This document shows positions 1 to 64,000 of a stretch of DNA of 64,000 nucleotides, one piece after another. Numbering within the stretch: the stretch's first letter is position 1; each line of letters starts with the position of its first letter. The DNA comes from Micromonospora halotolerans. Lineage in GTDB: Bacteria; Actinomycetota; Actinomycetes; Mycobacteriales; Micromonosporaceae. The position numbers and the translations under genes are program-made. The notes below the pieces were generated by a model. The model had not been told where the DNA came from and searched no databases. It worked only from the letters and a program-made list of their open reading frames with translations. The DNA is taken from positions 2,480,001 to 2,544,000 of the forward strand of contig NZ_CP134876.1 in the NCBI RefSeq assembly GCF_032108445.1, read 5' to 3'.

Positions 1-1047
1 CGCCTCGACCAGCCGGTCCCGGAACCGGGGGTCCACGAGCCGGTGGCGGTCGGCCGGTGAGGTCAGGTAGCCCACCTCGACCCGGACCGCGGGCATCCGG
101 GTCAGCCGCAGCAGGTCCCAGGTCTTGGCGTGGGTGCGGCAGTCCCGCAGCCCGGTGCGGGCCACGATCTCCCGCTGCACCAGCCCGGCCAGCCGCTCCC
201 CGGTGGCGGAGGTGACGCCGTTGTCGGTGCCGTAGTGGTAGGTGGCCACCCCGTCGGCCGCCGGGTTGGCGTGCCCGTCGGTGTGCAGGGAGATGAAGAC
301 GTCGGCGCCGAGGGAGTTGGCGAGCTGGGCGCGGTCCGCGTCCGGCAGGCAGGTCCGCGGGGACGGGCCCCGGGTGAGCTGCACGCGTACGCCGGCCGCG
401 GCGAGCCGCCCCTCCAGCCGGCTGGCCAGGTCGTGCACGAGGTCCGCCTCGGTCCAGCGCAGCGGGCCGTCGGGCACGACCACGCCCGGGTCGGTGCCGC
501 CGTGCCCCGGGTCGATGACCACGGTCCGCCCGACCAGGGTCGGGCCGGCCTGCCGGATGGCGTCGGACTCGCGGAGCCACTGCGGCCGCCCGCCGACCAC
601 CTTCCGGCCCAGGCGGCGCAGCGCGTTGATGGTGTGCGGACCACACGTCCCGTCCGGTTTCAACCCCATCTCCCGCTGGAACTGGGCTACCGCGCGGGAG
701 GTGCGGATGCCGTAGATGGCGTCGGCGCGGCCCGCGTCGTACCCCATCTCCAGGAGCCGTTCCTGGAGTGACCGGACGTCCTCGCCGGTCAGCGGCTCGG
801 GGACCGCGTGGTAGAGGGTGCGCGCGCCGAACCGCCAGCGGGCCGCGTCCAGCGCCTGCCAGGTCTCCGTGCCCACCCGCCCGTCCACGCTGAGGCCGCG
901 GGACTGCTGGAACGCCCGGACGGCGCGCTCGGTCTCCGCGTCGAACTCCTCGCCGCCGCGGCCGGCCGGGAGCAGCTCCAGGCCGGTGAGGACGGTGCGG
1001 ATCTCGGCCACCGCGGGTCCCCGGTCACCGGGTCGGATGGGACGCAC
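1..1047 (-). CDS. cwlM: CwlM-like N-acetylmuramoyl-L-alanine amidase homologue, cut by left edge
   Basis: My translation runs 349 codons from a GTG start at 1047 (GAGGGGGG ribosome site 6 nt upstream) to the window edge without a stop. Two peptidoglycan-binding (PG_binding_1) repeats lie at about residues 8-65 and 85-145. An Amidase_3 domain follows, with the zinc motif IDPGHGG at 178-184. There is no signal peptide. In Mycobacterium the homologue next to trxC/trxB2 (Rv3915) is a cytoplasmic protein which, once phosphorylated by PknB, stimulates MurA, so a regulatory rather than hydrolytic role is likely here. That role is inferred from family and gene order; the C-terminus lies outside the window. 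Confidence 0.85.
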   Translation of the reverse strand, partial: MRPIRPGDRGPAVAEIRTVLTGLELLPAGRGGEEFDAETERAVRAFQQSRGLSVDGRVGTETWQALDAARWRFGARTLYHAVPEPLTGEDVRSLQERLLEMGYDAGRADAIYGIRTSRAVAQFQREMGLKPDGTCGPHTINALRRLGRKVVGGRPQWLRESDAIRQAGPTLVGRTVVIDPGHGGTDPGVVVPDGPLRWTEADLVHDLASRLEGRLAAAGVRVQLTRGPSPRTCLPDADRAQLANSLGADVFISLHTDGHANPAADGVATYHYGTDNGVTSATGERLAGLVQREIVARTGLRDCRTHAKTWDLLRLTRMPAVRVEVGYLTSPADRHRLVDPRFRDRLVEA

Positions 1048-1115
1048 GATGACCCCCCTCTGCACGGACGCTGGCTGGCCGGAGACTCCGACGGAGGTGC
1101 TTCCCCGCTGGGGAG

Positions 1116-1144
1116 ACCTTACGGAGCGTACCGTGGCCGGTCAC
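1116..1144 (-). promoter_or_regulatory. possible cwlM promoter
   Basis: On the minus strand a GTGACC -35-like hexamer (1144-1139) is separated by 17 bp from TAAGGT (1121-1116), a TANNNT -10. It lies between the trxA terminator and the cwlM start, where a separate promoter would be needed. Judged by eye only. Confidence 0.35.
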
Positions 1145-1178
1145 CGGCGATTGTGGGTTCGCCGCAGGTCAGAAACGC

Positions 1179-1216
1179 GGAACCCCCGTCGCCCGGGTCG
1201 GGCGGACGGGGGTTCC
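1179..1216 (-). terminator. terminator after trxBA
   Basis: GGAACCCCCGTC (1179-1190) and GACGGGGGTTCC (1205-1216) form a perfect 12-bp stem with a 14-nt loop. It starts 20 bp beyond the trxA stop and should separate trxBA from cwlM. There is no T-run, as is usual in high-GC actinobacteria. Confidence 0.8.
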
Positions 1217-1235
1217 GGCGGTGTCGGGTGTCGGC

Positions 1236-1559
1236 TCAGAGCGCCGACTCGATGAGCTTGACCAGCTCACCCTTCGGCTTGGCGCCGGCGATGGACTGCA
1301 CCGGCTCGCCGTTCTTGAAGATGGTCAGGGTCGGCACGGACATCACCCGGTAGGTGCGCGCCGTCTCGGGGTTCTCGTCGATGTTGAGCTTGACGATGGT
1401 GACCTGGTCACCCATCTCGCCCGCGATCTCCTCCAGCAGCGGCGAGACCTTGCGGCACGGACCGCACCACTCCGCCCAGAAGTCGACCAGAACCGGCTTG
1501 TCGGACTTCAGCACGTCGCTCGCGAAGCTCGCGTCCGTGACCGCCTTGGTTGCTCCCAC
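1236..1559 (-). CDS. trxA: thioredoxin
   Basis: A 107-residue cytoplasmic thioredoxin of standard length. The redox motif WCGPC lies at about residues 31-35 in the context DFWAEWCGPCRKV, and the cis-proline loop SVPTLTIF is present. It reduces protein disulfides and is recycled by TrxB, encoded 39 bp upstream in the same operon. The GTG start has a strong GGAGGAGGGG site. Equivalent to Mycobacterium trxC by position next to trxB and cwlM. Confidence 0.97.
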   Translation of the reverse strand: MGATKAVTDASFASDVLKSDKPVLVDFWAEWCGPCRKVSPLLEEIAGEMGDQVTIVKLNIDENPETARTYRVMSVPTLTIFKNGEPVQSIAGAKPKGELVKLIESAL

Positions 1560-1597
1560 TATGAACCCCTCCTCCGGGACCTGTACGTGAAAATGTT

Positions 1598-2551
1598 TCA
1601 GCCTTGCAGGGTGGCGATGAAGCGCTCGGCGTCGAGCGCGGCGGCACAGCCCGTGCCGGCCGCCGTGATGGCCTGCCGGTAGATGTGGTCGACCACGTCA
1701 CCGGCGGCGAAGACACCCGGGATGCTGGTCCGGGTGCTCGGCGCCTGCACCTTCACGTACCCCTCGTCGTCGAGCTCCACCTGGCCGCGGAAGAGCTCGC
1801 TGCGCGGGTCGTGGCCGATCGCCACGAAGACGCCGGTGACGTCGAGCACCTTGCTCTCACCGCTGTGCACGTTGCGCAGCCGTACGCCGCTGACCTTGCC
1901 GTCCTCGCCGAGGATCTCCTCGATCACGCTGTTCCACTCGACCTTGATCTTCTCGTTGCCGAGGGCGCGAGCAGCCATGATCTTGCTGGCGCGGAACGAG
2001 TCGCGGCGGTGGATGATCGTCACCGACTCGGCGAACCGGGTGAGGAAGCTGGCCTCCTCCATCGCCGAGTCGCCGCCGCCGACCACCACGATGTGCTGGT
2101 TCCGGAAGAAGAAGCCGTCACAGGTCGCGCAGGACGACACCCCGTGGCCCAGGTACTCCTGCTCGCCCGGCACGCCCAGCGGGCGCCAGGCCGAGCCGGT
2201 GGAGAGGATGACCGCCTTGCTCCGGTAGGCGGTCTCGCCCACCCAGACGGTGCTCAACTCCGGCGAGCCGGTGTCACCGGTGTCCTTCAGCTCGACCCGG
2301 GTCACGTCGTCGGTGAGGAACTCGGCGCCGAACCGCTCGGCCTGCTTGCGCATGTTGTCCATCAGCTCGGGGCCGAGGATGCCGTCCGCGAAACCGGGGA
2401 AGTTCTCCACCTCGGTGGTGGTCATCAGCGCACCGCCGGACTGCACGCCCTCGATGACCAGCGGCTTGAGGTTGGCGCGCGCGGCGTAGACCGCCGCCGT
2501 GTAACCGGCCGGCCCGGAGCCGATGATGATCAGGTTGCGGACCTCGTCCAC
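1598..2551 (-). CDS. trxB: thioredoxin-disulfide reductase
   Basis: NADPH-dependent flavoprotein that regenerates reduced thioredoxin. The N-terminal FAD motif [12 protein letters not shown] is followed by the active-site pair in [10 protein letters not shown] (CATC), the NADPH motif [12 protein letters not shown] and the C-terminal FAD motif [12 protein letters not shown] prefer the GTG at 2551 (317 aa) because GGGAG precedes it at proper spacing and it starts just before the FAD motif. An in-frame GTG at 2590 would add 13 residues. First gene of the trxB-trxA operon, behind a SigR-type promoter. Confidence 0.97.
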
Positions 2552-2644
2552 TGCCGTCTCCCGATGTGTGTGTTCGTCACCGGCGCGCACCGATGTCCGA
2601 TCCCGAGTGCCGACGGCTCAGCGGCGTCGGCACCTGACTTGCAG

Positions 2645-2671
2645 AACGTCATCGTACGAAGCGGGGATTCC
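2645..2671 (-). promoter_or_regulatory. SigR/SigH-type oxidative stress promoter of trxBA
   Basis: The minus strand reads GGAAT (2671-2667), a 19-nt spacer, then GTT (2647-2645). This matches the GGAAT-N18/19-GTT consensus of the disulfide-stress sigma factor SigR of Streptomyces (SigH of Mycobacterium), for which trxBA is a classic target. The -10 lies about 95 nt before the trxB start. Confidence 0.75.
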
Positions 2672-2730
2672 CGAGCCGGTCATCCGGTGGGTCACGTCAC
2701 GCGGCGGAACCCGCCCGGGTGACCGCGACC

Positions 2731-3699
2731 TCACCCTACCCGCGCGGTGAAGCGGGTGTCCGCGCCGGACCCGGGGACCCCGCACTCGGGTCCGCTCACC
2801 CAGGCCCAGCGGGCGCCGCCCCCGTCCGTGAAGGTCACCACCAGCGCCGGGCTGCCCCGGAACCGGGCGTAGTCGACCAGCTGGACGGCGAGCGGGCCGG
2901 CGCGGTGCTCCGCGCCGATCTCGGACAGGCAGCCGGCCAGCGCCTCGGGGCGTTCGAGCCGGTCCAGCCCGGTGGTCTCGAATACCCGGTGCTCGTCCTG
3001 ACCGCCCGCCGGGTTCGCCCGGTCGCTCGCCTTCGTCGAGGGCCCGGCGAACCCGCCCGGGATCCGGGCGATCGCGTCCGAGGTGTAGTCGGTGCCGCTG
3101 TGCAGGGCCGGCCCGGTGGTCTGGAACGGCCCGGCGGCCAGCGGAGCGGCACCGCCCTCGGCCCGGCTGCCCGCGCTGTCGGCCGTCCCGGTGATCCCGC
3201 CGGCACCCGCGTCGACCAGGTGGCTGACCCCGAACCCGACCGCGGTCACCGAGGCCGCGGCCAGCGCGACCGGACCGGCGAGCCGCGTCCAGCGCCGGGA
3301 GCGGCGCCCCGGCCCGGTGTTCCGGCCGGGCCGGCCCGTCACGCCGGCCGGATGGGCGCCGCGGCCGGGCTGTGCCGGCACGGCGGCCGGCGTCGAGCCG
3401 TGCTCGGGTGGGTCGGATGCCAGATCGCCCGTCGGGGCCGGGCCGGCGCCGGCGAGCGCCGCGGTGATCCGGTCCGCCACGGCCGGCGGCAGCTCCGGGC
3501 CGGGCTCGGCGGCCCAACCGGCCAGGTCCGCGTGGACCAGCTCGACCGCCCGGGCCAGGGCCGCGTACGCGTCGCCCCAGGTCGGGTCCTGCTCGACCAG
3601 CCGGGCGACGGTCGCCTGCTCCGGGGTGCCGTCCAGCGCCCCGCCGAGGTAGTCGGCGAGCAGGTCGTGGTCGACCTCGCTGAACTCCGGGGAAGTCAC
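2731..3699 (-). CDS. membrane anti-sigma factor partner of SigM
   Basis: A 322-residue protein whose GTG start overlaps the sigM stop as GTGA, behind a GGAGGAG site, so the two are translationally coupled. The N-terminal half is cytoplasmic and acidic, one membrane segment lies at about 141-163 after an Arg-rich stretch, and the rest would be extracellular. The usual zinc-binding HxxxCxxC motif of ZAS anti-sigma factors is not visible. It corresponds in position to Rv3912 (RsmA) of Mycobacterium, which inhibits SigM. The role is inferred mainly from synteny and topology. Confidence 0.75.
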   Translation of the reverse strand: MTSPEFSEVDHDLLADYLGGALDGTPEQATVARLVEQDPTWGDAYAALARAVELVHADLAGWAAEPGPELPPAVADRITAALAGAGPAPTGDLASDPPEHGSTPAAVPAQPGRGAHPAGVTGRPGRNTGPGRRSRRWTRLAGPVALAAASVTAVGFGVSHLVDAGAGGITGTADSAGSRAEGGAAPLAAGPFQTTGPALHSGTDYTSDAIARIPGGFAGPSTKASDRANPAGGQDEHRVFETTGLDRLERPEALAGCLSEIGAEHRAGPLAVQLVDYARFRGSPALVVTFTDGGGARWAWVSGPECGVPGSGADTRFTARVG

Positions 3700-4367
3700 G
3701 TCTCCTCCTGGCTGGCATCCCGCCGGGACCACCCCGACGTGGATCCGACGCCCTCGGGCGGCCGGGGGTTCCCACCGGTGACCCTGGGCACGTCCGGGGC
3801 CCCGTCGGAGCCGGTCCGCAGATGCCCGAGAAGCACGGCGAGCCGGGCCCGGCCCCGGGCGCACCGGCTTTTCACCGTCCCCTCGGCGACCCCGAGCATC
3901 CGGGCCACCTCGGCCACCGGATAGCCCTGCACGTCCACCAGGACCAGCGCGGCCCGCTGCTCGACCGGCAGCGCGGCGAGGGCCTGCCGGACCACCAGGG
4001 CGGTGTCGTGGTCCCGGGCCGGCGCGGCCGGCTCCACCCCGCCGGTGTGCCGGCCGGGCTCCCCGTCGGTGTGGACGCCGTCGGGCAGCGGGACCGTGGC
4101 GTGCGTCTGGCGCCGCCGGATCCGGTCCAGGCAGGCGTTGACCACGATCCGGTGCAGCCAGGTGGTGACCGCCGAGTCGCCCCGGAACCGGGCCGCGGCG
4201 CGGTGCGCTGACAGCAGCGCGTCCTGGAGGGCGTCGGCCGCCTCCTCGCGGTCGCCGACCGTCCGCAGGGCCACCGCCCAGAGCCGGTCCCGGTGCCGGT
4301 GGAACAGCTCGGTGAAGGCGTCCCGGTCGCCGGCGACGTGCGCCCGTAGCAGGTCGAGGTCGGACAT
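3696..4367 (-). CDS. sigM: ECF RNA polymerase sigma factor SigM
   Basis: Region 2 (about residues 5-75, with DALQDALLSAHRAAARFRG and TWLHRIVVNACLDRIRR) and region 4 (LPVEQRAALVLVDVQGYPVAEVARMLGVAEGTVKSR) of a group 4 sigma factor are clear. The downstream anti-sigma gene overlaps it by 4 bp. Position between the pseudokinase/murJ pair and trxB matches SigM of Mycobacterium and Streptomyces. The start is uncertain: ATG 4367 (223 aa) keeps region 2 near the N-terminus, ATG 4427 would add 20 low-complexity residues, and neither has a convincing ribosome site. Confidence 0.9.
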   Translation of the reverse strand: MSDLDLLRAHVAGDRDAFTELFHRHRDRLWAVALRTVGDREEAADALQDALLSAHRAAARFRGDSAVTTWLHRIVVNACLDRIRRRQTHATVPLPDGVHTDGEPGRHTGGVEPAAPARDHDTALVVRQALAALPVEQRAALVLVDVQGYPVAEVARMLGVAEGTVKSRCARGRARLAVLLGHLRTGSDGAPDVPRVTGGNPRPPEGVGSTSGWSRRDASQEET

Positions 4368-4470
4368 CCCGGCCGGCGGGCCGTCACCGGTCGCCGGCCC
4401 GGGCGCACGCCCACCGCGACCCGCCATCACCACGTCCGGCGGAGGTGGTGCACCGGGTGCGGCGTACGGC

Positions 4471-6084
4471 TCACGAGCCCTGGACCGTGATTTCCTGGAC
4501 GCCGAGCTTCCAGCCGCCGCCGCCCTCCTTCTCCGGCAGCTCGGTGATCCAGAAGAGGAGGTACTGGTACTTCTCCTCCGGGTTGAACCCGTCGAAGACC
4601 ATCGTGGTGCCGTCGTGGTCCTCGAACGGCTGCCCGATGCGCTCGGTGTAGGCGGCGACGAGCTGCGTGTCACCCGAGGAACTGGACGGGAACTCCTTCT
4701 TGCCCGCGCGCAGCTCGGCGGAGGCGCCGGTGGACGACAGGGTGGCCTGGATCGCCTTGACCGTGTGCGGGGCACCGAGGTCGATCCAGATCCCCATGCC
4801 GTCCTTCAGGCCGCCGAACTTGCCGTTGTTCCGGTAGCTCTGGGTCTCCCAGCCCTCGTTCGGGTCACCGTCGATGACCTTCTCGGCGTCCCGCACCTCG
4901 GCGCGGTCCCGGCTGTCCGGGTCGATGATCCGGACATCCTGGATGTTGAGCTTGCGGACCGGGGCCGCCGGCACGCTGGTGCCGCCGGCGGCGGGCGCGC
5001 TGCTGGACGGCTGCCCCACCGGCTCCTTGCCCTGGTCCTTGTCGTCGCCGAGGGCGTTGATGCCGATGAGCAGCCCGACCAGGGCCACCGCCAGCAGAGC
5101 GGCGATGCCCAGGGCGACCTTCCGACCGCCGGCCGCGGCCAGCGGCGAGGGCTCGTCCTCGGTGTCGGCCGTGAAGCGCAGCGGACCGGCCTGCTCCAGG
5201 AAGTGCTCGTCGGCGGGGATGTCGAGCCGGTTCAGCTCGGCCGACAGGACATCGGACGAGGGCGGGGCGATCTCCGGGTCGAGCAGGTCCATGGTGAGGT
5301 CGTCGAGGTACGCCGGCACCCCGGCGCGCACCTGACGGGGGGCGGCGATGGCGCCGCCGGCGTCCCGGACGGCGTCGGGAAGGGCGGCGCGGCCGTGGCC
5401 GGCGGTGGCGCCGTGCAACGGGGCCTCGCCGTGCGGCCAGTGGCCGGTGAGGGCGAAGTAGAGCACCCCGCCGACCGCCCGCAGGTCGTTCTCCTGACTG
5501 TCGGCCCCGTCGGTGCGCGCGTCGGCCAGCACCACGCGGCCGTCGTCGCTGATCATCACGGTGCCGGGGTGGACGTTGCCGTGGACCATGCCGGTGGCGT
5601 GCACGGCGGCGAGGGCGCTGGCGACGGCGCTGCCGATGGCCGTGGCCCGGGCCGGGTCCATCGGACCGTCGGCGGTCACCATCTCGCGCAGCGACTGCCC
5701 GTCCACCCATTCGCGGACCACGTAGGCCCGGTCGGCCTCGTCGATCGCGTCGTAGACGCCGACCAGGTTGGGGTGGATCACCCGGCTGGCCGCGACGGCC
5801 GCCTGGAGCATCTCGGTGGCGGAATCGCCACCCGGGTAGCGGAGGACCACCGCGACCGGTCGGCGCAGCACGACGTCGACCCCGCGCCAGACCAGCCGGC
5901 CCGCGCTGTCGTTGTTGATGTGCTCGACCAGCTCATACCGCTCGGCCAGGACCTCACCGACCGCGGGAGCACCGAAGGTCGCGACCGGCGGAGAGGTCTC
6001 CTCCGCCTCCTGACCCTCGCCGACCTGGGTCACCCGTCCTCCCTCGGTGATCGTGTCGATCGATGGACCCGTGCTGCTGGGCAT
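4471..6084 (-). CDS. membrane pseudokinase, MurJ-associated
   Basis: A 537-residue protein with a kinase-like fold at about residues 44-300, one membrane helix at 322-345, and an extracellular C-terminal domain resembling a galactose-binding/discoidin fold (IWIDLGAPHTVKAIQATLS). Catalytic residues are missing: the beta-3 lysine is valine (RRPVAVVLR), the HRD motif is HGN (168-170) and DFG is not recognisable (LADA). In M. tuberculosis the same architecture is the C-terminal part of MviN (Rv3910), where the phosphorylated pseudokinase recruits FhaA. Here it is a separate gene downstream of murJ, presumably doing the same job in trans. Confidence 0.85.
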   Translation of the reverse strand: MPSSTGPSIDTITEGGRVTQVGEGQEAEETSPPVATFGAPAVGEVLAERYELVEHINNDSAGRLVWRGVDVVLRRPVAVVLRYPGGDSATEMLQAAVAASRVIHPNLVGVYDAIDEADRAYVVREWVDGQSLREMVTADGPMDPARATAIGSAVASALAAVHATGMVHGNVHPGTVMISDDGRVVLADARTDGADSQENDLRAVGGVLYFALTGHWPHGEAPLHGATAGHGRAALPDAVRDAGGAIAAPRQVRAGVPAYLDDLTMDLLDPEIAPPSSDVLSAELNRLDIPADEHFLEQAGPLRFTADTEDEPSPLAAAGGRKVALGIAALLAVALVGLLIGINALGDDKDQGKEPVGQPSSSAPAAGGTSVPAAPVRKLNIQDVRIIDPDSRDRAEVRDAEKVIDGDPNEGWETQSYRNNGKFGGLKDGMGIWIDLGAPHTVKAIQATLSSTGASAELRAGKKEFPSSSSGDTQLVAAYTERIGQPFEDHDGTTMVFDGFNPEEKYQYLLFWITELPEKEGGGGWKLGVQEITVQGS

Positions 6085-6513
6085 GTGGCTTCCCGCTCTG
6101 CCTTGGCTGGAACCGGCAGACCGGTGTCGACGCCCGCGTCGGCACCCGCCGTGCCCGTCGAGAGTGACCTTACCCGGGATGCCCGGTTCTCCGACATGTC
6201 ATCTTCCCGCCCGAGTCGGTGGGACGCCAGTGACCGTGGGGATCGGCCGGGTAACGACCCGGCCGGGTCACGTCGCTGGGACACGCACGCCCAATCTAGA
6301 TGTTGACGGCAAGTAGTCGGCGCAGGGGCGCACCGGTGTGGCGGCCTCCGTGACGCGGTTGGATTTCCCCTGCTCCGGCCGGTCACCCTCAGCCGTACGG
6401 CTGGTTGTCCACAGGCCGAGAGGCCCATTGGGCGGGGGAACCCTGAGTTATCCACAGCCGTATCCCCAGGCTGGTGATCGTCGTTCACCGTCCGTCATCG
6501 GCGCTGGTCGAGG
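6085..6513. other. 429-bp gap between murJ and the pseudokinase
   Basis: No credible gene was seen. The stretch is less GC-rich than its neighbours around 6290-6470 and carries two consensus DnaA boxes. It must also contain the pseudokinase promoter, which I could not place. Confidence 0.6.
6405..6456 (+). promoter_or_regulatory. pair of DnaA boxes
   Basis: TTGTCCACA at 6405-6413 is the actinobacterial DnaA box consensus and TTATCCACA at 6448-6456 is the general consensus. Both are in the same orientation, 43 bp apart. They are well outside oriC, so they may titrate DnaA or affect transcription of the neighbouring cell-wall genes. Confidence 0.6.
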
Positions 6514-8253
6514 TCATCGCCCGAGCCGGCGGCGGACCATACCGACCACCTCGGTGATCTCGCCGATGCGCAGCACCATGGCCAGCCCGAGGTACGTCAC
6601 GCCGATCACCGCGCCGCCGATCACCAGCTGGGCCGCGGCGGCGAGCCAGCTCAGGTGCGCCGGGTCGCCGGGGAGCACCTTCACCACGAGCAGGCCGACC
6701 AGCGCGGCGCCCAACGCGGCGAGCACCACCCGGCCCATGGTCCGCATGATCCCGCCCAGCCCGATCCGGCCCACCCGCGGCCGCAGCAGCAGCGCCGAGA
6801 CGACCGCCGCCGCCACGTACGAGATCGCGTTGCCGAGCATCATGCCCGCCGCCGCGAAGGTGGCCGAGAAGGCCAGGTAGAGGCCCACCTGGAGGAGCAC
6901 CCGCAGGGCCACCACCGGGATGTTGACCAGGGCCGGGGTGCGGGTGTCCGGCAGCGCGTAGAAGGCGAAGGTGAAGAGCTGGCTGATCGAGAACGGCACC
7001 AGGCCGACCGCCGCCACCAGCAGCACGGTCGAGGTGGCCACGGCGTTGTCGCCGGTGAAGGCGCCGTACCGGAAGACCACCACCGAGATCGGGCCGGCCA
7101 GCACCGCGTAGCAGACCGCGACGGGAGCGAGCACCGCGGTGACCATCCGGGTGCCCCGGGACAGGTCGGCGGTGACGTCGTGGAACCGGCCGTCGGCGGC
7201 GGCCCCGCTCATCCGGGGCATCAGCGCGGTGATGATCGAGACGGCGATGATGCCGTGCGCCATCATCAGCAGCAGGAAGACGTTGTTGTAGATCAGCAGA
7301 CCGGCGCTGTCCTCGCCGGCCGCCCGGGTGAGCAGGTTGACCACCACGAAGAGGCCGAGCTGGTTGACCGCGACGTAGCAGAACATCCAGGCGCCGAGCT
7401 GGGCCAGCTCGCGCAGCCCCAGCTCCCGGAAGTCGAAGCGCAGCTTCCACCGGAAGCCGACCTTGCGCAGGGCCGGCAGCAGGCCGGCCGCCTGGACCGC
7501 CACGCCGAGCAGGGCACCGCCGCCGACGAGCAGGATCTGCCCCCAGCCCATGTCCTCCGGCCGGATCGCCTCCGCGCCGTAGACCAGGATGTAGAGGCCG
7601 AAAGCGCCGATCACCACGAGGTTGTTGAGGATCGGCGCCCACATCGGGGCGGCGAAGTGCCCCCGGGTGTTCAGCACCGCGGCGATCAGCGCGCTCAGGC
7701 CGGTGAAGAACAGCATCGGCAGCATGAGGTAGGACAGGTTGGTGACCAGGCCCGTGTAGTTCGCATCCTTGCCGCTGGCGTAGAGCGCCGTGAGCACCGG
7801 CGCGCCGGCCATGGCGATCAGCGCGGCGGCGGCCAGGGCGAGCACCGCCAGGGTCAGCAGCCGCTGGGCGTACGCCTCGCCCCGGTCCGGGTCGGTCTTG
7901 CGGCGGCGGACCAGCACCGGGATCAGCACGCTGGTGAGCACGCCGCCGAGCAGGAACTCGTAGACCTGGTTCGGCAGGAACTGGGCGGTGGTGAAGACGT
8001 TGCCCACGAGGTTGCCCAGGGCCGCCCCGACCATCAGGTTGCGGACGAAGCCGGTGCCCCGGCTGACCAGGCTGCCGACCGCCATCACCGCGCTGTTCGC
8101 CGCGGCGCTGGTCTCCGCCACCACCTCCTGGGGCGGCGCGGTGGCCTCGACCCCCGGCTGGTTCAGCGGCTCCGCCGAGATGAAGGTGGCGCCGTCGGCC
8201 GGCGGCAGGCCGTCGCCGTGCGCGTTCGCGCTGCGGTAGAGCCCGCCGCTCAT
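6514..8253 (-). CDS. murJ: lipid II flippase MurJ (MviN)
   Basis: A 579-residue polytopic membrane protein of the MOP superfamily that moves lipid II across the membrane for peptidoglycan synthesis. The signature N-terminal segment SLVSRGTGFVRNLMVGAALG follows a short cytoplasmic tail, and about 14 hydrophobic segments follow. It ends where a normal MurJ ends, unlike the Mycobacterium protein, which continues into a pseudokinase; that part is the next gene downstream. ATG 8253 gives a hydrophilic 55-residue N-terminus that may be somewhat too long. Confidence 0.95.
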   Translation of the reverse strand: MSGGLYRSANAHGDGLPPADGATFISAEPLNQPGVEATAPPQEVVAETSAAANSAVMAVGSLVSRGTGFVRNLMVGAALGNLVGNVFTTAQFLPNQVYEFLLGGVLTSVLIPVLVRRRKTDPDRGEAYAQRLLTLAVLALAAAALIAMAGAPVLTALYASGKDANYTGLVTNLSYLMLPMLFFTGLSALIAAVLNTRGHFAAPMWAPILNNLVVIGAFGLYILVYGAEAIRPEDMGWGQILLVGGGALLGVAVQAAGLLPALRKVGFRWKLRFDFRELGLRELAQLGAWMFCYVAVNQLGLFVVVNLLTRAAGEDSAGLLIYNNVFLLLMMAHGIIAVSIITALMPRMSGAAADGRFHDVTADLSRGTRMVTAVLAPVAVCYAVLAGPISVVVFRYGAFTGDNAVATSTVLLVAAVGLVPFSISQLFTFAFYALPDTRTPALVNIPVVALRVLLQVGLYLAFSATFAAAGMMLGNAISYVAAAVVSALLLRPRVGRIGLGGIMRTMGRVVLAALGAALVGLLVVKVLPGDPAHLSWLAAAAQLVIGGAVIGVTYLGLAMVLRIGEITEVVGMVRRRLGR

Positions 8254-8370
8254 CTACCAGCCTCCAAGGGGTACGTCAGAGCCGGGCCTCGCCGGTCCCG
8301 CCCAACCGAGACCTTAGTCAACCTCGGTCCGTTACCCGCGCCCGGCGCAGGAGATGCGGTCCGGGACCGA

Positions 8371-8376
8371 TAGGCT
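8371..8376 (+). promoter_or_regulatory. -10 box of leaderless pcnA transcript
   Basis: TAGGCT ends 9 nt before the pcnA ATG and no ribosome site is seen, the layout of a leaderless actinobacterial mRNA. Confidence 0.5.
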
Positions 8377-8385
8377 GGCGATCCC

Positions 8386-9846
8386 ATGTCCGAAGTTCCC
8401 GCCTCCCACGCCGCCGACCGCCGCGACCTGACCGCCGCGCAGCGCAACGCCGTCGCCGAGCTGCTCCGCGTCTCGCCGGTCGCCGACGAGCTGGGCCGAC
8501 GTTTCGCCCAGGCCGGTCACGAGCTGCACCTGGTGGGCGGTTCCGTCCGCGACGCCCTGCTCGGTCGCCTCGGTGACGATCTGGACTTCTGCACCGACGC
8601 CCACCCGGACGAGACCATCCGGGTGATCCGCGGCTGGGCCGAGTCGATCTGGGAGACCGGGCGGGAGTTCGGCACCATCGGCTGCCAGCGCGACGGGCTC
8701 CGCCTGGAGATCACCACCTTCCGCGCGGAGGCGTACGACCAGGTCAGCCGGAATCCCGTCGTCGAGTACGGGACCAACCTGGTCGACGACCTCAAGCGCC
8801 GGGACTTCACCGTCAACGCCATGGCGGTCAGCGTTCCCGAGCACCGGTTCACCGACCCGTACGGCGGGCTGGCCGACCTGGCCGCGAAGATCATCCGTAC
8901 GCCCGGCACGCCGCAGGAGTCGTTCCGGGACGACCCGCTGCGGATGCTGCGCGCGGCCCGGTTCGCCGCCCAGCTGCGCTTCACGGTCCACCCGGACGTC
9001 CGCGCGGCGATGACCCGGATGGCCGCCGACCTGGACCGGATCACCGCCGAGCGGATCCGGGACGAGTTCACCAAGCTGCTCTGCGGCGCCGACCCGATCA
9101 CCGGACTGCGGCTGCTGGTCGACACCGGCCTGGCCGAGCGCTTCCTGCCCGAGCTGACCGGGCTGAAGCTGGAGATCGACGAGCACGCCCAGCACAAGGA
9201 CGTCTACGAGCACACGCTGACCGTGGTCGCCAACGCCATGTCGATGGAGGAGGACGGCTGCGACTTCGTGCTGCGGATGGCCGCGCTCATGCACGACGTC
9301 GGCAAGCCGGGGACCAAGGCGGTCGGCCACGACGGCCGGGTCAGCTTCCACCACCACGAGGTGGTCGGCGCCCGGCTGACGAAGGCCCGGATGAAGGCCA
9401 TGCGCTACCCCAAGGACGTGACGTCCCAGGTGGTCAAGCTGGTCGGCCTGCACCTGCGCTTCTACGGGTACGGCCGGGGCGAGTGGACCGACTCGGCGGT
9501 CCGGCGGTACGTCACCGACGCCGGTGACCTGCTGACCCGCCTGCACAAGCTGACCCGCTCCGACTGCACCACCCGCAACCGGCGCAAGGCGGCCCAGCTC
9601 GCGGCCGACTACGACGCGCTGGAGGAGCGGATCGCCCGGATCGCCGCCGAGGAGGACCTGGCGCGGGTCCGACCCGATCTCGACGGCAACGCGATCATGG
9701 AGTTGCTCGGGGTGCCGCCGGGACCGGTCGTCGGGCGTGCCTGGCAGTACCTCAAGGAGCTGCGACTGGAACGCGGCCCGCTGGAGCGGGACGAGGCCGA
9801 GGCCGAGCTGCTGCGCTGGGCCCGCGACCAGGGCGTCCTCGGCTGA
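8386..9846 (+). CDS. pcnA: CCA tRNA nucleotidyltransferase
   Basis: A 486-residue class II nucleotidyltransferase that adds or repairs the CCA end of tRNAs. The head domain carries GGSVRDALLG and the catalytic DLDFCTDAHP. The RNA-binding region holds RDFTVNAMA and DPLRMLRAARFAAQL. A C-terminal HD domain has MHDVGKPGTK and the HHH cluster in SFHHHEVVG. Divergent from murJ, as pcnA is in Mycobacterium and Streptomyces, but the NUDIX and DUF6049-type genes usually found between them are absent. Confidence 0.96.
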   Translation: MSEVPASHAADRRDLTAAQRNAVAELLRVSPVADELGRRFAQAGHELHLVGGSVRDALLGRLGDDLDFCTDAHPDETIRVIRGWAESIWETGREFGTIGCQRDGLRLEITTFRAEAYDQVSRNPVVEYGTNLVDDLKRRDFTVNAMAVSVPEHRFTDPYGGLADLAAKIIRTPGTPQESFRDDPLRMLRAARFAAQLRFTVHPDVRAAMTRMAADLDRITAERIRDEFTKLLCGADPITGLRLLVDTGLAERFLPELTGLKLEIDEHAQHKDVYEHTLTVVANAMSMEEDGCDFVLRMAALMHDVGKPGTKAVGHDGRVSFHHHEVVGARLTKARMKAMRYPKDVTSQVVKLVGLHLRFYGYGRGEWTDSAVRRYVTDAGDLLTRLHKLTRSDCTTRNRRKAAQLAADYDALEERIARIAAEEDLARVRPDLDGNAIMELLGVPPGPVVGRAWQYLKELRLERGPLERDEAEAELLRWARDQGVLG

Positions 9847-10021
9847 CGCCGGCGGCCGGCTGACGACGATACGCCGGCGTGTCGACCGAACGGTTGACGC
9901 GCGAGGCTCGATGTGTCCCGCATGATGTCGGTCATCACCGACCTCCCGTTCGAGGGTGAGGCGGTTCTGATCGCATCCGCCGTCCGGTTCGGACGGTCCC
10001 TGGACACGGGGAGAATCCTCA

Positions 10022-12067
10022 GTGAGAAACCACGGTGCGTTGCGCCGCTCTGCCCTCGTGGGGCTCGCCCTCACCTCGGCAACCTCCATCATGTGCGCCG
10101 CCACGAGCGGCCCCGCGCTCGCCGATCCGGCCGGCCCGAAGCGTGCCCCGGTCCGGGGCGCCGACGCGGCCGAGGCGGTCCCCGGCCGCTACATCGTCGT
10201 CCTGAAGGACGGCAAGGCCAGTGCCGCGAAGGTGCGGTCCGCCGCGTCGGCCCTCGCCGGCGAGCACGGCGGCACCGTCCGCCGGGTGTTCGGCAAGGCG
10301 CTGCACGGCTACTCCGCCAGCATGGACCGCCGGCAGGCCGAGCGCCTCGCCGCGGACCCGGACGTCGCGTACGTCCAGCAGGTGCAGCGCTGGTCGGCCA
10401 CCGGCAGCCAGAGCGGCACGCCGTCCTGGGGTCTGGACCGCATCGACCAGACCACTGCGAAGGCCAACGGCGTCTACACCTACCCGGCCACCGGGGCCGG
10501 CGTGACCGCCTACGTCATCGACACCGGCATCGACATCGCCCACCAGGACTTCGGCGGGCGGGCCAGTTACGGCTACGACGCCGTCGACCAGGACGACGTG
10601 GCCCAGGACTGCCACGGTCACGGCACGCACGTGGCCGGCACCATCGGCGGCACGAAGTACGGCGTGGCCAAGGACGTCAACCTCGTCGCCGTGCGGGTGC
10701 TCGACTGCGCGGGCAGCGGCGACAGCGAGCAGGTGATCGCCGGCATCGACTGGGTCACCGCGCACGCCGCCAAGCCGGCCGTGGCCAACATGAGCCTCGG
10801 CTTCACCGCCACCGACCAGGCCGTCAACGACGCGGTCACCCGCTCCATCGCCTCCGGCATCACGTACGCCGTCGCGGCCGGCAACAGCTGGGAGGACGCC
10901 TGCGGTGTCTCCCCGGCGAACGTGCCGGCGGCCATCACGGTCGGCGCCACCGACCAGGTGGACTTCCGGGCGTGGTTCTCCAACTACGGCCGCTGCCTGG
11001 ACACCTTCGCGCCGGGCACCGGCATCGTCTCGGCGAAGATGGGTACCACCGACGGCTCGGTGGCCATGAACGGCACCTCGATGGCCTCGCCGCACGTGGC
11101 GGGCGCCGCCGCGCTGCTGCTGGAGGCGCACCCGACCTGGACCCCGCAGCAGGTGCGGGACTCCGTCGTCACCACCGGTGTGGGCGGCGCGGTGCACGAC
11201 ACCATGGGGTCCGTCGACCGGCTCCTGCACGTCGGCACGGTCCCGACAGCCCGCGCCTCCTACGGTCTGAAGGCCCGGGTCAACGGCCGCTACGTGACCG
11301 CGGAGAGCGCCGGCACCAAGCCGCTTATCGCCCGGGGCACCAGCATCGGGGCGTGGGAGAAGTACGACGTGGTCGACGCCGGCAGCGGCCTGGTCGGGCT
11401 GCGGGCGCGGGCGAACAACAAGTTCGTGACCGCGGAGAGCGCGGGCGCGAAGCCGCTGATCGCCCGGTCCGCCTCGATCGGCGCCTGGGAGACCTTCCAG
11501 ATCGTCGACAACACCGACGGCACGATCAGCCTGAAGGCGACCATCAACGGCAGGTACGTCACCGCGCCGAGCACCACCTCCCCGCTGATCGCCAGCAAGA
11601 CCACCATCGGCACGGCGGAGAAGTTCGACTTCGACGCGCCCGCCCCGGTCGTCGGCATCAAGTCGCTGGCGAATGGCAAGTTCGTGACCGCGGAGAGCGC
11701 GGGCGCGAAGCCGCTGATCGCCCGGTCCGCCAGCGTCGGCGCCTGGGAGAAGTTCGAGATCGTCAGCGCCGGCGACGGCTACATCGGCATCCGGTCGCTG
11801 GCCAACAACATGTTCGTCGTCGCGGAGAGCGCGGGCGCGAAGCCGCTGATCGCCCGGTCCGCCGCGATCGGCCCGTGGGAGACGTTCGACTTCCTCGACT
11901 ACAACCCGGACGGCTCCGTCTACCTGCGGGCGGACATCGACGGGCAGGCGGTCACCGCCGGCAGCACCGGTGCCAGCGAGCTCATCTCCAGCCGCACCAT
12001 CGACTGGGACAACACCGAGACCCTGGGTCTCGGCATCGGCGAGAAGTTCGTCGTCGCGGTCATCTGA
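10022..12067 (+). CDS. secreted subtilisin-like serine protease with six trefoil-type repeats
   Basis: A 681-residue secreted protease. A signal peptide (about 1-35, ending PALA) is followed by an I9 inhibitor propeptide (about 54-124) and an S8 catalytic domain with D167 (VIDTGID), H200 (HGTHVAG) and S353 (NGTSMASP). From residue 425 come six repeats of 42-45 residues of the form NGRYVTAESAGTKPLIARG...GAWEKY, resembling fascin-like beta-trefoil units that often bind polysaccharide or actin-like ligands. Some repeats are near identical in DNA, suggesting recent duplication. The GTG start follows GGGGAG. Convergent with the flotillin gene. Confidence 0.93.
   Translation: MRNHGALRRSALVGLALTSATSIMCAATSGPALADPAGPKRAPVRGADAAEAVPGRYIVVLKDGKASAAKVRSAASALAGEHGGTVRRVFGKALHGYSASMDRRQAERLAADPDVAYVQQVQRWSATGSQSGTPSWGLDRIDQTTAKANGVYTYPATGAGVTAYVIDTGIDIAHQDFGGRASYGYDAVDQDDVAQDCHGHGTHVAGTIGGTKYGVAKDVNLVAVRVLDCAGSGDSEQVIAGIDWVTAHAAKPAVANMSLGFTATDQAVNDAVTRSIASGITYAVAAGNSWEDACGVSPANVPAAITVGATDQVDFRAWFSNYGRCLDTFAPGTGIVSAKMGTTDGSVAMNGTSMASPHVAGAAALLLEAHPTWTPQQVRDSVVTTGVGGAVHDTMGSVDRLLHVGTVPTARASYGLKARVNGRYVTAESAGTKPLIARGTSIGAWEKYDVVDAGSGLVGLRARANNKFVTAESAGAKPLIARSASIGAWETFQIVDNTDGTISLKATINGRYVTAPSTTSPLIASKTTIGTAEKFDFDAPAPVVGIKSLANGKFVTAESAGAKPLIARSASVGAWEKFEIVSAGDGYIGIRSLANNMFVVAESAGAKPLIARSAAIGPWETFDFLDYNPDGSVYLRADIDGQAVTAGSTGASELISSRTIDWDNTETLGLGIGEKFVVAVI
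11294..12040 (+). repeat. six in-frame tandem repeats of 126-135 bp
   Basis: Unit starts, marked by a valine codon before the T/V-A-[EGP] motif, are 11294, 11426, 11558, 11684, 11816 and 11951. Units 2, 4 and 5 share long identical stretches around CGCGGAGAGCGCGGGCGCGA, while units 3 and 6 are diverged. Confidence 0.85.
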
Positions 12068-12080
12068 CCGTTCACATAAC

Positions 12081-12120
12081 GGCGCCCGCCGGAACCCCAG
12101 CAGGGGAACCGGCGGGCGCC
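12081..12120. terminator. bidirectional terminator between subtilase and flotillin genes
   Basis: GGCGCCCGCCGG (12081-12092) pairs perfectly with CCGGCGGGCGCC (12109-12120), with an inner CCCC/GGGG pairing. It sits between two convergent genes. Confidence 0.85.
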
Positions 12121-12126
12121 GTCGTG

Positions 12127-13632
12127 TCACGGGGTGACGGTGGTGCCGTCCACGGTGTTCTTGCCGTTCGTGTGCGCGCTGCCCAGCTTGGCGAGCAGCC
12201 CGGCCAGGTCGATGCCGGTGAGGTCGCTGCCGAGCTGGAGGCCCTGCGCCACGTTGCCGGCGACCGACTTGGTCAGCGACGAGGCGCCATCGGTGGAGAT
12301 GACCGTCATCTTGTCGATCGCGCCGATCGGGGCGCTGGCCGCCTCGACCACCTGCGGCAGCACCTTCACCAGCAGGTCCAGCACGGCGGCCTCGCCGTAC
12401 GCGGCGAACGCCTCGGCCTTGCGGGCCATCGCGTCGGCCTCCGCCTGGCCCCTGGCCAGGATGGCCGCGGCCTCGGCCTGACCCTCGCGCTCGACTGCCT
12501 CGGCGATCGCGGAACGCCGGCGCTGCTCCGCCTCACCCTCCTTGGCGCCCTCGATCGCGTTCGCCTCGGCCAGCGCGGCCCGGCGGGCCCGCTCGCCCTC
12601 ACCGGTGAGCCGGGCCTGCTCGGCGGCGGCCTGGGCGGCGGCGATGGTGGCCTGCCGCTGCGCGTCCGCGTTGAGCACCGCCGCGTTGCGGGACGCCTCG
12701 GCCTCCTGCTCGACCTTGTAGCGGGCCGCGTCCGCCGGCTTGCGCACCTCGGTGTCGAGCTGGCGCTGCTTCAGCTCGGCGTTGCGCTCGGCCACCTTCT
12801 GCTGCTCGGAGAGGATCGCCTGGTCCCGCTCGGCCTGGGCGAGCGGGCCGGCCGCCGCGGACCTCGCCTTGGCCGCGTCGATCTCGGCCTGGATGGCGGC
12901 CTGCTTGAGCGACAGGTTCCGGTTGGCCTCGGCGATCGCCTCCTCGGCGAGCAGCCGCTCCTGCTCGGCCTGCTGCCGGGCCCGCGCCTCGGCGATGGCC
13001 GCGTCCTTGAGCACCCGGGCGGCCTCCGGCCGGCCCAGGTCGGCCAGGTAGGACCCCTCGGCCAGGATGTCCTGGAGCTGGAACGTGTCGAGCACCAGGC
13101 CCTGGTTGGTCATCGAGTGCTCGGCCTCCTCGGCGACCGCGCTGGCGAAGGCGGCCCGGTCCCGGATGACCTCCTCGACGGTGAGCCGGCCGACGATCGA
13201 GCGCAGCGCGCCGGCCAGCACCTCCCGGGTGAAGTCCTCGATCTCGTCCTGCTGGTGCAGGAAGCGCTGGGCGGCCGCGCGGATGGCGTCCTCGGTGCCT
13301 CCGACCTTGACGATCGCGACGCCGTGCAGGTCGGCGCGGATGCCCTGCTTGCTGACCGCGCCCTTGATGCCGACGTCGATCCGCCGGCTGGACAGGTCGA
13401 GCGACTGGAGCTTCTGCACCACCGGCAGCACGAAGACCGACGCGCCGAGCACGACCTTCTGCCCCGACATGTCGGTGGAGCGTCCGCCGTCGGCGGTCTG
13501 GGTGGTCCGGCCCTTGCGGCCGGTGACGATGAACGCCTCGTTGGGGCCGGCCACCTTGATCCGGGAGAGCACGAAGAGGACGAGGACGACGGCGAGGAGG
13601 ACCGCGCCGCCGATGGCGACGAGCAGGGGCAT
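12127..13632 (-). CDS. flotillin-like SPFH domain protein
   Basis: A 501-residue membrane scaffold protein. One N-terminal hydrophobic helix (about 3-23) is followed by an SPFH/band 7 domain (about 28-210), then a long Ala/Glu/Arg-rich coiled coil (about 215-420) typical of flotillins, and a C-terminal tail. Flotillins organise membrane microdomains. The upstream gene encodes an NfeD-type partner 25 bp away, the usual genetic pairing for this family. Confidence 0.9.
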   Translation of the reverse strand: MPLLVAIGGAVLLAVVLVLFVLSRIKVAGPNEAFIVTGRKGRTTQTADGGRSTDMSGQKVVLGASVFVLPVVQKLQSLDLSSRRIDVGIKGAVSKQGIRADLHGVAIVKVGGTEDAIRAAAQRFLHQQDEIEDFTREVLAGALRSIVGRLTVEEVIRDRAAFASAVAEEAEHSMTNQGLVLDTFQLQDILAEGSYLADLGRPEAARVLKDAAIAEARARQQAEQERLLAEEAIAEANRNLSLKQAAIQAEIDAAKARSAAAGPLAQAERDQAILSEQQKVAERNAELKQRQLDTEVRKPADAARYKVEQEAEASRNAAVLNADAQRQATIAAAQAAAEQARLTGEGERARRAALAEANAIEGAKEGEAEQRRRSAIAEAVEREGQAEAAAILARGQAEADAMARKAEAFAAYGEAAVLDLLVKVLPQVVEAASAPIGAIDKMTVISTDGASSLTKSVAGNVAQGLQLGSDLTGIDLAGLLAKLGSAHTNGKNTVDGTTVTP

Positions 13633-13657
13633 GGGAGTTCCCGTCTGTGCTGGGGGG

Positions 13658-14203
13658 TCAGTAGGTCTCGACGTGCACGCTGGTCTCGCTGAGCGCTTCG
13701 ACCACGAAGATCCGGGCGCCGACCGGGATCGGATGGTCGGCGCGGGCGTTGAGTTTGACCGGCTGGCCGGCGAGGCGTACCCGGACCTCGCCGTAGCCGC
13801 CGGCGGGGACCGGGGTCACCACGAGGCCGATCGCGCCGGCCAGGTCGTCCCGCGTCGGCGTGGCGTCCGTGCGCATGTTGCGGGCCGCGCGGCTGAGCCG
13901 GGCCGCCAGCCAGCCGGTGGGCACGGCGGCGAGCGCGCCGCCGCCCACCGCCGCCGCGATCATTCCGGGGGTACGCCCACCGAGCAGCTCGTTGACGATC
14001 GCGGCGCCGAAGCCGAACGCGCCGGTGAACCCGGCGACCGCCTCCAGCGAAACCGGCCCGTCGACGTCCGGATGACCCAGGTGCAGCACGCCCGACCCGA
14101 GCAGGGCGAGCGTCAGCACCCCGACCCCGACCCCGCCGATGATCAGGAAGATGAGCGTCCCCGTGGCCACGACCTGCACGGTATCGATGCCGTGCAACAT
14201 CAA
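13658..14203 (-). CDS. NfeD-like membrane protein, flotillin partner
   Basis: A 181-residue protein with about four hydrophobic segments in the first 110 residues and a C-terminal OB-fold-like beta domain (GLVVTPVPAGGYGEVRVRLAGQPVKLNARAD), the layout of short NfeD proteins. NfeD genes commonly sit beside flotillin or stomatin genes and are thought to act with them. Two adjacent ATGs at the start are both possible. Confidence 0.75.
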   Translation of the reverse strand: MMLHGIDTVQVVATGTLIFLIIGGVGVGVLTLALLGSGVLHLGHPDVDGPVSLEAVAGFTGAFGFGAAIVNELLGGRTPGMIAAAVGGGALAAVPTGWLAARLSRAARNMRTDATPTRDDLAGAIGLVVTPVPAGGYGEVRVRLAGQPVKLNARADHPIPVGARIFVVEALSETSVHVETY

Positions 14204-14217
14204 CGACCGCCGAACGG

Positions 14218-15309
14218 TCAGCGCGGAGCGACACTCACCTCAAGATCGACCAGCTGCTTCGGCAGTGGCTGGCGGACCAGTTCCCGGCCGGACGGATCGG
14301 CGAGCACGAAGTCCCGCGACCCGTACGGCCGCCGGTAGAGCAGCCGGTCGCCGGTGACCCAGACGACGTCGGCGGCGGGCAGCGGGTTCACCACCCGGCC
14401 GGTCGCCGTCTCGACGAGCAGCGGCTCGGTCAGGCCCTGGACGACCACGAACTTTCCGTCCGGCGACCAGGCATCCGGACCGGCCGGCCCGCCGGGCATG
14501 GTCACCAGGCGGGTGGGCCGGCCGTCGTCGACCGACAGGAGTTGTACGCCCTTGGCGAGATCCCGGGGCCAGCTCTCCGAGCGCCGCTTGCTCAGCGTCA
14601 GCGCCACCTCCCGGCCGTCCCGCATCCAGGTGAACTCGCAGGTGTCCGCGCACGGCCAGCCGAGGGGACCCACCGGGTGGGCCCGCCTCGTGCCGTCCAG
14701 GTGCAGCACGATGAAGCCGAAGTGGTCCAGCTGGTGGGTGGTGAACAGCAGCCGCTGCCCGTCCGGCGACCAGCGCGGCACGGAGAGCGCCCGGCCCACC
14801 TCGTACCAGCGGGTCTTTCCGCTGGCCAGGTCGAACAGACCGATCTCTCTGGGCCGGTCGTCGTCGCGGACCGCGACGAGCGAGCCGGTGGGCGCCGGGA
14901 AGATGCCGTCGTAGCGGTCGGTGGCGAAGTACCGGCCGCGGCCCCGGTCCAGCAGCATTCCGCTGCCCGACCCGCCGGCCACCTGCGCCCGGGTCACCAC
15001 CCAGTCGCCGGGCAGCACCAGGGGTTTCCCGGCCCAGTCCGCGCCGGGCGTGGGCCGCATCGCCGGCGACGGGGTGACCGTCACCGGTGGCGTCGCCGGT
15101 GGCGGGGCCGGCCGGGGCCGGAACAGCACGAAGGGCAGGGTGACGGCAACGACCGCGACCAGGGCGGCACCGGCCGCGGCCACGCGGCGCCGGCGGCGCA
15201 GCCGGCGACCGCGGCCGAGCGCCCGGGCAGCCAGGTCCGGGGCGGGGCCGGCGCCGTCCGCGAGTTCGCGTACGGCCGCCCGGAGGGTCTCGTCCAGCGA
15301 CGTGCTCAT
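14218..15309 (-). CDS. membrane-anchored beta-propeller protein coupled to a sigma factor
   Basis: A 363-residue protein with a cytoplasmic basic N-terminus (1-40), one membrane helix (about 41-58) and an extracellular part with TolB/WD40-like blades (PRWSPDGQRLLFTT, DAWSPDGKFVVVQG). Its ATG overlaps the stop of the upstream sigma factor gene as ATGA, so the two are co-translated. The arrangement suggests an anti-sigma factor or sensor for that sigma factor, but no recognised anti-sigma domain was seen. Confidence 0.7.
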   Translation of the reverse strand: MSTSLDETLRAAVRELADGAGPAPDLAARALGRGRRLRRRRRVAAAGAALVAVVAVTLPFVLFRPRPAPPPATPPVTVTPSPAMRPTPGADWAGKPLVLPGDWVVTRAQVAGGSGSGMLLDRGRGRYFATDRYDGIFPAPTGSLVAVRDDDRPREIGLFDLASGKTRWYEVGRALSVPRWSPDGQRLLFTTHQLDHFGFIVLHLDGTRRAHPVGPLGWPCADTCEFTWMRDGREVALTLSKRRSESWPRDLAKGVQLLSVDDGRPTRLVTMPGGPAGPDAWSPDGKFVVVQGLTEPLLVETATGRVVNPLPAADVVWVTGDRLLYRRPYGSRDFVLADPSGRELVRQPLPKQLVDLEVSVAPR

Positions 15310-15815
15310 CGGGTCACCTCCGCTCGGCTGGTCCGTTCGTCCAGGCCCGGTACCAGCTGACGAAGCTTGGCCAGCGCCTTGGCGCTCTGGCTGGCCACCG
15401 TGCCGGCCCGGCAGCCGAGCAGCGCCGCGGTCTGTTCGACGCTCAGGTCCTCCAGGTAGCGCAGGGTCAGCACGGCCCGCTGCCGGGGCGGCAGCGCCCG
15501 CAGCGCGTCCCGCAGCAGCAGCCGCAGGTCGCTGTCCTCGCCGGCCGCCGCCTGCTCCGGCAGCTCCGCGAGCGGCACCTCGGGGCGCCGCGCCCGGCGC
15601 CGCCATCCGGAGACCTGGTCGTGGTAGAGGATCCGCTTCACGTACGGTTCGGCGTCGCCGCGGATGCGCGGCCAGCGGGCGTACGCCTTGGCCAGCGCGT
15701 TCTGGAGCAGGTCCTCCGCTGCGTGCTGGTTCCCGGCCAGCGCGTACGCGACGCGCAGCAGGGCTGCTCCCCGTTCGTTGACGAACGCGGTGAACTCCCC
15801 GTCGACCTCTGCCAC
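15306..15815 (-). CDS. SigE-family ECF sigma factor
   Basis: A 169-residue sigma factor of the short actinobacterial SigE family. Region 2 contains YALAGNQHAAEDLLQNALAKAY and region 4 contains LPPRQRAVLTLRYLEDLSVEQTAALLG. The GTG at 15815 is chosen because a perfect GGAGGT lies just upstream. It precedes and overlaps the beta-propeller gene and is divergent from ogt. Confidence 0.9.
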   Translation of the reverse strand: MAEVDGEFTAFVNERGAALLRVAYALAGNQHAAEDLLQNALAKAYARWPRIRGDAEPYVKRILYHDQVSGWRRRARRPEVPLAELPEQAAAGEDSDLRLLLRDALRALPPRQRAVLTLRYLEDLSVEQTAALLGCRAGTVASQSAKALAKLRQLVPGLDERTSRAEVTR

Positions 15816-15876
15816 CGCCCACCTCCGTAGCTCAGACGCCCGGGGCGGGAGGAACTTTGCCTCGTCGCGCGGGACA

Positions 15877-16365
15877 ATGGGCGACATGCGCTGGACCGTG
15901 CTCGACTCGCCGATCGGGGAGTTCTCCGTCGGCACCGACTCCGACGCCGTGCGCGGGGCGCACTTCGGCCGGGTGGCGTCGGCGACCGACGAACCCGGCG
16001 ACGAGGTCGCCCGGCGGGCGGTGGCCGAGCTGCGGGCGTACTTCGCCGGTGAGCTGACCGGGTTCACCGTGCCGGTGGTGGCGCCGCGTGGCTCGGAGTT
16101 CGAGCGCGCGGTCTGGCGGGAGATGACCCTCATCCCGTACGGGGAGACGAAGACCTACGGCGAGGTGGCGAAGGCGGTCGGGGACCCGGGCGCGGCCCGG
16201 GCGGTCGGGGTCGCCTGCAACCGCAACCCGATCCCGGTGATCGTGCCCTGCCACCGGATCGTCGGGGCGGGCGGCAAGCTGGTGGGCTTCGGCGGCGGGC
16301 TGCCGCGCAAGGTGACCCTGCTGGAACTGGAAGCGGCCGTGGCGCTGCGGCACGCCTGGTCCTGA
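15877..16365 (+). CDS. ogt: methylated-DNA--[protein]-cysteine S-methyltransferase
   Basis: A 162-residue suicide enzyme that takes the methyl group from O6-methylguanine. The catalytic motif IVPCHRIVG, the helix-turn-helix region IPYGETKTYGEVAKAVG and the closing GFGGGLPRK loop are all present. ATG 15877 or ATG 15886 could be the start. It converges on ino1 with a shared terminator between them. Confidence 0.95.
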   Translation: MGDMRWTVLDSPIGEFSVGTDSDAVRGAHFGRVASATDEPGDEVARRAVAELRAYFAGELTGFTVPVVAPRGSEFERAVWREMTLIPYGETKTYGEVAKAVGDPGAARAVGVACNRNPIPVIVPCHRIVGAGGKLVGFGGGLPRKVTLLELEAAVALRHAWS

Positions 16366-16376
16366 CGTACCCGAAC

Positions 16377-16412
16377 AAGGAAGGCCGGGTCCGCGCGGAC
16401 CCGGCCTTCCTT
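16377..16412. terminator. 36-bp perfect palindrome terminator between ogt and ino1
   Basis: AAGGAAGGCCGGGTCCGC reads into its own exact reverse complement, giving a 16- to 18-bp stem flanked by A- and T-containing ends. It is symmetrical and sits between convergent genes, so it should terminate both. Confidence 0.9.
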
Positions 16413-16428
16413 CGGTGTGCTCAGCGCG

Positions 16429-17508
16429 TCAGCGCTCGACCTCGCCGGCGATGAACGCCTCGACGGCGGCGTGCGCGTCGTGGTCGGCGTACTGCTTCGG
16501 CGGGGACTTCATGAAGTACGAGGAGGCGGAGAGGATCGGGCCACCGATCTTCCGGTCCAGCGCGATCTTCGCGGCCCGGACGGCGTCGATGATGACACCG
16601 GCCGAGTTCGGCGAGTCCCACACCTCGAGCTTGAGCTCGGCGTTCAGCGGGGTGTCACCGAAGGAGCGACCCTCCAGGCGGATGTACGCCCACTTGCGGT
16701 CGTCCAGCCACGGCACGTGGTCGGACGGGCCGATGTGCACGTCGCTCTTCTGCATCTCGTGCGGGATCTGGGAGGTCACCGACTGGGTCTTCGAGATCTT
16801 CTTCGAGACCAGGCGGTTGCGCTCCAGCATGTTCATGAAGTCCATGTTGCCGCCGAAGTTGAGCTGGTAGGTGCGCAGCAGCTCGACCCCGCGGTCCTCG
16901 AAGAGCTTCGCCAGGGCGCGGTGCACGATGGTGGCACCGACCTGGCTCTTGATGTCGTCACCGACGATCGGCAGGCCCGCGTCCTCGAACTTCTTCGCCC
17001 ACTCGGGGTCGGAGGCGATGAAGACCGGCAGGGCGTTCACGAACGCGCAGCCCGCGTCGATGGCGGCCTGGGCGTAGAACTTGTCGGCCTGCTCGGAGCC
17101 CACCGGCAGGTAGGAGACGACCACGTCGACCTGCGCGTCGCGCAGCGCCTGGACCACGTCGACCGGCTCGGCGTCCGACTCCTCGATGATCTCGCGGTAG
17201 TACTGGCCGAGACCGTCGAAGGTCGGGCCGCGCTGCACGGTGACGCCGGTCGGCGGCACGTCGCACAGCTTGATGGTGTTGTTTTCGCTGGCCACGATGG
17301 CCTCGGCGAGGTCCATGCCCACCTTCTTGGCGTCCACGTCGAACGCCGCGACGAACTTCACGTCGGAGACGTGGTAGTCGCCGAAGGTGACGTGCATGAG
17401 ACCCGGGACGCGGTCGTTCGGGTCGGCGTTCCGGTAGTACTCCACGCCCTGCACGAGGGACGAGGCGCAGTTACCCACACCGACGATGGCGACGCGGACG
17501 GAGCCCAT
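16429..17508 (-). CDS. ino1: inositol-3-phosphate synthase
   Basis: A 359-residue NAD-dependent enzyme converting glucose 6-phosphate to inositol 3-phosphate, the precursor of mycothiol and phosphatidylinositol in actinobacteria. The NAD motif [16 protein letters not shown] and the family segments [17 protein letters not shown] and [12 protein letters not shown] are clear. AAGGAGG precedes the ATG. It lies 24 bp after padR and is probably in the same operon. Mycothiol use is supported by a mycothiol-dependent enzyme elsewhere in the window (32201). Confidence 0.96.
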
Positions 17509-17532
17509 AACGTCTGCCTCCTTCTTCTTTCA

Positions 17533-18171
17533 TCACGGCCGCTTCGTCCTGGACTCTCCAGGCGGGGGCGGGCTGTCGTTTTCTCCTCGGCCGCCGGCCG
17601 TCCCGGTTTGGGGGACCGTCGGGGCCCGGCCGGAGCGCTCGTTGGCGATGAGCTCCTCCAGCCAGCGGACCTCGCGCTCACAGGCGTCGAGCCCGTGGCG
17701 TTGCAGTTCCAGGGTGTACGCGTCGAGCCGCTCGGCCGCCCGGCCGAGCACGTCACGAAGGCCTTCGCGACGCTCCTCGATCTTTCGACGACGACCTTCC
17801 AGGATCCGGAGCCGGGTGGCCTGGTCGGTCCGGGCGAAGAACGCGAAGTGCACGCCGAAGCCCGTGTCGTCGTACGTCTCGGGTCCAGCCTGCGCTATGA
17901 GCTGGGCGAAGCGTTCCTTGCCCTCGGCGGTAATGGTGTAGACCACCCGACCGCGTCGGCTGGTCAGCGCGGGAACCTCCTCGGCGGTGGCGGGTGTCTC
18001 GGCGGCTTCGGTGATCCATCCCGCCGCCTGCAGCCGGCGCAGGGTCGGGTAGAGCGAGCCGTAGCTGATCGCCGCCCGGATCGCGCCGAGCTTGGCGGTC
18101 AACTCCTTGCGCAGCTCGTAGCCGTGCATCGGAGCCTCCTGCAGGAGACCCAGGATGGCGAACTCGAGCAC
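17533..18171 (-). CDS. PadR-family transcriptional regulator
   Basis: A 212-residue repressor. The N-terminal winged helix (LEFAILGLLQEAPMHGYELRKEL ... SYGSLYPTLRRLQAAGWI) is typical of PadR, and the C-terminal part is a long helical dimerisation region (GRRRKIEERREGLRDVLGRAAERL). The GTG at 18171 starts exactly at the domain. A perfect inverted repeat of the PadR type lies 42 bp upstream, so it likely controls itself and ino1. A PadR gene upstream of ino1 is conserved in Mycobacterium (Rv0047c) and Streptomyces. Confidence 0.93.
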   Translation of the reverse strand: MLEFAILGLLQEAPMHGYELRKELTAKLGAIRAAISYGSLYPTLRRLQAAGWITEAAETPATAEEVPALTSRRGRVVYTITAEGKERFAQLIAQAGPETYDDTGFGVHFAFFARTDQATRLRILEGRRRKIEERREGLRDVLGRAAERLDAYTLELQRHGLDACEREVRWLEELIANERSGRAPTVPQTGTAGGRGENDSPPPPGESRTKRP

Positions 18172-18200
18172 GGGCCATCCCTTCTTACCCCCGGCGCGGA

Positions 18201-18237
18201 GCGGTAACCGCCGCGATGTATCGAACCGATACATCGC
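18201..18237. promoter_or_regulatory. PadR operator of the padR-ino1 operon
   Basis: GCGATGTATCG (18213-18223), a 3-nt centre AAC, then CGATACATCGC (18227-18237) form a perfect 11-bp inverted repeat that includes the ATGT...ACAT halves seen in PadR operators. A second short palindrome, GCGGTAACCGC, abuts it at 18201-18211. Confidence 0.75.
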
Positions 18238-18345
18238 ACGTTAGCGGAGACGCATGATCAGGGCAAACCCTCGATTCCGAGGTTCTGCCGTCACGGATCG
18301 TGACGATGGTCGCCTCACCCCGCCGGACCGCGTACCCTTTCCCGC

Positions 18346-18792
18346 ATGCGTACGCAGCGCCAGGTCGTCGACTACTCGCTCCAGAAGCGAGCGGTGCTGC
18401 GTGAACTCCTCACCGGGCGGATCGGCACCTACGACGTCTGCGATGCCTCGCCGTACCTGAAGAACGCCGCCCGCTTTCACGGCGAGCCCACCGACGAGCG
18501 CTGCCCGATCTGCCGCAGTGAGAACCTCATCCACGTCCACTACATTTACGGCGACGAACTCAAGCAGTCGGCCGGCCAGGCGCGCACCCGGGCGGAGTTG
18601 CCGGTCCTGGCCATGACGCTGCGTGAGTTCCAGGTGTTCGTGGTGGAGGTGTGCCCCGGCTGCGACTGGAACCATCTCGTCGAGCAGTTCCTGCTCGGCC
18701 GGGACGGGCTGGCCGGCGGCACGGACGACACGGTGGAGCAGGGGACCGCGACCAGCTCCACCCCTCGGCGAAGGCGAGAGGCGCAACGGTGA
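18346..18792 (+). CDS. DUF5318 family protein (Rv0049-like)
   Basis: A 148-residue conserved actinobacterial protein of unknown function. Two CxxC pairs (CPICRS at about 52-55, CPGCDW near 102-105) suggest a zinc ribbon. The last 25 residues are polar and Arg-rich. Divergent from padR and directly before ponA, as in Mycobacterium (Rv0049 before ponA1). A TACCCT -10 box ends 7 nt before the ATG, suggesting a leaderless message. Confidence 0.88.
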   Translation: MRTQRQVVDYSLQKRAVLRELLTGRIGTYDVCDASPYLKNAARFHGEPTDERCPICRSENLIHVHYIYGDELKQSAGQARTRAELPVLAMTLREFQVFVVEVCPGCDWNHLVEQFLLGRDGLAGGTDDTVEQGTATSSTPRRRREAQR

Positions 18793-18861
18793 ACCTGGCT
18801 GTCCCGCTCGATTCCGGCCCGACCCCAGGGCGGGACGACCGACAGCCATTAGGTCTGATAG

Positions 18862-18878
18862 ATCCGAATAGGTCGGAT
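18862..18878. promoter_or_regulatory. inverted repeat upstream of ponA
   Basis: ATCCGA-ATAGG-TCGGAT, part of a lower-GC patch (18850-18883) in the 194-bp gap before ponA. It also contains AGGTCTGAT and AGGTCGGAT as near-direct repeats. It could be an operator or promoter element; no regulator is known to me. Confidence 0.3.
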
Positions 18879-18986
18879 TTGACGCCTGCGCCCGGGCGCT
18901 CCAGGGGTGTAGCGTCTCGTGTTCCATCTCACGGCAACCCGGTGGCGGCGCGCCCGCGCCCCACCGCGACCGGCAGGGTGTGAGGA

Positions 18987-21809
18987 ATGAACTACGGCGA
19001 TTCCAGTTCTTCGCGTGGGCGGGCCCAGATCCCGGGCCCGAACGGCGAGCCCGGTTCTCCCGGGAGCCCGCACGGGAACGGCTGGTCCTCCGGGTCCGAC
19101 GGCGCTGCCTCGGCCCGGGCCTCCGTGACGCCGCGCGGCTCCGCGTCCGGTGGGCGGGCCTCGGTCGGCGGCGCGGCCCCGACATCTCGTGGCGCCGCGG
19201 GCTCGGCCTCGGTTGGCCGGGCCGGTGCGGGACGGGCCTCGGTGCCGGTCTCGCCGGCGCCCGGCGGTGCATCGGGGCGGGCCGGCTCCGGGCGGGCCTC
19301 CGTGCCGGTGTCCCCGGCCGGCCCCGCCGGGCGTGCCTCGGTCGGCGCGGCGAGCGTCGGCGCGGCCGGGCGGGCGAGCTTCGGTTCGGCGGCAGTGGGT
19401 GGCCGGGCCGCGGTGGCCCGCGCCGGGGTGCCCGGCATGGCCGGTGGCGGCCCCGGTGGGCCGGGCGGCCCGACCGGCCCGGGTCGCGGGGGCCGCGGTG
19501 GCCGCGGGGACGACCCCGCGTCGCGGGCCCGGGCGAAGAAGCGCCGCCGGATCAACATGATGATTGCCGGGTTCGCCGTCTTCATCATGCTCGCCGGCAT
19601 GGGCGTGGTCGGCTTCACCTGGTACTCGCAGAAGGTGCTGCTTCCCGAGGACACCATCCCGCCGCTGTCGACCACCATCTACGACAAGACCGGCAAGACG
19701 GCCATCGCCAAGATCGGCGACCAGAACCGGCAGCTGGTGACCATCAACCAGATCCCGGAGCACGTCCAGCACGCCGTCGCCGCGGCCGAGGACCGGAACT
19801 TCTACCGGCACTCCGGTGTGGACTACAAGGGCATCGCCCGGGCCGCCTGGAACAACATCAGCGGCGGCGACAAGCAGGGCGCCTCGACGATCACGCAGCA
19901 GTACGCCCGCAACGCCTTCGACAACCTGAACCAGGACACGTACGGCCGCAAGGTGAAGGAGGCGATCCTCGCCTCCAAGCTGAACGACCGGTACGACAAG
20001 AAGACGATCATGCAGCACTACCTGAACGTCATCTACTTCGGTCGGGGCGCCTACGGCATCCAGGCCGCGGCGCAGACGTACTTCAAGAAGGACGTCTCCA
20101 AGCTGACCGTGGCGGAGGCCGCCGTGCTCGCCGCGCTCATCAAGCAGCCCGAGCCGAGCGCCACGCACAAGGGCTACGACCCGGCGATCAACCAGCAGGA
20201 CGCGCTGGACCGGTGGAACTACGTCATCAACGGCATGATCGCCGAAAAGTGGCTCGACGCGCCGAAAATGCCGCCGCACCCCACCGAGTACCCGACCAAG
20301 ACGCTGCAGAAGCCGTCGAAGAACAACGGCGGCGGGTTCGGCATCGACACCCCGTACGGCAACATCGTCAACTACGTCTCCCAGGAACTGCGGGAGATGA
20401 ACCTCTGCACCGACAACGAGGCCGAGGTCACCGAGAAGAAGCCGCTCTGCGCGAAGGCGCTGAGCCGGGGCGGTTACAAGATCACCACAACCATCGACAA
20501 GAAGATGCAGGAGGCGGCGCTCGACGCCGCCCAGCGGGCCAAGAAGGGCTCGGAGCTGTACAAGCAGCCGACGAACCTGATGGCGGCCGTGGTGTCGATC
20601 GACCCGAAGACCGGGGCGGTGCGCGCCTACTACGGCGGGGACAACGGCACCGGCACCGACTATGCCGGTAAGAACGTGGACAACGGGGTGCTCTCCGGAG
20701 GCCACTCGCCGGGATCGAGCTTCAAGATCTACACCCTGGCGGCGGCACTCAAGGCGGACATCTCGATCAAGTCGCGGTGGAAGGGCTCGGCGTTCACCCC
20801 GAAGGACACGAAGTTCAAGGTCAGCAACGCCGGCGCCGACAAGGTGTCCTGCGGCGACTCCTGCACCCTCGAGATCTCAACCCTCAAGTCGCTGAACGTG
20901 CCGTTCTACTACATCACCGAGCAGATCGGTCCCGACAAGGTGCTCGACATGGCCAAGCAGGCCGGCGTCACCACGATGTGGCGCACCGACACCAACCCCG
21001 CCAAGGCGTACGACCTCACCAAGGCGGACCCGAAGGACCTGGCGCCATCGCCCTTCTTCAACGTCATCGGCTACGGCCAGTACCCGATCACGGTTCTCGA
21101 CCACGCCAACGGCGTGGCCACCTTCGCCAACCAGGGCGTCTACAACAAGGCGCACTTCGTGAAGCTGGTGCAGAAGCAGAACCCGGACACCGGCAAGTGG
21201 GACACGGTCGGCGGGGAGAAGCTCAAGCCGCAGCGGCGCATTGACAAGGACATCGTCGCCGACGTCACCTCCGTGCTGGAGCAGTACCCGGGCCAGGTGA
21301 ACCGCCGGCTCGACGACGGCCGCAAGGCCGCCGAGAAGACGGGCACCTGGGAACTCGGCGACCCGAAGGACCCGTTGGCCAACGGCGACGCCTGGATGAT
21401 CGGCTACACGCCGCAGCTCGCCACCGCCGTCTGGGTCGGCAACAAGGGCGCGCGCAAGGCGATCGAGGACGACGACGGCAACAAGATCAGCGGTGCCAAG
21501 ATGCCCGGCGCGATCTTCCAGCGCTTCATGAACGACGCGCTCAAGGGCGAGGAGAAGGCGGACTTCCCGCCGGCCGCCCACGTCGGCAAGGACGACGCCG
21601 GCAACGGCACGGCGCCGCCACCGGAGGTGCCGGTGCCGGGCCAGCCGGGTGGGCCGGGCTGTGACCCGCTGGGCCTGTTCTGCCCGGGCGGCAACAACGG
21701 TGGCAACACCGGGCCGGGTGTCCCGCCGGGGCCGGGCGACACCGGCGGCCGCGGCGGCCGCGGCGGTGGTCTGCTACCGAGCACACCACCCACCCGCCAG
21801 ACGTATTGA
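18987..21809 (+). CDS. ponA: bifunctional penicillin-binding protein 1A/1B
   Basis: A 940-residue class A PBP with glycosyltransferase and transpeptidase activities. The N-terminal 185 residues are a disordered Gly/Ala/Ser-rich cytoplasmic tail with GRASVPVSPA repeats, followed by one membrane helix (about 190-212). The GT51 domain has AAEDRNFYRHSGVDYKGI and ASTITQQYARN. The transpeptidase has SSFK (about 577), SLN in KSLNVPFYY, and KTG (about 784). The C-terminus is Pro/Gly-rich and no PASTA domain is seen. Position matches ponA1 of Mycobacterium. Confidence 0.97.
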   Translation: MNYGDSSSSRGRAQIPGPNGEPGSPGSPHGNGWSSGSDGAASARASVTPRGSASGGRASVGGAAPTSRGAAGSASVGRAGAGRASVPVSPAPGGASGRAGSGRASVPVSPAGPAGRASVGAASVGAAGRASFGSAAVGGRAAVARAGVPGMAGGGPGGPGGPTGPGRGGRGGRGDDPASRARAKKRRRINMMIAGFAVFIMLAGMGVVGFTWYSQKVLLPEDTIPPLSTTIYDKTGKTAIAKIGDQNRQLVTINQIPEHVQHAVAAAEDRNFYRHSGVDYKGIARAAWNNISGGDKQGASTITQQYARNAFDNLNQDTYGRKVKEAILASKLNDRYDKKTIMQHYLNVIYFGRGAYGIQAAAQTYFKKDVSKLTVAEAAVLAALIKQPEPSATHKGYDPAINQQDALDRWNYVINGMIAEKWLDAPKMPPHPTEYPTKTLQKPSKNNGGGFGIDTPYGNIVNYVSQELREMNLCTDNEAEVTEKKPLCAKALSRGGYKITTTIDKKMQEAALDAAQRAKKGSELYKQPTNLMAAVVSIDPKTGAVRAYYGGDNGTGTDYAGKNVDNGVLSGGHSPGSSFKIYTLAAALKADISIKSRWKGSAFTPKDTKFKVSNAGADKVSCGDSCTLEISTLKSLNVPFYYITEQIGPDKVLDMAKQAGVTTMWRTDTNPAKAYDLTKADPKDLAPSPFFNVIGYGQYPITVLDHANGVATFANQGVYNKAHFVKLVQKQNPDTGKWDTVGGEKLKPQRRIDKDIVADVTSVLEQYPGQVNRRLDDGRKAAEKTGTWELGDPKDPLANGDAWMIGYTPQLATAVWVGNKGARKAIEDDDGNKISGAKMPGAIFQRFMNDALKGEEKADFPPAAHVGKDDAGNGTAPPPEVPVPGQPGGPGCDPLGLFCPGGNNGGNTGPGVPPGPGDTGGRGGRGGGLLPSTPPTRQTY

Positions 21810-21824
21810 CGCCCACGGCCTCAT

Positions 21825-21858
21825 GACGGCGGCCGGACCACCTGGTCCGGCCGCCGTC
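21825..21858. terminator. terminator after ponA
   Basis: GACGGCGGCCGGACCA (21825-21840) and TGGTCCGGCCGCCGTC (21843-21858) form a perfect 16-bp inverted repeat 15 bp past the ponA stop. Confidence 0.85.
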
Positions 21859-21931
21859 GGCGTTTCGCGTGGCGGAATTTGTGCGCGCGAGGCGGGACGG
21901 CGGGGCCCGGCGTACGGCAGGATGCCTCTCC

Positions 21932-23491
21932 ATGAGCACCCAGTCGACGGCAGGCATCGACGAGAACGGCTCCGATCCGCACCTCCGGTCCGGCGCGTCC
22001 GAGGCCGCGCCGCGACCCGGCGCCGTCGTGGACCATCCGTCCCGCTCGGACGGCCTCGTCCGCGGCGCCAGCGAGCTGATCGGTGGCCCGCTGGGTGACC
22101 ACGCCGTCGCCCTGGACCGGCCCCCCGGCCGGGAGGGCCGGTTCTGGACCGCGGCCCGGATCGTGCTGGCCCTGGTGTGCCTGACGCTGGCCCTGCACTG
22201 GGTGCAGAAGTCCCCCTGCCAGGACGGGGCATGGCAGAACAACGTCCAGTACACCCGGATGTGCTACACCGACGTGCTGGCCCTCTACTACGCCGAAGGG
22301 CTCAACGAGGGCAAGGTCCCCTACGCCGACCACCCGGTGGAGTACCCGGTGCTCACCGGCTACTTCATGGGCGCGATCGGGCTGCCGGTGCACGCCCTCG
22401 GCGTGGACCGGCCCGGCATCAACCAGGGGCAGTGGTTCTACAACCTCAACGCGCTGGTGCTCAGCGCGCTCGCCGTCGCCACCGTGGCGGTCATCCTCAG
22501 CCTGCGCCGCCGACGACCATGGGACGCGGCGCTCTTCGCGCTCTCACCGGCCCTCGTGCTCACCGCCACCGTCAACTGGGATCTGCTCGCCGTCGGGCTC
22601 GCCGCGTTCGGGCTGCTGGCCTGGGCGCGCCGCCACCCCGCCACCGCCGGCGTGCTCCTCGGCCTGGCCGGGGCGGCGAAGATGTGGCCGCTCTTCCTGT
22701 TCGGCCCGATCCTCGTGCTCGCCCTGCGCGCCGGCCGCCTGCGGGCCGCGCTCACCGCCACCGCCACCGGCGCGGTGGCCCTGATCGCGGTCAACCTGCC
22801 GGTGGCGATCCCCTACCGGGAGAACTGGGAACGCTTCTTCGATTTGAACACCACCCGGCCGATCGACTGGGGCACGCTCTGGTACATCGGCCGCTACCTG
22901 GACGGCAGGATCAGCCCCTCCGCGCCCGGCGACCTCGGGCCCTTCGAGTGGCTGAACGCGCACATCTCCACCCTCAACTGGCTGTCGTACCTGCTCTTCG
23001 GGCTGGCCTGCCTCGGCGTCGCCGCGCTGGCGCTGCTCGCACCGCGTCGCCCGCGGCTCGCCCAGCTGGCCTTCCTGGTGGTCGCCGCCTTCCTGATCTT
23101 CAGCAAGGTCTGGTCCCAGCAGTTCGTGCTCTGGCTCCTGCCGCTCGCGGTGCTCGCCCGCCCCCGCTGGGGCGCCTTCCTGGCCTGGCAGTTCGCGGAG
23201 GTCTGCTACTTCGCCGCCTTCTACGGCGAGCTGCTCGGGGCGGCCACCACCCGGCCGGTCTTCCCCGAGGGCGTCTTCGTGCTGGCCGCCAGCCTGCGCC
23301 TCATCACCGTCGCGGTGCTCTGCGGGTTCGTGATCCGGGACATCCTGCGTCCCGAGCGGGACGCGGTGCGGGACACCTACGCGGACGACCCGGACGGCGG
23401 GGTGCTCGACGGCACACAGGACGCGCCCTGGTACCAGCGCTGGCGGCACGGCGCCGCCGCCGATCACCCCGCCGGGGCGGTCACCGCCTGA
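21932..23491 (+). CDS. GT87-family membrane glycosyltransferase (Rv0051-like)
   Basis: A 519-residue integral membrane protein with a 70-residue hydrophilic N-terminus and about ten hydrophobic segments. The first periplasmic loop contains YADHPVEYPVLTGYFMG, resembling the acidic catalytic loop of polyprenol-phosphate-mannose-dependent glycosyltransferases (DUF2029/GT87). It follows ponA as Rv0051 does in Mycobacterium. Substrate unknown; probably a sugar on a cell-envelope glycolipid or glycan. Confidence 0.82.
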   Translation: MSTQSTAGIDENGSDPHLRSGASEAAPRPGAVVDHPSRSDGLVRGASELIGGPLGDHAVALDRPPGREGRFWTAARIVLALVCLTLALHWVQKSPCQDGAWQNNVQYTRMCYTDVLALYYAEGLNEGKVPYADHPVEYPVLTGYFMGAIGLPVHALGVDRPGINQGQWFYNLNALVLSALAVATVAVILSLRRRRPWDAALFALSPALVLTATVNWDLLAVGLAAFGLLAWARRHPATAGVLLGLAGAAKMWPLFLFGPILVLALRAGRLRAALTATATGAVALIAVNLPVAIPYRENWERFFDLNTTRPIDWGTLWYIGRYLDGRISPSAPGDLGPFEWLNAHISTLNWLSYLLFGLACLGVAALALLAPRRPRLAQLAFLVVAAFLIFSKVWSQQFVLWLLPLAVLARPRWGAFLAWQFAEVCYFAAFYGELLGAATTRPVFPEGVFVLAASLRLITVAVLCGFVIRDILRPERDAVRDTYADDPDGGVLDGTQDAPWYQRWRHGAAADHPAGAVTA

Positions 23492-23504
23492 CCGGTGGCA
23501 CCGG

Positions 23505-25691
23505 TCAGAGGCGGTAGACGACCGCGTCGCCGACCTCTTCCCGGGTCACGCCCAGCCCGTCGACCGGCCGGTCGAGCATCCCCTCCCACGGGGTGCCGCC
23601 GAGCCGGTCGCGGAGCACCACCACGTTCTTCACGCCCAGCTTCCGCAGGTAGTCGACGCTGCCGAAGTCGGGGAAGCTGACCGTGGCGTCGCGGACCTGG
23701 GCCTGGGAGTTCGGAGTGAAGCCGCTGCCGCCGTTGACCATCCGCTGGAACCGGTCGGTCGACCACAGCATCACCGGCTGGTCCAGGTTCTGGCTGCTGG
23801 GCAGCACCAGCATGGGCCCGTCCACCGTCCGCATCACCGCCGGCTGCTGCGGCACCACCGGATGCGGCGTCACGTTCAACCCCTCCACCACGACCAGCAA
23901 CAGCGGCACGAGGGTGGCCAGTCGCAGCCACGGGCCCGGCCACGGCGGGACCCGCTCGGCGGCGAGCTCGCGTACGCGGGCGCAGAACGCGGTGACCGCG
24001 CCGGCCGCGAGCAGGCCGAGCAGAAGCGTCGTCCAGAGCATCATCCGGCCCGGGGTACGCAATCCGTTCCAGCCCGGCAGGTGCTCGAAGAGCGGCACGT
24101 AGGTGAACCGGCCGTCGAAGAACCGGGTGCCCATGGCCAGGGCCACCGTCACGAGCACCCCGGCCAGCAGGAAGAGCCGGTGGCGGACCCGCCAGACCGA
24201 GAAGAAGAGCCCGCCGGCGGCCAGCGCGTAGAGCGCGAAGCCGGGCAGCAACGTCATCTCCGGATGCCAGGGCAGCACGGCCCGGGCGCCCTCGTGCAGC
24301 TCACCCCAGACCCGCGACTCCGCCGGGGCGGTGAAGAACCCACTGACCGGCGGCGAGTAGAGCTGGATCTCGCCCAACGTCCGGGCTGCGTTCGGGTGCT
24401 GCTCGGCGACCGTGAAGTACGGCACGGCCAGCAGTGCGCCCACCGCGGCGAAGACCAGCCCGCCGAGCAGGTCGGCCAGGAACAGCCGCCAGCCGAACGG
24501 ACGCGTCACGCGGCGCCGCCGCGCGAACCAGACGACCGCCGAGACCAGCACGATGCCGGCCAGCAGGTACGCGAACGGGAGCCCGATGCCGAAGCCGAGG
24601 CTGAGCTGCCAGGCGGCCACCAGCCACCCCGCGAACGCCCAACCGGCGTGCCGGCACCGCGGCCGGTAGCCGTGCCGCAGCGACCAGCCGTGACCGCGGG
24701 CGAGCATGGCCAGCGCCAGCGGGATGCCGCCGTTGGAGATGACGTGCAGGTGCCCGGCCTGAGCCAGCAGCCACGGGGCGTACGCGTAGCTCGCCCCGGC
24801 CACCGCGCCGCCGATCCGGCCCGCGCCGAGCTGCCGCGCCAGCGCGTACGCCCCGAACGTGGCGAGCGCGTGCGCCAGCACGAACATGATGTTGTAACGC
24901 AGCAGGGCGTCCTCGGGGCCGACCCCGATCATGCCGGCCGGGGCGTACCCGAGCAGGGTGTCGGAGAAGGCGAAGCTCCACGACTCGGGGAAGAACGTGT
25001 TCGAGTTCCACAGCTGCGCCGGGTCGGTCAGCAGGATGTGGCCGGACCAGGCCAGCTGCCAGGACTGGAGGCTCGGGTCCCAGTAGTCCTGCGGCAGCGT
25101 GTAGCGCGGGTAGCGCAGCGTGGGCCAGGTCATCAGCACGGCCAGCGCCAGCGAGGCGACGGCGGCCAGGGTCCATTCGTGCACCAGGGAGCGGCCGACC
25201 GCGCGGACCGCCCGGCGGGGCCGGCTGAGCACGGGATCGGGCGCGGGACCGAACGCCGTCCAGGGATCGGCCGGCTTGTCCCCGTCCGTGCCGCCGGCCC
25301 CGGTCTCGTCGTCCTTCCCCGCGCCGGACGACTCGGCCCTGCCGTCCTTCCCAGCCGCGCCTGGCGCGGCCTCGCCGTCGGTCCCGGCCCGGCTTTCGGG
25401 TCCGCTCTTGCCGGTCCCCGTGTTGGTCCCGGCCGTGTCGGTCCCGCTCTTGTCGGTCCCGCCCTCGTTGTCGGTCCCGGCCTTCGCCGTCCCGGCCTTG
25501 TCGCTGTTTCCGGCCTTGTCGCGGTTCCTGGCCTTGCGGCCGGTCCTGGCCTTGCCGTTGGGTCGGGCCGCGCCGTCCGTTCCGGCCACCTCGGTGGCCT
25601 CCGGCTTCGCGCCGGAGGCGCTGTCGCCCGTGGCCGGCGCCGGGTCGCTGTCGGCCCGGCCGCCGGTCGCGTCGGACTGCTCGGTGGTCAT
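23505..25691 (-). CDS. large integral membrane protein with repeat-rich N-terminal tail
   Basis: A 728-residue protein. Residues 1-150 are a low-complexity hydrophilic tail with degenerate short repeats (DKAGNSDKAGTAKAGTD...GTDKSGTD). Then come about 11-12 membrane segments and a C-terminal extracellular domain of about 130 residues. The layout resembles membrane glycosyltransferases of the GT-C or YfhO type, but no family motif was identified. Its ATG overlaps the nfo stop (ATGA), so it is co-translated with nfo. It converges on the GT87 gene with a 13-bp gap. Confidence 0.7.
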   Translation of the reverse strand: MTTEQSDATGGRADSDPAPATGDSASGAKPEATEVAGTDGAARPNGKARTGRKARNRDKAGNSDKAGTAKAGTDNEGGTDKSGTDTAGTNTGTGKSGPESRAGTDGEAAPGAAGKDGRAESSGAGKDDETGAGGTDGDKPADPWTAFGPAPDPVLSRPRRAVRAVGRSLVHEWTLAAVASLALAVLMTWPTLRYPRYTLPQDYWDPSLQSWQLAWSGHILLTDPAQLWNSNTFFPESWSFAFSDTLLGYAPAGMIGVGPEDALLRYNIMFVLAHALATFGAYALARQLGAGRIGGAVAGASYAYAPWLLAQAGHLHVISNGGIPLALAMLARGHGWSLRHGYRPRCRHAGWAFAGWLVAAWQLSLGFGIGLPFAYLLAGIVLVSAVVWFARRRRVTRPFGWRLFLADLLGGLVFAAVGALLAVPYFTVAEQHPNAARTLGEIQLYSPPVSGFFTAPAESRVWGELHEGARAVLPWHPEMTLLPGFALYALAAGGLFFSVWRVRHRLFLLAGVLVTVALAMGTRFFDGRFTYVPLFEHLPGWNGLRTPGRMMLWTTLLLGLLAAGAVTAFCARVRELAAERVPPWPGPWLRLATLVPLLLVVVEGLNVTPHPVVPQQPAVMRTVDGPMLVLPSSQNLDQPVMLWSTDRFQRMVNGGSGFTPNSQAQVRDATVSFPDFGSVDYLRKLGVKNVVVLRDRLGGTPWEGMLDRPVDGLGVTREEVGDAVVYRL

Positions 25692-26470
25692 GCCGTCGCG
25701 CCCAGCTGCCCGCGCAGGAACGCGATGTCGGCCGCCTGACCCTCGACGCCGCCCGGTGTCTCCACGATCACCGGCGCGCCCGCCGCCCGGATCACCGCGA
25801 CCACCAGCTCCGGGTCGATGGTGCCGCCGGTGAGGTTGTCGTGCCGGTCCTGACCGGAGTTGAACGTGCCCTTGGAGTTGTTCGCGTGGATCAGGTCGAT
25901 CCGGCCGGTGATCGCCTTCACCCGGTCGACCAGCCCCAGCAGCTCCTCGCCCCCGGCGTGCGCGTGGCAGGTGTCGAGGCAGAAACCCACCTCGTAGTCG
26001 CCGAGCGCGTCCCAGAGCCGGGCCAGCGCGTCCAGGTGCCGGGCGCAGGCGTTGTCGCCGCCGGCGGTGTTCTCGATGAGGATCGGGAGCGGAAAGCCGC
26101 CCGAGTCCGCCGCGTACGCGAAGGTCTTCCGCCAGTTGTCGAAGCCGACGGCCAGGTCGTCACCGGCGTTGACGTGGCCGCCGTGCACGATCAGACCCTT
26201 GGCGCAGACCGCCGCCGCGGCGGCGGCGTGGCCGAGCAGCAGCTTGCGGCTGGGGATGCGGATCCGGTTGTTCAGCGTGGCCACGTTGATGACGTACGGC
26301 GCGTGCACGTAGAGGTCGACGTCGGCGGCCCGCAGGCGCTCGGCGTCCTCCCGCGGCTTCGGGGCCTTCCAGCCCTGGGGGTCGGCGAGGAAGAACTGCA
26401 CCGCTTCGGCCTCCCGGGCGGCCGCCTCGGCCAGCGGGTCGGTCGGATCGACGTGGGCTCCGATTCGCAT
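25688..26470 (-). CDS. nfo: deoxyribonuclease IV (AP endonuclease)
   Basis: A 260-residue TIM-barrel nuclease of the EndoIV family that incises DNA 5' of abasic sites. Metal-site segments are visible: HAPYVIN, IVHGGH, LIENTAGG, LDTCHAHAGG and HANNSKGTFNSGQDRH. The ATG at 26470 begins exactly at the domain, and TAGGCT ends 7 nt before it, suggesting a leaderless transcript. The downstream membrane protein overlaps its stop. Confidence 0.93.
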   Translation of the reverse strand: MRIGAHVDPTDPLAEAAAREAEAVQFFLADPQGWKAPKPREDAERLRAADVDLYVHAPYVINVATLNNRIRIPSRKLLLGHAAAAAAVCAKGLIVHGGHVNAGDDLAVGFDNWRKTFAYAADSGGFPLPILIENTAGGDNACARHLDALARLWDALGDYEVGFCLDTCHAHAGGEELLGLVDRVKAITGRIDLIHANNSKGTFNSGQDRHDNLTGGTIDPELVVAVIRAAGAPVIVETPGGVEGQAADIAFLRGQLGATA

Positions 26471-26893
26471 GCAGGGCAGCCTACGTCGCGCCTCCGACGC
26501 GCGGGGCTCCCGCGCGCGGGGGTTCCGTGGTACGGATCGCGTCACCAGCCGGCCCGGTGGTCGTTGTCCGAGGTGGGATCGATGGTCGACGCTCCGGCCG
26601 GACGCGGGTCCACAGCGCGTACGGCGAAGCGGAGGCCCCCGGTAACGGGACGCCCCGCCGTGCGGCCCGGCACGACGGGGCGGGATCCCCGCTCGTCAGA
26701 CCCGAAGACTGGCCACCGAACCAGTCCGGCGAATTCCTCCATTTCCCCCAAGAGGTGACGAGAGCCGTTGTATGGTCAGACCAGGTAACAACACGATAAA
26801 GCTCCGCGGGGCGTCCTCGATCCAACCTCATCGGTGTGGTCGTTCCTCCCCAGGTCCCACCCAAGGAATGCGGACGGGACGCCCCGCGGCCCC

Positions 26894-26946
26894 GTGGACA
26901 GGGGTCCACCTTCCGGCGCGCGACGCCGAAGGTGGGCCCCTGTCAC
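26894..26946. repeat. long imperfect stem-loop upstream of rpsF
   Basis: Left arm 26894-26918 and right arm 26924-26946 pair over about 23 bp (GTG-ACAGGGG-CCACCTTC-GGCG on the left), with two bulged bases and one mismatch, and a CGCGA loop. It may be an attenuator or terminator in the leader, or a terminator of an upstream transcript. Confidence 0.6.
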
Positions 26947-27062
26947 CGCGCCCGGACCCGGTGGACGACCGGGCCGGGCATGATCGTCGGGACCGGGTAT
27001 CCTGGTCCGGTTGTCCGCGTCCGGCCGGGTTCCCCCGGCACCGGTCACGGCAGCGACGCACG

Positions 27063-27107
27063 ACCTCCTGCCACGGAAGGACCGTGGCCGCTTAGCCCAC
27101 AGGAGGT
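27063..27107 (+). promoter_or_regulatory. S6:S18 ribosomal protein autoregulatory leader
   Basis: ACCTCCTG (27063-27070) is the exact complement of CAGGAGGT (27100-27107), which contains the rpsF Shine-Dalgarno. Between them is a hairpin CCACGG-AAGGA-CCGTGG (27071-27087), followed at once by CCG in a single-stranded stretch (27088-27099). A CCG bulge flanked by a stem and a hairpin is the published S6:S18 mRNA motif that mimics its 16S rRNA site. Binding by the S6:S18 complex should block rpsF translation. Confidence 0.8.
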
Positions 27108-27116
27108 GAGCACGTC

Positions 27117-27407
27117 TTGCGTCATTACGAAGTCATGGTGATCCTCGACCCCAGCCTCGAGGAGCGCACCGTCGCCCCGTCGCTCGACACGTACCTGAAC
27201 GTGATCCGGACCGCGGGTGGCTCGGTGGAGAAGACCGACGTGTGGGGCCGCCGGCGCCTCGCGTACGAGATCAACAAGAAGGCCGAAGGCATCTACGCCG
27301 TCATCGACCTCCAGGCATCGCCGGAGGCCGTGGCTGAGCTGGACCGTCAGCTCCGACTCAACGAGTCGGTGCTGCGCACCAAGGTCATCCGGCCGGAGAT
27401 GCGCTAA
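27117..27407 (+). CDS. rpsF: 30S ribosomal protein S6
   Basis: A 96-residue S6 protein of the platform of the small subunit, where it pairs with S18. Family features include [38 protein letters not shown] and [14 protein letters not shown]. The start is TTG with GGAGG about 10 nt upstream; no ATG is available before the conserved start. First gene of the rpsF-ssb-rpsR-rplI operon. Confidence 0.98.
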
Positions 27408-27506
27408 GCATTCAATCCCGGTTCGCCCGGATCAGCCTCATCGGCTCTGTCGTACGGCTCTGAGAGCCTGTACGGCGGGATCTGATGAGTGCGCGAGGAG
27501 ATGGTC

Positions 27507-28019
27507 ATGGCAGGAGACACCACCATCACGGTCATCGGCAACCTGACCGATGACCCCGAGTTGCGGTTCACCCCGTCGGGTGCGGCGGTCGCCAAGTTCC
27601 GGGTCGCTTCGACGCCCCGGTTCATGGACAAGACCACCAACGAATGGAAGGACGGCGAGCCGCTCTTCCTTTCGTGCACGGTCTGGCGGCAGGCCGCCGA
27701 GAACGTCGCCGAGTCGCTGCAGCGCGGCGCCCGGGTGATCGTGTCCGGCCGGCTGCGTCAGCGGTCGTACGAGACGCGCGAGGGTGAGAAGCGCACCGTC
27801 ATCGAGCTGGAGGTCGACGAGATCGGCCCGTCACTGCGCTACGCCACGGCGAAGGTGCAGAAGATGTCCCGTTCGGGCGGCGGTGGCGGCGGCTTCGGTG
27901 GTGGTGGTGGCCAGGGTGGCGGCGGAGGCAACTTCGACGACCCCTGGGCTTCGGCTGCACCGGCTCCCTCGCGCGGTGGTTCGGGCGGCGGAAACTTCGA
28001 CGAGGAGCCCCCGTTCTAA
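27507..28019 (+). CDS. ssb: single-stranded DNA-binding protein
   Basis: A 170-residue SSB with an OB-fold (about 1-110; [21 protein letters not shown]), a Gly-rich linker, and the acidic C-terminal tip FDEEPPF that recruits replication and repair proteins. ATG 27507 is chosen because GAGGAG lies 6 nt upstream and MAGDTT is the usual N-terminus. Located between rpsF and rpsR, a classic order. Confidence 0.98.
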
Positions 28020-28060
28020 TGGCGCCGAGCGCCCGCGATCGCAAACCAGGAGCAAGAGCA

Positions 28061-28300
28061 ATGGCCAAGGCTGCGGCACTTCGCAAGCCGAAGAAGAAGG
28101 TGAACCCGCTCGACAAGGACGGGATCACCTACATCGACTACAAGGACACCGCGCTGCTGCGCAAGTTCATCTCCGACCGCGGCAAGATCCGCGCTCGGCG
28201 GGTGACCGGCGTTACCTCGCAGCAGCAGCGGCAGATCGCCCGTGCGGTCAAGAACGCCCGCGAGATGGCGCTCCTGCCGTACACGGCCACGGCCCGCTGA
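28061..28300 (+). CDS. rpsR: 30S ribosomal protein S18
   Basis: A 79-residue S18 protein, partner of S6. It has no cysteines, so it is the zinc-independent type. ATG 28061 has AGGAG upstream and gives the standard length. An in-frame ATG at 28019 overlapping the ssb stop would add 14 non-conserved residues. Confidence 0.97.
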
Positions 28301-28314
28301 GAGGAGGCACCGAC

Positions 28315-28761
28315 ATGAAGATCATCCTGACTCAGGAGGTGTCCGGCCTCGGTGCCCCGGGCGACATCGTCGAGGTGAAGGACGGCTACGGCCGTAACTA
28401 CCTGCTGCCGCAGGGCTTCGCGATCGCCTGGACCAAGGGCGCGGAGAAGCAGGTCACGGTCATCCAGCGGGCCCGCGCGGCCCGCGAGATCCGCGACCTC
28501 GACCACGCCAACGAGGTCAAGGCCCAGATCGAGGGTCTGAAGGTCAACCTGAAGGCCCGCGCCGGCGACGGCGGGCGGCTCTTCGGCTCGGTCACCCCGG
28601 CCGAGATCGTCGACGCCGTCAAGGCGGCCGGCGGCCCGACCCTGGACCGTCGTCGGCTGGTGCTGCCCAGCCACATCAAGTCGCTCGGCGCCTACCCGGT
28701 CAGCATCCGGCTGCACCCCGAGGTGAGCGCCAAGTTCGACCTGAACGTGGTCAAGGGCTGA
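28315..28761 (+). CDS. rplI: 50S ribosomal protein L9
   Basis: A 148-residue L9 with the conserved N-terminal domain ([33 protein letters not shown]), the long connecting helix and the C-terminal domain ([15 protein letters not shown]). GAGGAGG precedes the ATG. Last gene of the operon, with a strong terminator after it. Confidence 0.98.
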
Positions 28762-28780
28762 CACCACACAGCACGACGGA

Positions 28781-28811
28781 AGGGCCCGCACCGACATTCG
28801 GTGCGGGCCCT
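28781..28811. terminator. terminator of the rpsF operon
   Basis: AGGGCCCGCACCGA (28781-28794), CAT loop, TCGGTGCGGGCCCT (28798-28811). A perfect 14-bp stem between rplI and a convergent gene. Confidence 0.92.
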
Positions 28812-28836
28812 CTCGCATGTCAGAGGGGCTACGACG

Positions 28837-30384
28837 TCACCCGATCGGCTGGCCCGTCACCGCGCTGATCACCACGGTCGAGAGCCCGCCGCCCACCACG
28901 GCCGCCGCCAGCGCCACCGTCGCCGAACGCCAGGTCGTGCCGACCCGCCGCAGCACCACCGCCACCACGAGACTGCTCAGCAGCGCCAGCCCGAACCGCG
29001 GCGCCCCCGCCACCAACGAGGCGATGGCGTGCGCCCGCGGCGAGTCACAACCGCCCCCGGTGATGTCCGTGACGCATCCCGCCGGCGGCTGCCCGTCGAG
29101 GAACAGCAACCCCACGATGAGCAGCAACGCCGGCACCAGGTAGCACGAAGCCGTGTAGACCAGCGATCGCATCGGCCCACCCGGATCCGGGTCGAGCAGG
29201 TCGTCCTCCAGCGGGCGGCCCCACGACCCGCCGCCCACCGGCTCCACCCGCCGCCGCAGCGTCGACGCCCCGGCCCGCCCCGCGACCACCGGCTCCACCG
29301 GGCGACGGCGGGGCACCGGGCGCGGCGCGGGCGCGGCGACCATCGGCGACCGCGGGGCCGACGGCGGCGTCTCCGTCCAGCGGGGATCGTCACCCGCCAA
29401 CCGCGTCCCGGACCAGAACGCCTCGGCCCGCTCCGGCGACGCCCAACCCTCCCGCACCGGCACCGGCGGCGCCGTCCGGTCCCACTGGTCGACCTCCGCG
29501 TACCGTTCCCCGGCACCGGTCTCCCGGACCCGGTCCCACCGGCCGGTGTCGGCCTGCCGGTCCCACTGACCGGTGTCCGTGAACCGGTCCCACTGACCGG
29601 TGTGCTCCGTCCGATCCCAGCGGCTCTCCGCCTGATCCCAGCGGCCGGCCGTGGCGGGACGGCCCCACGCGTGCACGCCCGACGCGTCCCACGGGTCGAC
29701 CGCGGGCTGCTCCGCCGGGTCCGGCTCGGCCGCCCGCCCCCGCTCCCACGGGTCCACCGCCGGCCGCGACCACGAATCCGTCGTCGCGCGCCGACTCCGC
29801 CGGGTCGGCCGCTCGGCGTCCCACCGGTCACCCTCGTCGCCCGACGCGGGCGCCTCCTCCAGCCCCGACCAGGTCACCTGCGGCCGCCGGGTCGCCGCGC
29901 GGCGCGGCCGGCTGCGCGGGGCCACCCCGGAGACCGGCTCGCCCTCGATCCCGTCGGCGCGCCGGCTCCCGACGTACCCCTGGTCCTGCGGGGTGTCCAG
30001 GGTCCACTCGGCGGTGTGCTCCGACACCGGGCCGGCGCCGATGGCCCGCAGGTCACGGCGGTCGTCCTCGCGGCGCCAGCCGGTGTCCGCCCGCCAACCC
30101 CCACCCGAGTACGGCGGGTCGACGTCCTCGTCGTCGTCGCGAGCGGCGTGCCGACCCCCGCCGTCGGCCCGACGGATGCCGGACTCCAGCGCCCACCGGG
30201 GAAGATAGGCGTCCACCGGCTCGTCCTGGCCGCGCTCGACGGCGCGCCGGCGACTCGGCGTGCGGTAGCTCTCGGAGGCGGCGGACGAACCGGCCGGGAG
30301 CGGACCGGCGGGAGCGTCCCAGGAGGCGCTCGGCCGGCGCTCGCGCGGGCTGCCCTCCCCGCTTCCCCAGTCCCGGTTTCTCAC
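28837..30384 (-). CDS. disordered protein with WDR nonapeptide repeats and three C-terminal membrane helices
   Basis: A 515-residue protein not assigned to a family. The first 400 residues are hydrophilic, rich in Arg, Asp, Pro and Trp, and contain six or seven nine-residue repeats of the form [QR]WDRxx[DE]TG. The last 105 residues carry three hydrophobic helices. The cytoplasmic tail would thus be membrane-tethered. Its GTG start at 30384 has no good ribosome site and is a best guess. Divergent from dnaB. Confidence 0.6.
   Translation of the reverse strand: MRNRDWGSGEGSPRERRPSASWDAPAGPLPAGSSAASESYRTPSRRRAVERGQDEPVDAYLPRWALESGIRRADGGGRHAARDDDEDVDPPYSGGGWRADTGWRREDDRRDLRAIGAGPVSEHTAEWTLDTPQDQGYVGSRRADGIEGEPVSGVAPRSRPRRAATRRPQVTWSGLEEAPASGDEGDRWDAERPTRRSRRATTDSWSRPAVDPWERGRAAEPDPAEQPAVDPWDASGVHAWGRPATAGRWDQAESRWDRTEHTGQWDRFTDTGQWDRQADTGRWDRVRETGAGERYAEVDQWDRTAPPVPVREGWASPERAEAFWSGTRLAGDDPRWTETPPSAPRSPMVAAPAPRPVPRRRPVEPVVAGRAGASTLRRRVEPVGGGSWGRPLEDDLLDPDPGGPMRSLVYTASCYLVPALLLIVGLLFLDGQPPAGCVTDITGGGCDSPRAHAIASLVAGAPRFGLALLSSLVVAVVLRRVGTTWRSATVALAAAVVGGGLSTVVISAVTGQPIG
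29477..29638. repeat. 27-bp tandem repeats coding for a nonapeptide
   Basis: Units start at 29477, 29504 (degenerate), 29531, 29558, 29585 and 29612. The best conserved share CGGTCCCACTGACCGGTGT. The period is exactly 27 bp, in frame with the membrane protein on the minus strand. Confidence 0.8.
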
Positions 30385-30778
30385 GGCGGGAGCGTGACCC
30401 TTCTCGACCGAAAGTGCAATCCGCAGTCCAGGTGTAGCCGTTCGCAGAGATAGTACGGGACGAACGGCGCACAAGCTCGACCCGAAATCTTCCGTCCACA
30501 GGGTGGGGATCGTAAAACCGCAGGTCACAGCCGAGCGCGCCCAAATTCCCCATCACTTATCCACACCCTGTGCACACCCTGCGCACATGCCTGCCCACCG
30601 GCGTCCACAGGTTGTCCCGAGGCTCGTCCACCGGTGCTGTTGAGTGGCTGACCGCGGGTTCCGTATCGTGGTCCCCCGACCGTCCGGGCGATGGCCCCCG
30701 ATCGACCGGAGGGTCGTCGGAACTTGTCACACCCCAGCGGTAAAGCTGGATCCGATCCGACGCAGCAAGGGGGGCCCC
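30385..30778. other. 394-bp divergent region upstream of dnaB
   Basis: No gene seen. It contains a DnaA-box cluster (30557-30609), a further relaxed box at 30492-30500, and presumably the divergent promoters of dnaB and the repeat protein. Parts are lower in GC than the flanks. Confidence 0.6.
30557..30609 (+). promoter_or_regulatory. DnaA box array upstream of dnaB
   Basis: TTATCCACA (30557-30565) is a perfect box. CTGTGCACA (30568-30576) and CTGCGCACA (30579-30587) follow at an exact 11-bp period, and GCGTCCACA lies at 30601-30609. Only the first matches the consensus strictly; the helical phasing of the others is notable. Confidence 0.55.
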
Positions 30779-32182
30779 GTGTCGGTCACCGACGGAACGC
30801 GCTCGGAGCGGGCCGGGGGGCCGCCGCCCACCCCGGCACAGCGGGACGGCCAGTTCGAGAAGACCCCGCCGCAGGACGTGGCCGCCGAGCAGTGCGTCCT
30901 CGGCGGCATGCTGCTCTCCAAGGACGCCATCGCGGACGTCGTCGAGATCCTCAAGTCGAACGACTTCTACCGCCCGGTGCACGCCACCATCTTCGACGCG
31001 ATCCTCGACATCTACGGCCGCGGCGAGCCGGCCGACCCGATCACCGTGGCCGCCGCGCTCGCCGACTCCGGCGACCTGGCCCGGATCGGCGGGGCGCCCT
31101 ACCTGCACACGCTGATCGCCAGCGTCCCCACGGCCGCCAACGCGGCCTACTACGCCCGGATCGTCGGCGAGCGGGCGGTGCTCCGCCGGCTCGTCGAGGC
31201 CGGCACCCGGATCGTTCAGCTCGGCTACGGCACCGGCCAGGGCGGCAGCCGCGACGTCGACGACATCGTCGACCTCGCCCAGCAGGCCGTCTACGAGATC
31301 ACCGAGAAGCGGGTCAGCGAGGACTTCGCCGTCCTGGCCGACATGCTCCAGCCGACGCTCGACGAGATCGAGGCGGTGGGCGCGCAGGGCGGGATGATGA
31401 CCGGCGTCCCGACCGGCTTCAGCGACCTCGACCGACTGCTCAACGGCCTCCACCCGGGGCAGCTCATCATCGTGGCCGGCCGGCCCGGCTTGGGTAAATC
31501 AACCGCGTCTATGGATTTTGCCCGGAATGCCGCTATCCGCTACAACCAGGCGTCGGCGATCTTCTCGCTGGAAATGAGCAAGGTCGAGATCGTCATGCGA
31601 CTCCTGTCGGCCGAGGCGCGCGTGCCGCTGCACGTGCTGCGCAGCGGCCAGCTCTCCGACGACGACTGGACCAAGCTCGCCCGCTGCATGGGCGAGATCA
31701 GCGAGGCGCCGCTCTTCGTCGACGACACGCCGAGCATGAACCTCATGGAGATCCGGGCCAAGGCGCGGCGGCTCAAGCAGAAGCACGACCTCAAGCTGAT
31801 CGTGGTCGACTACCTCCAGCTGATGACCTCGCCGAAGCGCACCGAGAGCCGGCAGCAGGAGGTCGCGGACCTGTCGCGTGGCCTGAAGCTGCTGGCCAAG
31901 GAGGTCGAGTGCCCGGTGATCGCGGTCAGCCAGCTGAACCGTGGCCCGGAGCAGCGCACCGACAAGCGCCCCCAGCTGTCCGACCTGCGCGAATCGGGCT
32001 CGATCGAGCAGGACGCCGACGTTGTGCTGCTGCTGCACCGCGACGACTACTACGACAAGGAGTCGCCGCGCGCCGGCGAGGCGGACTTCATTGTCGCCAA
32101 GCACAGAAATGGCCCGACCGACACGGTGACCGTGGCGGCGCAGCTGCACCTGTCCCGCTTCGTCGACATGGCGATCGTCTGA
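30779..32182 (+). CDS. dnaB: replicative DNA helicase DnaB
   Basis: A 467-residue hexameric helicase that unwinds DNA at the replication fork. The N-terminal domain (PQDVAAEQCVLGGMLLSKDAIADV) and the RecA-like motor with Walker A GRPGLGKST, LIVVDYLQLM and SQLNRGPEQR are complete. No intein interrupts it, including at the RESG/SIEQ junction used by known DnaB inteins. The GTG at 30779 follows AAGGGGG. The Walker A codons (31493-31522) are unusually AT-rich. Confidence 0.97.
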   Translation: MSVTDGTRSERAGGPPPTPAQRDGQFEKTPPQDVAAEQCVLGGMLLSKDAIADVVEILKSNDFYRPVHATIFDAILDIYGRGEPADPITVAAALADSGDLARIGGAPYLHTLIASVPTAANAAYYARIVGERAVLRRLVEAGTRIVQLGYGTGQGGSRDVDDIVDLAQQAVYEITEKRVSEDFAVLADMLQPTLDEIEAVGAQGGMMTGVPTGFSDLDRLLNGLHPGQLIIVAGRPGLGKSTASMDFARNAAIRYNQASAIFSLEMSKVEIVMRLLSAEARVPLHVLRSGQLSDDDWTKLARCMGEISEAPLFVDDTPSMNLMEIRAKARRLKQKHDLKLIVVDYLQLMTSPKRTESRQQEVADLSRGLKLLAKEVECPVIAVSQLNRGPEQRTDKRPQLSDLRESGSIEQDADVVLLLHRDDYYDKESPRAGEADFIVAKHRNGPTDTVTVAAQLHLSRFVDMAIV

Positions 32183-32200
32183 TCCGGGCCGGACGAGCGG

Positions 32201-32884
32201 TCAGCCGAGCAACGGGAACCAGCCGGCGGCCTCGCCCAGCTCCAGCCGGTCGCGGTCGGTGAGCGGCACCCGGCCGGTGGCCTTGAGCAGGTAGTCCCGG
32301 TCGTCCCAGCCGGTCGGCCGGACGGCGTCGTCGCTGAGCAGGCCGTCCACCGTGGCCACCGCCACCCGGGTGGGTGCCTCGGCCGGGAGCGGGGCGTCGG
32401 GCAGGTCCACCACCAGGTCGAGGTGGTGGATGACCGCCTCGGTGGTCAGGGTGGCGAGGAAATCGGGTACGCGCAGCACGTGCCCCTGCGTGGTGACGTG
32501 CCCGTCGGGGTCGGCGGCGGCGGCCGCGCGGACGGCGGCGGGCGCGGTGTCGGACCAGATGCGTACCACGCCGCTGGGCCGGTCGAAGGCGGCGGCGGAA
32601 CGCCGGGCCCACCAGGCGTGCTTCACGCTCGCCTCGTCGTCGCCGCCCGGGGTGAACGCGCGCCAGTAGCTGACGTCATCGACGTCAGCGGGCCCGGGTG
32701 CCGGGCTGGCGAGGGTGACCAGCGCCCGCTGCGCGTCGCAGAGCACGTGGAAGAGCAGGTCGGCGACGAGCCAGCCCCGGCAGCGGGTGGGGCGTTGCAG
32801 GCCGGCGTCGTCGAGTCGGGTGACGACGGCGGTGATGCCGTCGTACGCCTGCGCCAGCGCCTCGTGCGGCCGGATCGCGGTCAT
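32201..32884 (-). CDS. maleylpyruvate isomerase-family mycothiol-dependent enzyme
   Basis: A 227-residue protein with a DinB-like four-helix domain (TAVVTRLDDAGLQRPTRCRGWLVADLLFHVL) of the mycothiol-dependent maleylpyruvate isomerase/MDMPI type. Possible metal ligands include the histidine of DLLFHVL and the pair in AVIHHLDL. The substrate cannot be told. Convergent with dnaB (18-bp gap). Confidence 0.75.
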   Translation of the reverse strand: MTAIRPHEALAQAYDGITAVVTRLDDAGLQRPTRCRGWLVADLLFHVLCDAQRALVTLASPAPGPADVDDVSYWRAFTPGGDDEASVKHAWWARRSAAAFDRPSGVVRIWSDTAPAAVRAAAAADPDGHVTTQGHVLRVPDFLATLTTEAVIHHLDLVVDLPDAPLPAEAPTRVAVATVDGLLSDDAVRPTGWDDRDYLLKATGRVPLTDRDRLELGEAAGWFPLLG

Positions 32885-32965
32885 GCCGTGCAGCCTGCCA
32901 CGGCGTGGCGGAGTCGGCACGACGACAACGCCGGGCCGGCGGGTGCCGGCCCGGCGAGGCGACGG

Positions 32966-33352
32966 TCAGTCGAACAGTTCGCCGAGGAAGCCGCCGTGCT
33001 TCTTCTTCCGGCGGTAGTGGCCGTGGTAGCCGTAGTGCTGCTGACCGTGGCCGTAGGCGGGCTGCGGGTAGCCGTGGCCGGGCGGGGGCGGAGGCGGCGG
33101 GACGGCGCCGTAGCCGGGCTGGTGGGGTGCGGCGGCGGGCGGTGGCGGCGGGGGCGGGGCGTAGCCGCCTCCGGAGGGCGCGGCCTGCCGCGCGCCGTGC
33201 TGCTGGTTCCAGTTCGCCTCGGCCTCGAACAGCTTCTCGAGCTCGCCGCGGTCGAGGAAGATGCCGCGGCATTCGCCGCACTGGTCGATGATCACTCCGC
33301 TGCGCTCGTACTGGCGCATCTCTCCATGGCATTTGGGACAGGTGAGCTGCAT
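32966..33352 (-). CDS. TFIIB-type zinc ribbon protein with Pro/Gly/Tyr-rich tail
   Basis: A 128-residue protein. A zf-TFIIB domain (CPKCHGEM ... CGECRGIFLDRGELEKL) occupies residues 1-50. The rest is a disordered tail rich in Pro, Gly, Tyr and His, ending with a basic stretch RRKKKHGGFLGELFD. Function unknown. On the minus strand TACCTT ends 7 nt before the ATG, suggesting a leaderless transcript. Confidence 0.8.
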   Translation of the reverse strand: MQLTCPKCHGEMRQYERSGVIIDQCGECRGIFLDRGELEKLFEAEANWNQQHGARQAAPSGGGYAPPPPPPPAAAPHQPGYGAVPPPPPPPGHGYPQPAYGHGQQHYGYHGHYRRKKKHGGFLGELFD

Positions 33353-33375
33353 GACACCGAAGGTACCCGGTGGAA

Positions 33376-34008
33376 TCACGCGGTGGCGGTGAGCGCCTGC
33401 GTCACCTCGTGGTCGGCGACCTCGTGGAAGTCGTCGTAGTAGGCCCCGACGGCGGCGAAGTCGGGTGGGACCTGCGGGCAGACCACCTGGTCGGCCTCGG
33501 CGGCGAGCATCTCGTACGCCTGGTCGGAGCCGACCGGGACGGCCACCACCACGCGGGCGGCGCCCAGGTGCCGGGCGACCTGCACGGCGGCGCGGGCGGT
33601 GGCGCCGGTGGCCAGCCCGTCGTCGACGATGACGGCGGTCCGGCCGGCCAGGTCGAGCTGCGGGCGGTCGCCCCGGTAGAGCTGCTCGCGGCGGTCCAGT
33701 TCGGCCTGCTCGCGCCGGCGTACCTCGGCGCGCTCGTCGGCGTCGATCCGGTCGGCGATCATCTCGTTGAGCACCTGGACGCCGCCGGGGCCGAGCGCGC
33801 CGTACGCGACCTCGGGGGCCCAGGGCATGCCGAGCTTGCGGATCACGAGCACGTCCAGCGGCGCGCCGAGCCGTTCGGCGATCACCTGGGCGACGGGTAC
33901 GCCGCCGCGGACCAGCCCGAGGACGATGACGTCGGGTCGCCCGGCGAGCTCGCCGAGCTGGTCGGCGAGCATTTGTCCCGCCTCGGCCCGGTCGCGGTAG
34001 GTGGTCAT
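33376..34008 (-). CDS. phosphoribosyltransferase-family protein
   Basis: A 210-residue type I phosphoribosyltransferase fold. The PRPP loop is VIVDDGLATGATARAA at about 119-134, and the N-terminus contains DVIVLGLVRGGVPVAQVIAERLGAPLD. Such stand-alone genes often encode uncharacterised hydrolases or transferases. Its ATG overlaps the stop of the upstream membrane glycosyltransferase (ATGA). Confidence 0.85.
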   Translation of the reverse strand: MTTYRDRAEAGQMLADQLGELAGRPDVIVLGLVRGGVPVAQVIAERLGAPLDVLVIRKLGMPWAPEVAYGALGPGGVQVLNEMIADRIDADERAEVRRREQAELDRREQLYRGDRPQLDLAGRTAVIVDDGLATGATARAAVQVARHLGAARVVVAVPVGSDQAYEMLAAEADQVVCPQVPPDFAAVGAYYDDFHEVADHEVTQALTATA

Positions 34009-35390
34009 GCCTCAGGTCTACGCCCTCCGGCCGGGCCGCGCCGGCCAGTTGCCGGGAAAGGCGATCGGGGGGCGGTCTCGGGGCGGTGCCCGGCGAGCGC
34101 GAGGGCGGGGGCGGTGACGAGCAGGGCGATCGGGTAGAGCAGGTAGCCGAAGCGGGTCGAGGGCATGAGCAGGATCGCGGCGAGCAGCCCGTACCCGCAG
34201 ATCAGGGCGGTGGCGGCGGCGGTGTGCGGCGGGCGGCGCAGCAGCCGCACGGCGATCGCCACGGCGACGGCGGCCAGCAGCGCGGCGGCGACCAGCCGGC
34301 CGGCGGGCAGCGCGCTCGCGATGAGGTGGCCGGGGAACGGGGACTGCGCGGGGCTGGTCACGAGCCCGTGCCCGAGGGGGAAGCGCAGCACGTTCTCCAC
34401 CAGGGCGTCGCGGTCGACCAGTAGCACGGGGAGCAGCGCGAGGACCGGCAGGCCGAGGGCTCCCAGGGCGGTGCGCTGGCCCGCGCGGCGGGTGGCGGCC
34501 CAGCAGACCAGCACGACCGCGACCGGCCAGGCGAAGAGCTTCAACACGCCGGCCGCGCCGACCGCGAGACCCGCGCGGCCGGGCCGGCCGGCGGCGGCGA
34601 GGGCGAGGGCGAGCAGGCAGAGCGCGAGTACGGGCAGGTCGTCGCCGCCGGTGGCCAGGGTGAGCGCGCAGATCGGCAGGACGGTGGCGGCCTGCGCGGC
34701 GCGCAGCACGGCGGCGCCGCGCCGGGGTGCCGCGGGGCCGGCGGTGGTCCGCAGGGTGTGCACGGCGGCCGCCAGCACCAGCGCGGTGACCAGGGCGAAC
34801 CAGACCCGCGCGTCGGTCCACCAGGCGTCGGCGGCGGCCCGGGGCAGCCCGAACAGCGCCATGCCGGGCTGGTAGGGGGTGTAGCCGAGCAGTTGCTCGC
34901 CGGGGGGCAGGGCGGCGATCGCGTCGTGCCCGAGGTAGGGGGTGCCGTGTTCGGCGAGCCGCGCGCCGGCGTGCTCGACGACGACCACCTCCTCCTGCGC
35001 CCGGTCGGTCCGGCCGCCGGCGCGCTGGATGCTCTGGGCGGCCACCGGGAGCAGGGCGGTGGTGGCCCAGGCGAAGCCGGTGACCGCCCAGCGGACGGGC
35101 AGCCCGGCGAGGCGGGTGCCGGGTTGCCGGCGCCAGGCCAGGAGCTGGGCGGTCGCGGCGAGCGCCGCCAGGGCGTACCCGAGGGTGGCGAGGGTGCCCC
35201 AGGCGCGGTGCGGCAGCAGCGTGGAGGTGACGGCGGTGACCGCGGCGAACGCGGCGGAGACGGCGTAGAGGCCCACGTCGAGGGCGAGGCCGCCGGCGGC
35301 GGTGTCGATCGCCTGCCAGCGGCGCAAGGCGGGGGCGGTCCGGTCGGCGTCGGCGGTCACGCCGGCCAGTCTGGCAGACGGGTGCGGCAT
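34005..35390 (-). CDS. GT87-like integral membrane glycosyltransferase
   Basis: About 461 residues with roughly ten hydrophobic segments. The first extracellular loop contains EEVVVVEHAGARLAEHGTPYLGH, a position where related DUF2029/GT87 enzymes carry acidic catalytic residues. Start is ATG 35390 or GTG 35360; neither has a strong ribosome site. It is co-translated with the phosphoribosyltransferase. Acceptor and donor unknown. Confidence 0.72.
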   Translation of the reverse strand: MPHPSARLAGVTADADRTAPALRRWQAIDTAAGGLALDVGLYAVSAAFAAVTAVTSTLLPHRAWGTLATLGYALAALAATAQLLAWRRQPGTRLAGLPVRWAVTGFAWATTALLPVAAQSIQRAGGRTDRAQEEVVVVEHAGARLAEHGTPYLGHDAIAALPPGEQLLGYTPYQPGMALFGLPRAAADAWWTDARVWFALVTALVLAAAVHTLRTTAGPAAPRRGAAVLRAAQAATVLPICALTLATGGDDLPVLALCLLALALAAAGRPGRAGLAVGAAGVLKLFAWPVAVVLVCWAATRRAGQRTALGALGLPVLALLPVLLVDRDALVENVLRFPLGHGLVTSPAQSPFPGHLIASALPAGRLVAAALLAAVAVAIAVRLLRRPPHTAAATALICGYGLLAAILLMPSTRFGYLLYPIALLVTAPALALAGHRPETAPRSPFPATGRRGPAGGRRPEA

Positions 35391-35422
35391 CCCGGCCTGC
35401 GGATCTTGGCGGGTCGCGGTGG

Positions 35423-37939
35423 TCAGGGGGTGGCGGTGCGGTTGCGTCCGCCGCCGGTGCGGCGGCCGGGCAGGCGGATCACCGAGCCGGCGTCGTGCAG
35501 CGGCGGCGCGAGGGCGCCCGGGCGGCCGCCGGCACCGCGCTGGAGGGCGGCGAGGAGCGCGCCGGACGGCAGCGGCCGGGCGAACAGGTGGCCCTGCCCG
35601 GCGGCGCAGCCCAGCTCCCAGAGCGCCCGCCGCTGCGGCTCGCTCTCCACGCCCTCGGCCACCACGGTCAGGCCGAGGCTGCGGCCCAGGTCCAGGGTGG
35701 AGCGGATCACCGCGGCGGCCTCGGCGGCGCTCTCCATCGCGGTGACGAAGCTCCGGTCGATCTTCAGCTCGTGCACGGGGATCCGGGAGAGCAGCGAGAG
35801 CGAGGAGTAGCCGGTGCCGAAGTCGTCCAGCGCCAGCCGTACGCCGGAGTCGCGGAGCCGGCTGAGCACCCGGTCGACGACGTCGAGCTGACTGAGCGTC
35901 AGGGTCTCGGTCAGCTCCAGCACCAGCCGGTCCGGCGGCAGGTCGTGCGCCCGGAGCCGGGCCAGCACCGCGCCGGGGAAGCGGGCGTCGAGGAGGCTGC
36001 GCGGTGACACGTTCACCGAGACCGGCAGGTCGAAGCCGGCGTCCCGCCAGGAGCCGGCGGCGATCAGCGCCTGGTCGAGGATCGCCTCGGCGAACGCGGG
36101 CAGCAGCCCGGAGCGCTCGACCGCCTCCAGGAAGCGCAGCGGGTCGATCATGCCGTGCGTGGGGTGGTGCCAGCGGGCCAGCGCCTCCGCGCCGATCACC
36201 TCGCCGCTGCCCAGGTCGACGATCGGCTGGAAGTTGACGATGAACTCGTGGTCGGCGACCGCCCGGGGCAGCTCGCCGCCGAGGGTGAGCCGGCCCAGGT
36301 CGGCGGTGTCGCGGGTCGGTGCGTACGTGGCGACCCGCTGGCCGGCCCGCTTGGCCTGGTACATCGCCACGTCGGCGCGGCGCAGCAGCTCGGGCATGCC
36401 GCCGTTGGCCGGGGCTACCGCGATGCCGCCGCTGGCCTCCACGCTGATCCGCATGCCGTCCAGGTCGAGCGGCTCGTGCAGCGCGGCCAGCAGGGCCTCG
36501 GCCCGGTGCGCGGCGACCGCCGGGGCGGGCAGGCCCCGCAGCAGCACGGCGAACTCGTCGCCGCCGAGGCGGGCCACCAGGTCGTCGGAGCGGGCCGCGC
36601 CGCGCAGCCGGTCGGCGACCTGGATCAGCACCCGGTCGCCGGCGCCGTGCCCGAGGGTGTCGTTGACCTCCTTGAAGTGGTTGAGGTCGATCAGCACCAG
36701 GGCGGTGACGCCGTCGGCGTGCCGGTTGGTGAGCTGCTCGGTGCCCTCGTCGAGCAGGTGCCGCCGGTTGGAGAGCCCGGTGAGCGCGTCGTGGGTGGCG
36801 GCGTACGCGTGCTCGTCGGCGATCCGGGCCAGCTCGGCGTACGCCTGGGCGTTGCGGACGGCCGTGCAGAGCGCCGAGGCGAAGGTGCGCAGGGTGTACT
36901 GCTCCCGTTCGGACAGCTTGACCGGCCCCGTGAACCGCAGCCGCAGCACCCCGATGTCGGCGGTCTGGTCGTGCCCTTCCAGGCGGGTGGTGAGCACCGA
37001 ACCCTCGATCGCGCTGGGCGTGCCGGCCGGTCCCCGGAGGGTGATGGCCCCGCCGGCCCCCCGGACCAGCCGCCCCTCCTCGCGCAGCTCGATGTCGACC
37101 TCGTCGGCGGAGAAGAGCTCGGTGGCCTGGGTGACCGCGGTGGTGAGCACCTGGTCGAGGTCGACCACGTTCAGCGCGTCGGTGGTGCGGGCCAGGCGCT
37201 GCCAGGCCTCCCGTTCGGCCCGGCTGCGCACCCGGCTGGAGTTGGCCAGGTGCAGGCTCAGGACGAGGGGCGGGACGACCACCAGGAAGGTCGGGTTGAT
37301 CCGGAGGATGAGCAGGGTGGACAGGACCACCGAGAAGCGGGCGAGCACGCTCGCCAACCGGAGGTCGAGTTGCTGCCGGAAGCGGTTGAGGATGGGTGTC
37401 CCGGTGGCGAACGCGAGGACCGGGAACATGAGCAGCTCGTCGAGCACCACAACGGTCAGGTAGGCCAGCACCAGGGCGGGCAGCGAGCGGCCGATCGACC
37501 CGGACCACGGCCAGGTCCAGCCGGCGGCGACCAGGACCAGTCCGCCAGCGGCGGCCAGCGTCATCTCCTTGGCGATGCCGAAGGCCAGTTTGATGGGGGT
37601 CAGCCGGGTGATCGCTCGGGCGATCGCGACGCCGAGACCGGTGGCGACGATCACCCACGGTACGGGGGCGATCGCCAGACCGACGACCGTCGCGGCGTCC
37701 GTCCAGGAGATGCCGTGGGTGGTGGCGCGGATGCGGATGCGGACATTGACGGTCGCCGCGACGGCGACCAGAAACGTGAGTGCGACGGCCCGGGTGAGGT
37801 TGTTCTCGGTCACCAGGCCGTGGCTGTCAATCAGTCGGATGCTGACCAGCGTCGAGACCCCGGCGGTAAACACGACGAGACCGACTAGCAGCCGTAGCCG
37901 CCGATCGGTCCCATTGTCGCGTGCAAGGGTGCGAGTCAC
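35423..37939 (-). CDS. membrane GGDEF-EAL protein for cyclic di-GMP turnover
   Basis: An 838-residue protein with 6-7 N-terminal membrane segments (about 15-235), a GAF-like segment (about 245-390), a GGDEF domain (about 395-555) and an EAL domain (about 570-820). The cyclase site RLGGDEF is intact, with an RSDD I-site five residues before it. The EAL domain keeps EAL, NVSPRSL, ELTET, DDFGTGYSSL, LKIDRSF and EGVE, so it should also hydrolyse c-di-GMP. GTG 37939 is chosen for its GGAGG site. Confidence 0.95.
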   Translation of the reverse strand: MTRTLARDNGTDRRLRLLVGLVVFTAGVSTLVSIRLIDSHGLVTENNLTRAVALTFLVAVAATVNVRIRIRATTHGISWTDAATVVGLAIAPVPWVIVATGLGVAIARAITRLTPIKLAFGIAKEMTLAAAGGLVLVAAGWTWPWSGSIGRSLPALVLAYLTVVVLDELLMFPVLAFATGTPILNRFRQQLDLRLASVLARFSVVLSTLLILRINPTFLVVVPPLVLSLHLANSSRVRSRAEREAWQRLARTTDALNVVDLDQVLTTAVTQATELFSADEVDIELREEGRLVRGAGGAITLRGPAGTPSAIEGSVLTTRLEGHDQTADIGVLRLRFTGPVKLSEREQYTLRTFASALCTAVRNAQAYAELARIADEHAYAATHDALTGLSNRRHLLDEGTEQLTNRHADGVTALVLIDLNHFKEVNDTLGHGAGDRVLIQVADRLRGAARSDDLVARLGGDEFAVLLRGLPAPAVAAHRAEALLAALHEPLDLDGMRISVEASGGIAVAPANGGMPELLRRADVAMYQAKRAGQRVATYAPTRDTADLGRLTLGGELPRAVADHEFIVNFQPIVDLGSGEVIGAEALARWHHPTHGMIDPLRFLEAVERSGLLPAFAEAILDQALIAAGSWRDAGFDLPVSVNVSPRSLLDARFPGAVLARLRAHDLPPDRLVLELTETLTLSQLDVVDRVLSRLRDSGVRLALDDFGTGYSSLSLLSRIPVHELKIDRSFVTAMESAAEAAAVIRSTLDLGRSLGLTVVAEGVESEPQRRALWELGCAAGQGHLFARPLPSGALLAALQRGAGGRPGALAPPLHDAGSVIRLPGRRTGGGRNRTATP

Positions 37940-38453
37940 GTCCTGGCCTCCACCGCGCCCATCTCGTAGCGGTGCGTGCACCAGTACTGTACGGGGCGCT
38001 CAGGCGCCCGGAAAGATCCCTCAGAGCCAGTCGTTGCCGCGCATGTGCTCAGCCCTTCACTCGATCCTGCGGAGCCGTTGTCGTCGACCCCCCACCGACG
38101 CACGACAGCTTATGACGTTTAGGCCGAGTTAGTAACATTAGATGTCCATATGCGCAGAATGCGCTAATGTCGCCGCATCTTGTCACTCAGTGTCTTTGCC
38201 TGAAGACTGAACGCGTATTCGGGCGACCTTCCAATGGGATTATCGAGTCCCCCCATGCGCGATGTCTCTAGTCGTTCGGGCACTGCGTTACATCACACCC
38301 CGCAGGTCCACGGACCGGAAAAATGTCGTCGCTCTCTGATATCTTTTGAAGTCGTGCGGCGGATCGCGCACAATCTTCCGCTAAGGCGTGTTCCGCATAT
38401 ATTGGCGGGAAATGCAGTGGTTATTCAATTCGGCACTGCGGAGGAAAGGTTTG
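37940..38453. other. AT-rich island upstream of the SARP stub and moaC
   Basis: About 510 bp without a credible gene. From roughly 38100 to 38450 the base composition falls to near 50% GC, far below the surroundings. A possible promoter TTGAAG (38346-38351), 17 bp, CACAAT (38369-38374) points right. It looks like the control region of the truncated regulator or foreign DNA. Confidence 0.6.
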
Positions 38454-38624
38454 GTGGACGTCCGGCTCCTGGGGGCTCCGGAGGCCTGGTGGGGGCCGAC
38501 CCAGGTCTCGCTGGGCACACCGAAGCAGCAGCTCGTCCTGGCGATGCTCGCCCTGCACGCCGGGCGGGTCGTCACGATCGACTCGCTCGTCGACGAGCTG
38601 TGGACGGATAGGCTCGCGCCGTGA
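38454..38624 (+). pseudogene. truncated SARP/AfsR-type regulator, N-terminal stub
   Basis: Fifty-six residues (VDVRLLGAPEAW ... SLVDELW) match the start of the winged-helix domain of BTAD/SARP regulators and then stop. The recognition part of the wing, the BTAD domain and everything after are missing. GGAGGAAAGG sits in front of the TTG/GTG start, so it may still be translated. Its TGA overlaps the moaC GTG start (GTGA), so a deletion seems to have joined it directly to moaC. It could provide translational coupling to moaC. Confidence 0.75.
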
Positions 38625-39112
38625 CCGAACCCGCGCAGCTCACCCACGTCGACCCGGCCGGCGCGGCCCGGATGGTCGACGTCTCCGCCAAGGCGATCTC
38701 CGGCCGGCTCGCGGTCGCCGCCGGCCGGCTCCGCACCACCGCCGAGGTGGTGGATCTGCTGCGCCGCGACGGGCTGCCCAAGGGTGACGCCCTGGCCGTC
38801 GGCCGGCTCGCCGGGATCATGGGAGCCAAGCGCACACCCGACCTGATCCCACTCTGCCACCCCATCGCCCTGCACGGTGTCACCGTCGACCTGCGCCTCA
38901 CCGACGACACGGTCGAGATCACCGCCACGGCGAGGACCGCCGACCGGACGGGCGTCGAGATGGAGGCGCTCACCGCGGTGGCCGTCGCCGGGCTCGCCCT
39001 GGTCGACATGGTCAAGGCGGTGGACCCGGCGGCCTCGGTCGACGCGGTCCGGGTGCTGCGCAAGGAGGGCGGCAAGACCGGCGAGTGGGTCCGCCCGGAG
39101 GACCGGCCGTGA
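38621..39112 (+). CDS. moaC: cyclic pyranopterin monophosphate synthase MoaC
   Basis: A 163-residue enzyme for the second step of molybdenum cofactor synthesis. Conserved segments include MVDVSAKAISGRLAVAAG, KGDALAVGRLAGIMGAKRTPDLIPLCHPI and EMEALTAVAVAGLALVDMVKAVD. First gene of moaC-mog-moeA-moaE. The GTG start overlaps the upstream stub. Confidence 0.96.
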   Translation: MTEPAQLTHVDPAGAARMVDVSAKAISGRLAVAAGRLRTTAEVVDLLRRDGLPKGDALAVGRLAGIMGAKRTPDLIPLCHPIALHGVTVDLRLTDDTVEITATARTADRTGVEMEALTAVAVAGLALVDMVKAVDPAASVDAVRVLRKEGGKTGEWVRPEDRP

Positions 39113-39579
39113 TCCGGGCCCGGGTGATCGTCGCCTCCAACCGGGCGGCCGCCGGGGTCTACGCGGACACCAGCGGCCCGCTGCTCGTCGCCGGCCTGCG
39201 CGAGCTGGGCTGCGAGGCCGACGAGCCGGTCGTGGTGCCCGACGGCGAGCCGGTCGGCGCGGCGCTGCGGGCGGCCCGCGACGAGGGCGTCGACGTGGTG
39301 CTGACCAGCGGCGGCACCGGTGTCACACCGACCGACCGCACCCCCGAGGTGACCCGCCCGCTGCTCGACTACGAGATTCCCGGCATCGCCGAGGCGATCC
39401 GGGCGCACAGCCGGGGCGCCGTGCCGACGGCCGCGCTGTCCCGCGGGCTGGCCGGGGTGGCCGGCCGGATGCTGATCGTCAACCTGCCCGGGTCGCGGGG
39501 CGGGGCGAAGGACGGGTTGGCGGTGCTCGGGCCGATCCTGCGGCACACCGTCGACCAGCTCCGCGGCGGCGACCACTGA
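39109..39579 (+). CDS. mog: molybdopterin adenylyltransferase (MogA/MoaB family)
   Basis: A 156-residue protein that adenylates molybdopterin before metal insertion. The family motif TSGGTGVTPTDRTPEVT and the loop LPGSRGGAKDGLAVLGPIL are present. GTG overlaps the moaC stop by 4 bp. MoaB versus MogA cannot be separated by eye. Confidence 0.92.
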   Translation: MIRARVIVASNRAAAGVYADTSGPLLVAGLRELGCEADEPVVVPDGEPVGAALRAARDEGVDVVLTSGGTGVTPTDRTPEVTRPLLDYEIPGIAEAIRAHSRGAVPTAALSRGLAGVAGRMLIVNLPGSRGGAKDGLAVLGPILRHTVDQLRGGDH

Positions 39580-39616
39580 CCACACACCCCCGCCGCGCCG
39601 GCGCTAGGCTCGGCCG

Positions 39617-40876
39617 ATGAGCACGGAAACCGCAGCCGCCGCGGCCGGGGTCGCCGCGCCGCCACCTGCCGGGTGGGAGGAGGCCCGCTCCCGGGTGTAC
39701 GCGGTGGGTCTCGCCGCCGCGCTCCCCACGGTCGGCCGGCCGCTCGCCGACGCCGACGGGCACACCCTGGCCGAGCCGCTGACGACGCGTACCGACCTGC
39801 CCGCGTTCCCGACCTCCAGCGTGGACGGCTGGGCGGTGCGCGGGGACGGCCCGTGGCAGGTGGTCGGCCGGGTGCTCGCGGGGCAGACCCCGCCCCCGCT
39901 GGAGGCCGCCGGCAGCACGGTGGAGATCGCCACCGGCGCCATGGTCCCCGAGGGCACGACGGCGATCCTCCGGATCGAGGAGTCGACCCGCACGGCCGAC
40001 GGCCGGGTGGCAGGAACGCCCCGTCCGGCACCGGAGTGGCGGCAGCCGGGCGAGGAGGCGTACGCCGGGGAGGAGCTGCTGCCCGCCGGCACGCCCGTCG
40101 ACCCGGCGGTGATCGGCCTGGCCGCCTCCTGCGGGCACGACACCCTGCTGGTCCGCCGCCGGCCGCGCGCCGCGCTGCTGGTCTTCGGTGACGAGCTGCT
40201 GACCGCGGGCCCACCGGGGGCCGGCCGGGTCCGCGACGCGCTCGGCCCGGCGGTGCCCGCCTGGCTGCGCCGGTACGGCTGCCAGGTGCGCCCGGCCGAC
40301 GTGGTCGGTCCGGTGGCGGACACCCTCCCCGCCCACGTGGCCGCGCTGCGCGCCGCGCTCGCCGACGCCGATCTGGTCTGCACGACGGGTGGCACCATGC
40401 ACGGCCCGGTCGACCACCTGCACCCGACGCTGGAGACGCTCGGCGCCGACTACGTGGTGAACACCGTGGCGGTCCGGCCGGGCTTCCCGATGCTGCTGGC
40501 CCGGCTGGTGGACGGCGACGGCCGGGTGCGCTTCGTGGCCGGCCTGCCGGGCAACCCGCAGTCCGCGATCGTCGCGCTGGTGTCGCTGGTCGCGCCGCTG
40601 CTCGCCGGCCTGCAGGGCCGGCCGATGCCGGTGCTGCCGCAGGTCACCCTGGCCGAGCCGGTACCGGGCCGGGGCGACCACACCCACCTCGCCCTGGTGC
40701 GGTGGGACCGGGTGGCCGGCACCGCGCACCCGGTCCGCCACGTCGGCTCGGCGATGCTGCGCGGCCTGGCCGGCGCGGACGGCTTCGCGATGATCCGGCC
40801 GGGCACCAGCGGCGCGGCGGGCGACCGGGTGCCGCTCGTACCGCTGCCGCTGACCCCCGGGGAGCGGGCATGGTGA
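39617..40876 (+). CDS. moeA: molybdopterin molybdenumtransferase MoeA
   Basis: A 419-residue enzyme inserting molybdate into adenylated molybdopterin. Recognised segments are FPTSSVDGWAV, EIATGAMVPEGTTAILRIE, and CTTGGTMHGPVDHL and VAGLPGNPQSAIVALVSLV in the MogA-like domain. A TAGGCT -10 box ends 6 nt before the ATG, so it may have its own leaderless transcript despite lying 37 bp after mog. Overlaps moaE. Confidence 0.94.
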   Translation: MSTETAAAAAGVAAPPPAGWEEARSRVYAVGLAAALPTVGRPLADADGHTLAEPLTTRTDLPAFPTSSVDGWAVRGDGPWQVVGRVLAGQTPPPLEAAGSTVEIATGAMVPEGTTAILRIEESTRTADGRVAGTPRPAPEWRQPGEEAYAGEELLPAGTPVDPAVIGLAASCGHDTLLVRRRPRAALLVFGDELLTAGPPGAGRVRDALGPAVPAWLRRYGCQVRPADVVGPVADTLPAHVAALRAALADADLVCTTGGTMHGPVDHLHPTLETLGADYVVNTVAVRPGFPMLLARLVDGDGRVRFVAGLPGNPQSAIVALVSLVAPLLAGLQGRPMPVLPQVTLAEPVPGRGDHTHLALVRWDRVAGTAHPVRHVGSAMLRGLAGADGFAMIRPGTSGAAGDRVPLVPLPLTPGERAW

Positions 40877-41310
40877 GCGCGAGGAGTGTGGACGGCGTGG
40901 TGCTCGGCGCGGTGACCGACCGGCCGCTGGACCTGGCCGCGCACGAGGCCGCGGTCGCCGACCGTCGGGCCGGCGCGGTGGTCTCGTTCCAGGGCGTGGT
41001 CCGCGACCACGACCACGGCCGGACGGTCATGCTGCTGGAGTACGAGGGCCATCCGACCGCCGAGGCCGTGCTGCGCGAGGTGGCGGCCGAGATCGCCGCC
41101 GACCCCGACGTGTACGCGGTGGCCGTGTCGCACCGGATCGGCCCGCTGGAGATCGGCGATGTGGCCCTGGTGGCGGCGGTCAGCACCGCGCACCGGGCGG
41201 CGGCCTTCGCGGCCTGCGCGCGACTGGTCGACGAGGTGAAGGCGCGGCTGCCGATCTGGAAGCGGCAGGTGTTCTCCGACGGCACCGAGGAGTGGGTGAA
41301 CTGCCCCTGA
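40870..41310 (+). CDS. moaE: molybdopterin synthase catalytic subunit MoaE
   Basis: A 146-residue large subunit of molybdopterin synthase. GAVVSFQGVVRDHDHGR, LEYEGHP and the C-terminal KARLPIWKRQVFSDGTEEWVN are diagnostic. The ATG lies 7 bp inside moeA. Its partner MoaD is 12 kb away at 52960. Confidence 0.95.
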   Translation: MVSARSVDGVVLGAVTDRPLDLAAHEAAVADRRAGAVVSFQGVVRDHDHGRTVMLLEYEGHPTAEAVLREVAAEIAADPDVYAVAVSHRIGPLEIGDVALVAAVSTAHRAAAFAACARLVDEVKARLPIWKRQVFSDGTEEWVNCP

Positions 41311-41313
41311 GGC

Positions 41314-42750
41314 TCAGCGCCGGCCGGCGGGCTGCGCCACCCTGGCGAGCCGGTCGTGGTAGAAGGCCGGCTCCGCGCCGGGGCGCCAGGGCAGGGCCGC
41401 GACCAGCACGATCAGGGCGACGGCCAGCGAGTTCTCCATGAGCGCGCCGAACAGGCCGTCCTGGTAGTGGGACACCTCGGGCAGCTGATGCTCGTACGGC
41501 CAGATGGGCGAGATCAGGAAGAGCAGGTAGAGCCCGAGCGCGCCGACCCCGTGCCGGAGCCCGGTCAGGGTCGGGTACCAGATCGGCGGTCGCAGCGCCG
41601 GCACCCCGGTGGCCGGCGGCGCGCCGGCGGCCCGGGGCAGCACGCCGCGGCTGGCTTCGCGGCGGCGTACGGCGGCGTCGGCCAGCACGATGATCGCCGG
41701 GATGACCCAGACCAGGTGGTGCGACCAGGAGATCGGGCTGACCACGTTGGCGGTGAGCCCGACCAGCGTGAACGCGGTCAGCTCGTCGCCGTCGGCGCGG
41801 GCACTGGCCGCCCGGGACAGCCCGAGCGCCAGCATCAGCACCGCGAAGGCCAGCCAGAGCAGGCCGGGCGTCTCGATCGAGTCGTATAGCCGGGCCAGCA
41901 GGCCGGCGAGGGACTGGTTGGCGGTCATGTCCGCCGCGCCGACCCGCTCGGTCTGCCAGAGCACGTCGGTGAAGTACGTCCGGGTCTCCGCGCCGACCAG
42001 CCAGAACGTCGCGAGGGTCACGCCGATGGTGGTGCCGACGGCGGTCAGCGCGGCCCGCCACTGCCGGGTGATCACGAGATAGGCCAGGAACAGCGCCGGA
42101 GTGAGCTTGACCGCGGTGGCCAGCCCGATGCCGACCCCGGCCCAGGTGCCGCTGTAGACGAACCGGGCCAGCGCCGAGTCGGCGGTCTCGTGGTGGGTGC
42201 CGCGCCGGGCCCGCCAGCGCAGGCCGACCAGGTCCGCCATGATCAGCGCGAAGAGCAGCAGGTTGACCTGGCCGTAGCCGAGGGTCTCCCGGGACGGCTC
42301 GATGGCCACGGCCAGCGGGGTGGCGATGCCGACGGTGAACCAGAGCGACCAGCCCAGCCGGTCGACGATGGGGCGCAGCAGCGCGGCCAGCACGACGGCG
42401 AGGGCCGCGATGCTGGCCAGGGCGTTGAGCCCGCCCGCGGCGTCGATCGGCAGCCAGGACATCGGCAGCATGGCCAGGGCGGCGAACGGCGGGTAGGTGA
42501 AGCCCAGGGTGGTGGACGGGGCGATGAAGTCGTACAGCTCGTTGCCGTTCGCCCACCACACCACGGCACCGTGGTAGATCTTCATGTCGAAGAAGTTGTA
42601 CGGCCGCCCGAAGGCGCCGATCGCGAGCCAGGCGGCGTAGGCGACGGCGGCCACGATGCCGGTCCGCACGACGGTCCGGCGGTCGACTCCGCGCGTGACG
42701 CGTTGGACGGGAGCGAGGCGGTCCGTCCGTCTACCGACTGTCGTCGGCAT
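41314..42750 (-). CDS. GT87-family mannosyltransferase-like membrane protein
   Basis: A 478-residue protein with about ten membrane segments. The first loop has FFDMKIYHGAVVWWANGNELYDF, containing the acidic residue typical of polyprenyl-phosphomannose-dependent alpha-mannosyltransferases, followed by GFTYPPFAALAMLPM. It resembles the PimE branch of GT87. Probable role in lipoglycan or glycolipid mannosylation; acceptor unknown. Convergent with moaE. Confidence 0.82.
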   Translation of the reverse strand: MPTTVGRRTDRLAPVQRVTRGVDRRTVVRTGIVAAVAYAAWLAIGAFGRPYNFFDMKIYHGAVVWWANGNELYDFIAPSTTLGFTYPPFAALAMLPMSWLPIDAAGGLNALASIAALAVVLAALLRPIVDRLGWSLWFTVGIATPLAVAIEPSRETLGYGQVNLLLFALIMADLVGLRWRARRGTHHETADSALARFVYSGTWAGVGIGLATAVKLTPALFLAYLVITRQWRAALTAVGTTIGVTLATFWLVGAETRTYFTDVLWQTERVGAADMTANQSLAGLLARLYDSIETPGLLWLAFAVLMLALGLSRAASARADGDELTAFTLVGLTANVVSPISWSHHLVWVIPAIIVLADAAVRRREASRGVLPRAAGAPPATGVPALRPPIWYPTLTGLRHGVGALGLYLLFLISPIWPYEHQLPEVSHYQDGLFGALMENSLAVALIVLVAALPWRPGAEPAFYHDRLARVAQPAGRR

Positions 42751-42954
42751 GGCGTGGCCACCCCCGTACCAAGGTCGTCCTGCCCGTCCAGGTCCAGCAC
42801 GGAGCCTAGAACGGCGCCTCACGTCAGTGCCTCCCGCGTTATGCGACCGTGTCCGATCCCACACGTGTTTTTGACATTTCCACCGCGTTAACGGGTCTCG
42901 GACGGTTCAGGTGATTAGCGGCCTTGCGGGGGGTGGCGGCCGTATTGATGCAGG

Positions 42955-43500
42955 TCAGCCGGGAATCCGGCGGGCGGTGGCCGCCGAGCGTACGGCGATC
43001 TTCGCCTCCCGGCGGGCGGTACGGACCGCGCGCTTCACCGAGCGGCGCGAGTGGTCGATCCGGTGGCCGGTGCGCCAGCGGAGCCCCGGCTTGCCCTCGG
43101 TGTCGGCGGCGGCGAGGAGAAGGCCGCCGAAGAGCCCGAGGTTCTTCAGGAAGTGGATCTGGTTGTTGTTCCGTGCCGCCGGGTCGTCGGTGTTCCAGAA
43201 GGGATGGCCGGCGGCGGTGGTCGGCACCAGGGTGGCGGCGAGGACGAGCGCGGCCGGCCGGGTGAACCTGCCGGTCGCCAGCATCAGCCCGGCGACCAGT
43301 TGGGTGGCCGAGTTGGCCCGCACCAGGGTCGCGGTGTCGGTGGGGATGCGGGGGTTGATGTTCTGGAGCAGCGGCGTGACCTTGTCGGTGATCGGCTGGG
43401 CGGCCGGGACCAGCCGTCCCGGGTTCCGCAGGTTGCGGGCGCCGCTGACCACGAAGATGCCGCTCAACATGACGCGGGCGAGGGAGCGCACGGGCTTCAT
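42955..43500 (-). CDS. DoxX-family membrane protein
   Basis: A 181-residue protein with four hydrophobic segments and the DoxX-type features LARVMLSGIFVVSGARNLRNP and QIHFLKNLGLFGGLLLAAAD. The C-terminal 45 residues are strongly basic. Family members are linked to redox or thiol stress in mycobacteria; the exact role here is unknown. Confidence 0.85.
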   Translation of the reverse strand: MKPVRSLARVMLSGIFVVSGARNLRNPGRLVPAAQPITDKVTPLLQNINPRIPTDTATLVRANSATQLVAGLMLATGRFTRPAALVLAATLVPTTAAGHPFWNTDDPAARNNNQIHFLKNLGLFGGLLLAAADTEGKPGLRWRTGHRIDHSRRSVKRAVRTARREAKIAVRSAATARRIPG

Positions 43501-43635
43501 GGCTCAGTCATACCCCGTTGCGGCCCCCGCCACCCCCGCAACACTCGAAAGGGATCGGCCGACGTGGACGTCCGGTGCGTACCGATTTCAGCGACCGTCG
43601 CAGATGGACCGGCTCCGGGCGGTAAGGTCGCGCGG

Positions 43636-44181
43636 GTGACGACCCTGCGACTCCGACCCGAGGACCCGGCGGACGAGGAGCCGGTCGCCCGGGTGCTGGC
43701 CGCCGCGTTCGCCCGCCCCGACGTGGCCACCCCGCCCGAGGTGGAGCTGGTCGAGGACCTGCGGCGCAGCGACGCCTGGATACCGGAGCTGGCCATGGTC
43801 GCCGAGTACGGCGGCGAGGTGGTGGGCTACGCCCTGCTCACCCGGGTGCAGGTGCGCACCGACGGTGGCGCCTGGCCGGCGCTGGCGCTCGGCCCGGTGG
43901 CGGTCGCCCCGCACCGGCAGCGGATCGGGCACGGCGCGGCGGCGGTGCAGGCCGCTCTCGACGCCGCGACCGAGCTGGGCGAGCGGCTGGTGGTGGTGCT
44001 GGGCGACCCGGGGTACTACCGTCGGTTCGGGTTCGGCCGCGCGGACCGGCTGGGGCTGACCAGCCCGTGGTCGGGGCTGGGTGAGCCGTGGCAGGCGCTC
44101 GTGCTGCCGCCGTCCACCAGCGACGAGCCGCCACCGCCGACCGGCGAGGTGGTCTTCCCGCCGCCCTGGTCGAAGGTCTGA
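43636..44181 (+). CDS. GNAT-family N-acetyltransferase
   Basis: A 181-residue acetyltransferase with the acetyl-CoA loop VAPHRQRIGHGAAAVQAAL and the C-terminal segment VVLGDPGYYRRFGFGRAD, typical of the YhbS-like subgroup. Substrate unknown. TAAGGT ends 7 nt before the GTG, suggesting a leaderless transcript. Convergent with the ATPase gene 7 bp away. Confidence 0.88.
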   Translation: MTTLRLRPEDPADEEPVARVLAAAFARPDVATPPEVELVEDLRRSDAWIPELAMVAEYGGEVVGYALLTRVQVRTDGGAWPALALGPVAVAPHRQRIGHGAAAVQAALDAATELGERLVVVLGDPGYYRRFGFGRADRLGLTSPWSGLGEPWQALVLPPSTSDEPPPPTGEVVFPPPWSKV

Positions 44182-44188
44182 GCCGCGG

Positions 44189-45466
44189 TCAGGCCGGCTG
44201 GGTGCGCAGGTAGCGGCCGAAGTGCGGGACGGTGAAGGCGACCGTGCCCCGCTCGCCCGAGTAGATCAGGCCCTTCTTGATCAGCGCGTCCCGGGCCGGC
44301 GAGAGGCTGGCCGGCTTGCGACCGAGCGCCCGCGCGATCTCCGCGGTGGGCACCGCCGCGTCCATGTCGTCGCGGCCACCCTCTTCGCCGTCCACCAGCG
44401 CGAGCGTGGCCATGGCGCGCATGTACTCGCGCTCGGCCGGGGTGGCCCGCTCGAACCGCGAGCCGAAGAAGCCCACCGCCAGCTCCGCCTCCGCCTCGGG
44501 CGCGGCGACCCGGACGTCCGCGGCGGTGATCGGCGAGCGGGGCGCGTGGTCCCAGGTGGCCTTCCCGTACGCCTGGACGAAGTACGGGTAGCCGCCGGAC
44601 TTCTCGTAGAGCAGGTCGAGGGCCTTCTGCTCGTACTCGACCTCCTCCCGCTCGGCCGGGGCGCACAGCGCCTGGTCGGCGGCGATCCGGTCCAGCCGGT
44701 CGATCCGCTGGTAGCGGAAGAGCCGTTCGGAGTACGACTTCGCGGCGCTCAGCACGGCCGGCAAATGCGGCAGCCCGGCGCCCACCACGATCAGCGGCGC
44801 GCCGAGCTGGGACAGCTCGTGGCATGCGGCGCAGAGCGCGGAGACGTCCTCCGCACCGAGGTCCTGCATCTCGTCGATGAAGATCGCGATGCCGGTGCCC
44901 ACGTCGGTGGCCACCGCGGCGGCGTCGGTGAGCAGCTCGACCAGGTCGATCTCGATGTCGCCGGAGTCGGCCCGGCCGCTGCTGGCCGGCACGTCGATGC
45001 CGGGCTGCCAGCGGTCGCGCAGCTTCGGGGCGGCCCCGCCGCGCCCGGCCGGGGCGGCGCGCTGGGCGAACGCCTTCAGCACACCGAGGAAGGCGTCGAT
45101 CCGGTCGGGAGCGCGGTGGCGGGGGGCCAGCTCGCGCACCGCCATGTGCAGCGCGGCGGCGACCGGCCGGCGCAGCGACTGGTCCGGCCGGGCCTCGATC
45201 TTGCCGGTGCCCCAGAGGTGGTTGATGGCCTGCGAGCGCAGCGTGTTCAGCAGGACTGTCTTGCCCACGCCGCGCAGCCCGGTCAGCATGAGGCTGCGTT
45301 CCGGCCGGCCGCGGGCGATCCGCTCCAGCACCACGTCGAAGACGTCCAGCTCCCGCCCCCGCCCGGCGAGTTCGGGCGGGCGCTGGCCGGCGCCGGGGGC
45401 GTACGGGTTGCGGACCGGATCCACGAATCGCACAGTATCGGGCCGTCTAGCGGTGGGGCTAGACAT
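44189..45466 (-). CDS. AAA ATPase resembling Orc1/Cdc6 with C-terminal winged helix
   Basis: A 425-residue P-loop ATPase with Walker A GLRGVGKT (63-70) and Walker B IAIFIDEM (193-200), followed by a helical lid (EKSGGYPYFVQAYGKATWDHA). The last 70 residues look like a winged helix (TAEIARALGRKPASLSPARDALIKKG). This is the layout of Orc1/Cdc6-like and AAA_16 proteins that bind DNA. The start codon overlaps a GTCTAGC-N6-GCTAGAC palindrome, repeated upstream, so autoregulation is possible. Biological role unknown. Confidence 0.75.
   Translation of the reverse strand: MSSPTARRPDTVRFVDPVRNPYAPGAGQRPPELAGRGRELDVFDVVLERIARGRPERSLMLTGLRGVGKTVLLNTLRSQAINHLWGTGKIEARPDQSLRRPVAAALHMAVRELAPRHRAPDRIDAFLGVLKAFAQRAAPAGRGGAAPKLRDRWQPGIDVPASSGRADSGDIEIDLVELLTDAAAVATDVGTGIAIFIDEMQDLGAEDVSALCAACHELSQLGAPLIVVGAGLPHLPAVLSAAKSYSERLFRYQRIDRLDRIAADQALCAPAEREEVEYEQKALDLLYEKSGGYPYFVQAYGKATWDHAPRSPITAADVRVAAPEAEAELAVGFFGSRFERATPAEREYMRAMATLALVDGEEGGRDDMDAAVPTAEIARALGRKPASLSPARDALIKKGLIYSGERGTVAFTVPHFGRYLRTQPA
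45445..45464. promoter_or_regulatory. palindrome overlapping the ATPase start codon
   Basis: GTCTAGC (45445-45451) and GCTAGAC (45458-45464) with a 6-nt spacer. The second arm ends on the last base of the ATG. The same palindrome with the same spacing is the core of the larger inverted repeat at 45506-45547. Confidence 0.55.
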
Positions 45467-45487
45467 CCGTAGATGCCGCTACCGCGT

Positions 45488-45504
45488 GTCGAGACTGTCG
45501 AGAC
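45488..45504. repeat. GTCGAGAC direct repeat
   Basis: GTCGAGAC at 45488-45495 and again at 45497-45504, one base apart, between the two GTCTAGC palindromes upstream of the ATPase gene. Confidence 0.5.
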
Positions 45505-45505
45505 G

Positions 45506-45547
45506 AAACTAGGGCTGTCTAGCGTGGATGCTAGACAGCCCTAGTTT
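45506..45547. terminator. 42-bp inverted repeat: terminator and/or operator
   Basis: AAACTAGGGCTGTCTAGC (45506-45523) and its exact reverse complement (45530-45547) flank a 6-nt loop. It lies 14 bp after the stop of the LppU-like gene and about 40 bp before the ATPase start, both on the minus strand. It could terminate the first, control the second, or both. Its CTAG-rich, lower-GC sequence is unlike the other terminators here. Confidence 0.7.
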
Positions 45548-45561
45548 TGACTACCGTGGTC

Positions 45562-46347
45562 CTACCGCCGCTTCAGGCAGAGCACGAAGTCGAGGGTGTC
45601 GAGCCGGCTGTCGAAGAAGTACCAGTCGGTGTAGCCCTCGACCTTGGCGCACTTCGACTCCGCGTCCTTCTTGCCGCTGGTCGACCCGTCGATGCGGCGC
45701 AGCACCTGGTAGGTCTTCGGGGCGCAGTCGGTGATCACCAGCTTCGGCTCGGCGGAGCCGCCCTCGTTGGCGACGCACTGGCCCGCCTTCACGAAGCGCG
45801 GATCCGTCGAGGAGGCCGGGGCCGGCGGGGTGGTGGGTGCCCCGGCCGGATCGCTCGCGGCCCCGGTCGGGGCGGCCGCCGGGGCGGACGGGGACACCTT
45901 CCCGCCCTCGCCCGCGTCGTCCCGGCCGAGCAACCAGTAGGCCCCCGCCCCGCCGAGCAGCAGCACCGCCAGCACGACCAGGACCACCAGCAGTGGCCCC
46001 CTGCCGCGCTTGGGCGGCGTCGGCTCGGCGTACGGCGGCTGGCCGCCGTAGCCCGGATCGGCCGGGTAGCCCTGGTAGCCCGGATCGGCCGGGTAGCCCT
46101 GGTAGGGCGGCGCGGCCGGCGGCGGGCCGGCATTCCAGGCGGGGCCCGGCTCGTAGCGCGGGGTCGACTGGTCGTAGCGCTGCGCCGGCGGCTCGTAGTG
46201 CCGGGTCGGCGGCTCCTCCCAGCCGCCCGGCTGCCCGCCGTAGCCGGGGTCGTAGCGCGGATCGGCCGGCGGAGCGTACCCGTCGTCGGGGCGCCGTCCA
46301 CCCCACGGCTCGGGGGAGCCGCCGCCCGGTGGTCCGAAGTTCGACAT
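45562..46347 (-). CDS. LppU/SCO3897-like membrane protein
   Basis: A 261-residue protein. Residues 1-115 are Pro/Gly/Tyr-rich with two copies of the heptad GYPADPGYQ-type repeat, then one membrane helix (about 120-142), a Pro/Ala linker, and an extracellular 80-residue domain (KAGQCVANEGG, ITDCAPKTYQVLRRIDG, SKCAKVEGYTDWYF, FVLCLKRR) with four cysteines like the LppU/SCO3897 family. Function unknown. Confidence 0.75.
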   Translation of the reverse strand: MSNFGPPGGGSPEPWGGRRPDDGYAPPADPRYDPGYGGQPGGWEEPPTRHYEPPAQRYDQSTPRYEPGPAWNAGPPPAAPPYQGYPADPGYQGYPADPGYGGQPPYAEPTPPKRGRGPLLVVLVVLAVLLLGGAGAYWLLGRDDAGEGGKVSPSAPAAAPTGAASDPAGAPTTPPAPASSTDPRFVKAGQCVANEGGSAEPKLVITDCAPKTYQVLRRIDGSTSGKKDAESKCAKVEGYTDWYFFDSRLDTLDFVLCLKRR

Positions 46348-46433
46348 GAACGCCCTCCTGCGTACGCCAGTGCTGAGAGGCCGGCCACCAACAGGAGACG
46401 CCGACGCCGTGGTCACCGTAGCGTGGTCCACCG

Positions 46434-47441
46434 ATGAGCTCACGCCCCACGAGTGCGACGCCCGCCGTCGACCACGCCGCCGCCCCGGCCCGTCCCGCCC
46501 TGATCTGGACCGCGCTGGTCCTGGTCTACGTGCTCTGGGGCTCGACCTACCTGGGCATCCGGGTCGCGGTCGAGTCCCTGCCGCCGCTCACCTCCGCCGC
46601 CATGCGGTTCGCCGCGGCCGCGGCGGTGCTCGCCATGGTGCTGCGGCTGCGCCGCGGTCCGGGGGCGCTCCGCGTCGACCGGCGGCAGCTCGGCACCGCC
46701 GCGCTGGTCGGCGTGCTGCTGCTGGCCGGCGGCAACGGCCTCGTGGTGCTCGCCGAGTCCGGCCCGGAGGGGACCGCGGTGCCCTCCGGCATCGCCGCGC
46801 TGCTGGTGGCCACCGTCCCGCTCCTCGTGGTGCTGCTGCGGACCGTCGGCGGGGACCGCCCCCGGCCGTGGACCTTCGCCGGCGTCGCCCTCGGCTTCGT
46901 CGGTCTCGTGCTGCTCGTCCTGCCGAGCGGCGGGTCGGGGAGCGTGCCGCTGGTCGGCGCGCTGACCGTCGTGGCCGGCGCGGTCAGCTGGTCGGTCGGC
47001 TCCTACCTCTCCGGGCGGATGCGGATGCCGGACGACCCGTTCGTGGCCACCGTCTACGAGATGCTCGCCGGCGCGGCGGCGCTCGCCGTGATCGCCGCCG
47101 TCCGGGGCGAGCTGCAGGGATTCTCCCCTGCCGAGGTGACCGGCCGCTCGTGGGCCGCGCTGGCGTACCTCATGGTGGCCGGCTCGCTGGTCGCCTTCAC
47201 CGCGTACGTCTGGCTGCTGGCCCACGCCCCGATCTCCCTGGTCTCCACCTACGCGTACGTGAACCCGGCGGTCGCGGTGGCGCTCGGCGCGCTGTTCGTC
47301 GCCGAGCCGGTGACCGCGCAGGTGCTGCTCGGCGGCGCGGTGATCGTGGTCGGCGTCGCCGTGGTGGTGAGCACCGAGCGTCCGCGCCGTTCGGCGGCAC
47401 CACGCGTCGACGGGGCGGCCCCGGAGCCGGCCCGCCGGTAA
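46434..47441 (+). CDS. EamA-family (DMT) transporter
   Basis: A 335-residue protein with ten membrane segments in two EamA repeats. YVLWGSTYLGIRVAVESLPPL opens the first and TAYVWLLAHAPISLVSTYAYVNP marks the second, as in YedA-like exporters. Substrate unknown. TAGCGT ends 9 nt before the ATG, suggesting a leaderless transcript. Divergent from the LppU-like gene. Confidence 0.92.
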   Translation: MSSRPTSATPAVDHAAAPARPALIWTALVLVYVLWGSTYLGIRVAVESLPPLTSAAMRFAAAAAVLAMVLRLRRGPGALRVDRRQLGTAALVGVLLLAGGNGLVVLAESGPEGTAVPSGIAALLVATVPLLVVLLRTVGGDRPRPWTFAGVALGFVGLVLLVLPSGGSGSVPLVGALTVVAGAVSWSVGSYLSGRMRMPDDPFVATVYEMLAGAAALAVIAAVRGELQGFSPAEVTGRSWAALAYLMVAGSLVAFTAYVWLLAHAPISLVSTYAYVNPAVAVALGALFVAEPVTAQVLLGGAVIVVGVAVVVSTERPRRSAAPRVDGAAPEPARR

Positions 47442-47452
47442 CGTTCCGGCCC

Positions 47453-48202
47453 GTGTCGGCCGGGCTGGTGGCGGGTGTCGCGCTCCTCGGCGCGCTGGCC
47501 GGCCGGGCCGCCGACCCGCTCGCCCGACTCTCCGTCCGCTCTCGGCTGCCCGCCGGGCTGCCGGTTCCGGCCTTCCTTCCCCGTGGCGTCGCGTGCTCGG
47601 GTGCCTCGTCCGCCACGTCCTCACGGTCGGTCGCCCGGCGTCGTGGCGTGCCGTCCGGCGCCGGCCCGGGCCGCCGCGGCAATCGGCTCGGGGTGACGCT
47701 GGCCGGGGTTGTGGTCTTCGGCGGGCTCGCCGCCGCGCGGGCCGGCGACCCGGCGTTGCCCGCGTTCCTGGCCGTGGCGGCGATCGGGCTGGTGCTCGCC
47801 CTCGTGGACCTGGCCTGCCTGCGGCTGCCCGACCCGCTGGTGGCCGCCACGGCGGGCGCGGGCGCGCTGGGCCTGGTTCCGGCCGCGCTGGTCGGCGGCA
47901 CGCCGGGACGCCTGCTGACCGCCCTCGCCGGTGCGGCCGTCTCCTTCGCCGGGTACGTGCTGCTCGCGCTGCTGCCCGGTGCCCGCCTCGGCTTCGGGGA
48001 CGTCAAGCTCGCCGCCGCGCTCGGCCTGCCGCTCGGCTGGCTCGGCTGGCCGGCCCTGGGCCTCGGCCTGCTCCTCCCGCACCTGCTGAACGGGGTCATC
48101 GTCCTCGCCCTGCTCGCCGCCCGCCGGGTCCGCCGGGACACGCCGCTCCCGTTCGGCCCGGCGATCCTGGCCGGCGCCTGGCTGGCGGTCCTGCTCGCCT
48201 GA
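47453..48202 (+). CDS. prepilin peptidase (A24 family)
   Basis: A 249-residue aspartic membrane protease for type IV pilin-like signals. The catalytic aspartates are in LALVDLACLRLPDPL and GFGDVKLAAALGLPLGW. The N-terminal methylase domain is missing, as is common in actinobacterial Tad-type enzymes, and a 40-residue Ser/Arg-rich insertion lies after the first helix. No pilus genes are nearby. The GTG start is 11 bp after the EamA stop. Confidence 0.85.
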   Translation: MSAGLVAGVALLGALAGRAADPLARLSVRSRLPAGLPVPAFLPRGVACSGASSATSSRSVARRRGVPSGAGPGRRGNRLGVTLAGVVVFGGLAAARAGDPALPAFLAVAAIGLVLALVDLACLRLPDPLVAATAGAGALGLVPAALVGGTPGRLLTALAGAAVSFAGYVLLALLPGARLGFGDVKLAAALGLPLGWLGWPALGLGLLLPHLLNGVIVLALLAARRVRRDTPLPFGPAILAGAWLAVLLA

Positions 48203-48255
48203 CTCCCGCTCCCGCCGCCGGTGGGCGCGTTGACCGGGGCCCCCTGCTGGGCGTC

Positions 48256-48275
48256 AGGAAGGGACCCCTCCTTTC
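48256..48275. terminator. short inverted repeat between prepilin peptidase and helicase fusion
   Basis: AGGAAGGGACCCCTCCTTTC folds back on itself with one mismatch between the convergent genes. The longer context (48236-48275) has a composition unlike coding sequence and may belong to a dispersed intergenic repeat. Confidence 0.45.
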
Positions 48276-51200
48276 AGATCAGGCGGAGTTGGCGGTCGCG
48301 AGGGCGGCGGGGTTCGGTGTCGCCGAAGCGCTCGAACAGCCCCGGGTCGATCACGTCGAGGAACGGGGTGGGGCGGCACTCGCGCTCCGACCCGTGCCGC
48401 GTACGCCGGGCCGCGTGGCTCACGTAGAGCCGGTCCTGCGCCCGGGTCAGCCCGACGAAGAAGAGCCGCCGTTCCTCGGCCACCGCGTCGTCGTCCGGCT
48501 CCTGCCCGGGCCAGCGCAGCGGCAGCAGCCCGTCCTCGGCGCCGACCAGGAAGACCACCGGGAACTCCAACCCCTTCGCCGCGTGCAGGGTGAGCAGGGT
48601 GACCGCCTCGGCGCGCGGGTCGAGGGCGTCCACCTCCGCCCCGGTGGCGAGTTGGGCGAGGAACAGCTCCAGGTCGTCGCCGCAGCGCCGGGCCAGCGGG
48701 GTGAGCAGGTCGACCGCGGTGCGGACGTCCTCGGGGCGTACCGCGCCGGAGCCGTCGAGGGTCGGCACGGCGAAGCGCTCCGCCAGGATCTGGCCGGCCA
48801 GCCGTACCCGGGCGGTGAGGGAACCGTCGAGCCCGGCGTGCCGCAGCTCGCGGGCGATGGCGGTCACGCCCGGCCGGTCGCGCAGGCGGTCGTGCGAGCG
48901 CTTCTGCACGGGAATGTTCGCCCGGGCCAGCGCGTCCACGATCGGCGCGGCCTGCGAGTCGGTGCGGTAGAGCACCGCGATGTCGGAGAACGACAGCGAG
49001 GTTGCCCGACCGTCGATCCGGCCCGAGTCCAGCGAGCGGTGGGAGAGGCCGCCGACCAGGTCGTCGATGGTGCGTACCAGGAAGTCGGCCTCGTCCGCGA
49101 CGGAGGTCGCGGCGTAGCGACCGACCAGCGGGGCCTCCGGGTCGAGCCGGGCCGGGTCGAGGCGGCGGCCGCGGACCAGCGACGACGGCGCGATGGCCTG
49201 CACGGCGGCGGCCAGGATCGGCGCCGACGAGCGGTAGTTGCGGTTCAGCCGGACCAGCCGGGCGTCGGTGAAGTCCTGGGAGAAGCGCAGGAAGTAACCG
49301 ACGTCCGTGCCCCGGAACGAGTAGATCGCCTGGTCGGGGTCGCCGATCGCGCAGAGGTTGCCGTCGGCGGGGCTGAGCAGCCGGAGCAGGTCGTACTGGA
49401 CGGCGTCGACGTCCTGGTACTCGTCAACGAAGATCCACTTCCAGCGCTCGCGGTACTCCCGGACCAGCTTCCTGTCGCCCCTCAGCAGCGCCACCGGCAG
49501 GGTGAGCAGCTCGTCCAGGTCGACCAGGTCCCGCTTGCGCAGCAGCGCGGCGTACCGCTCGTCGTCCTCGCCGGCCTCCGCGCGGGCGGCGGCCCGGTCG
49601 GCGTCGTCGGCGATCCGGAAGTCCGCCGGCAGTCCCGCGGCCGGCGCGTTCTCCCGCAGGATGGTGAGGCCCAGCGAGTGGAAGGTGCCGACCGTGACGT
49701 CCTCGGCCACCGGGCCGAGCAGCCCGTCCAGCCGGTGCCGCAGCTCCTCGGCCGCCCGCCGGGTGAAGGTGATCGCCAGGCACTGCTCCGGGAAGACGTT
49801 CAGCTCCGCGCACAGGTAGGCGATCCGGTGGGTGAGCGTCCGCGTCTTGCCGGTGCCCGGGCCGGCCACGATGAGCAGCGGACCGCCCGGCGCCGAGGCG
49901 GCCACCCGCTGCATCGCGTCGAGCCGGTCCAGCAGCCCGGTGCCGACCTCCTCCATCCCGGCGAGCATCGGCTCGAACGGCTCGTGCGGGGAGGGTGCCG
50001 GCGCGATCGGTGGCGGGGGCGGCGGGGCGGGCTTGCGCTTCGGCTCCGCCTTGGCCGCCGCCGGGCGCCGGGCCCTGGGCTTCGCCGCCGGCTCCGCGGG
50101 CTTCCGCTGCGCGGGCACGTCGAAGAGCGTGTCCTGGCCGGCGCCCCCGGTCGACGACCCCAGCTCGGCCGGGTCGAAGAGCGTGATCACTCCGTACTCG
50201 CCGTCGTAGCCGGGGACCCGGCGCACCTCGCCGCGGCGCAGCCGGCCGATGCCCTCGGCGAGCAGCTCGCCGCCGATTCGGCCGATCTCGTCCAGCGGGG
50301 TACGGGTGAGGATGTCCAGCTCCGGGCCCAGCGCGGCGATCAGCTCGTGGAGCTTCCCCTCGACCTTCTTGGAGCGGGCGCCGACCTTGTTGAGCTCGCC
50401 GAGGATCTCGGCCAGCGGCACCAGGTGGGTCACCTCCCGGGCGTGCGCCGGCCGGTGTCCCTCGGGCCGGTCGGCCAACTCCGCCACCCGGCTCAGCACG
50501 CCCACCGTCAGCGGCTTCCCGCACTCCGGGCAGCGCCCGCCGGCCTCCCGGGTGCGCTCCGGGGACCAGTTCACGCCGCAGAGCCGGTGCCCGTCGGCGT
50601 GGTACTTGCCCTCCTCCGGGAAGAACTCGATGGTGCCGGCCAGCCCGTCGCCGGTGCGCAGGGCCTCGCGGATGGCGAAATAGTCCCGCCCCGAGTCGAG
50701 GACGGTGGCCTCGCGGGCCAGCGCGGGCGGCGAGTGGGCGTCCGAGTTCGACACCAGCTGGTAGCGGTCCAGGCTGCCGACCCGCCAGTTCATCTCCGGG
50801 TCGGAGGAGAGGCCGGTCTCCACGGCGAAGATGTGCTCGGCCAGGTCGGCGTAGCAGTCGGCGATGGCGTCGAAGCCGGACTTCGAGCCGAGCGCGGAGA
50901 ACCAGGGCGTCCAGATGTGCGCCGGCACCAGGTAGCCGTCCGGGCTGGCCTCCAGCGTGATCTCCAGCAGGTCGCGGGAGTCCAGCCCGAGGATCGGCCG
51001 GCCGTCCGAGCCCAGGTTGCCGATCCGCCCCAGCGCCGCGTTGAACCGGGCCACCGCGTCCAGGTCCGGCAGGTAGATGAGGTGGTGCACCTTCCGCGTC
51101 CGGTCGTCCCGCTTGTAGATCGTGGAGATCTCCACGCTGAGCATGAACCGGACCGGGTCCGCCTCCGCCGCGCTGGCCAGCCGGGGCGGCAACCGCCGGG

Positions 51201-51474
51201 CGATGTCCCGCTCCGCCTCCGGGCTCAGCCGGTAGAGGCCGGGCTCGGCCGGATGCAGGGTCTCGCGCAGGTGGTCGTACCAGGCGGGGTGGGTGAAGTC
51301 GCCGGTGCCGAGGACGCCGATGCCCTTGCGTCGGGCCCACCAGCCGAGGTTCGGCAGGGTCAGGTCACGGCTGCACGCGCGCGAGTACTTCGAGTGGATG
51401 TGCAGGTCCGCGACGAACGACGGGGGGCCACCGGAGGGTGCGGCGTTGAACGGAGGCACGCCGCATCCTGTCAC
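48274..51474 (-). CDS. endonuclease Q-UvrD/Rep helicase fusion
   Basis: A 1066-residue protein. Residues 20-290 are a PHP nuclease domain (DLHIHSKYS at 23-31, GTGDFTHP at 56-63) and a zinc site follows (C299, C315, C318). Both closely resemble EndoQ, which nicks DNA 5' of deaminated bases and abasic sites. A Pro/Ala/Lys linker (465-500) leads to a complete SF1A helicase: AGPGTGKT (537-544), VDEYQDVDAVQYD, GDPDQAIYSFRGTD, NRNYRSS, LHAAKGLEFPVVFL and VGLTRAQDRLYVS. One chain would couple lesion nicking with unwinding. Confidence 0.9.
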   Translation of the reverse strand: MTGCGVPPFNAAPSGGPPSFVADLHIHSKYSRACSRDLTLPNLGWWARRKGIGVLGTGDFTHPAWYDHLRETLHPAEPGLYRLSPEAERDIARRLPPRLASAAEADPVRFMLSVEISTIYKRDDRTRKVHHLIYLPDLDAVARFNAALGRIGNLGSDGRPILGLDSRDLLEITLEASPDGYLVPAHIWTPWFSALGSKSGFDAIADCYADLAEHIFAVETGLSSDPEMNWRVGSLDRYQLVSNSDAHSPPALAREATVLDSGRDYFAIREALRTGDGLAGTIEFFPEEGKYHADGHRLCGVNWSPERTREAGGRCPECGKPLTVGVLSRVAELADRPEGHRPAHAREVTHLVPLAEILGELNKVGARSKKVEGKLHELIAALGPELDILTRTPLDEIGRIGGELLAEGIGRLRRGEVRRVPGYDGEYGVITLFDPAELGSSTGGAGQDTLFDVPAQRKPAEPAAKPRARRPAAAKAEPKRKPAPPPPPPIAPAPSPHEPFEPMLAGMEEVGTGLLDRLDAMQRVAASAPGGPLLIVAGPGTGKTRTLTHRIAYLCAELNVFPEQCLAITFTRRAAEELRHRLDGLLGPVAEDVTVGTFHSLGLTILRENAPAAGLPADFRIADDADRAAARAEAGEDDERYAALLRKRDLVDLDELLTLPVALLRGDRKLVREYRERWKWIFVDEYQDVDAVQYDLLRLLSPADGNLCAIGDPDQAIYSFRGTDVGYFLRFSQDFTDARLVRLNRNYRSSAPILAAAVQAIAPSSLVRGRRLDPARLDPEAPLVGRYAATSVADEADFLVRTIDDLVGGLSHRSLDSGRIDGRATSLSFSDIAVLYRTDSQAAPIVDALARANIPVQKRSHDRLRDRPGVTAIARELRHAGLDGSLTARVRLAGQILAERFAVPTLDGSGAVRPEDVRTAVDLLTPLARRCGDDLELFLAQLATGAEVDALDPRAEAVTLLTLHAAKGLEFPVVFLVGAEDGLLPLRWPGQEPDDDAVAEERRLFFVGLTRAQDRLYVSHAARRTRHGSERECRPTPFLDVIDPGLFERFGDTEPRRPRDRQLRLI

Positions 51475-51553
51475 GCCCGGTCCTCCGGCCGCCCGCCGCC
51501 ACGCGTACGCGTGACCTGAGCAATGCGGTGCTGGACCGGGCGGCCCGGACGCG

Positions 51554-52948
51554 CTATGGGGCGCGCAGCTCGACGAGGGTCACCTGCGGCGGCGCGCCCA
51601 CCCGGACCGGCGGACCCCAGAAGCCGGCGCCGTTGGTGACGTAGACCTTGGTGCCGTCCACCTCGCCCAGGCCGGAGACGACCGGCTGCTGGAGCTTCAC
51701 CAGCAGGTTGAACGGCACCATCTGGCCGCCGTGGGTGTGCCCGGACAGTTGGAGGTCCACGCCGAACTTCGCCGCCTCGTGCGCGGCCACCGGCTGGTGG
51801 GCCAGCAGCACGACGGGGCGGGACGGGTCTCGGTCGCCGAGTGCGGCGGCGTAGTCGGCGGGGGCTGCCAGCCCGGTGCCGGCGGCCGTGACGTCGTTGA
51901 CGCCGGCCAGGTCCAGCACGCCGCCCCGCGCCCGGATCTCCTGGCGCTCGTTCTGGAGCACCCGCAGGCCGAGCCGGTCCACCTCGCGCACCCACTCCTC
52001 CACACCGGAGTAGTACTCGTGGTTGCCGGTGACGAAGAAGCTGCCGTAGCGCGAGCGCAGGTCGCGCAGTGGTTCCGCGGCCGGGCCCAGCTCGGCCACC
52101 GAGCCGTCGACCAGGTCACCGACGACGGCAACCAGGTCGGCGTCGAGCCGGTTGATCATCGCGACGATCCGCTCGGTGTGCGCCCGGCCGCGCAGCGGCC
52201 CGAGGTGGATGTCCGAGACGGTGGCGATGCGCAGCCCGTCCATGGCGCGGGGCAGCTTGGCCAGCGGGATCCGCACCCGGTCCAGCCGGGGCGGTCCCAT
52301 GGCGGTGCGTACGCCGTACCCGGTGACGCTCGCGGCGGTGAGCCCGGCGAAGATGGCGGCGCCCCGGGCCAGCAGCAACCGGCGGGACGGGTCGTGGTCC
52401 GGCGCGGCGGTCGGGGTGTCGGTGCCGGGCGGCGGATCGCCCGGACCGCCGGCCGAGGGGGCGGGTTCGCCGGCCGGCGCCTCCGACGGCCCGGCCGGCC
52501 CCACGGCCGGCGGGTCCGCGAGCGCGACGGGCGACGCCGACGCGCCGCCGGCCGGCACCCGGTCCTGCCCAGCGGCGAGGTTCCCCCGACCGGCGGTGGA
52601 TCCGGCCGGGACCAGCGCCGGCTCGGAACCGGTGGCGGTGGCGGGCTCGCGGCGGCGCAGCACGAGCTTCACGACCGCCGTGGGCACCTCCAGCACCAGC
52701 AGCAGCACCAGCAGGTAGAACATCAGGGCCAGCCAGAGGTAGCCGGGCCAGGCCAGCCACTGGGCGCCGCTGCGGGTGCCCGCCATGGTGGCCGGCACCA
52801 GCAGCGCCAGCAGCAGCGCGACCAGCCCGCCGGCCTTCCGCAGGCGGCCCGGGCGGGTGGTGTCCCGCACCAGCCGCTTCCACAGGTAGAGGTGGATCAG
52901 GGCGGTGACGAGCACGGCGAAGCCCACGAACGACGCCATCGCCAACAC
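51554..52948 (-). CDS. membrane metallophosphoesterase
   Basis: A 464-residue protein with four N-terminal membrane segments (to about 100), a Pro/Ala/Gly-rich stretch, a further hydrophobic segment near 190-210 and a calcineurin-like domain. Metal-site motifs are VSDIHLG, VGDLVDG, TGNHEYYSG and LSGHTHGGQM. It resembles the YkuE group of phosphoesterases. Substrate unknown. Just downstream of moaD on the same strand. Confidence 0.9.
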   Translation of the reverse strand: MLAMASFVGFAVLVTALIHLYLWKRLVRDTTRPGRLRKAGGLVALLLALLVPATMAGTRSGAQWLAWPGYLWLALMFYLLVLLLVLEVPTAVVKLVLRRREPATATGSEPALVPAGSTAGRGNLAAGQDRVPAGGASASPVALADPPAVGPAGPSEAPAGEPAPSAGGPGDPPPGTDTPTAAPDHDPSRRLLLARGAAIFAGLTAASVTGYGVRTAMGPPRLDRVRIPLAKLPRAMDGLRIATVSDIHLGPLRGRAHTERIVAMINRLDADLVAVVGDLVDGSVAELGPAAEPLRDLRSRYGSFFVTGNHEYYSGVEEWVREVDRLGLRVLQNERQEIRARGGVLDLAGVNDVTAAGTGLAAPADYAAALGDRDPSRPVVLLAHQPVAAHEAAKFGVDLQLSGHTHGGQMVPFNLLVKLQQPVVSGLGEVDGTKVYVTNGAGFWGPPVRVGAPPQVTLVELRAP

Positions 52949-52959
52949 GGGAGCCTCCC

Positions 52960-53205
52960 TCAGCCGCCCGCGAAGGGCGGCAGCACGTCGACCGTCGCCC
53001 CGGCCGGCAGCGGTGCTTGACGATCATGGCAGGCCATGCCGTCGACCAGGAAACTCGCCGCCTTCAGCACCACGGCCAGCCGCTCGCCGTGCCGCTCGGT
53101 CAGCTCGTCGAGGAGCGCGTCGAGCGACCGGCCGGCGGCCACGGTCTCCTCGGCGCGTCCGGCCGCGGCCCGCGCGCCGGCGAAGTAGCGGACGGTGAGT
53201 TGCAC
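52960..53205 (-). CDS. moaD: molybdopterin synthase sulfur carrier MoaD
   Basis: An 81-residue ubiquitin-fold protein ending in FAGG, the C-terminal Gly-Gly that carries the thiocarboxylate. It works with MoaE (40870). It starts 3 bp after the moaA stop. Confidence 0.93.
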   Translation of the reverse strand: MQLTVRYFAGARAAAGRAEETVAAGRSLDALLDELTERHGERLAVVLKAASFLVDGMACHDRQAPLPAGATVDVLPPFAGG

Positions 53206-53208
53206 CGG

Positions 53209-54225
53209 TCAGCCTCCGATCGCCGACATGGGGCGGGCGGGTTGCAGGAAGGTGGGGTCGTCGATGCCGTGCCCGGCCCGCTTGCCCCACATCGCGGCAC
53301 GCCAGCGGCGGGCCAGCTCCTCGTCGTCCGCCCCGGCGCGCAGTGCGCCGCGCAGGTCGGACTCCTCGGTGGCGAACAGACAGTTGCGGACCTGACCGTC
53401 GGCGGTGAGCCGGGTCCGGTCGCAGTCGCCGCAGAACGGCCGGGTCACGCTCGCGATCACGCCGACCCGGGCCGGACCACCGTCCACCAGCCAGGTCTCG
53501 GCCGGGGCGGCCCCCCGCTCGCCGGGATCGGCGGTCAACGCGAACTCGGCGCGCAGGGCGGCGAGGATCTCGTCGGCGACGACCATGGTCGACCGGTCCC
53601 AGCCGTGCTGGGCGTCCAGCGGCATCTGCTCGATGAACCGCAGCTCGTAGCCGTGGGCCAGGGCGAAGCGGAGCAGCGCGGGCGCCTCGTCGTCGTTGAC
53701 CCCGCGCATCAGCACGGTGTTGATCTTCACCGGGGTCAGCCCGGCCGCCGCCGCGCCGGCCAGCCCGGCCAGCACGTCGGCGTGCCGGTCCCGACGCGTC
53801 AGGTCGGCGAACCGCGCGCGGTCCAGGGTGTCCAGCGAGACGTTGACCCGGTCCAGCCCGGCGGCGCGCAGGGTGGGCGCGAGGCGGTCCAGGCCGATGC
53901 CGTTGGTGGTCAGCGAGATGCGCGGGCGGGGCTCCAGCGCGGCCACCGCCGACACGATGCGGGGCAGGCCGGGCCGGATCAGCGGCTCGCCGCCGGTGAA
54001 GCGGACCTCGGTGACGCCGAGCCGCTGCACGGCCACCCGGATCAGCCGGACGATCTCGTCGTCGTCGAGCAGCTGCGGCCCGGCCAGCCACGGCAGCCCT
54101 TCGGCGGGCATGCAGTAGGTGCAGCGCAGGTTGCACTTGTCGGTCAGCGAGACCCGGAGGTCCCGGGCGATCCGGCCGTAGCGGTCGACGAGGACCCCGT
54201 CGGTCGTCGTCGGGGCGGCGGTCAC
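53209..54225 (-). CDS. moaA: GTP 3',8-cyclase MoaA
   Basis: A 338-residue radical SAM enzyme for the first step of molybdenum cofactor synthesis. The SAM cluster motif is CNLRCTYC, followed by [10 protein letters not shown]. The second cluster is in [10 protein letters not shown]...NCLF, and the C-terminus ends in the catalytic GG (SAIGG). GTG 54225 overlaps the stop of the fructosamine kinase gene (GTGA). Confidence 0.96.
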
Positions 54226-55136
54226 CCGTCGACCGTAGCGCGTCCGGCGCCGCGCAGTGCGGCGCGGGCGACGGAGTCCACCGCCGACCGGTACGCGGCC
54301 CCGAACAGCGCGGTGTGCACCAGCAGCAGGTGGAGCTGGTGCAGCGGCACCCGCTCCCGCCAGCCGTCGGCCAGCGGCCACGCCTCCCGGTAGGCGGCCG
54401 TGATCCGGTCGAGGTGCGGCGGGCCGCCGAAGAGGGCGAGCTGGGCCAGGTCGGTCTCCCGGTGGCCGCCGTGCGCGGCGGGGTCCACCAGCCAGACCCG
54501 GTCGTCGATGCCCCACAGGAGGTTGCCGGGCCACAGGTCGCCGTGGATCCGGGCCGCCGGCTCGTCGCCGCCGAACTCGGCGATCCGGTCGATCAGCTCC
54601 TCGACCGGGCGGGTCTCCGCCGTGGTGAGCGCGCCGTTGTCGACCGACATCCGCAGGTAGGGCAGCAGCCGTCGCTGCGCGAACCACGCCGACCAGGGAC
54701 CCGGGTCGGGCGTGTTGTCCTGCGGCAGCGCGCCGATGAACCCGGGCCACTCGGCGCCGAAGGCGGGGGCGCCGGCCCGGTGCAGCCCGGCCAGCTCCCG
54801 GCCGAACAGCTCGGCCGCCTCCGGCGTCGGCTCGCCGGGCTCGACCCAGTCGAGCGCCAGCAACTCGGGCAGCGCCACCACCACCTCCGGTACGGCGACC
54901 GTGCCGGCCTCGCGCAGCCAGCGCAGCCCGGCCGCCTCGGCGGTGAAGAAGCCCTCGGGCGCGGCCCGTTCCGCGTGCTCGGGCCAGGTCTTGGCGAAGA
55001 CCGAGTGCCCGTCGTCCAGGGTGAGCCGGGACGCGGCGCAGATGTCCCCGCCGGAGACCGGGGTCTCCCGGATCCGCTGGTGGGTCAGGAAGGTCGGCAG
55101 GTGCTCCGGGTGTGCCCGCAGGTACGCCAGGTCCAT
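54222..55136 (-). CDS. fructosamine kinase-family protein
   Basis: A 304-residue kinase-fold protein. [22 protein letters not shown] covers the nucleotide-binding strands, [13 protein letters not shown] the catalytic loop and [17 protein letters not shown] the metal-binding motif. The family phosphorylates ketoamines on glycated proteins. It is translationally coupled to moaA by a GTGA overlap. TACGTT ends 6 nt before the ATG, suggesting a leaderless start for the kinase-moaA-moaD operon. Confidence 0.9.
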
Positions 55137-55231
55137 GAGCGCAACGTAGCCGGTCCGCGCGGCCGGCGCGGGCCGTGCACGGCTCAGCGGCGTGCCGTTC
55201 CTCGCCCACCTGGCCCGATACTCTCCGTGTC

Positions 55232-55257
55232 TGTGGACAACCCGCGTGTCGTCCACA
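55232..55257. promoter_or_regulatory. inverted pair of DnaA boxes at the DUF4192 promoter
   Basis: TGTGGACAA (55232-55240), the reverse of the consensus TTGTCCACA, faces TCGTCCACA (55249-55257), one mismatch from consensus. A -10-like TACTCT (55219-55224) ends just before them, so bound DnaA would sit at the transcription start. Confidence 0.6.
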
Positions 55258-55298
55258 GGGCCTGTCGGGCCGGCACCCGTGCGCCGCACGCTCCCGGC

Positions 55299-56309
55299 AT
55301 GAACTCCACGGAGCGTCCCCGCCTCGCCGTCCGCTCGCCCGCCGACCTCGTGGCCGCCGTGCCGTACCTGCTCGGCTTCCATCCCGCCGACAGCGTCGTG
55401 GTGGTGGCGGTGCGCGGCCGGCGGGTCGTCTTCGCGGCGCGGGGCGACCTGCCCGAGCCGGGCAGCGACCCGCGTCCGGCCGCGCGGCACCTGGCCGAGG
55501 TGGTGGCCCGCCAGGGCGCCGACGCCGCCACCGTGCTCGGCTACGGCCCGGCCGCCCGGGTCACCGGCGCGGTCGACGCGGTCGGCGAGGCTCTGGACCA
55601 GGCCGGGCTCGTCGTCCTCGACGCGCTCCGAGTGACCGAGGGGCGCTGGTGGTCCTACCTCTGCGCCGAGCCGGCCTGCTGCCCGCCCGAGGGCACCCCC
55701 TACGACCCGGCGGCCAGCCAGATCAGCGCGGCGGCCGTCTTCGCCGGTCAGGTCGCCCTGCCCGACCGTGCCGCGCTGGCCGCGCAGGTGGCCCCGATCG
55801 CCGGGCCGGTCCGGGTGGCCATGCGCCGTGCCACCGCCCGGGCCCACGACCGCCTGGCCGGGCTCGCCGGAGACCCTCCCGTCAGGTCCGCGGGGGTGGC
55901 GGCGGTGCGCGGCGCGTTCCGGCGGCACCGGCGCGGCGAGCGCCTGGGCGACGACGAGGTGGCCTGGTTGACCGTCCTCCTCACCCACCTCCCGGTCCGC
56001 GACCACGCCTGGTCCCGCACCGACGGCCGGAACGCCGACATCGGTCTCTGGACCGACGTGCTGCGCCGGGCCGAGCCGGAGCTGATCGCCGCCCCGGGTT
56101 GCCTCCTGGCCTTCGCCGCCTGGCGGGCCGGGCACGGCGCCCTGGCGGCGGTCGCCCTGGAACGGGTGCTCGCCGCACATCCCGGCTACCCGCTCGCCGT
56201 GCTCCTCGACGACGCGCTCCGCCGCGGGCTGTCCCCGTCCGAGCTGGACGGCTGGCCGGCGACCGCGGGCACGGTGCTGCGCCGCCGGCGGCGCCGTCCT
56301 CACCGGTGA
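55299..56309 (+). CDS. DUF4192 domain protein
   Basis: A 336-residue protein of a conserved actinobacterial family of unknown function. The diagnostic N-terminal segment is [24 protein letters not shown]. It is soluble, Ala/Arg-rich and ends in an Arg-rich tail. ATG 55299 precedes the domain closely. Divergent from the kinase-moaA operon across a region with DnaA boxes. Confidence 0.9.
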
Positions 56310-56314
56310 CCGGC

Positions 56315-57169
56315 TCAGCCGGGCACGCGCTGCGCCCCGGTGTAGACGTTCATGGTCCCGCCGCGCAGGAAGCCGACCAGCGTCATCCCGGCCTCCTCGG
56401 CCAGGTCGGCGGCGAGCGTGCTGGGCGCGGAGACCGCGGCGAGCAGCGGGACGCCGGCCATCCACGCCTTCTGGGTCAGCTCGAAGCTCGCCCGGCCGGA
56501 CACCAGCAGCAGATGCCCGGCCAGCGGCAGCCGGCGTTCCCGCACGGCCCAGCCGACCACCTTGTCCACCGCGTTGTGCCGGCCGACGTCCTCGCGCAGC
56601 ACCACCAGCTCACCGTCGGCGGTGAAGAGGCCGGCCGCGTGCAGGCCGCCGGTGCGGTCGAAGGCGCGCTGGGCGGCGCGCAACCGATCGGGCAGCCCGG
56701 CGAGCAGTTCGGCGGTCACCGCCAGCGGATCGTCGCGGACGGCGAACTGCGAGCGGGTCCGGACGGAGTCGATGCTCGCCTTGCCGCAGACCCCGCACGA
56801 GCTGGTGGTGTAGAAGTTCCGGGCCGGGTCGGTGACGGGCTCCGGCACTCCGGGGGCCAGCACCACGTCGACCACGTTGTAGGTGTTGGGGGTCTCCGCC
56901 CCGGCGCAGAGCTGCGCGGTGCGCACGTCGTCGGTCGACCGGATCAGCCCCTCGGTGAGCAGGAAGCCGATCGCCAGGTCCAGGTCGTCGCCGGGGGTGC
57001 GCATGGTCACCGCGAGCGGCTTGCGCCGGCCGGGGCCCGGCGGGCCCACCCGGATCTCCAGCGGCTCCTCCACGGCCAGCGTGTCCGGTCGGCGGATCCG
57101 CGCCCGCCCGTCGGCCGCCGCGTCGAGGTCGATCCGGAGCACGCCCCGCCGGTCAGTCGCCCGTCCCAT
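56315..57169 (-). CDS. fdhD: formate dehydrogenase accessory sulfurtransferase FdhD
   Basis: A 284-residue protein that transfers sulfur to the molybdenum cofactor of formate dehydrogenase. The CGVC motif in [13 protein letters not shown] and the C-terminal [13 protein letters not shown] are typical. It implies a formate dehydrogenase elsewhere; none is in this window. An ATG at 57178 is a possible alternative start. Divergent from mobA. Confidence 0.94.
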
Positions 57170-57235
57170 GCCGCCCATCCTGCCCCGCGCCCCGGCCCAC
57201 CCGCACGGCGACGCCGCCGCGGTTACCGTGGGCCG

Positions 57236-57835
57236 GTGACGGCGTACGCGGCGGTGGTGCTCTCGGGCGGCGCGGCCCGCCGGATGGGCGGGGTGGACAA
57301 GCCGGCCCGGCCGGTCGGCGGCCGGCCCATGCTGCACCGGGTGCTGGCGGCGGTGGCCGACGCGGGCGAGCGGATCGTGGTCGGCCCGGCCGGCCCGGTG
57401 CCCGAGGGGGTCCGGGTGACCCGCGAGGAGCCGCCCGGCGGCGGCCCGGTGGCCGGGACCGCGGCGGGGTTGGCCCTGCTCGACCCCGGCACCAGCACCG
57501 TCGCCCTGCTCGCGGCCGACCTGCCGCTGCTCACGCCTGCGGCGGTGGCCGAGCTGCGGAGCGCCCTCGACGGCTCGGCCGCCGGGGTGGCCTGCTACGT
57601 CGACGACGGGGGCCGCCGGCAGCAGCTCTGCGCGGTGTGGCGGGTGAGCGCGCTCCGCGCCGCGCTGGACCGGCTCGCCGCCCAACGGGGCGGCACGGTC
57701 GACGGGGCGCCGGTGCGCGGGCTGCTGGCCGGCACGACGGTGCGGGAGGTGTCCTGGTCCGGGTCCGGGCCGCCGCCGTGGTTCGACTGCGACACTGACG
57801 AGGACGTACGCCGGGCCGAGGAGTGGACGAGATGA
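57236..57835 (+). CDS. mobA: molybdenum cofactor guanylyltransferase
   Basis: A 199-residue nucleotidyltransferase that attaches GMP to molybdopterin. The GTP loop is [17 protein letters not shown] and the second motif is [19 protein letters not shown] ends 6 nt before the GTG, suggesting a leaderless transcript. It overlaps the DUF6457 gene by 4 bp. A bis-MGD cofactor fits the presence of fdhD. Confidence 0.9.
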
Positions 57836-58089
57836 GCGTGATGGACGACTGGGTCACGGCGGCCTGCGCCGAGCTGGGGCTGGACCCGGCCGAGGTGCCG
57901 GTGCCGACCGTGCTCGACCTGGCCAAGGATGTGGCGCACCAGGTGCTGCGGCCGGGAGCGCCGGTGACCGCGTACCTGCTGGGGATGGCCGTGGGGCGCG
58001 GCGCGGACCCGGCCGCGGCGGCCGCCCGGCTCGGCGCGCTGGCCGGCACGTGGCCCGTGGAGCTGGACGGGACCGCCCCCGCCGACTAG
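57832..58089 (+). CDS. DUF6457 protein, coupled to mobA
   Basis: An 85-residue helical protein ([31 protein letters not shown]). The same domain is often fused to the C-terminus of MobA in actinobacteria; here the two are separate genes overlapping as ATGA. GAGGAG lies upstream of ATG 57832. Probably an accessory to MobA; function not established. Confidence 0.85.
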
Positions 58090-58177
58090 GGCCTCCCGGC
58101 CCGCTGTCCGATGCCGGTCGGGGTGATTGGGCCCCCATCGTCCGTGGGTAGGGTGGCGAGGACGGACGGAGGCGATC

Positions 58178-59278
58178 ATGACGGCAGACCACCCCTCGGC
58201 GCCGGCTGGTGAGCCCGCCGGCGCGACGCCGGAGCAGCACGAGTCGATCCTGCTGGACGAGCCGACCACGGCCGACCTGCGGGCCAAGGTGACCGAGGCC
58301 TGGCGGGAGTTCGCTCGCGCGCTGGCCGACCGGCTGCGCGGGCTGCCCGCCGGCGCGCACCTGGAGGTCACCCTCGACCCGACCGCCTCCGGCACCGGTG
58401 ACGCCGTCTACTCGGTGAGCGTGGACGCGGGCGAGGAGGGCCGCCTGTCGGCGCGGGCCGTCGGCAACGCGACCCTGCCGCAGGGCTACCGGCTGGACCG
58501 GGCCGCGGTGGCCGACATGATCGCGCTCGGCTGGTCCCCGCCCGGCGTGGTGGCGGGCTCCGGTGAGCAGTTCGGCCTGGACTGCCTCGCCGACGAGGCC
58601 ACCCGGTTGTCGGCCGTGCTGTCCCGGACCCTTCGCGACGTCTACGGCGCCCCGCACCCCGCCTTCCTGGTCTACCTGGTCCACGACGCCGATGGGGAGC
58701 CGCTGCCGGAGGAACCGCTCGGCACCGCGCGCAGCGAGTTCGGCCCGGACCGCGACGTGGAGGCCGACCTCGACGAGGCGCTGGCGGCCGCGGCCGCCGC
58801 CCAGGCGGGTGAGAACGACGTGCTGGCCCTGGAGGAGCGGGTCCGCACGGTCGTCTCCACGATGCTGAAGTCCAAGGCCGACCAGGTGCAGGTCGACTCG
58901 GACGGCGACATCAACATCCGTGCCGGCTCGGCGATGGTCTTCGTGCGGGTCCGCGACAATCCGCCCCTGGTCGACGTCTTCTCGCCGGTGCTCACCGAGG
59001 TCGAGCCGACCGAGCGTCTCTACGTGAAGCTCTCCGAGCTGACCAACCGGATGCCGATCGGCCGGCTCTACTGCGCCGACGACACGGTGTGGGCCTCGAT
59101 CCCGGTGTTCGGCCGCAACTTCCAGGCCACCCACCTGATGCTCGCCGTGCAGGTGATGACCGGGCTGGCCGACGAGCTGGACGACCGGTTGCACGGGGAG
59201 TTCGGCGGCAAGCGCTTCTTCGGCGAGGGGGACAAGCCGGCCCGCAGCCAGGAGCACCGCACCGGCATGTACCTCTGA
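58178..59278 (+). CDS. two-domain chaperone-fold protein (TY-Chap/YbjN-like)
   Basis: A 366-residue soluble protein with two alpha/beta halves. The first (about 30-195) resembles TY-Chap, and the second (about 225-355; DGDINIRAGSAMVFVRVRDNPPLVDVFSPVL) resembles the YbjN/CesT-like chaperone fold. The linker is Glu/Ala-rich. Partner unknown. A TAGGGT box (58149-58154) and a GGAGG site precede ATG 58178. Confidence 0.75.
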   Translation: MTADHPSAPAGEPAGATPEQHESILLDEPTTADLRAKVTEAWREFARALADRLRGLPAGAHLEVTLDPTASGTGDAVYSVSVDAGEEGRLSARAVGNATLPQGYRLDRAAVADMIALGWSPPGVVAGSGEQFGLDCLADEATRLSAVLSRTLRDVYGAPHPAFLVYLVHDADGEPLPEEPLGTARSEFGPDRDVEADLDEALAAAAAAQAGENDVLALEERVRTVVSTMLKSKADQVQVDSDGDINIRAGSAMVFVRVRDNPPLVDVFSPVLTEVEPTERLYVKLSELTNRMPIGRLYCADDTVWASIPVFGRNFQATHLMLAVQVMTGLADELDDRLHGEFGGKRFFGEGDKPARSQEHRTGMYL

Positions 59279-59302
59279 CGGCGGCGGCACGGCGCGGCGG
59301 CG

Positions 59303-60259
59303 TCAGCGGACGTCGAGGAGGGTCTTGCCGACCGTGGCCCGGGACTGGATGGCGGCGTGCGCGTCGGCGGCCCGCTCCAGCGGGAACCGCTGCCCGATCA
59401 GTGGCCGGAGCCGGCCGGCGGCCCCCTCGGCGAGCGCCTGTTCGGTGAGGGCGCGCAGCTCCTCGGGGGTGCCGCGGGGGCGGAGCAGGGTCACCCCTCG
59501 GGCGGCGGCCTCGGCCTCGGGCACGTCCGCCCAGGCGCCGCCGGCGAGCCCGAAGCTGACCATCCGACCGCCCCGGTCGAGCAGGTCGAAGGCCGACCGG
59601 GCGAGCGGCCCGCCCACCCCGTCGAAGACCACGTCCACCCCGCCGACGGCCGCCCGGACCCGGTCGGTCCAGCCCGGCTCCCGGTAGTCGACCACCGGGT
59701 CGAGGCCGCGCTCGCGCAGCAGGGCGACCTTGCGGGGGCCGCCGGCCGCGGCGACGACCCGGGTGCCGGCCGCCGTGGCGAGCTGGGTGAGCAGGCCGCC
59801 CACGCCGCCGGCCGCCGCCTCGACCAGCACCCGCTCGCCGGGCCGCAGCGCGGCCGCCCGGGCCAGCATGAGCGCGGTCCGGCCGTCCGCGAGCAGCGCC
59901 ACGGCCGCGTCCAGCGGCAGCCCGTCCGGTACGGGGATCGGCGCGCCCTGGTCCACCGCCACGCGCTCGGCGTACGCGCCGGTGCCGCCGGTGGTGCTGA
60001 CCACCCGCCGGCCGAGCAGGGCCGGGTCCGCGCCGGGGCCGACCGCGGTGATCGTCCCGCCGACGCCGTTGCCGGGGATCACCGGCAGGGCCGCGGTGAC
60101 CGGGCCGAACCCGGTCGCCCGGAACATCGTCTCGACGAAGGTGATGTTCGCGTGCGCCACCTCGACGAGCACCTGCCCCGGGCCGGGCTCCGGATCCGGC
60201 GCCGGTCCGGGGACCAGCACCTCCGGACCGCCGAACTCCCGTAGCCACACCGCCCGCAC
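59303..60259 (-). CDS. zinc-independent quinone oxidoreductase-type MDR
   Basis: A 318-residue medium-chain dehydrogenase. The N-terminus (VRAVWLREFGGPEVL) and the NADPH motif VEAAAGGVGGLLTQLA are those of the QOR branch, and the catalytic and structural zinc cysteines of alcohol dehydrogenases are absent. GTG 60259 follows GGGAGGCGAC. Substrate unknown. Sixty-four bp downstream of the Lrp gene on the same strand. Confidence 0.9.
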   Translation of the reverse strand: MRAVWLREFGGPEVLVPGPAPDPEPGPGQVLVEVAHANITFVETMFRATGFGPVTAALPVIPGNGVGGTITAVGPGADPALLGRRVVSTTGGTGAYAERVAVDQGAPIPVPDGLPLDAAVALLADGRTALMLARAAALRPGERVLVEAAAGGVGGLLTQLATAAGTRVVAAAGGPRKVALLRERGLDPVVDYREPGWTDRVRAAVGGVDVVFDGVGGPLARSAFDLLDRGGRMVSFGLAGGAWADVPEAEAAARGVTLLRPRGTPEELRALTEQALAEGAAGRLRPLIGQRFPLERAADAHAAIQSRATVGKTLLDVR

Positions 60260-60323
60260 GTCGCCTCCCGCTGTCGTTTCCGGAACGTCCCGGTCCAGTT
60301 GACGACCTGAAGTGCGGTTCAGG

Positions 60324-60782
60324 TCAAGGGGAGGAGGGGCCGACGCCGGGGGACTCGACCAGCCGGGAGAGGACGATGGTGCTGCGGGACGAGGTGACGA
60401 AGGACTCGGCCCGCAGCCGCTCCAGCGCTTCCTCCAGGTGCGCGATGTCGGCGGCCCGCAGGTGCACGAGGGCGTCCGCCTCACCGGAGACCGTGTACGC
60501 GCCGACCACCTCGGGATGCCGCCGGGCGGCGGCGCCGATCTGGGCGGGGGTGGTCCGGCCGGCGCAGAACAGCTCGACGAACGCCTCGGTGGTCCAGCCG
60601 ACGGCGGCCGGGTCGACGACCGCGGTGAAGCCCCGGATGACCCCCGCCGATCGGAGTCGGTCGACCCGGCGCTTGACGGCGGGGGCGGAGAGTGACACCC
60701 GCGTGCCGATGTCCGCGTACGAGGCGCGGGCATCCGCCACGAGCAACGCAATGATTCGCTGGTCGACCGCGTCTATCTGCAA
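60324..60782 (-). CDS. Lrp/AsnC-family regulator
   Basis: A 152-residue feast/famine regulator. The N-terminal helix-turn-helix reads DAVDQRIIALLVADARASYADIGTRVSLSAPAVKRRVDRL, and the RAM domain follows. The TTG at 60782 has GAGGCGG upstream. It is divergent from ddaH and probably controls it in response to an amino acid such as arginine or ornithine. Confidence 0.92.
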   Translation of the reverse strand: MQIDAVDQRIIALLVADARASYADIGTRVSLSAPAVKRRVDRLRSAGVIRGFTAVVDPAAVGWTTEAFVELFCAGRTTPAQIGAAARRHPEVVGAYTVSGEADALVHLRAADIAHLEEALERLRAESFVTSSRSTIVLSRLVESPGVGPSSP

Positions 60783-60850
60783 CGTTCCGCCTCTGGGAAG
60801 CAATGGTTGTGGCTGTTACCAAAGTTGTACCGTACCTACTCTTGGTGACC

Positions 60851-61675
60851 GTGAACCAGCAGCGAGTCCCGCGAAAGCGGACATATCTCATGTGCTCGCC
60901 CGAGCACTTCGCGGTCGAGTACGCGATCAACCCGTGGATGGATGTGACCGCCCCGGTCGACGCCGAGCTGGCGGTCAAGCAGTGGGACCGCCTGCGCGAG
61001 ACCCTGGTCGGCCTCGGCCACGAGGTGCACCTGCTCACCCCCGGGCGCGGGCTGCCGGACATGGTCTTCGCCGCCAACGGCGCGTTCGTGGTGGACGGCA
61101 CGGTCTACGGCGCCCAGTTCAAGCACGAGCAGCGGGCCGCCGAGGCCGCCGCGCACCGGGCGTTCTACGAGGAGAACGGCTGGCGGTTCATCGCGCCGAG
61201 CGAGACCAACGAGGGTGAGGGTGACTTCGCCTACGTGCCGGAGGCGCACGGCGGGCTGATCCTCGCCGGCCACGGGTTCCGCACCGAGCTGGCCGCGCAC
61301 GCAGAGGCGCAGGAGGCGCTCAACCGGCCGGTGGTCTCGCTGCGCCTGGTGGACCCGCGCTTCTACCACCTGGATGTGGCGCTCGCCTCGATCGACGACG
61401 AGAACATCGTCTACTACCCGGGCGCCTTCTCGGCGGCCAGCCAGAAGGTGCTCACCCAGCTCTTCCCCGACGCGGTGGTCGCGGACGACGAGGACGCCCT
61501 GGCCTTCGGCCTCAACCTGGTCAGCGACGGGCTCAACGTCGTGCTGAACAGCGAGGCGACCCGGCTGGCCGGCAAGCTCAAGGCGGCCGGCTACCACCCG
61601 GTCCCGGTCGAGCTGGCCGAGCTGAAGAAGGGCGGCGGCAGCGTGAAGTGCTGCATCGCCGAGCTGCGCCACTGA
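60851..61675 (+). CDS. ddaH: dimethylargininase (arginine-modifying hydrolase)
   Basis: A 274-residue enzyme of the pentein superfamily. Catalytic features are NEGEGDF, the histidine in FYHLDVAL and the nucleophile in GSVKCCIAELRH. It hydrolyses methylated arginines to citrulline, or acts as a related ornithine/arginine enzyme. No ribosome site is seen. TACTCT (60837-60842) places the transcription start at the GTG at 60851, so I choose that over GTG 60845. Confidence 0.9.
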   Translation: MNQQRVPRKRTYLMCSPEHFAVEYAINPWMDVTAPVDAELAVKQWDRLRETLVGLGHEVHLLTPGRGLPDMVFAANGAFVVDGTVYGAQFKHEQRAAEAAAHRAFYEENGWRFIAPSETNEGEGDFAYVPEAHGGLILAGHGFRTELAAHAEAQEALNRPVVSLRLVDPRFYHLDVALASIDDENIVYYPGAFSAASQKVLTQLFPDAVVADDEDALAFGLNLVSDGLNVVLNSEATRLAGKLKAAGYHPVPVELAELKKGGGSVKCCIAELRH

Positions 61676-61683
61676 CCGCACGG

Positions 61684-61719
61684 GAACGGGCGGTCTCCCC
61701 GAGGGGAGGCCGCCCGTTT
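61684..61719. terminator. bidirectional terminator between ddaH and the binding protein gene
   Basis: AACGGGCGG (61685-61693) pairs with CCGCCCGTT (61710-61718) and CTCCCC with GGGGAG inside, with one mismatch and a short loop. The genes converge here. Confidence 0.85.
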
Positions 61720-61736
61720 CACGTACGCGGGGTGGA

Positions 61737-62966
61737 TCAGCCGAGCGTCGCCAGCTCGTTGATCACGACGTTGGCGAGTATCCGGCCGTCGAGCTGGACC
61801 TGGCGCAGGTACCACTTCTGCTGCGGGGTGCGCGACTGGTTGAACTGCCAGGCGCCGCGCGGGCTGTCGATCTGGCCGATCTTGCCGAGCGCCAGGTTGA
61901 CCTGCTGCGGGGTCGGGTTGTCACCGACCAGCCGGATCGCCTTGTTCAGCACCTGCGCGGCGTCGTACGAGGCCATCGCGTAGGTGGTGGGTGAGACGTT
62001 GTAGGTCTTGCGGTACGCCGAGGCGAACACCCGGTTGGCGGTGTTGTTCAGGTCGGCCGAGTAGTTCAGCGCGGTCTCGATGCCGTACTTCTCGATCAGC
62101 CCCCGCTCCTCGCCCTTCTCGCCGTCGTCGAGCTGGCCGAGCACGGTGCCCTCGGTGAGGAAGCCGGGCGCGTAGATGGGGCCCTTGTAGCCCTCGGCGT
62201 AGAGCTGCTTGACGAACTGCACGGCCTGCGCCCCGGAGTAGTGGCAGAAGACCACGTCGGGCGCGGGGCGCCGGTCCAGGGCCTTGCGGATCGAGCCCGC
62301 GTAGGCGCCCTTGCCGGGGTTGGGGTAGTCGGGGGTGAAGATCGGGTCGTCGGTCAGCCGGCGGCCACCCTGCTCGTAGCCGCGCCGGAGGCCGTCGATG
62401 ACGTCCCGGCTGCTCTGGCCCTGGGTGCCGAAGATGGCGATCTGGCTGGACGCGTCCAGCTTGTCCCGCAGGTACTGCCCGAGCGCCTCGCCCGGCTCGT
62501 TCAGCACGTAGGAGGTGCGCCAGATGTAGACGACGCTCTGCAGGCTGATGGGGGAGGCGTTGGAGCCGATCAGCGGCATCCGCGCCTGCTCCACGGCGTC
62601 CCGGATGCCGAGCATCACCGCGGAGCTGACCACGCCGGTGAGCGCCAGCACGCCCTCCTTGACCAGCCGGTCGACGGCGGCCTGGCCGGTCTTGGCGGTG
62701 TCGCCCTCCTCGGCCGGCACCAGCGTCACGGGGTGGCCGCCGAGTTGCCCCTCGTTGAGGGTGAGGAACGTCTGGAACCCGTTGGTGATCTCGTCCCCGA
62801 TGACCTTGTTCGGCCCACTGCCCGGGACGATCAGACCGATCTTGATCGGGCTGCCGGGCTTCGCCTCGTCGGCGGTGTCGGTTCCGGAGCCACAGCCCGC
62901 CGCCAGCCCGGTGGTACCCAGTGCGGCCAGCAGTTGTAGCGCCCGCCTGCGGTTCATCTGTGACAC
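61737..62966 (-). CDS. branched-chain amino acid-type ABC substrate-binding lipoprotein
   Basis: A 409-residue Leu/Ile/Val-binding-type (Peripla_BP_6) protein. A lipoprotein signal MNRRRALQLLAALGTTGL ends in the lipobox AAGC, and the mature part has IKIGLIVPGSGPNKVIGDEI and ALTGVVSSAVMLGI. GTG 62966 has GGGAAGGAAAT upstream, with ATG 62957 as an alternative. No permease or ATPase genes are adjacent, so it is an orphan binding protein within the window. Confidence 0.9.
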   Translation of the reverse strand: MSQMNRRRALQLLAALGTTGLAAGCGSGTDTADEAKPGSPIKIGLIVPGSGPNKVIGDEITNGFQTFLTLNEGQLGGHPVTLVPAEEGDTAKTGQAAVDRLVKEGVLALTGVVSSAVMLGIRDAVEQARMPLIGSNASPISLQSVVYIWRTSYVLNEPGEALGQYLRDKLDASSQIAIFGTQGQSSRDVIDGLRRGYEQGGRRLTDDPIFTPDYPNPGKGAYAGSIRKALDRRPAPDVVFCHYSGAQAVQFVKQLYAEGYKGPIYAPGFLTEGTVLGQLDDGEKGEERGLIEKYGIETALNYSADLNNTANRVFASAYRKTYNVSPTTYAMASYDAAQVLNKAIRLVGDNPTPQQVNLALGKIGQIDSPRGAWQFNQSRTPQQKWYLRQVQLDGRILANVVINELATLG

Positions 62967-63015
62967 CGATTTCCTTCCCGATGGAGCGGCCAGGGTGCAA
63001 CGCCCCCTCGGCGTT

Positions 63016-63843
63016 CTACCTGCTCGGCGACGCTGCGTCAATGCCCGGAAGATCATCGTGAAGCGACCGCAACGCGTCGACCACCTGCGGCCAGGCCGCC
63101 GAGTCCGGTGCGATCAGCCCGAAATGCTCGCAATTGGGCAGCTCAATCAGCGTGGCCGGGCTGCCGGCGGCCCGGGCGGCCGCCACCCAGGACCGGCTGA
63201 TGGCGATCGGGACCTGCCGGTCGAGGAGGCCGTGCATGACTACTGTCCGTGGTCGTACCGGCACCAATGCCGATGGATCCGCAGCGGCGTACCGGTCCGG
63301 GAAATCGGCCGGGCCGCCGCCGAGCAGCGCGGCCACCGCGCCGGAGTCCAGATCCAGCCGGTACGCCTCGGCCAGGTCCGCGACCGGCGCCAGCGCCAGC
63401 ACACCGCCGACCGTGGCCGGGGCGTGCGCGGCGACGCACAGCGCCAGGTGCCCGCCGGCCGAGTGGCCCACGACGATCGGCGGGGCGGATGCCACCAGGC
63501 CGGGCAGCGCGGCCGCGGCCAACCCGGGCAGCGCCGCCACCCCGGCCAGCACGTCGGTGAGCGTGTGCGGCCAGCCCCCGCCCGGCTGGCCGGTACGCCG
63601 GTACTCGACCTGGGCGACCGGGTGGCCGAGCGCGGCCAGCGCCGCCGCCATCGGGCCGGTGTGGGTGCGGTCGTACTCGGCCCGCCAGAAACCGCCGTGC
63701 ACCACGACCACCAGCCGGCGGGGCGGCCCGTCGCCGGCCGGCCGGCGCAGGTCGGCGCACTGGTCCGGGTGGTCGCCGTAGGCGACGGTGGCGTCCGGCG
63801 GCGGGGCCGGCCGGGTCAGCACGGCGCGCGGGTCTGCGGGCAT
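63016..63843 (-). CDS. alpha/beta hydrolase, kynurenine formamidase-like
   Basis: A 275-residue esterase-fold enzyme with the oxyanion motif VVHGGFWRAEYD, the nucleophile elbow VGHSAGGHLAL and a late histidine in NCEHFGLI. The HGGxW motif is typical of arylformamidases of tryptophan breakdown, but other carboxylesterases share it. The binding-protein gene begins 50 bp downstream on the same strand. Confidence 0.82.
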   Translation of the reverse strand: MPADPRAVLTRPAPPPDATVAYGDHPDQCADLRRPAGDGPPRRLVVVVHGGFWRAEYDRTHTGPMAAALAALGHPVAQVEYRRTGQPGGGWPHTLTDVLAGVAALPGLAAAALPGLVASAPPIVVGHSAGGHLALCVAAHAPATVGGVLALAPVADLAEAYRLDLDSGAVAALLGGGPADFPDRYAAADPSALVPVRPRTVVMHGLLDRQVPIAISRSWVAAARAAGSPATLIELPNCEHFGLIAPDSAAWPQVVDALRSLHDDLPGIDAASPSR

Positions 63844-63938
63844 GACGGCGACGGTAGCGCGCCCCCGGCCGGGTGGTACCCGGCCCGGCAGCCGGTCCGG
63901 GCGCGTGCCCGTGGTGGCGGTGGGTAAAGATGGGTCCC

Positions 63939-64000
63939 ATGACCGAAGCGCGCTTCGCCGGACAGGACGACGAACAGGGCAACGATGGCATCCCCGGCAC
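63939..64000 (+). CDS. 5' end of an unidentified gene, cut by right edge
   Basis: ATG at 63939 opens 20 codons (MTEARFAGQDDEQGNDGIPG) to the window end with no stop. It is divergent from the formamidase-like gene. The polar N-terminus is not diagnostic. Tryptophan 2,3-dioxygenase or kynureninase would fit the neighbour but is only a guess. Confidence 0.5.
   Translation, partial: MTEARFAGQDDEQGNDGIPG

Follow-up and report, generated by a model that had tools for sequence, protein, structure and literature searches.

The window, that is, the whole stretch of 64,000 nucleotides of DNA from the soil bacterium Micromonospora halotolerans that was analysed, carries an endonuclease Q (EndoQ) half and a helicase half within a single frame of 1066 aa. 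The features assigned to this gene are as follows.

48274..51474, minus strand: the whole EndoQ-helicase fusion gene, 1066 aa, with a GTG start and the stop codon at 48274-48276.
50170..51417, minus strand: EndoQ core, residues 20-435, with a PHP nuclease domain, a zinc-binding domain and a C-terminal part ending GYDGEYGVITLF, assigned by its match to Pyrococcus furiosus EndoQ (PfuEndoQ).
50521..50589, minus strand: zinc-site residues H296, C299, C315 and C318, assigned by alignment; PfuEndoQ has four Cys here.
49945..50160, minus strand: low-complexity linker rich in Pro, Ala and Lys, residues 439-510, seen in the sequence; conservation is low save for L450 and F451.
50122..50136, minus strand: clamp-type motif QDTLF of the linker, residues 447-451; stand-alone bacterial EndoQ has its Q-x-x-L-F end at the corresponding place.
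48325..49944, minus strand: SF1A (PcrA/UvrD/Rep-type) helicase, residues 511-1050, assigned by Pfam and NCBIfam profiles, motif residues and motif spacing.
48277..48291, minus strand: C-terminal clamp-type motif QLRLI, residues 1062-1066, at the extreme C-terminus, assigned by column conservation.

A preliminary description had placed a frame at 48274-51474 and was silent on its strand; the frame is real, and it lies on the minus strand. Frame 1 of the plus strand over this interval encodes another protein and not the fusion, and a gene on the plus strand was rejected because the longest plus-strand frame across it has no Pfam match. A frame error or an assembly artefact was ruled out by database matches of similar length (1059-1085 aa with 89-97% identity for 120 among the matches listed) and by frames of at least 980 aa that are complete at 76 of the 80 named loci, the helicase half being present in all 76. 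At least 585 loci were confirmed, and the named ones are the 80 closest. Four of them were excluded from the motif counts given below: the L054 frame breaks off inside the helicase half (EndoQ and 401 helicase residues are seen), and the contig ends inside the helicase for L116 and ahead of it for L073 and L110; L110, its helicase unseen, was counted as fused in both trees. In our paper searches we met no account of the fusion; the databases contain many copies of it. The gene is chromosomal and stable.

When residues 1-458 were compared with solved structures, PfuEndoQ (5zb8, 7k30-7k33) was the sole molecule matched at E ≤ 0.001, with E-values from 2e-43 to 1e-42. Residues 22-83 of the fusion align with PfuEndoQ 5-66 and residues 109-432 with PfuEndoQ 70-382, and in this structure-database comparison the similarity spans the whole EndoQ chain, beyond the PHP part. 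PMC8307549 reports that PfuEndoQ activity is abolished by loss of E76, H84 or H139 and gives G169 and S171 as pocket residues. The residues aligned with these catalytic zinc ligands, E115, H130 and H186, are invariant in all 44 aligned fused proteins, and their equivalents are kept in 120/120 stand-alone bacterial EndoQ (the best 120 of 8000 scored); the same holds in both sets for G221 and S223, which correspond to the two residues of the lesion pocket. D245, which aligns with Pfu D193, is likewise invariant in the 44 fused proteins. This alignment consists of the window and 43 of the 80 loci, hand-chosen for spread. The zinc site reads H-C-C-C in 44/44 fused proteins and in 120/120 stand-alone bacterial EndoQ (again the best 120 of 8000), whereas the Pfu form has four Cys; in the fusion, the His stands at H296 and the other three are Cys. 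His is a usual zinc ligand.

The motifs DLHIHSKYS and GTGDFTHP and the residues C299, C315 and C318, on which the EndoQ assignment had originally been based, are all present in the frame. The doubt raised at that time, that residues 1-460 might match generic PHP phosphatases only or lack the EndoQ metal and zinc ligands, was answered by an EndoQ match with the catalytic ligands kept; the zinc site reads H-C-C-C in place of four Cys. A generic PHP phosphatase or exonuclease was ruled out, as EndoQ structures alone match and the residues of the pocket are conserved. The proposed comparison with TIGR00375 did give a match, but its 151 bits are below the curated cut-off of 326.6; TIGR00375 is a hypothetical-equivalog model, and close bacterial relatives are named 'endonuclease Q family protein' by NCBI. 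The known EndoQ enzymes of Pyrococcus furiosus, Thermococcus kodakarensis, Methanosarcina acetivorans and Bacillus pumilus share with the fusion the core, the catalytic Glu/His, the pocket Gly/Ser, the zinc site and a clamp-type motif just past the core. However, they are stand-alone proteins of about 400-425 aa in the examples compared, while the fusion adds a helicase, has its EndoQ motif in an internal position and one zinc Cys changed to His, and carries a second motif at the protein end. The EndoQ of Bacillus pumilus is reported to be active on uracil, hypoxanthine and abasic sites.

The helicase half matched PF00580 at 3e-63, with both PF00580 and PF13361 above cut-off, and its best NCBIfam model was TIGR01073/PcrA with 363 bits, below the 911-bit cut-off. 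Since none of the equivalog models for PcrA, UvrD and Rep reaches its curated cut-off, this half is a relative of these helicases and not PcrA, UvrD or Rep itself. The core SF1A motifs (Walker A, DExx, GDxxQ, motif IV Arg, motif V and motif VI Arg) are present, and Walker A K543, D684/E685, Q715, R837, E970 and R1011 are invariant in 44/44 aligned fused proteins. Motifs Ib and II are separated by 88 residues in the fusion, compared with 133 in the PcrA-like and 138 in the UvrD2-like protein of the same genome, and motifs IV and V by 127 residues, compared with 213 and 143. The 1B and 2B insertions, which we take to sit between motifs Ib and II and between motifs IV and V, respectively, are shortened, as these small spacings indicate. 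The helicase had been called complete; this applies to the core motifs, which are all kept, but not to the two insertions. In addition, the fusion differs from PcrA/UvrD/Rep, with which it has the core motifs in common, in its clamp-type end and in the position of the helicase behind EndoQ, and it is without the long tail of the PcrA-like protein of its own genome. PcrA/UvrD/Rep helicases move in the 3'-to-5' direction, and by analogy we infer that the fusion helicase may unwind in the same direction. The original claim that EndoQ is joined to a UvrD/Rep helicase has good support, down to the lesion-pocket residues.

The EndoQ model matched 105 of the 121 genomes sampled in the family, 98 of those in frames of at least 900 aa. 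Across the phylum, a match was obtained in 7/396 sampled genomes, so the gene is far from universal there. The EndoQ domain also occurs in further actinobacteria and in MAGs of Acidobacteriota, and there are many stand-alone candidates in bacteria. The fused forms, mostly from actinobacteria together with one complete Acidobacteriota MAG locus, group together, and the fused EndoQ are on one side of a 100/100 branch in the EndoQ tree. The distances among the EndoQ halves and among the helicase halves correlate at 0.83 (equally high in 0/1000 permutations), and the two halves are inherited together, a correlation that vertical inheritance alone would also give. The helicase seems to have been lost, after the fusion, in at least three lineages that retain EndoQ, absence here meaning none by tblastn inside the 10-12 kb fetched.

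Such losses would fit a reading in which the two activities are not coupled on one lesion, the fusion being a co-recruitment in which the helicase acts elsewhere, at replication-transcription conflicts or R-loops, and EndoQ works with ordinary polymerase strand displacement. The long low-complexity linker that sets the halves apart is consistent with this reading, as is one published model (PMC4357722), which needs just polymerase strand displacement and Fen1. However, the joined state has been retained over many genera, beyond what chance neighbours would give, and we consider uncoupled activities unlikely.

Two clamp-type motifs, neither of which was part of the preliminary description, lie in the linker and at the protein end. 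L450 and F451 are the sole invariant columns between 437 and 518, and Q1062 and L1065 the sole ones after 1038, among the 44 sequences. The linker LF is kept in 76/76 complete named relatives, while the Gln is found at -3 in 23, at -4 in 20 and at neither position in 33 of the 76; all 23 carriers of the canonical -3 Gln are Micromonosporaceae. The C-terminal end conforms to Q-x-x-[LM]-hydrophobic in 75 of the 76 and to QLxL[LIF] in 64. Among 36 hand-chosen picks, one per genus or MAG and with shared ancestry uncorrected, the linker LF was present in 36 against 1.12 expected from shuffles, and the C-terminal motif in 35 against 0.05. Among the stand-alone bacterial EndoQ, 115/120 (the best 120 of 8000) terminate exactly in Q-x-x-[LMI]-hydrophobic, and the motif lies 15-25 residues, mostly 18, past the GYDG core, compared with 14-28, mostly 18-21, in the fused proteins. 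In position, the linker motif corresponds to the clamp motif that closes stand-alone bacterial EndoQ. The C-terminal motif, which was not found at the ends of the PcrA-like and UvrD2-like proteins of the same genome, comes along with the fusion.

PMC4858679 reported that archaeal EndoQ binds PCNA via a C-terminal PIP box and had already pointed out clamp motifs in bacterial EndoQ. The clamp-binding consensus is given as QL(S/D)LF (PMC9690074); QLRLI at the C-terminus and QDTLF in the linker fit this type of exposed-tail motif, both being looser than the strict consensus. The C-terminal copies include QLSLL, QETLF, QVTLF and QLTLI, which resemble the clamp consensus, and the C-terminal motif makes a stronger clamp case than the linker motif. 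The mismatch endonuclease NucS/EndoMS resembles the fusion as a repair nuclease that archaea and actinobacteria share and that has a clamp-type motif at its C-terminus, though it acts on mismatches, has an unrelated fold and is not known to include a helicase. NucS of this genome ends in DELTLF, and a NucS-clamp interaction has been reported for Corynebacterium glutamicum (PMC9690074). In view of the two clamp-type motifs, our model shifts from an autonomous enzyme to one that is probably tethered to the replication clamp.

Alternatively, the partner of the LF and QLxLL motifs might be a protein other than the beta clamp. Short motifs are degenerate, the Gln is missing from both positions in the 33 linker copies mentioned above, and among eight helicase-less actinobacterial EndoQ an LF-type end is present in three (L175, L176 and L198) and absent in five (L177 and L199-L202), from which it follows that the LF-type motif is dispensable in some lineages. 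Nevertheless, the C-terminal copies are near the clamp consensus, the position of the linker motif is that of the stand-alone EndoQ end and of the archaeal PIP box, and NucS of the same genome ends alike, so another partner seems quite improbable to us.

The neighbours of the fusion gene are housekeeping-like. In a survey of 40 of the 80 loci, 16 of them Micromonosporaceae, which counted open frames with shadow frames included, each of the main neighbour frames was seen again at 8-15 loci, all of them Micromonosporaceae; no relatives of the window's recurring neighbour frames were found outside this family among the loci compared. A mobile or phage origin was rejected, as the viral-contig, phage and plasmid collections searched gave no EndoQ match. 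SOS-type sites with at most 3 mismatches occurred in 27/80 upstream stretches and in 8/80 mononucleotide shuffles, a comparison that ignores dinucleotides and relatedness. The best SOS-type site of the window has 4 mismatches, and the PafBC-type upstream pattern showed no excess over shuffles.

Gabija GajB and other defence UvrD-like helicases resemble the fusion in that a UvrD-like helicase is paired with a nuclease. The Gabija nuclease is, however, a separate protein of a different fold, while the fusion carries EndoQ as its nuclease on the helicase chain itself; the scan of four neighbour frames recognised no defence genes. A Gabija-like defence enzyme, in which EndoQ nicks phage DNA with uracil or odd bases and the helicase aids degradation, is very unlikely: PMC8307549 raises antiviral roles as a possibility for Bacillus EndoQ and the helicase half is hit by many PADLOC GajB models, which could be true of any UvrD-like helicase, but EndoQ is matched in 105/121 family genomes, its recurring neighbours look housekeeping, its relatives are absent from the viral-contig, phage and plasmid collections searched, PADLOC on the four neighbour frames gave a single weak mad8 match at 2.8e-4 with no GajA or other defence match, and the clamp-type motifs are better suited to repair.

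The genome of the organism has four UDG-superfamily matches and one EndoV match. The idea that EndoQ replaces an absent uracil glycosylase was rejected because of the former. EndoV is the partner of EndoQ in one published model; EndoV matches, many of them weak, were obtained in 95/105 EndoQ-positive and 12/16 EndoQ-negative family genomes, which gives no clear signal of a partnership by co-occurrence. In Pfam and NCBIfam scans, no polymerase, 5'-flap cleavage or ligation domain was seen in the fusion protein. The earlier term 'self-contained repair route' is too strong, because a polymerase, flap removal and a ligase are still required, and UDG-family and EndoV genes are also found in the genome.

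Taken together, these comparisons suggest, with a probability of roughly 0.6, that the fusion is a clamp-tethered nick-and-unwind excision repair enzyme. The EndoQ half would flip out a deaminated base (uracil, hypoxanthine and perhaps xanthine) or an abasic site and cut the phosphodiester bond 5' of the lesion, leaving a 3'-OH and a 5'-phosphate; nicking on this side is proposed because of the EndoQ homology and the kept catalytic and pocket residues. The tethered SF1A helicase would then load at this nick and, provided that it translocates 3'-to-5', track along the intact strand and displace the lesion strand as a 5' flap. This unwinding may bare template along which a polymerase could elongate from the new 3'-OH. 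The C-terminal QLxL[LIF], and probably the linker xxLF too, may dock on the beta sliding clamp, which would put the enzyme at replicated DNA and pass the nick to clamp-bound enzymes. Nicking at a deaminated base followed by unwinding, as first suggested for this protein, is plausible. A helicase is also invoked after EndoQ in the Fig. 10 legend of PMC4357722, and a helicase step at this point is proposed in PMC8438529.

A 2021 review gives the range of EndoQ as Euryarchaea and a few bacteria. Our results widen this range to 105/121 genomes of one actinobacterial family, other actinobacteria, Acidobacteriota MAGs and stand-alone bacterial candidates. Published proposals for the step after the EndoQ cut (PMC4357722, PMC8438529) differ, one kind invoking Fen1 together with strand displacement by a polymerase and the other a helicase; a natural EndoQ-helicase fusion over many genera makes this step directly testable in one protein. 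We advance tentatively, at somewhat less than even odds, that the fusion could be a one-protein clamp-tethered actinobacterial excision machine, in which EndoQ makes the 5' nick, its own helicase peels off the lesion strand, and the two clamp motifs, the old one of EndoQ and the new one behind the helicase, keep it at the fork and hand the 3'-OH over to the polymerase. If this is true, EndoQ repair would gain its missing helicase step from a single protein. Deaminated bases in very GC-rich genomes would also have a route that needs no glycosylase, and a dedicated route there would be of interest because such genomes have many cytosines at risk of deamination.

The fusion of Endonuclease Q (EndoQ) with a helicase is encoded in a genome assembled as a single contig of 6.96 Mb, and its existence is virtually certain. 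Its nearest relatives are Micromonospora proteins: among the matches listed, the whole protein is 97% identical to that of M. chersina, and the EndoQ part is closest to Micromonospora sp. MA102 (99%). The gene, its zinc site and the neighbouring frames with their matches are as follows.

48274 to 51474, minus strand: EndoQ-helicase fusion gene, GTG start, 1066 residues
50521 to 50589, minus strand: zinc site H296-C299-C315-C318
51554 to 52948, minus strand: YaeI/LpxG-type metallophosphoesterase (under cut-off)
53209 to 55209, minus strand: MoaA
54222 to 56465, minus strand: fructosamine kinase
54315 to 56309, plus strand: DUF4192
46346 to 48202, plus strand: A24 prepilin peptidase

A 1308-aa open frame (47593 to 51519, plus strand) also runs antisense over the whole fusion gene; a Pfam search of it gave no match, and it is probably a by-product of high GC.

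The preliminary description had assigned the N-terminal half to EndoQ, and this was borne out, as residues 1-458 matched the Pyrococcus furiosus enzyme (PfuEndoQ) alone among solved structures at E <= 0.001. In the pairwise alignment, E115, H130 and H186 are the counterparts of E76, H84 and H139, the replacement of any of which abolishes PfuEndoQ activity (PMC8307549). G221 and S223 correspond to the pocket residues G169 and S171 (PMC8307549), and D245 and H247 to D193 and H195. These seven positions and the His-Cys-Cys-Cys zinc site are conserved in 44/44 aligned fused proteins and in 120/120 stand-alone bacterial EndoQ (the best 120 of 8000 scored). DLHIHSKYS, GTGDFTHP and the cysteines C299, C315 and C318 are present as had been described, but the first zinc position is His296, where PfuEndoQ has Cys. 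The protein also matches TIGR00375, but with a score far below the curated cut-off of that model, so EndoQ membership is based on the structure-sequence match and the residues instead. Taken together, EndoQ-type nicking by the fusion protein is predicted with good confidence.

Domain and profile matches indicated that the rest of the protein is a UvrD/PcrA/Rep-type helicase. It had been called complete; this holds for the core-motif residues examined, which are invariant in 44/44 fused proteins, but not for the spacings. Motifs Ib-II and IV-V are 88 and 127 residues apart, shorter than in two other helicases of the same genome that we labelled PcrA-like (133 and 213) and UvrD2-like (138 and 143). 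The fusion helicase is therefore not a full-size PcrA or UvrD. With these two proteins and three further frames that match more weakly and only in part, it is also not the sole UvrD-type helicase of the genome.

The survey of fused versus separate genes across actinobacteria found both forms. Complete fused frames were present in 76 of the closest 80 named contigs (of at least 585 confirmed), and in every one the helicase match covered 450 or more of 556 residues. Their hosts are Micromonosporaceae, Pseudonocardiaceae, Nocardiopsidaceae, Jiangellaceae, Frankia, Rhodococcus, others and one Acidobacteriota MAG (L102). In a second Acidobacteriota MAG (L110) the contig ends before any helicase, and a partial protein labelled Acidobacteriota (P0208) carries both domains. 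The EndoQ-alignment search matched 68/298 genomes of the order (65 in frames of 900 aa or longer), 7/396 of the phylum and 9/392 of the genus of G023 (probably Streptomyces), one of these nine weak and partial. The other eight comprise two fused loci, one split locus with the helicase adjoining in a second frame, and five with no helicase by tblastn within 11 kb. In L197 (probably Streptomyces specialis) the EndoQ frame stops in the linker and the helicase lies after it, outside that frame.

It might be argued that the fusion is a defence enzyme against foreign DNA, as the helicase half matches PADLOC GajB models; these matches are explained by its UvrD-like nature. Against such a role, TIGR00375 matched most sampled Micromonosporaceae genomes (105/121; 98 in frames of 900 aa or longer), the gene neighbourhood is shared within this family and looks ordinary, and the viral, phage and plasmid collections searched held no EndoQ relative. 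Among 40 loci compared, the recurring neighbours were found in Micromonosporaceae only. Two of the seven family matches in shorter frames (G363, G379) had no helicase by tblastn within 12 kb. Upstream SOS-box-like sites with <=3 mismatches occurred in 27/80 stretches (window and loci) versus 8/80 shuffles, a weak control; the window has no such site upstream of the fusion gene.

In a 63-row EndoQ tree, a 100/100 branch sets off the part that holds all 36 rows labelled fused (35 observed, L110 assumed). Six rows labelled stand-alone nest among the fused ones, including the split gene mentioned above (P0160, probably Streptomyces) and a protein named partial (P0189). The same picture emerges from a quicker second tree that includes more helicase-less rows, except for L177, a very long branch of unsure placement. 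The simplest account is one fusion followed by several helicase losses (L199-L202; L198; L175/L176). EndoQ and helicase distances correlate at 0.83 in the 44 proteins (0/1000 permutations as high), for which vertical inheritance alone suffices.

Two short motifs suggest that the protein docks on the sliding clamp. In the 44 sequences, L450-F451 are the sole invariant columns between 437 and 518, in an otherwise poorly conserved linker, and Q1062 and L1065 the sole ones beyond 1038. Across the 76 complete proteins, LF stands 14-28 residues past the GYDGxYG core in all, and Q-x-x-[LM]-hydrophobic ends 75 (QLxL[LIF] in 64). The exception, L085 (Saccharothrix algeriensis), has GTQLSLL followed by 16 extra residues in place of the stop. 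When a single protein was picked for each genus or MAG, 36/36 had the linker motif and 35/36 the C-terminal motif, versus 1.12 and 0.05 expected from shuffles that ignore shared ancestry, although the linker around the motif diverged freely. The clamp-binding consensus is QL(S/D)LF (PMC9690074). According to PMC4858679, archaeal EndoQ uses a C-terminal PIP box for PCNA binding, and bacterial EndoQ carry clamp motifs at their C-termini. The stand-alone proteins explain the linker motif: Q-x-x-[LMI]-hydrophobic, often QKTLF, forms the very end of 115 of the 120, and in the 119 measured it lies 15-25 residues past the core (at 18 in 89). The second motif is absent from the ends of the PcrA-like and UvrD2-like proteins, and NucS of the same genome ends in DELTLF. 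L184, L185 and L186 are this NucS and the two frames that match IMS (PF00817, DinB-type) best; the two IMS frames have QLTLG and QLTLP within the last 60 residues. Against the clamp reading, the linker Gln is at the canonical -3 in only 23/76 (all Micromonosporaceae), at -4 in 20 and at neither in 33, and 5/8 helicase-less actinobacterial EndoQ lack an LF-type end; the other three have APTLFE (L175), PELFD (L176) and QPRLF (L198). Docking through at least one of the two motifs is nevertheless likely from these patterns.

In the account of a 2021 review (PMC8438529), helicase, FEN1, polymerase and ligase carry out the repair of the EndoQ nick. Judging from geometry and family knowledge, 3'-to-5' movement on the intact strand would be the useful direction: starting from the nick, the helicase would turn the lesion strand into a displaced 5' flap. 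We give such coupled nick-then-unwind repair, as had been proposed, a probability of about 0.6. The four UDG-superfamily matches of the genome make functional redundancy likely; an EndoV gene is present, yet clear co-occurrence with EndoQ was not seen.

Our full-text literature search, with subscription papers mostly outside its reach, found no description of the fusion. Database entries for it bear the names 'UvrD-helicase domain-containing protein' and 'uncharacterized protein (TIGR00375 family)'; to databases, then, the family of sequences is nothing new. Four stand-alone proteins of 415-422 aa with PF27218 only (P0246, P0253, P0343, P0349) bear the name 'DNA helicase UvrD', perhaps transferred from fused relatives. 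Stand-alone candidates (P0243-P0362, the best 120 of 8000 scored) are plentiful among bacteria, the named matches including Paceibacterota, Staskawiczbacteria, Nealsonbacteria, Omnitrophota and Hakubella; this range extends well past the 'few bacteria' of the 2021 review (PMC8438529). The fusion is real, widespread and stable, a new variant of known parts, and the description of its family as a clamp-tethered EndoQ-helicase may be new.
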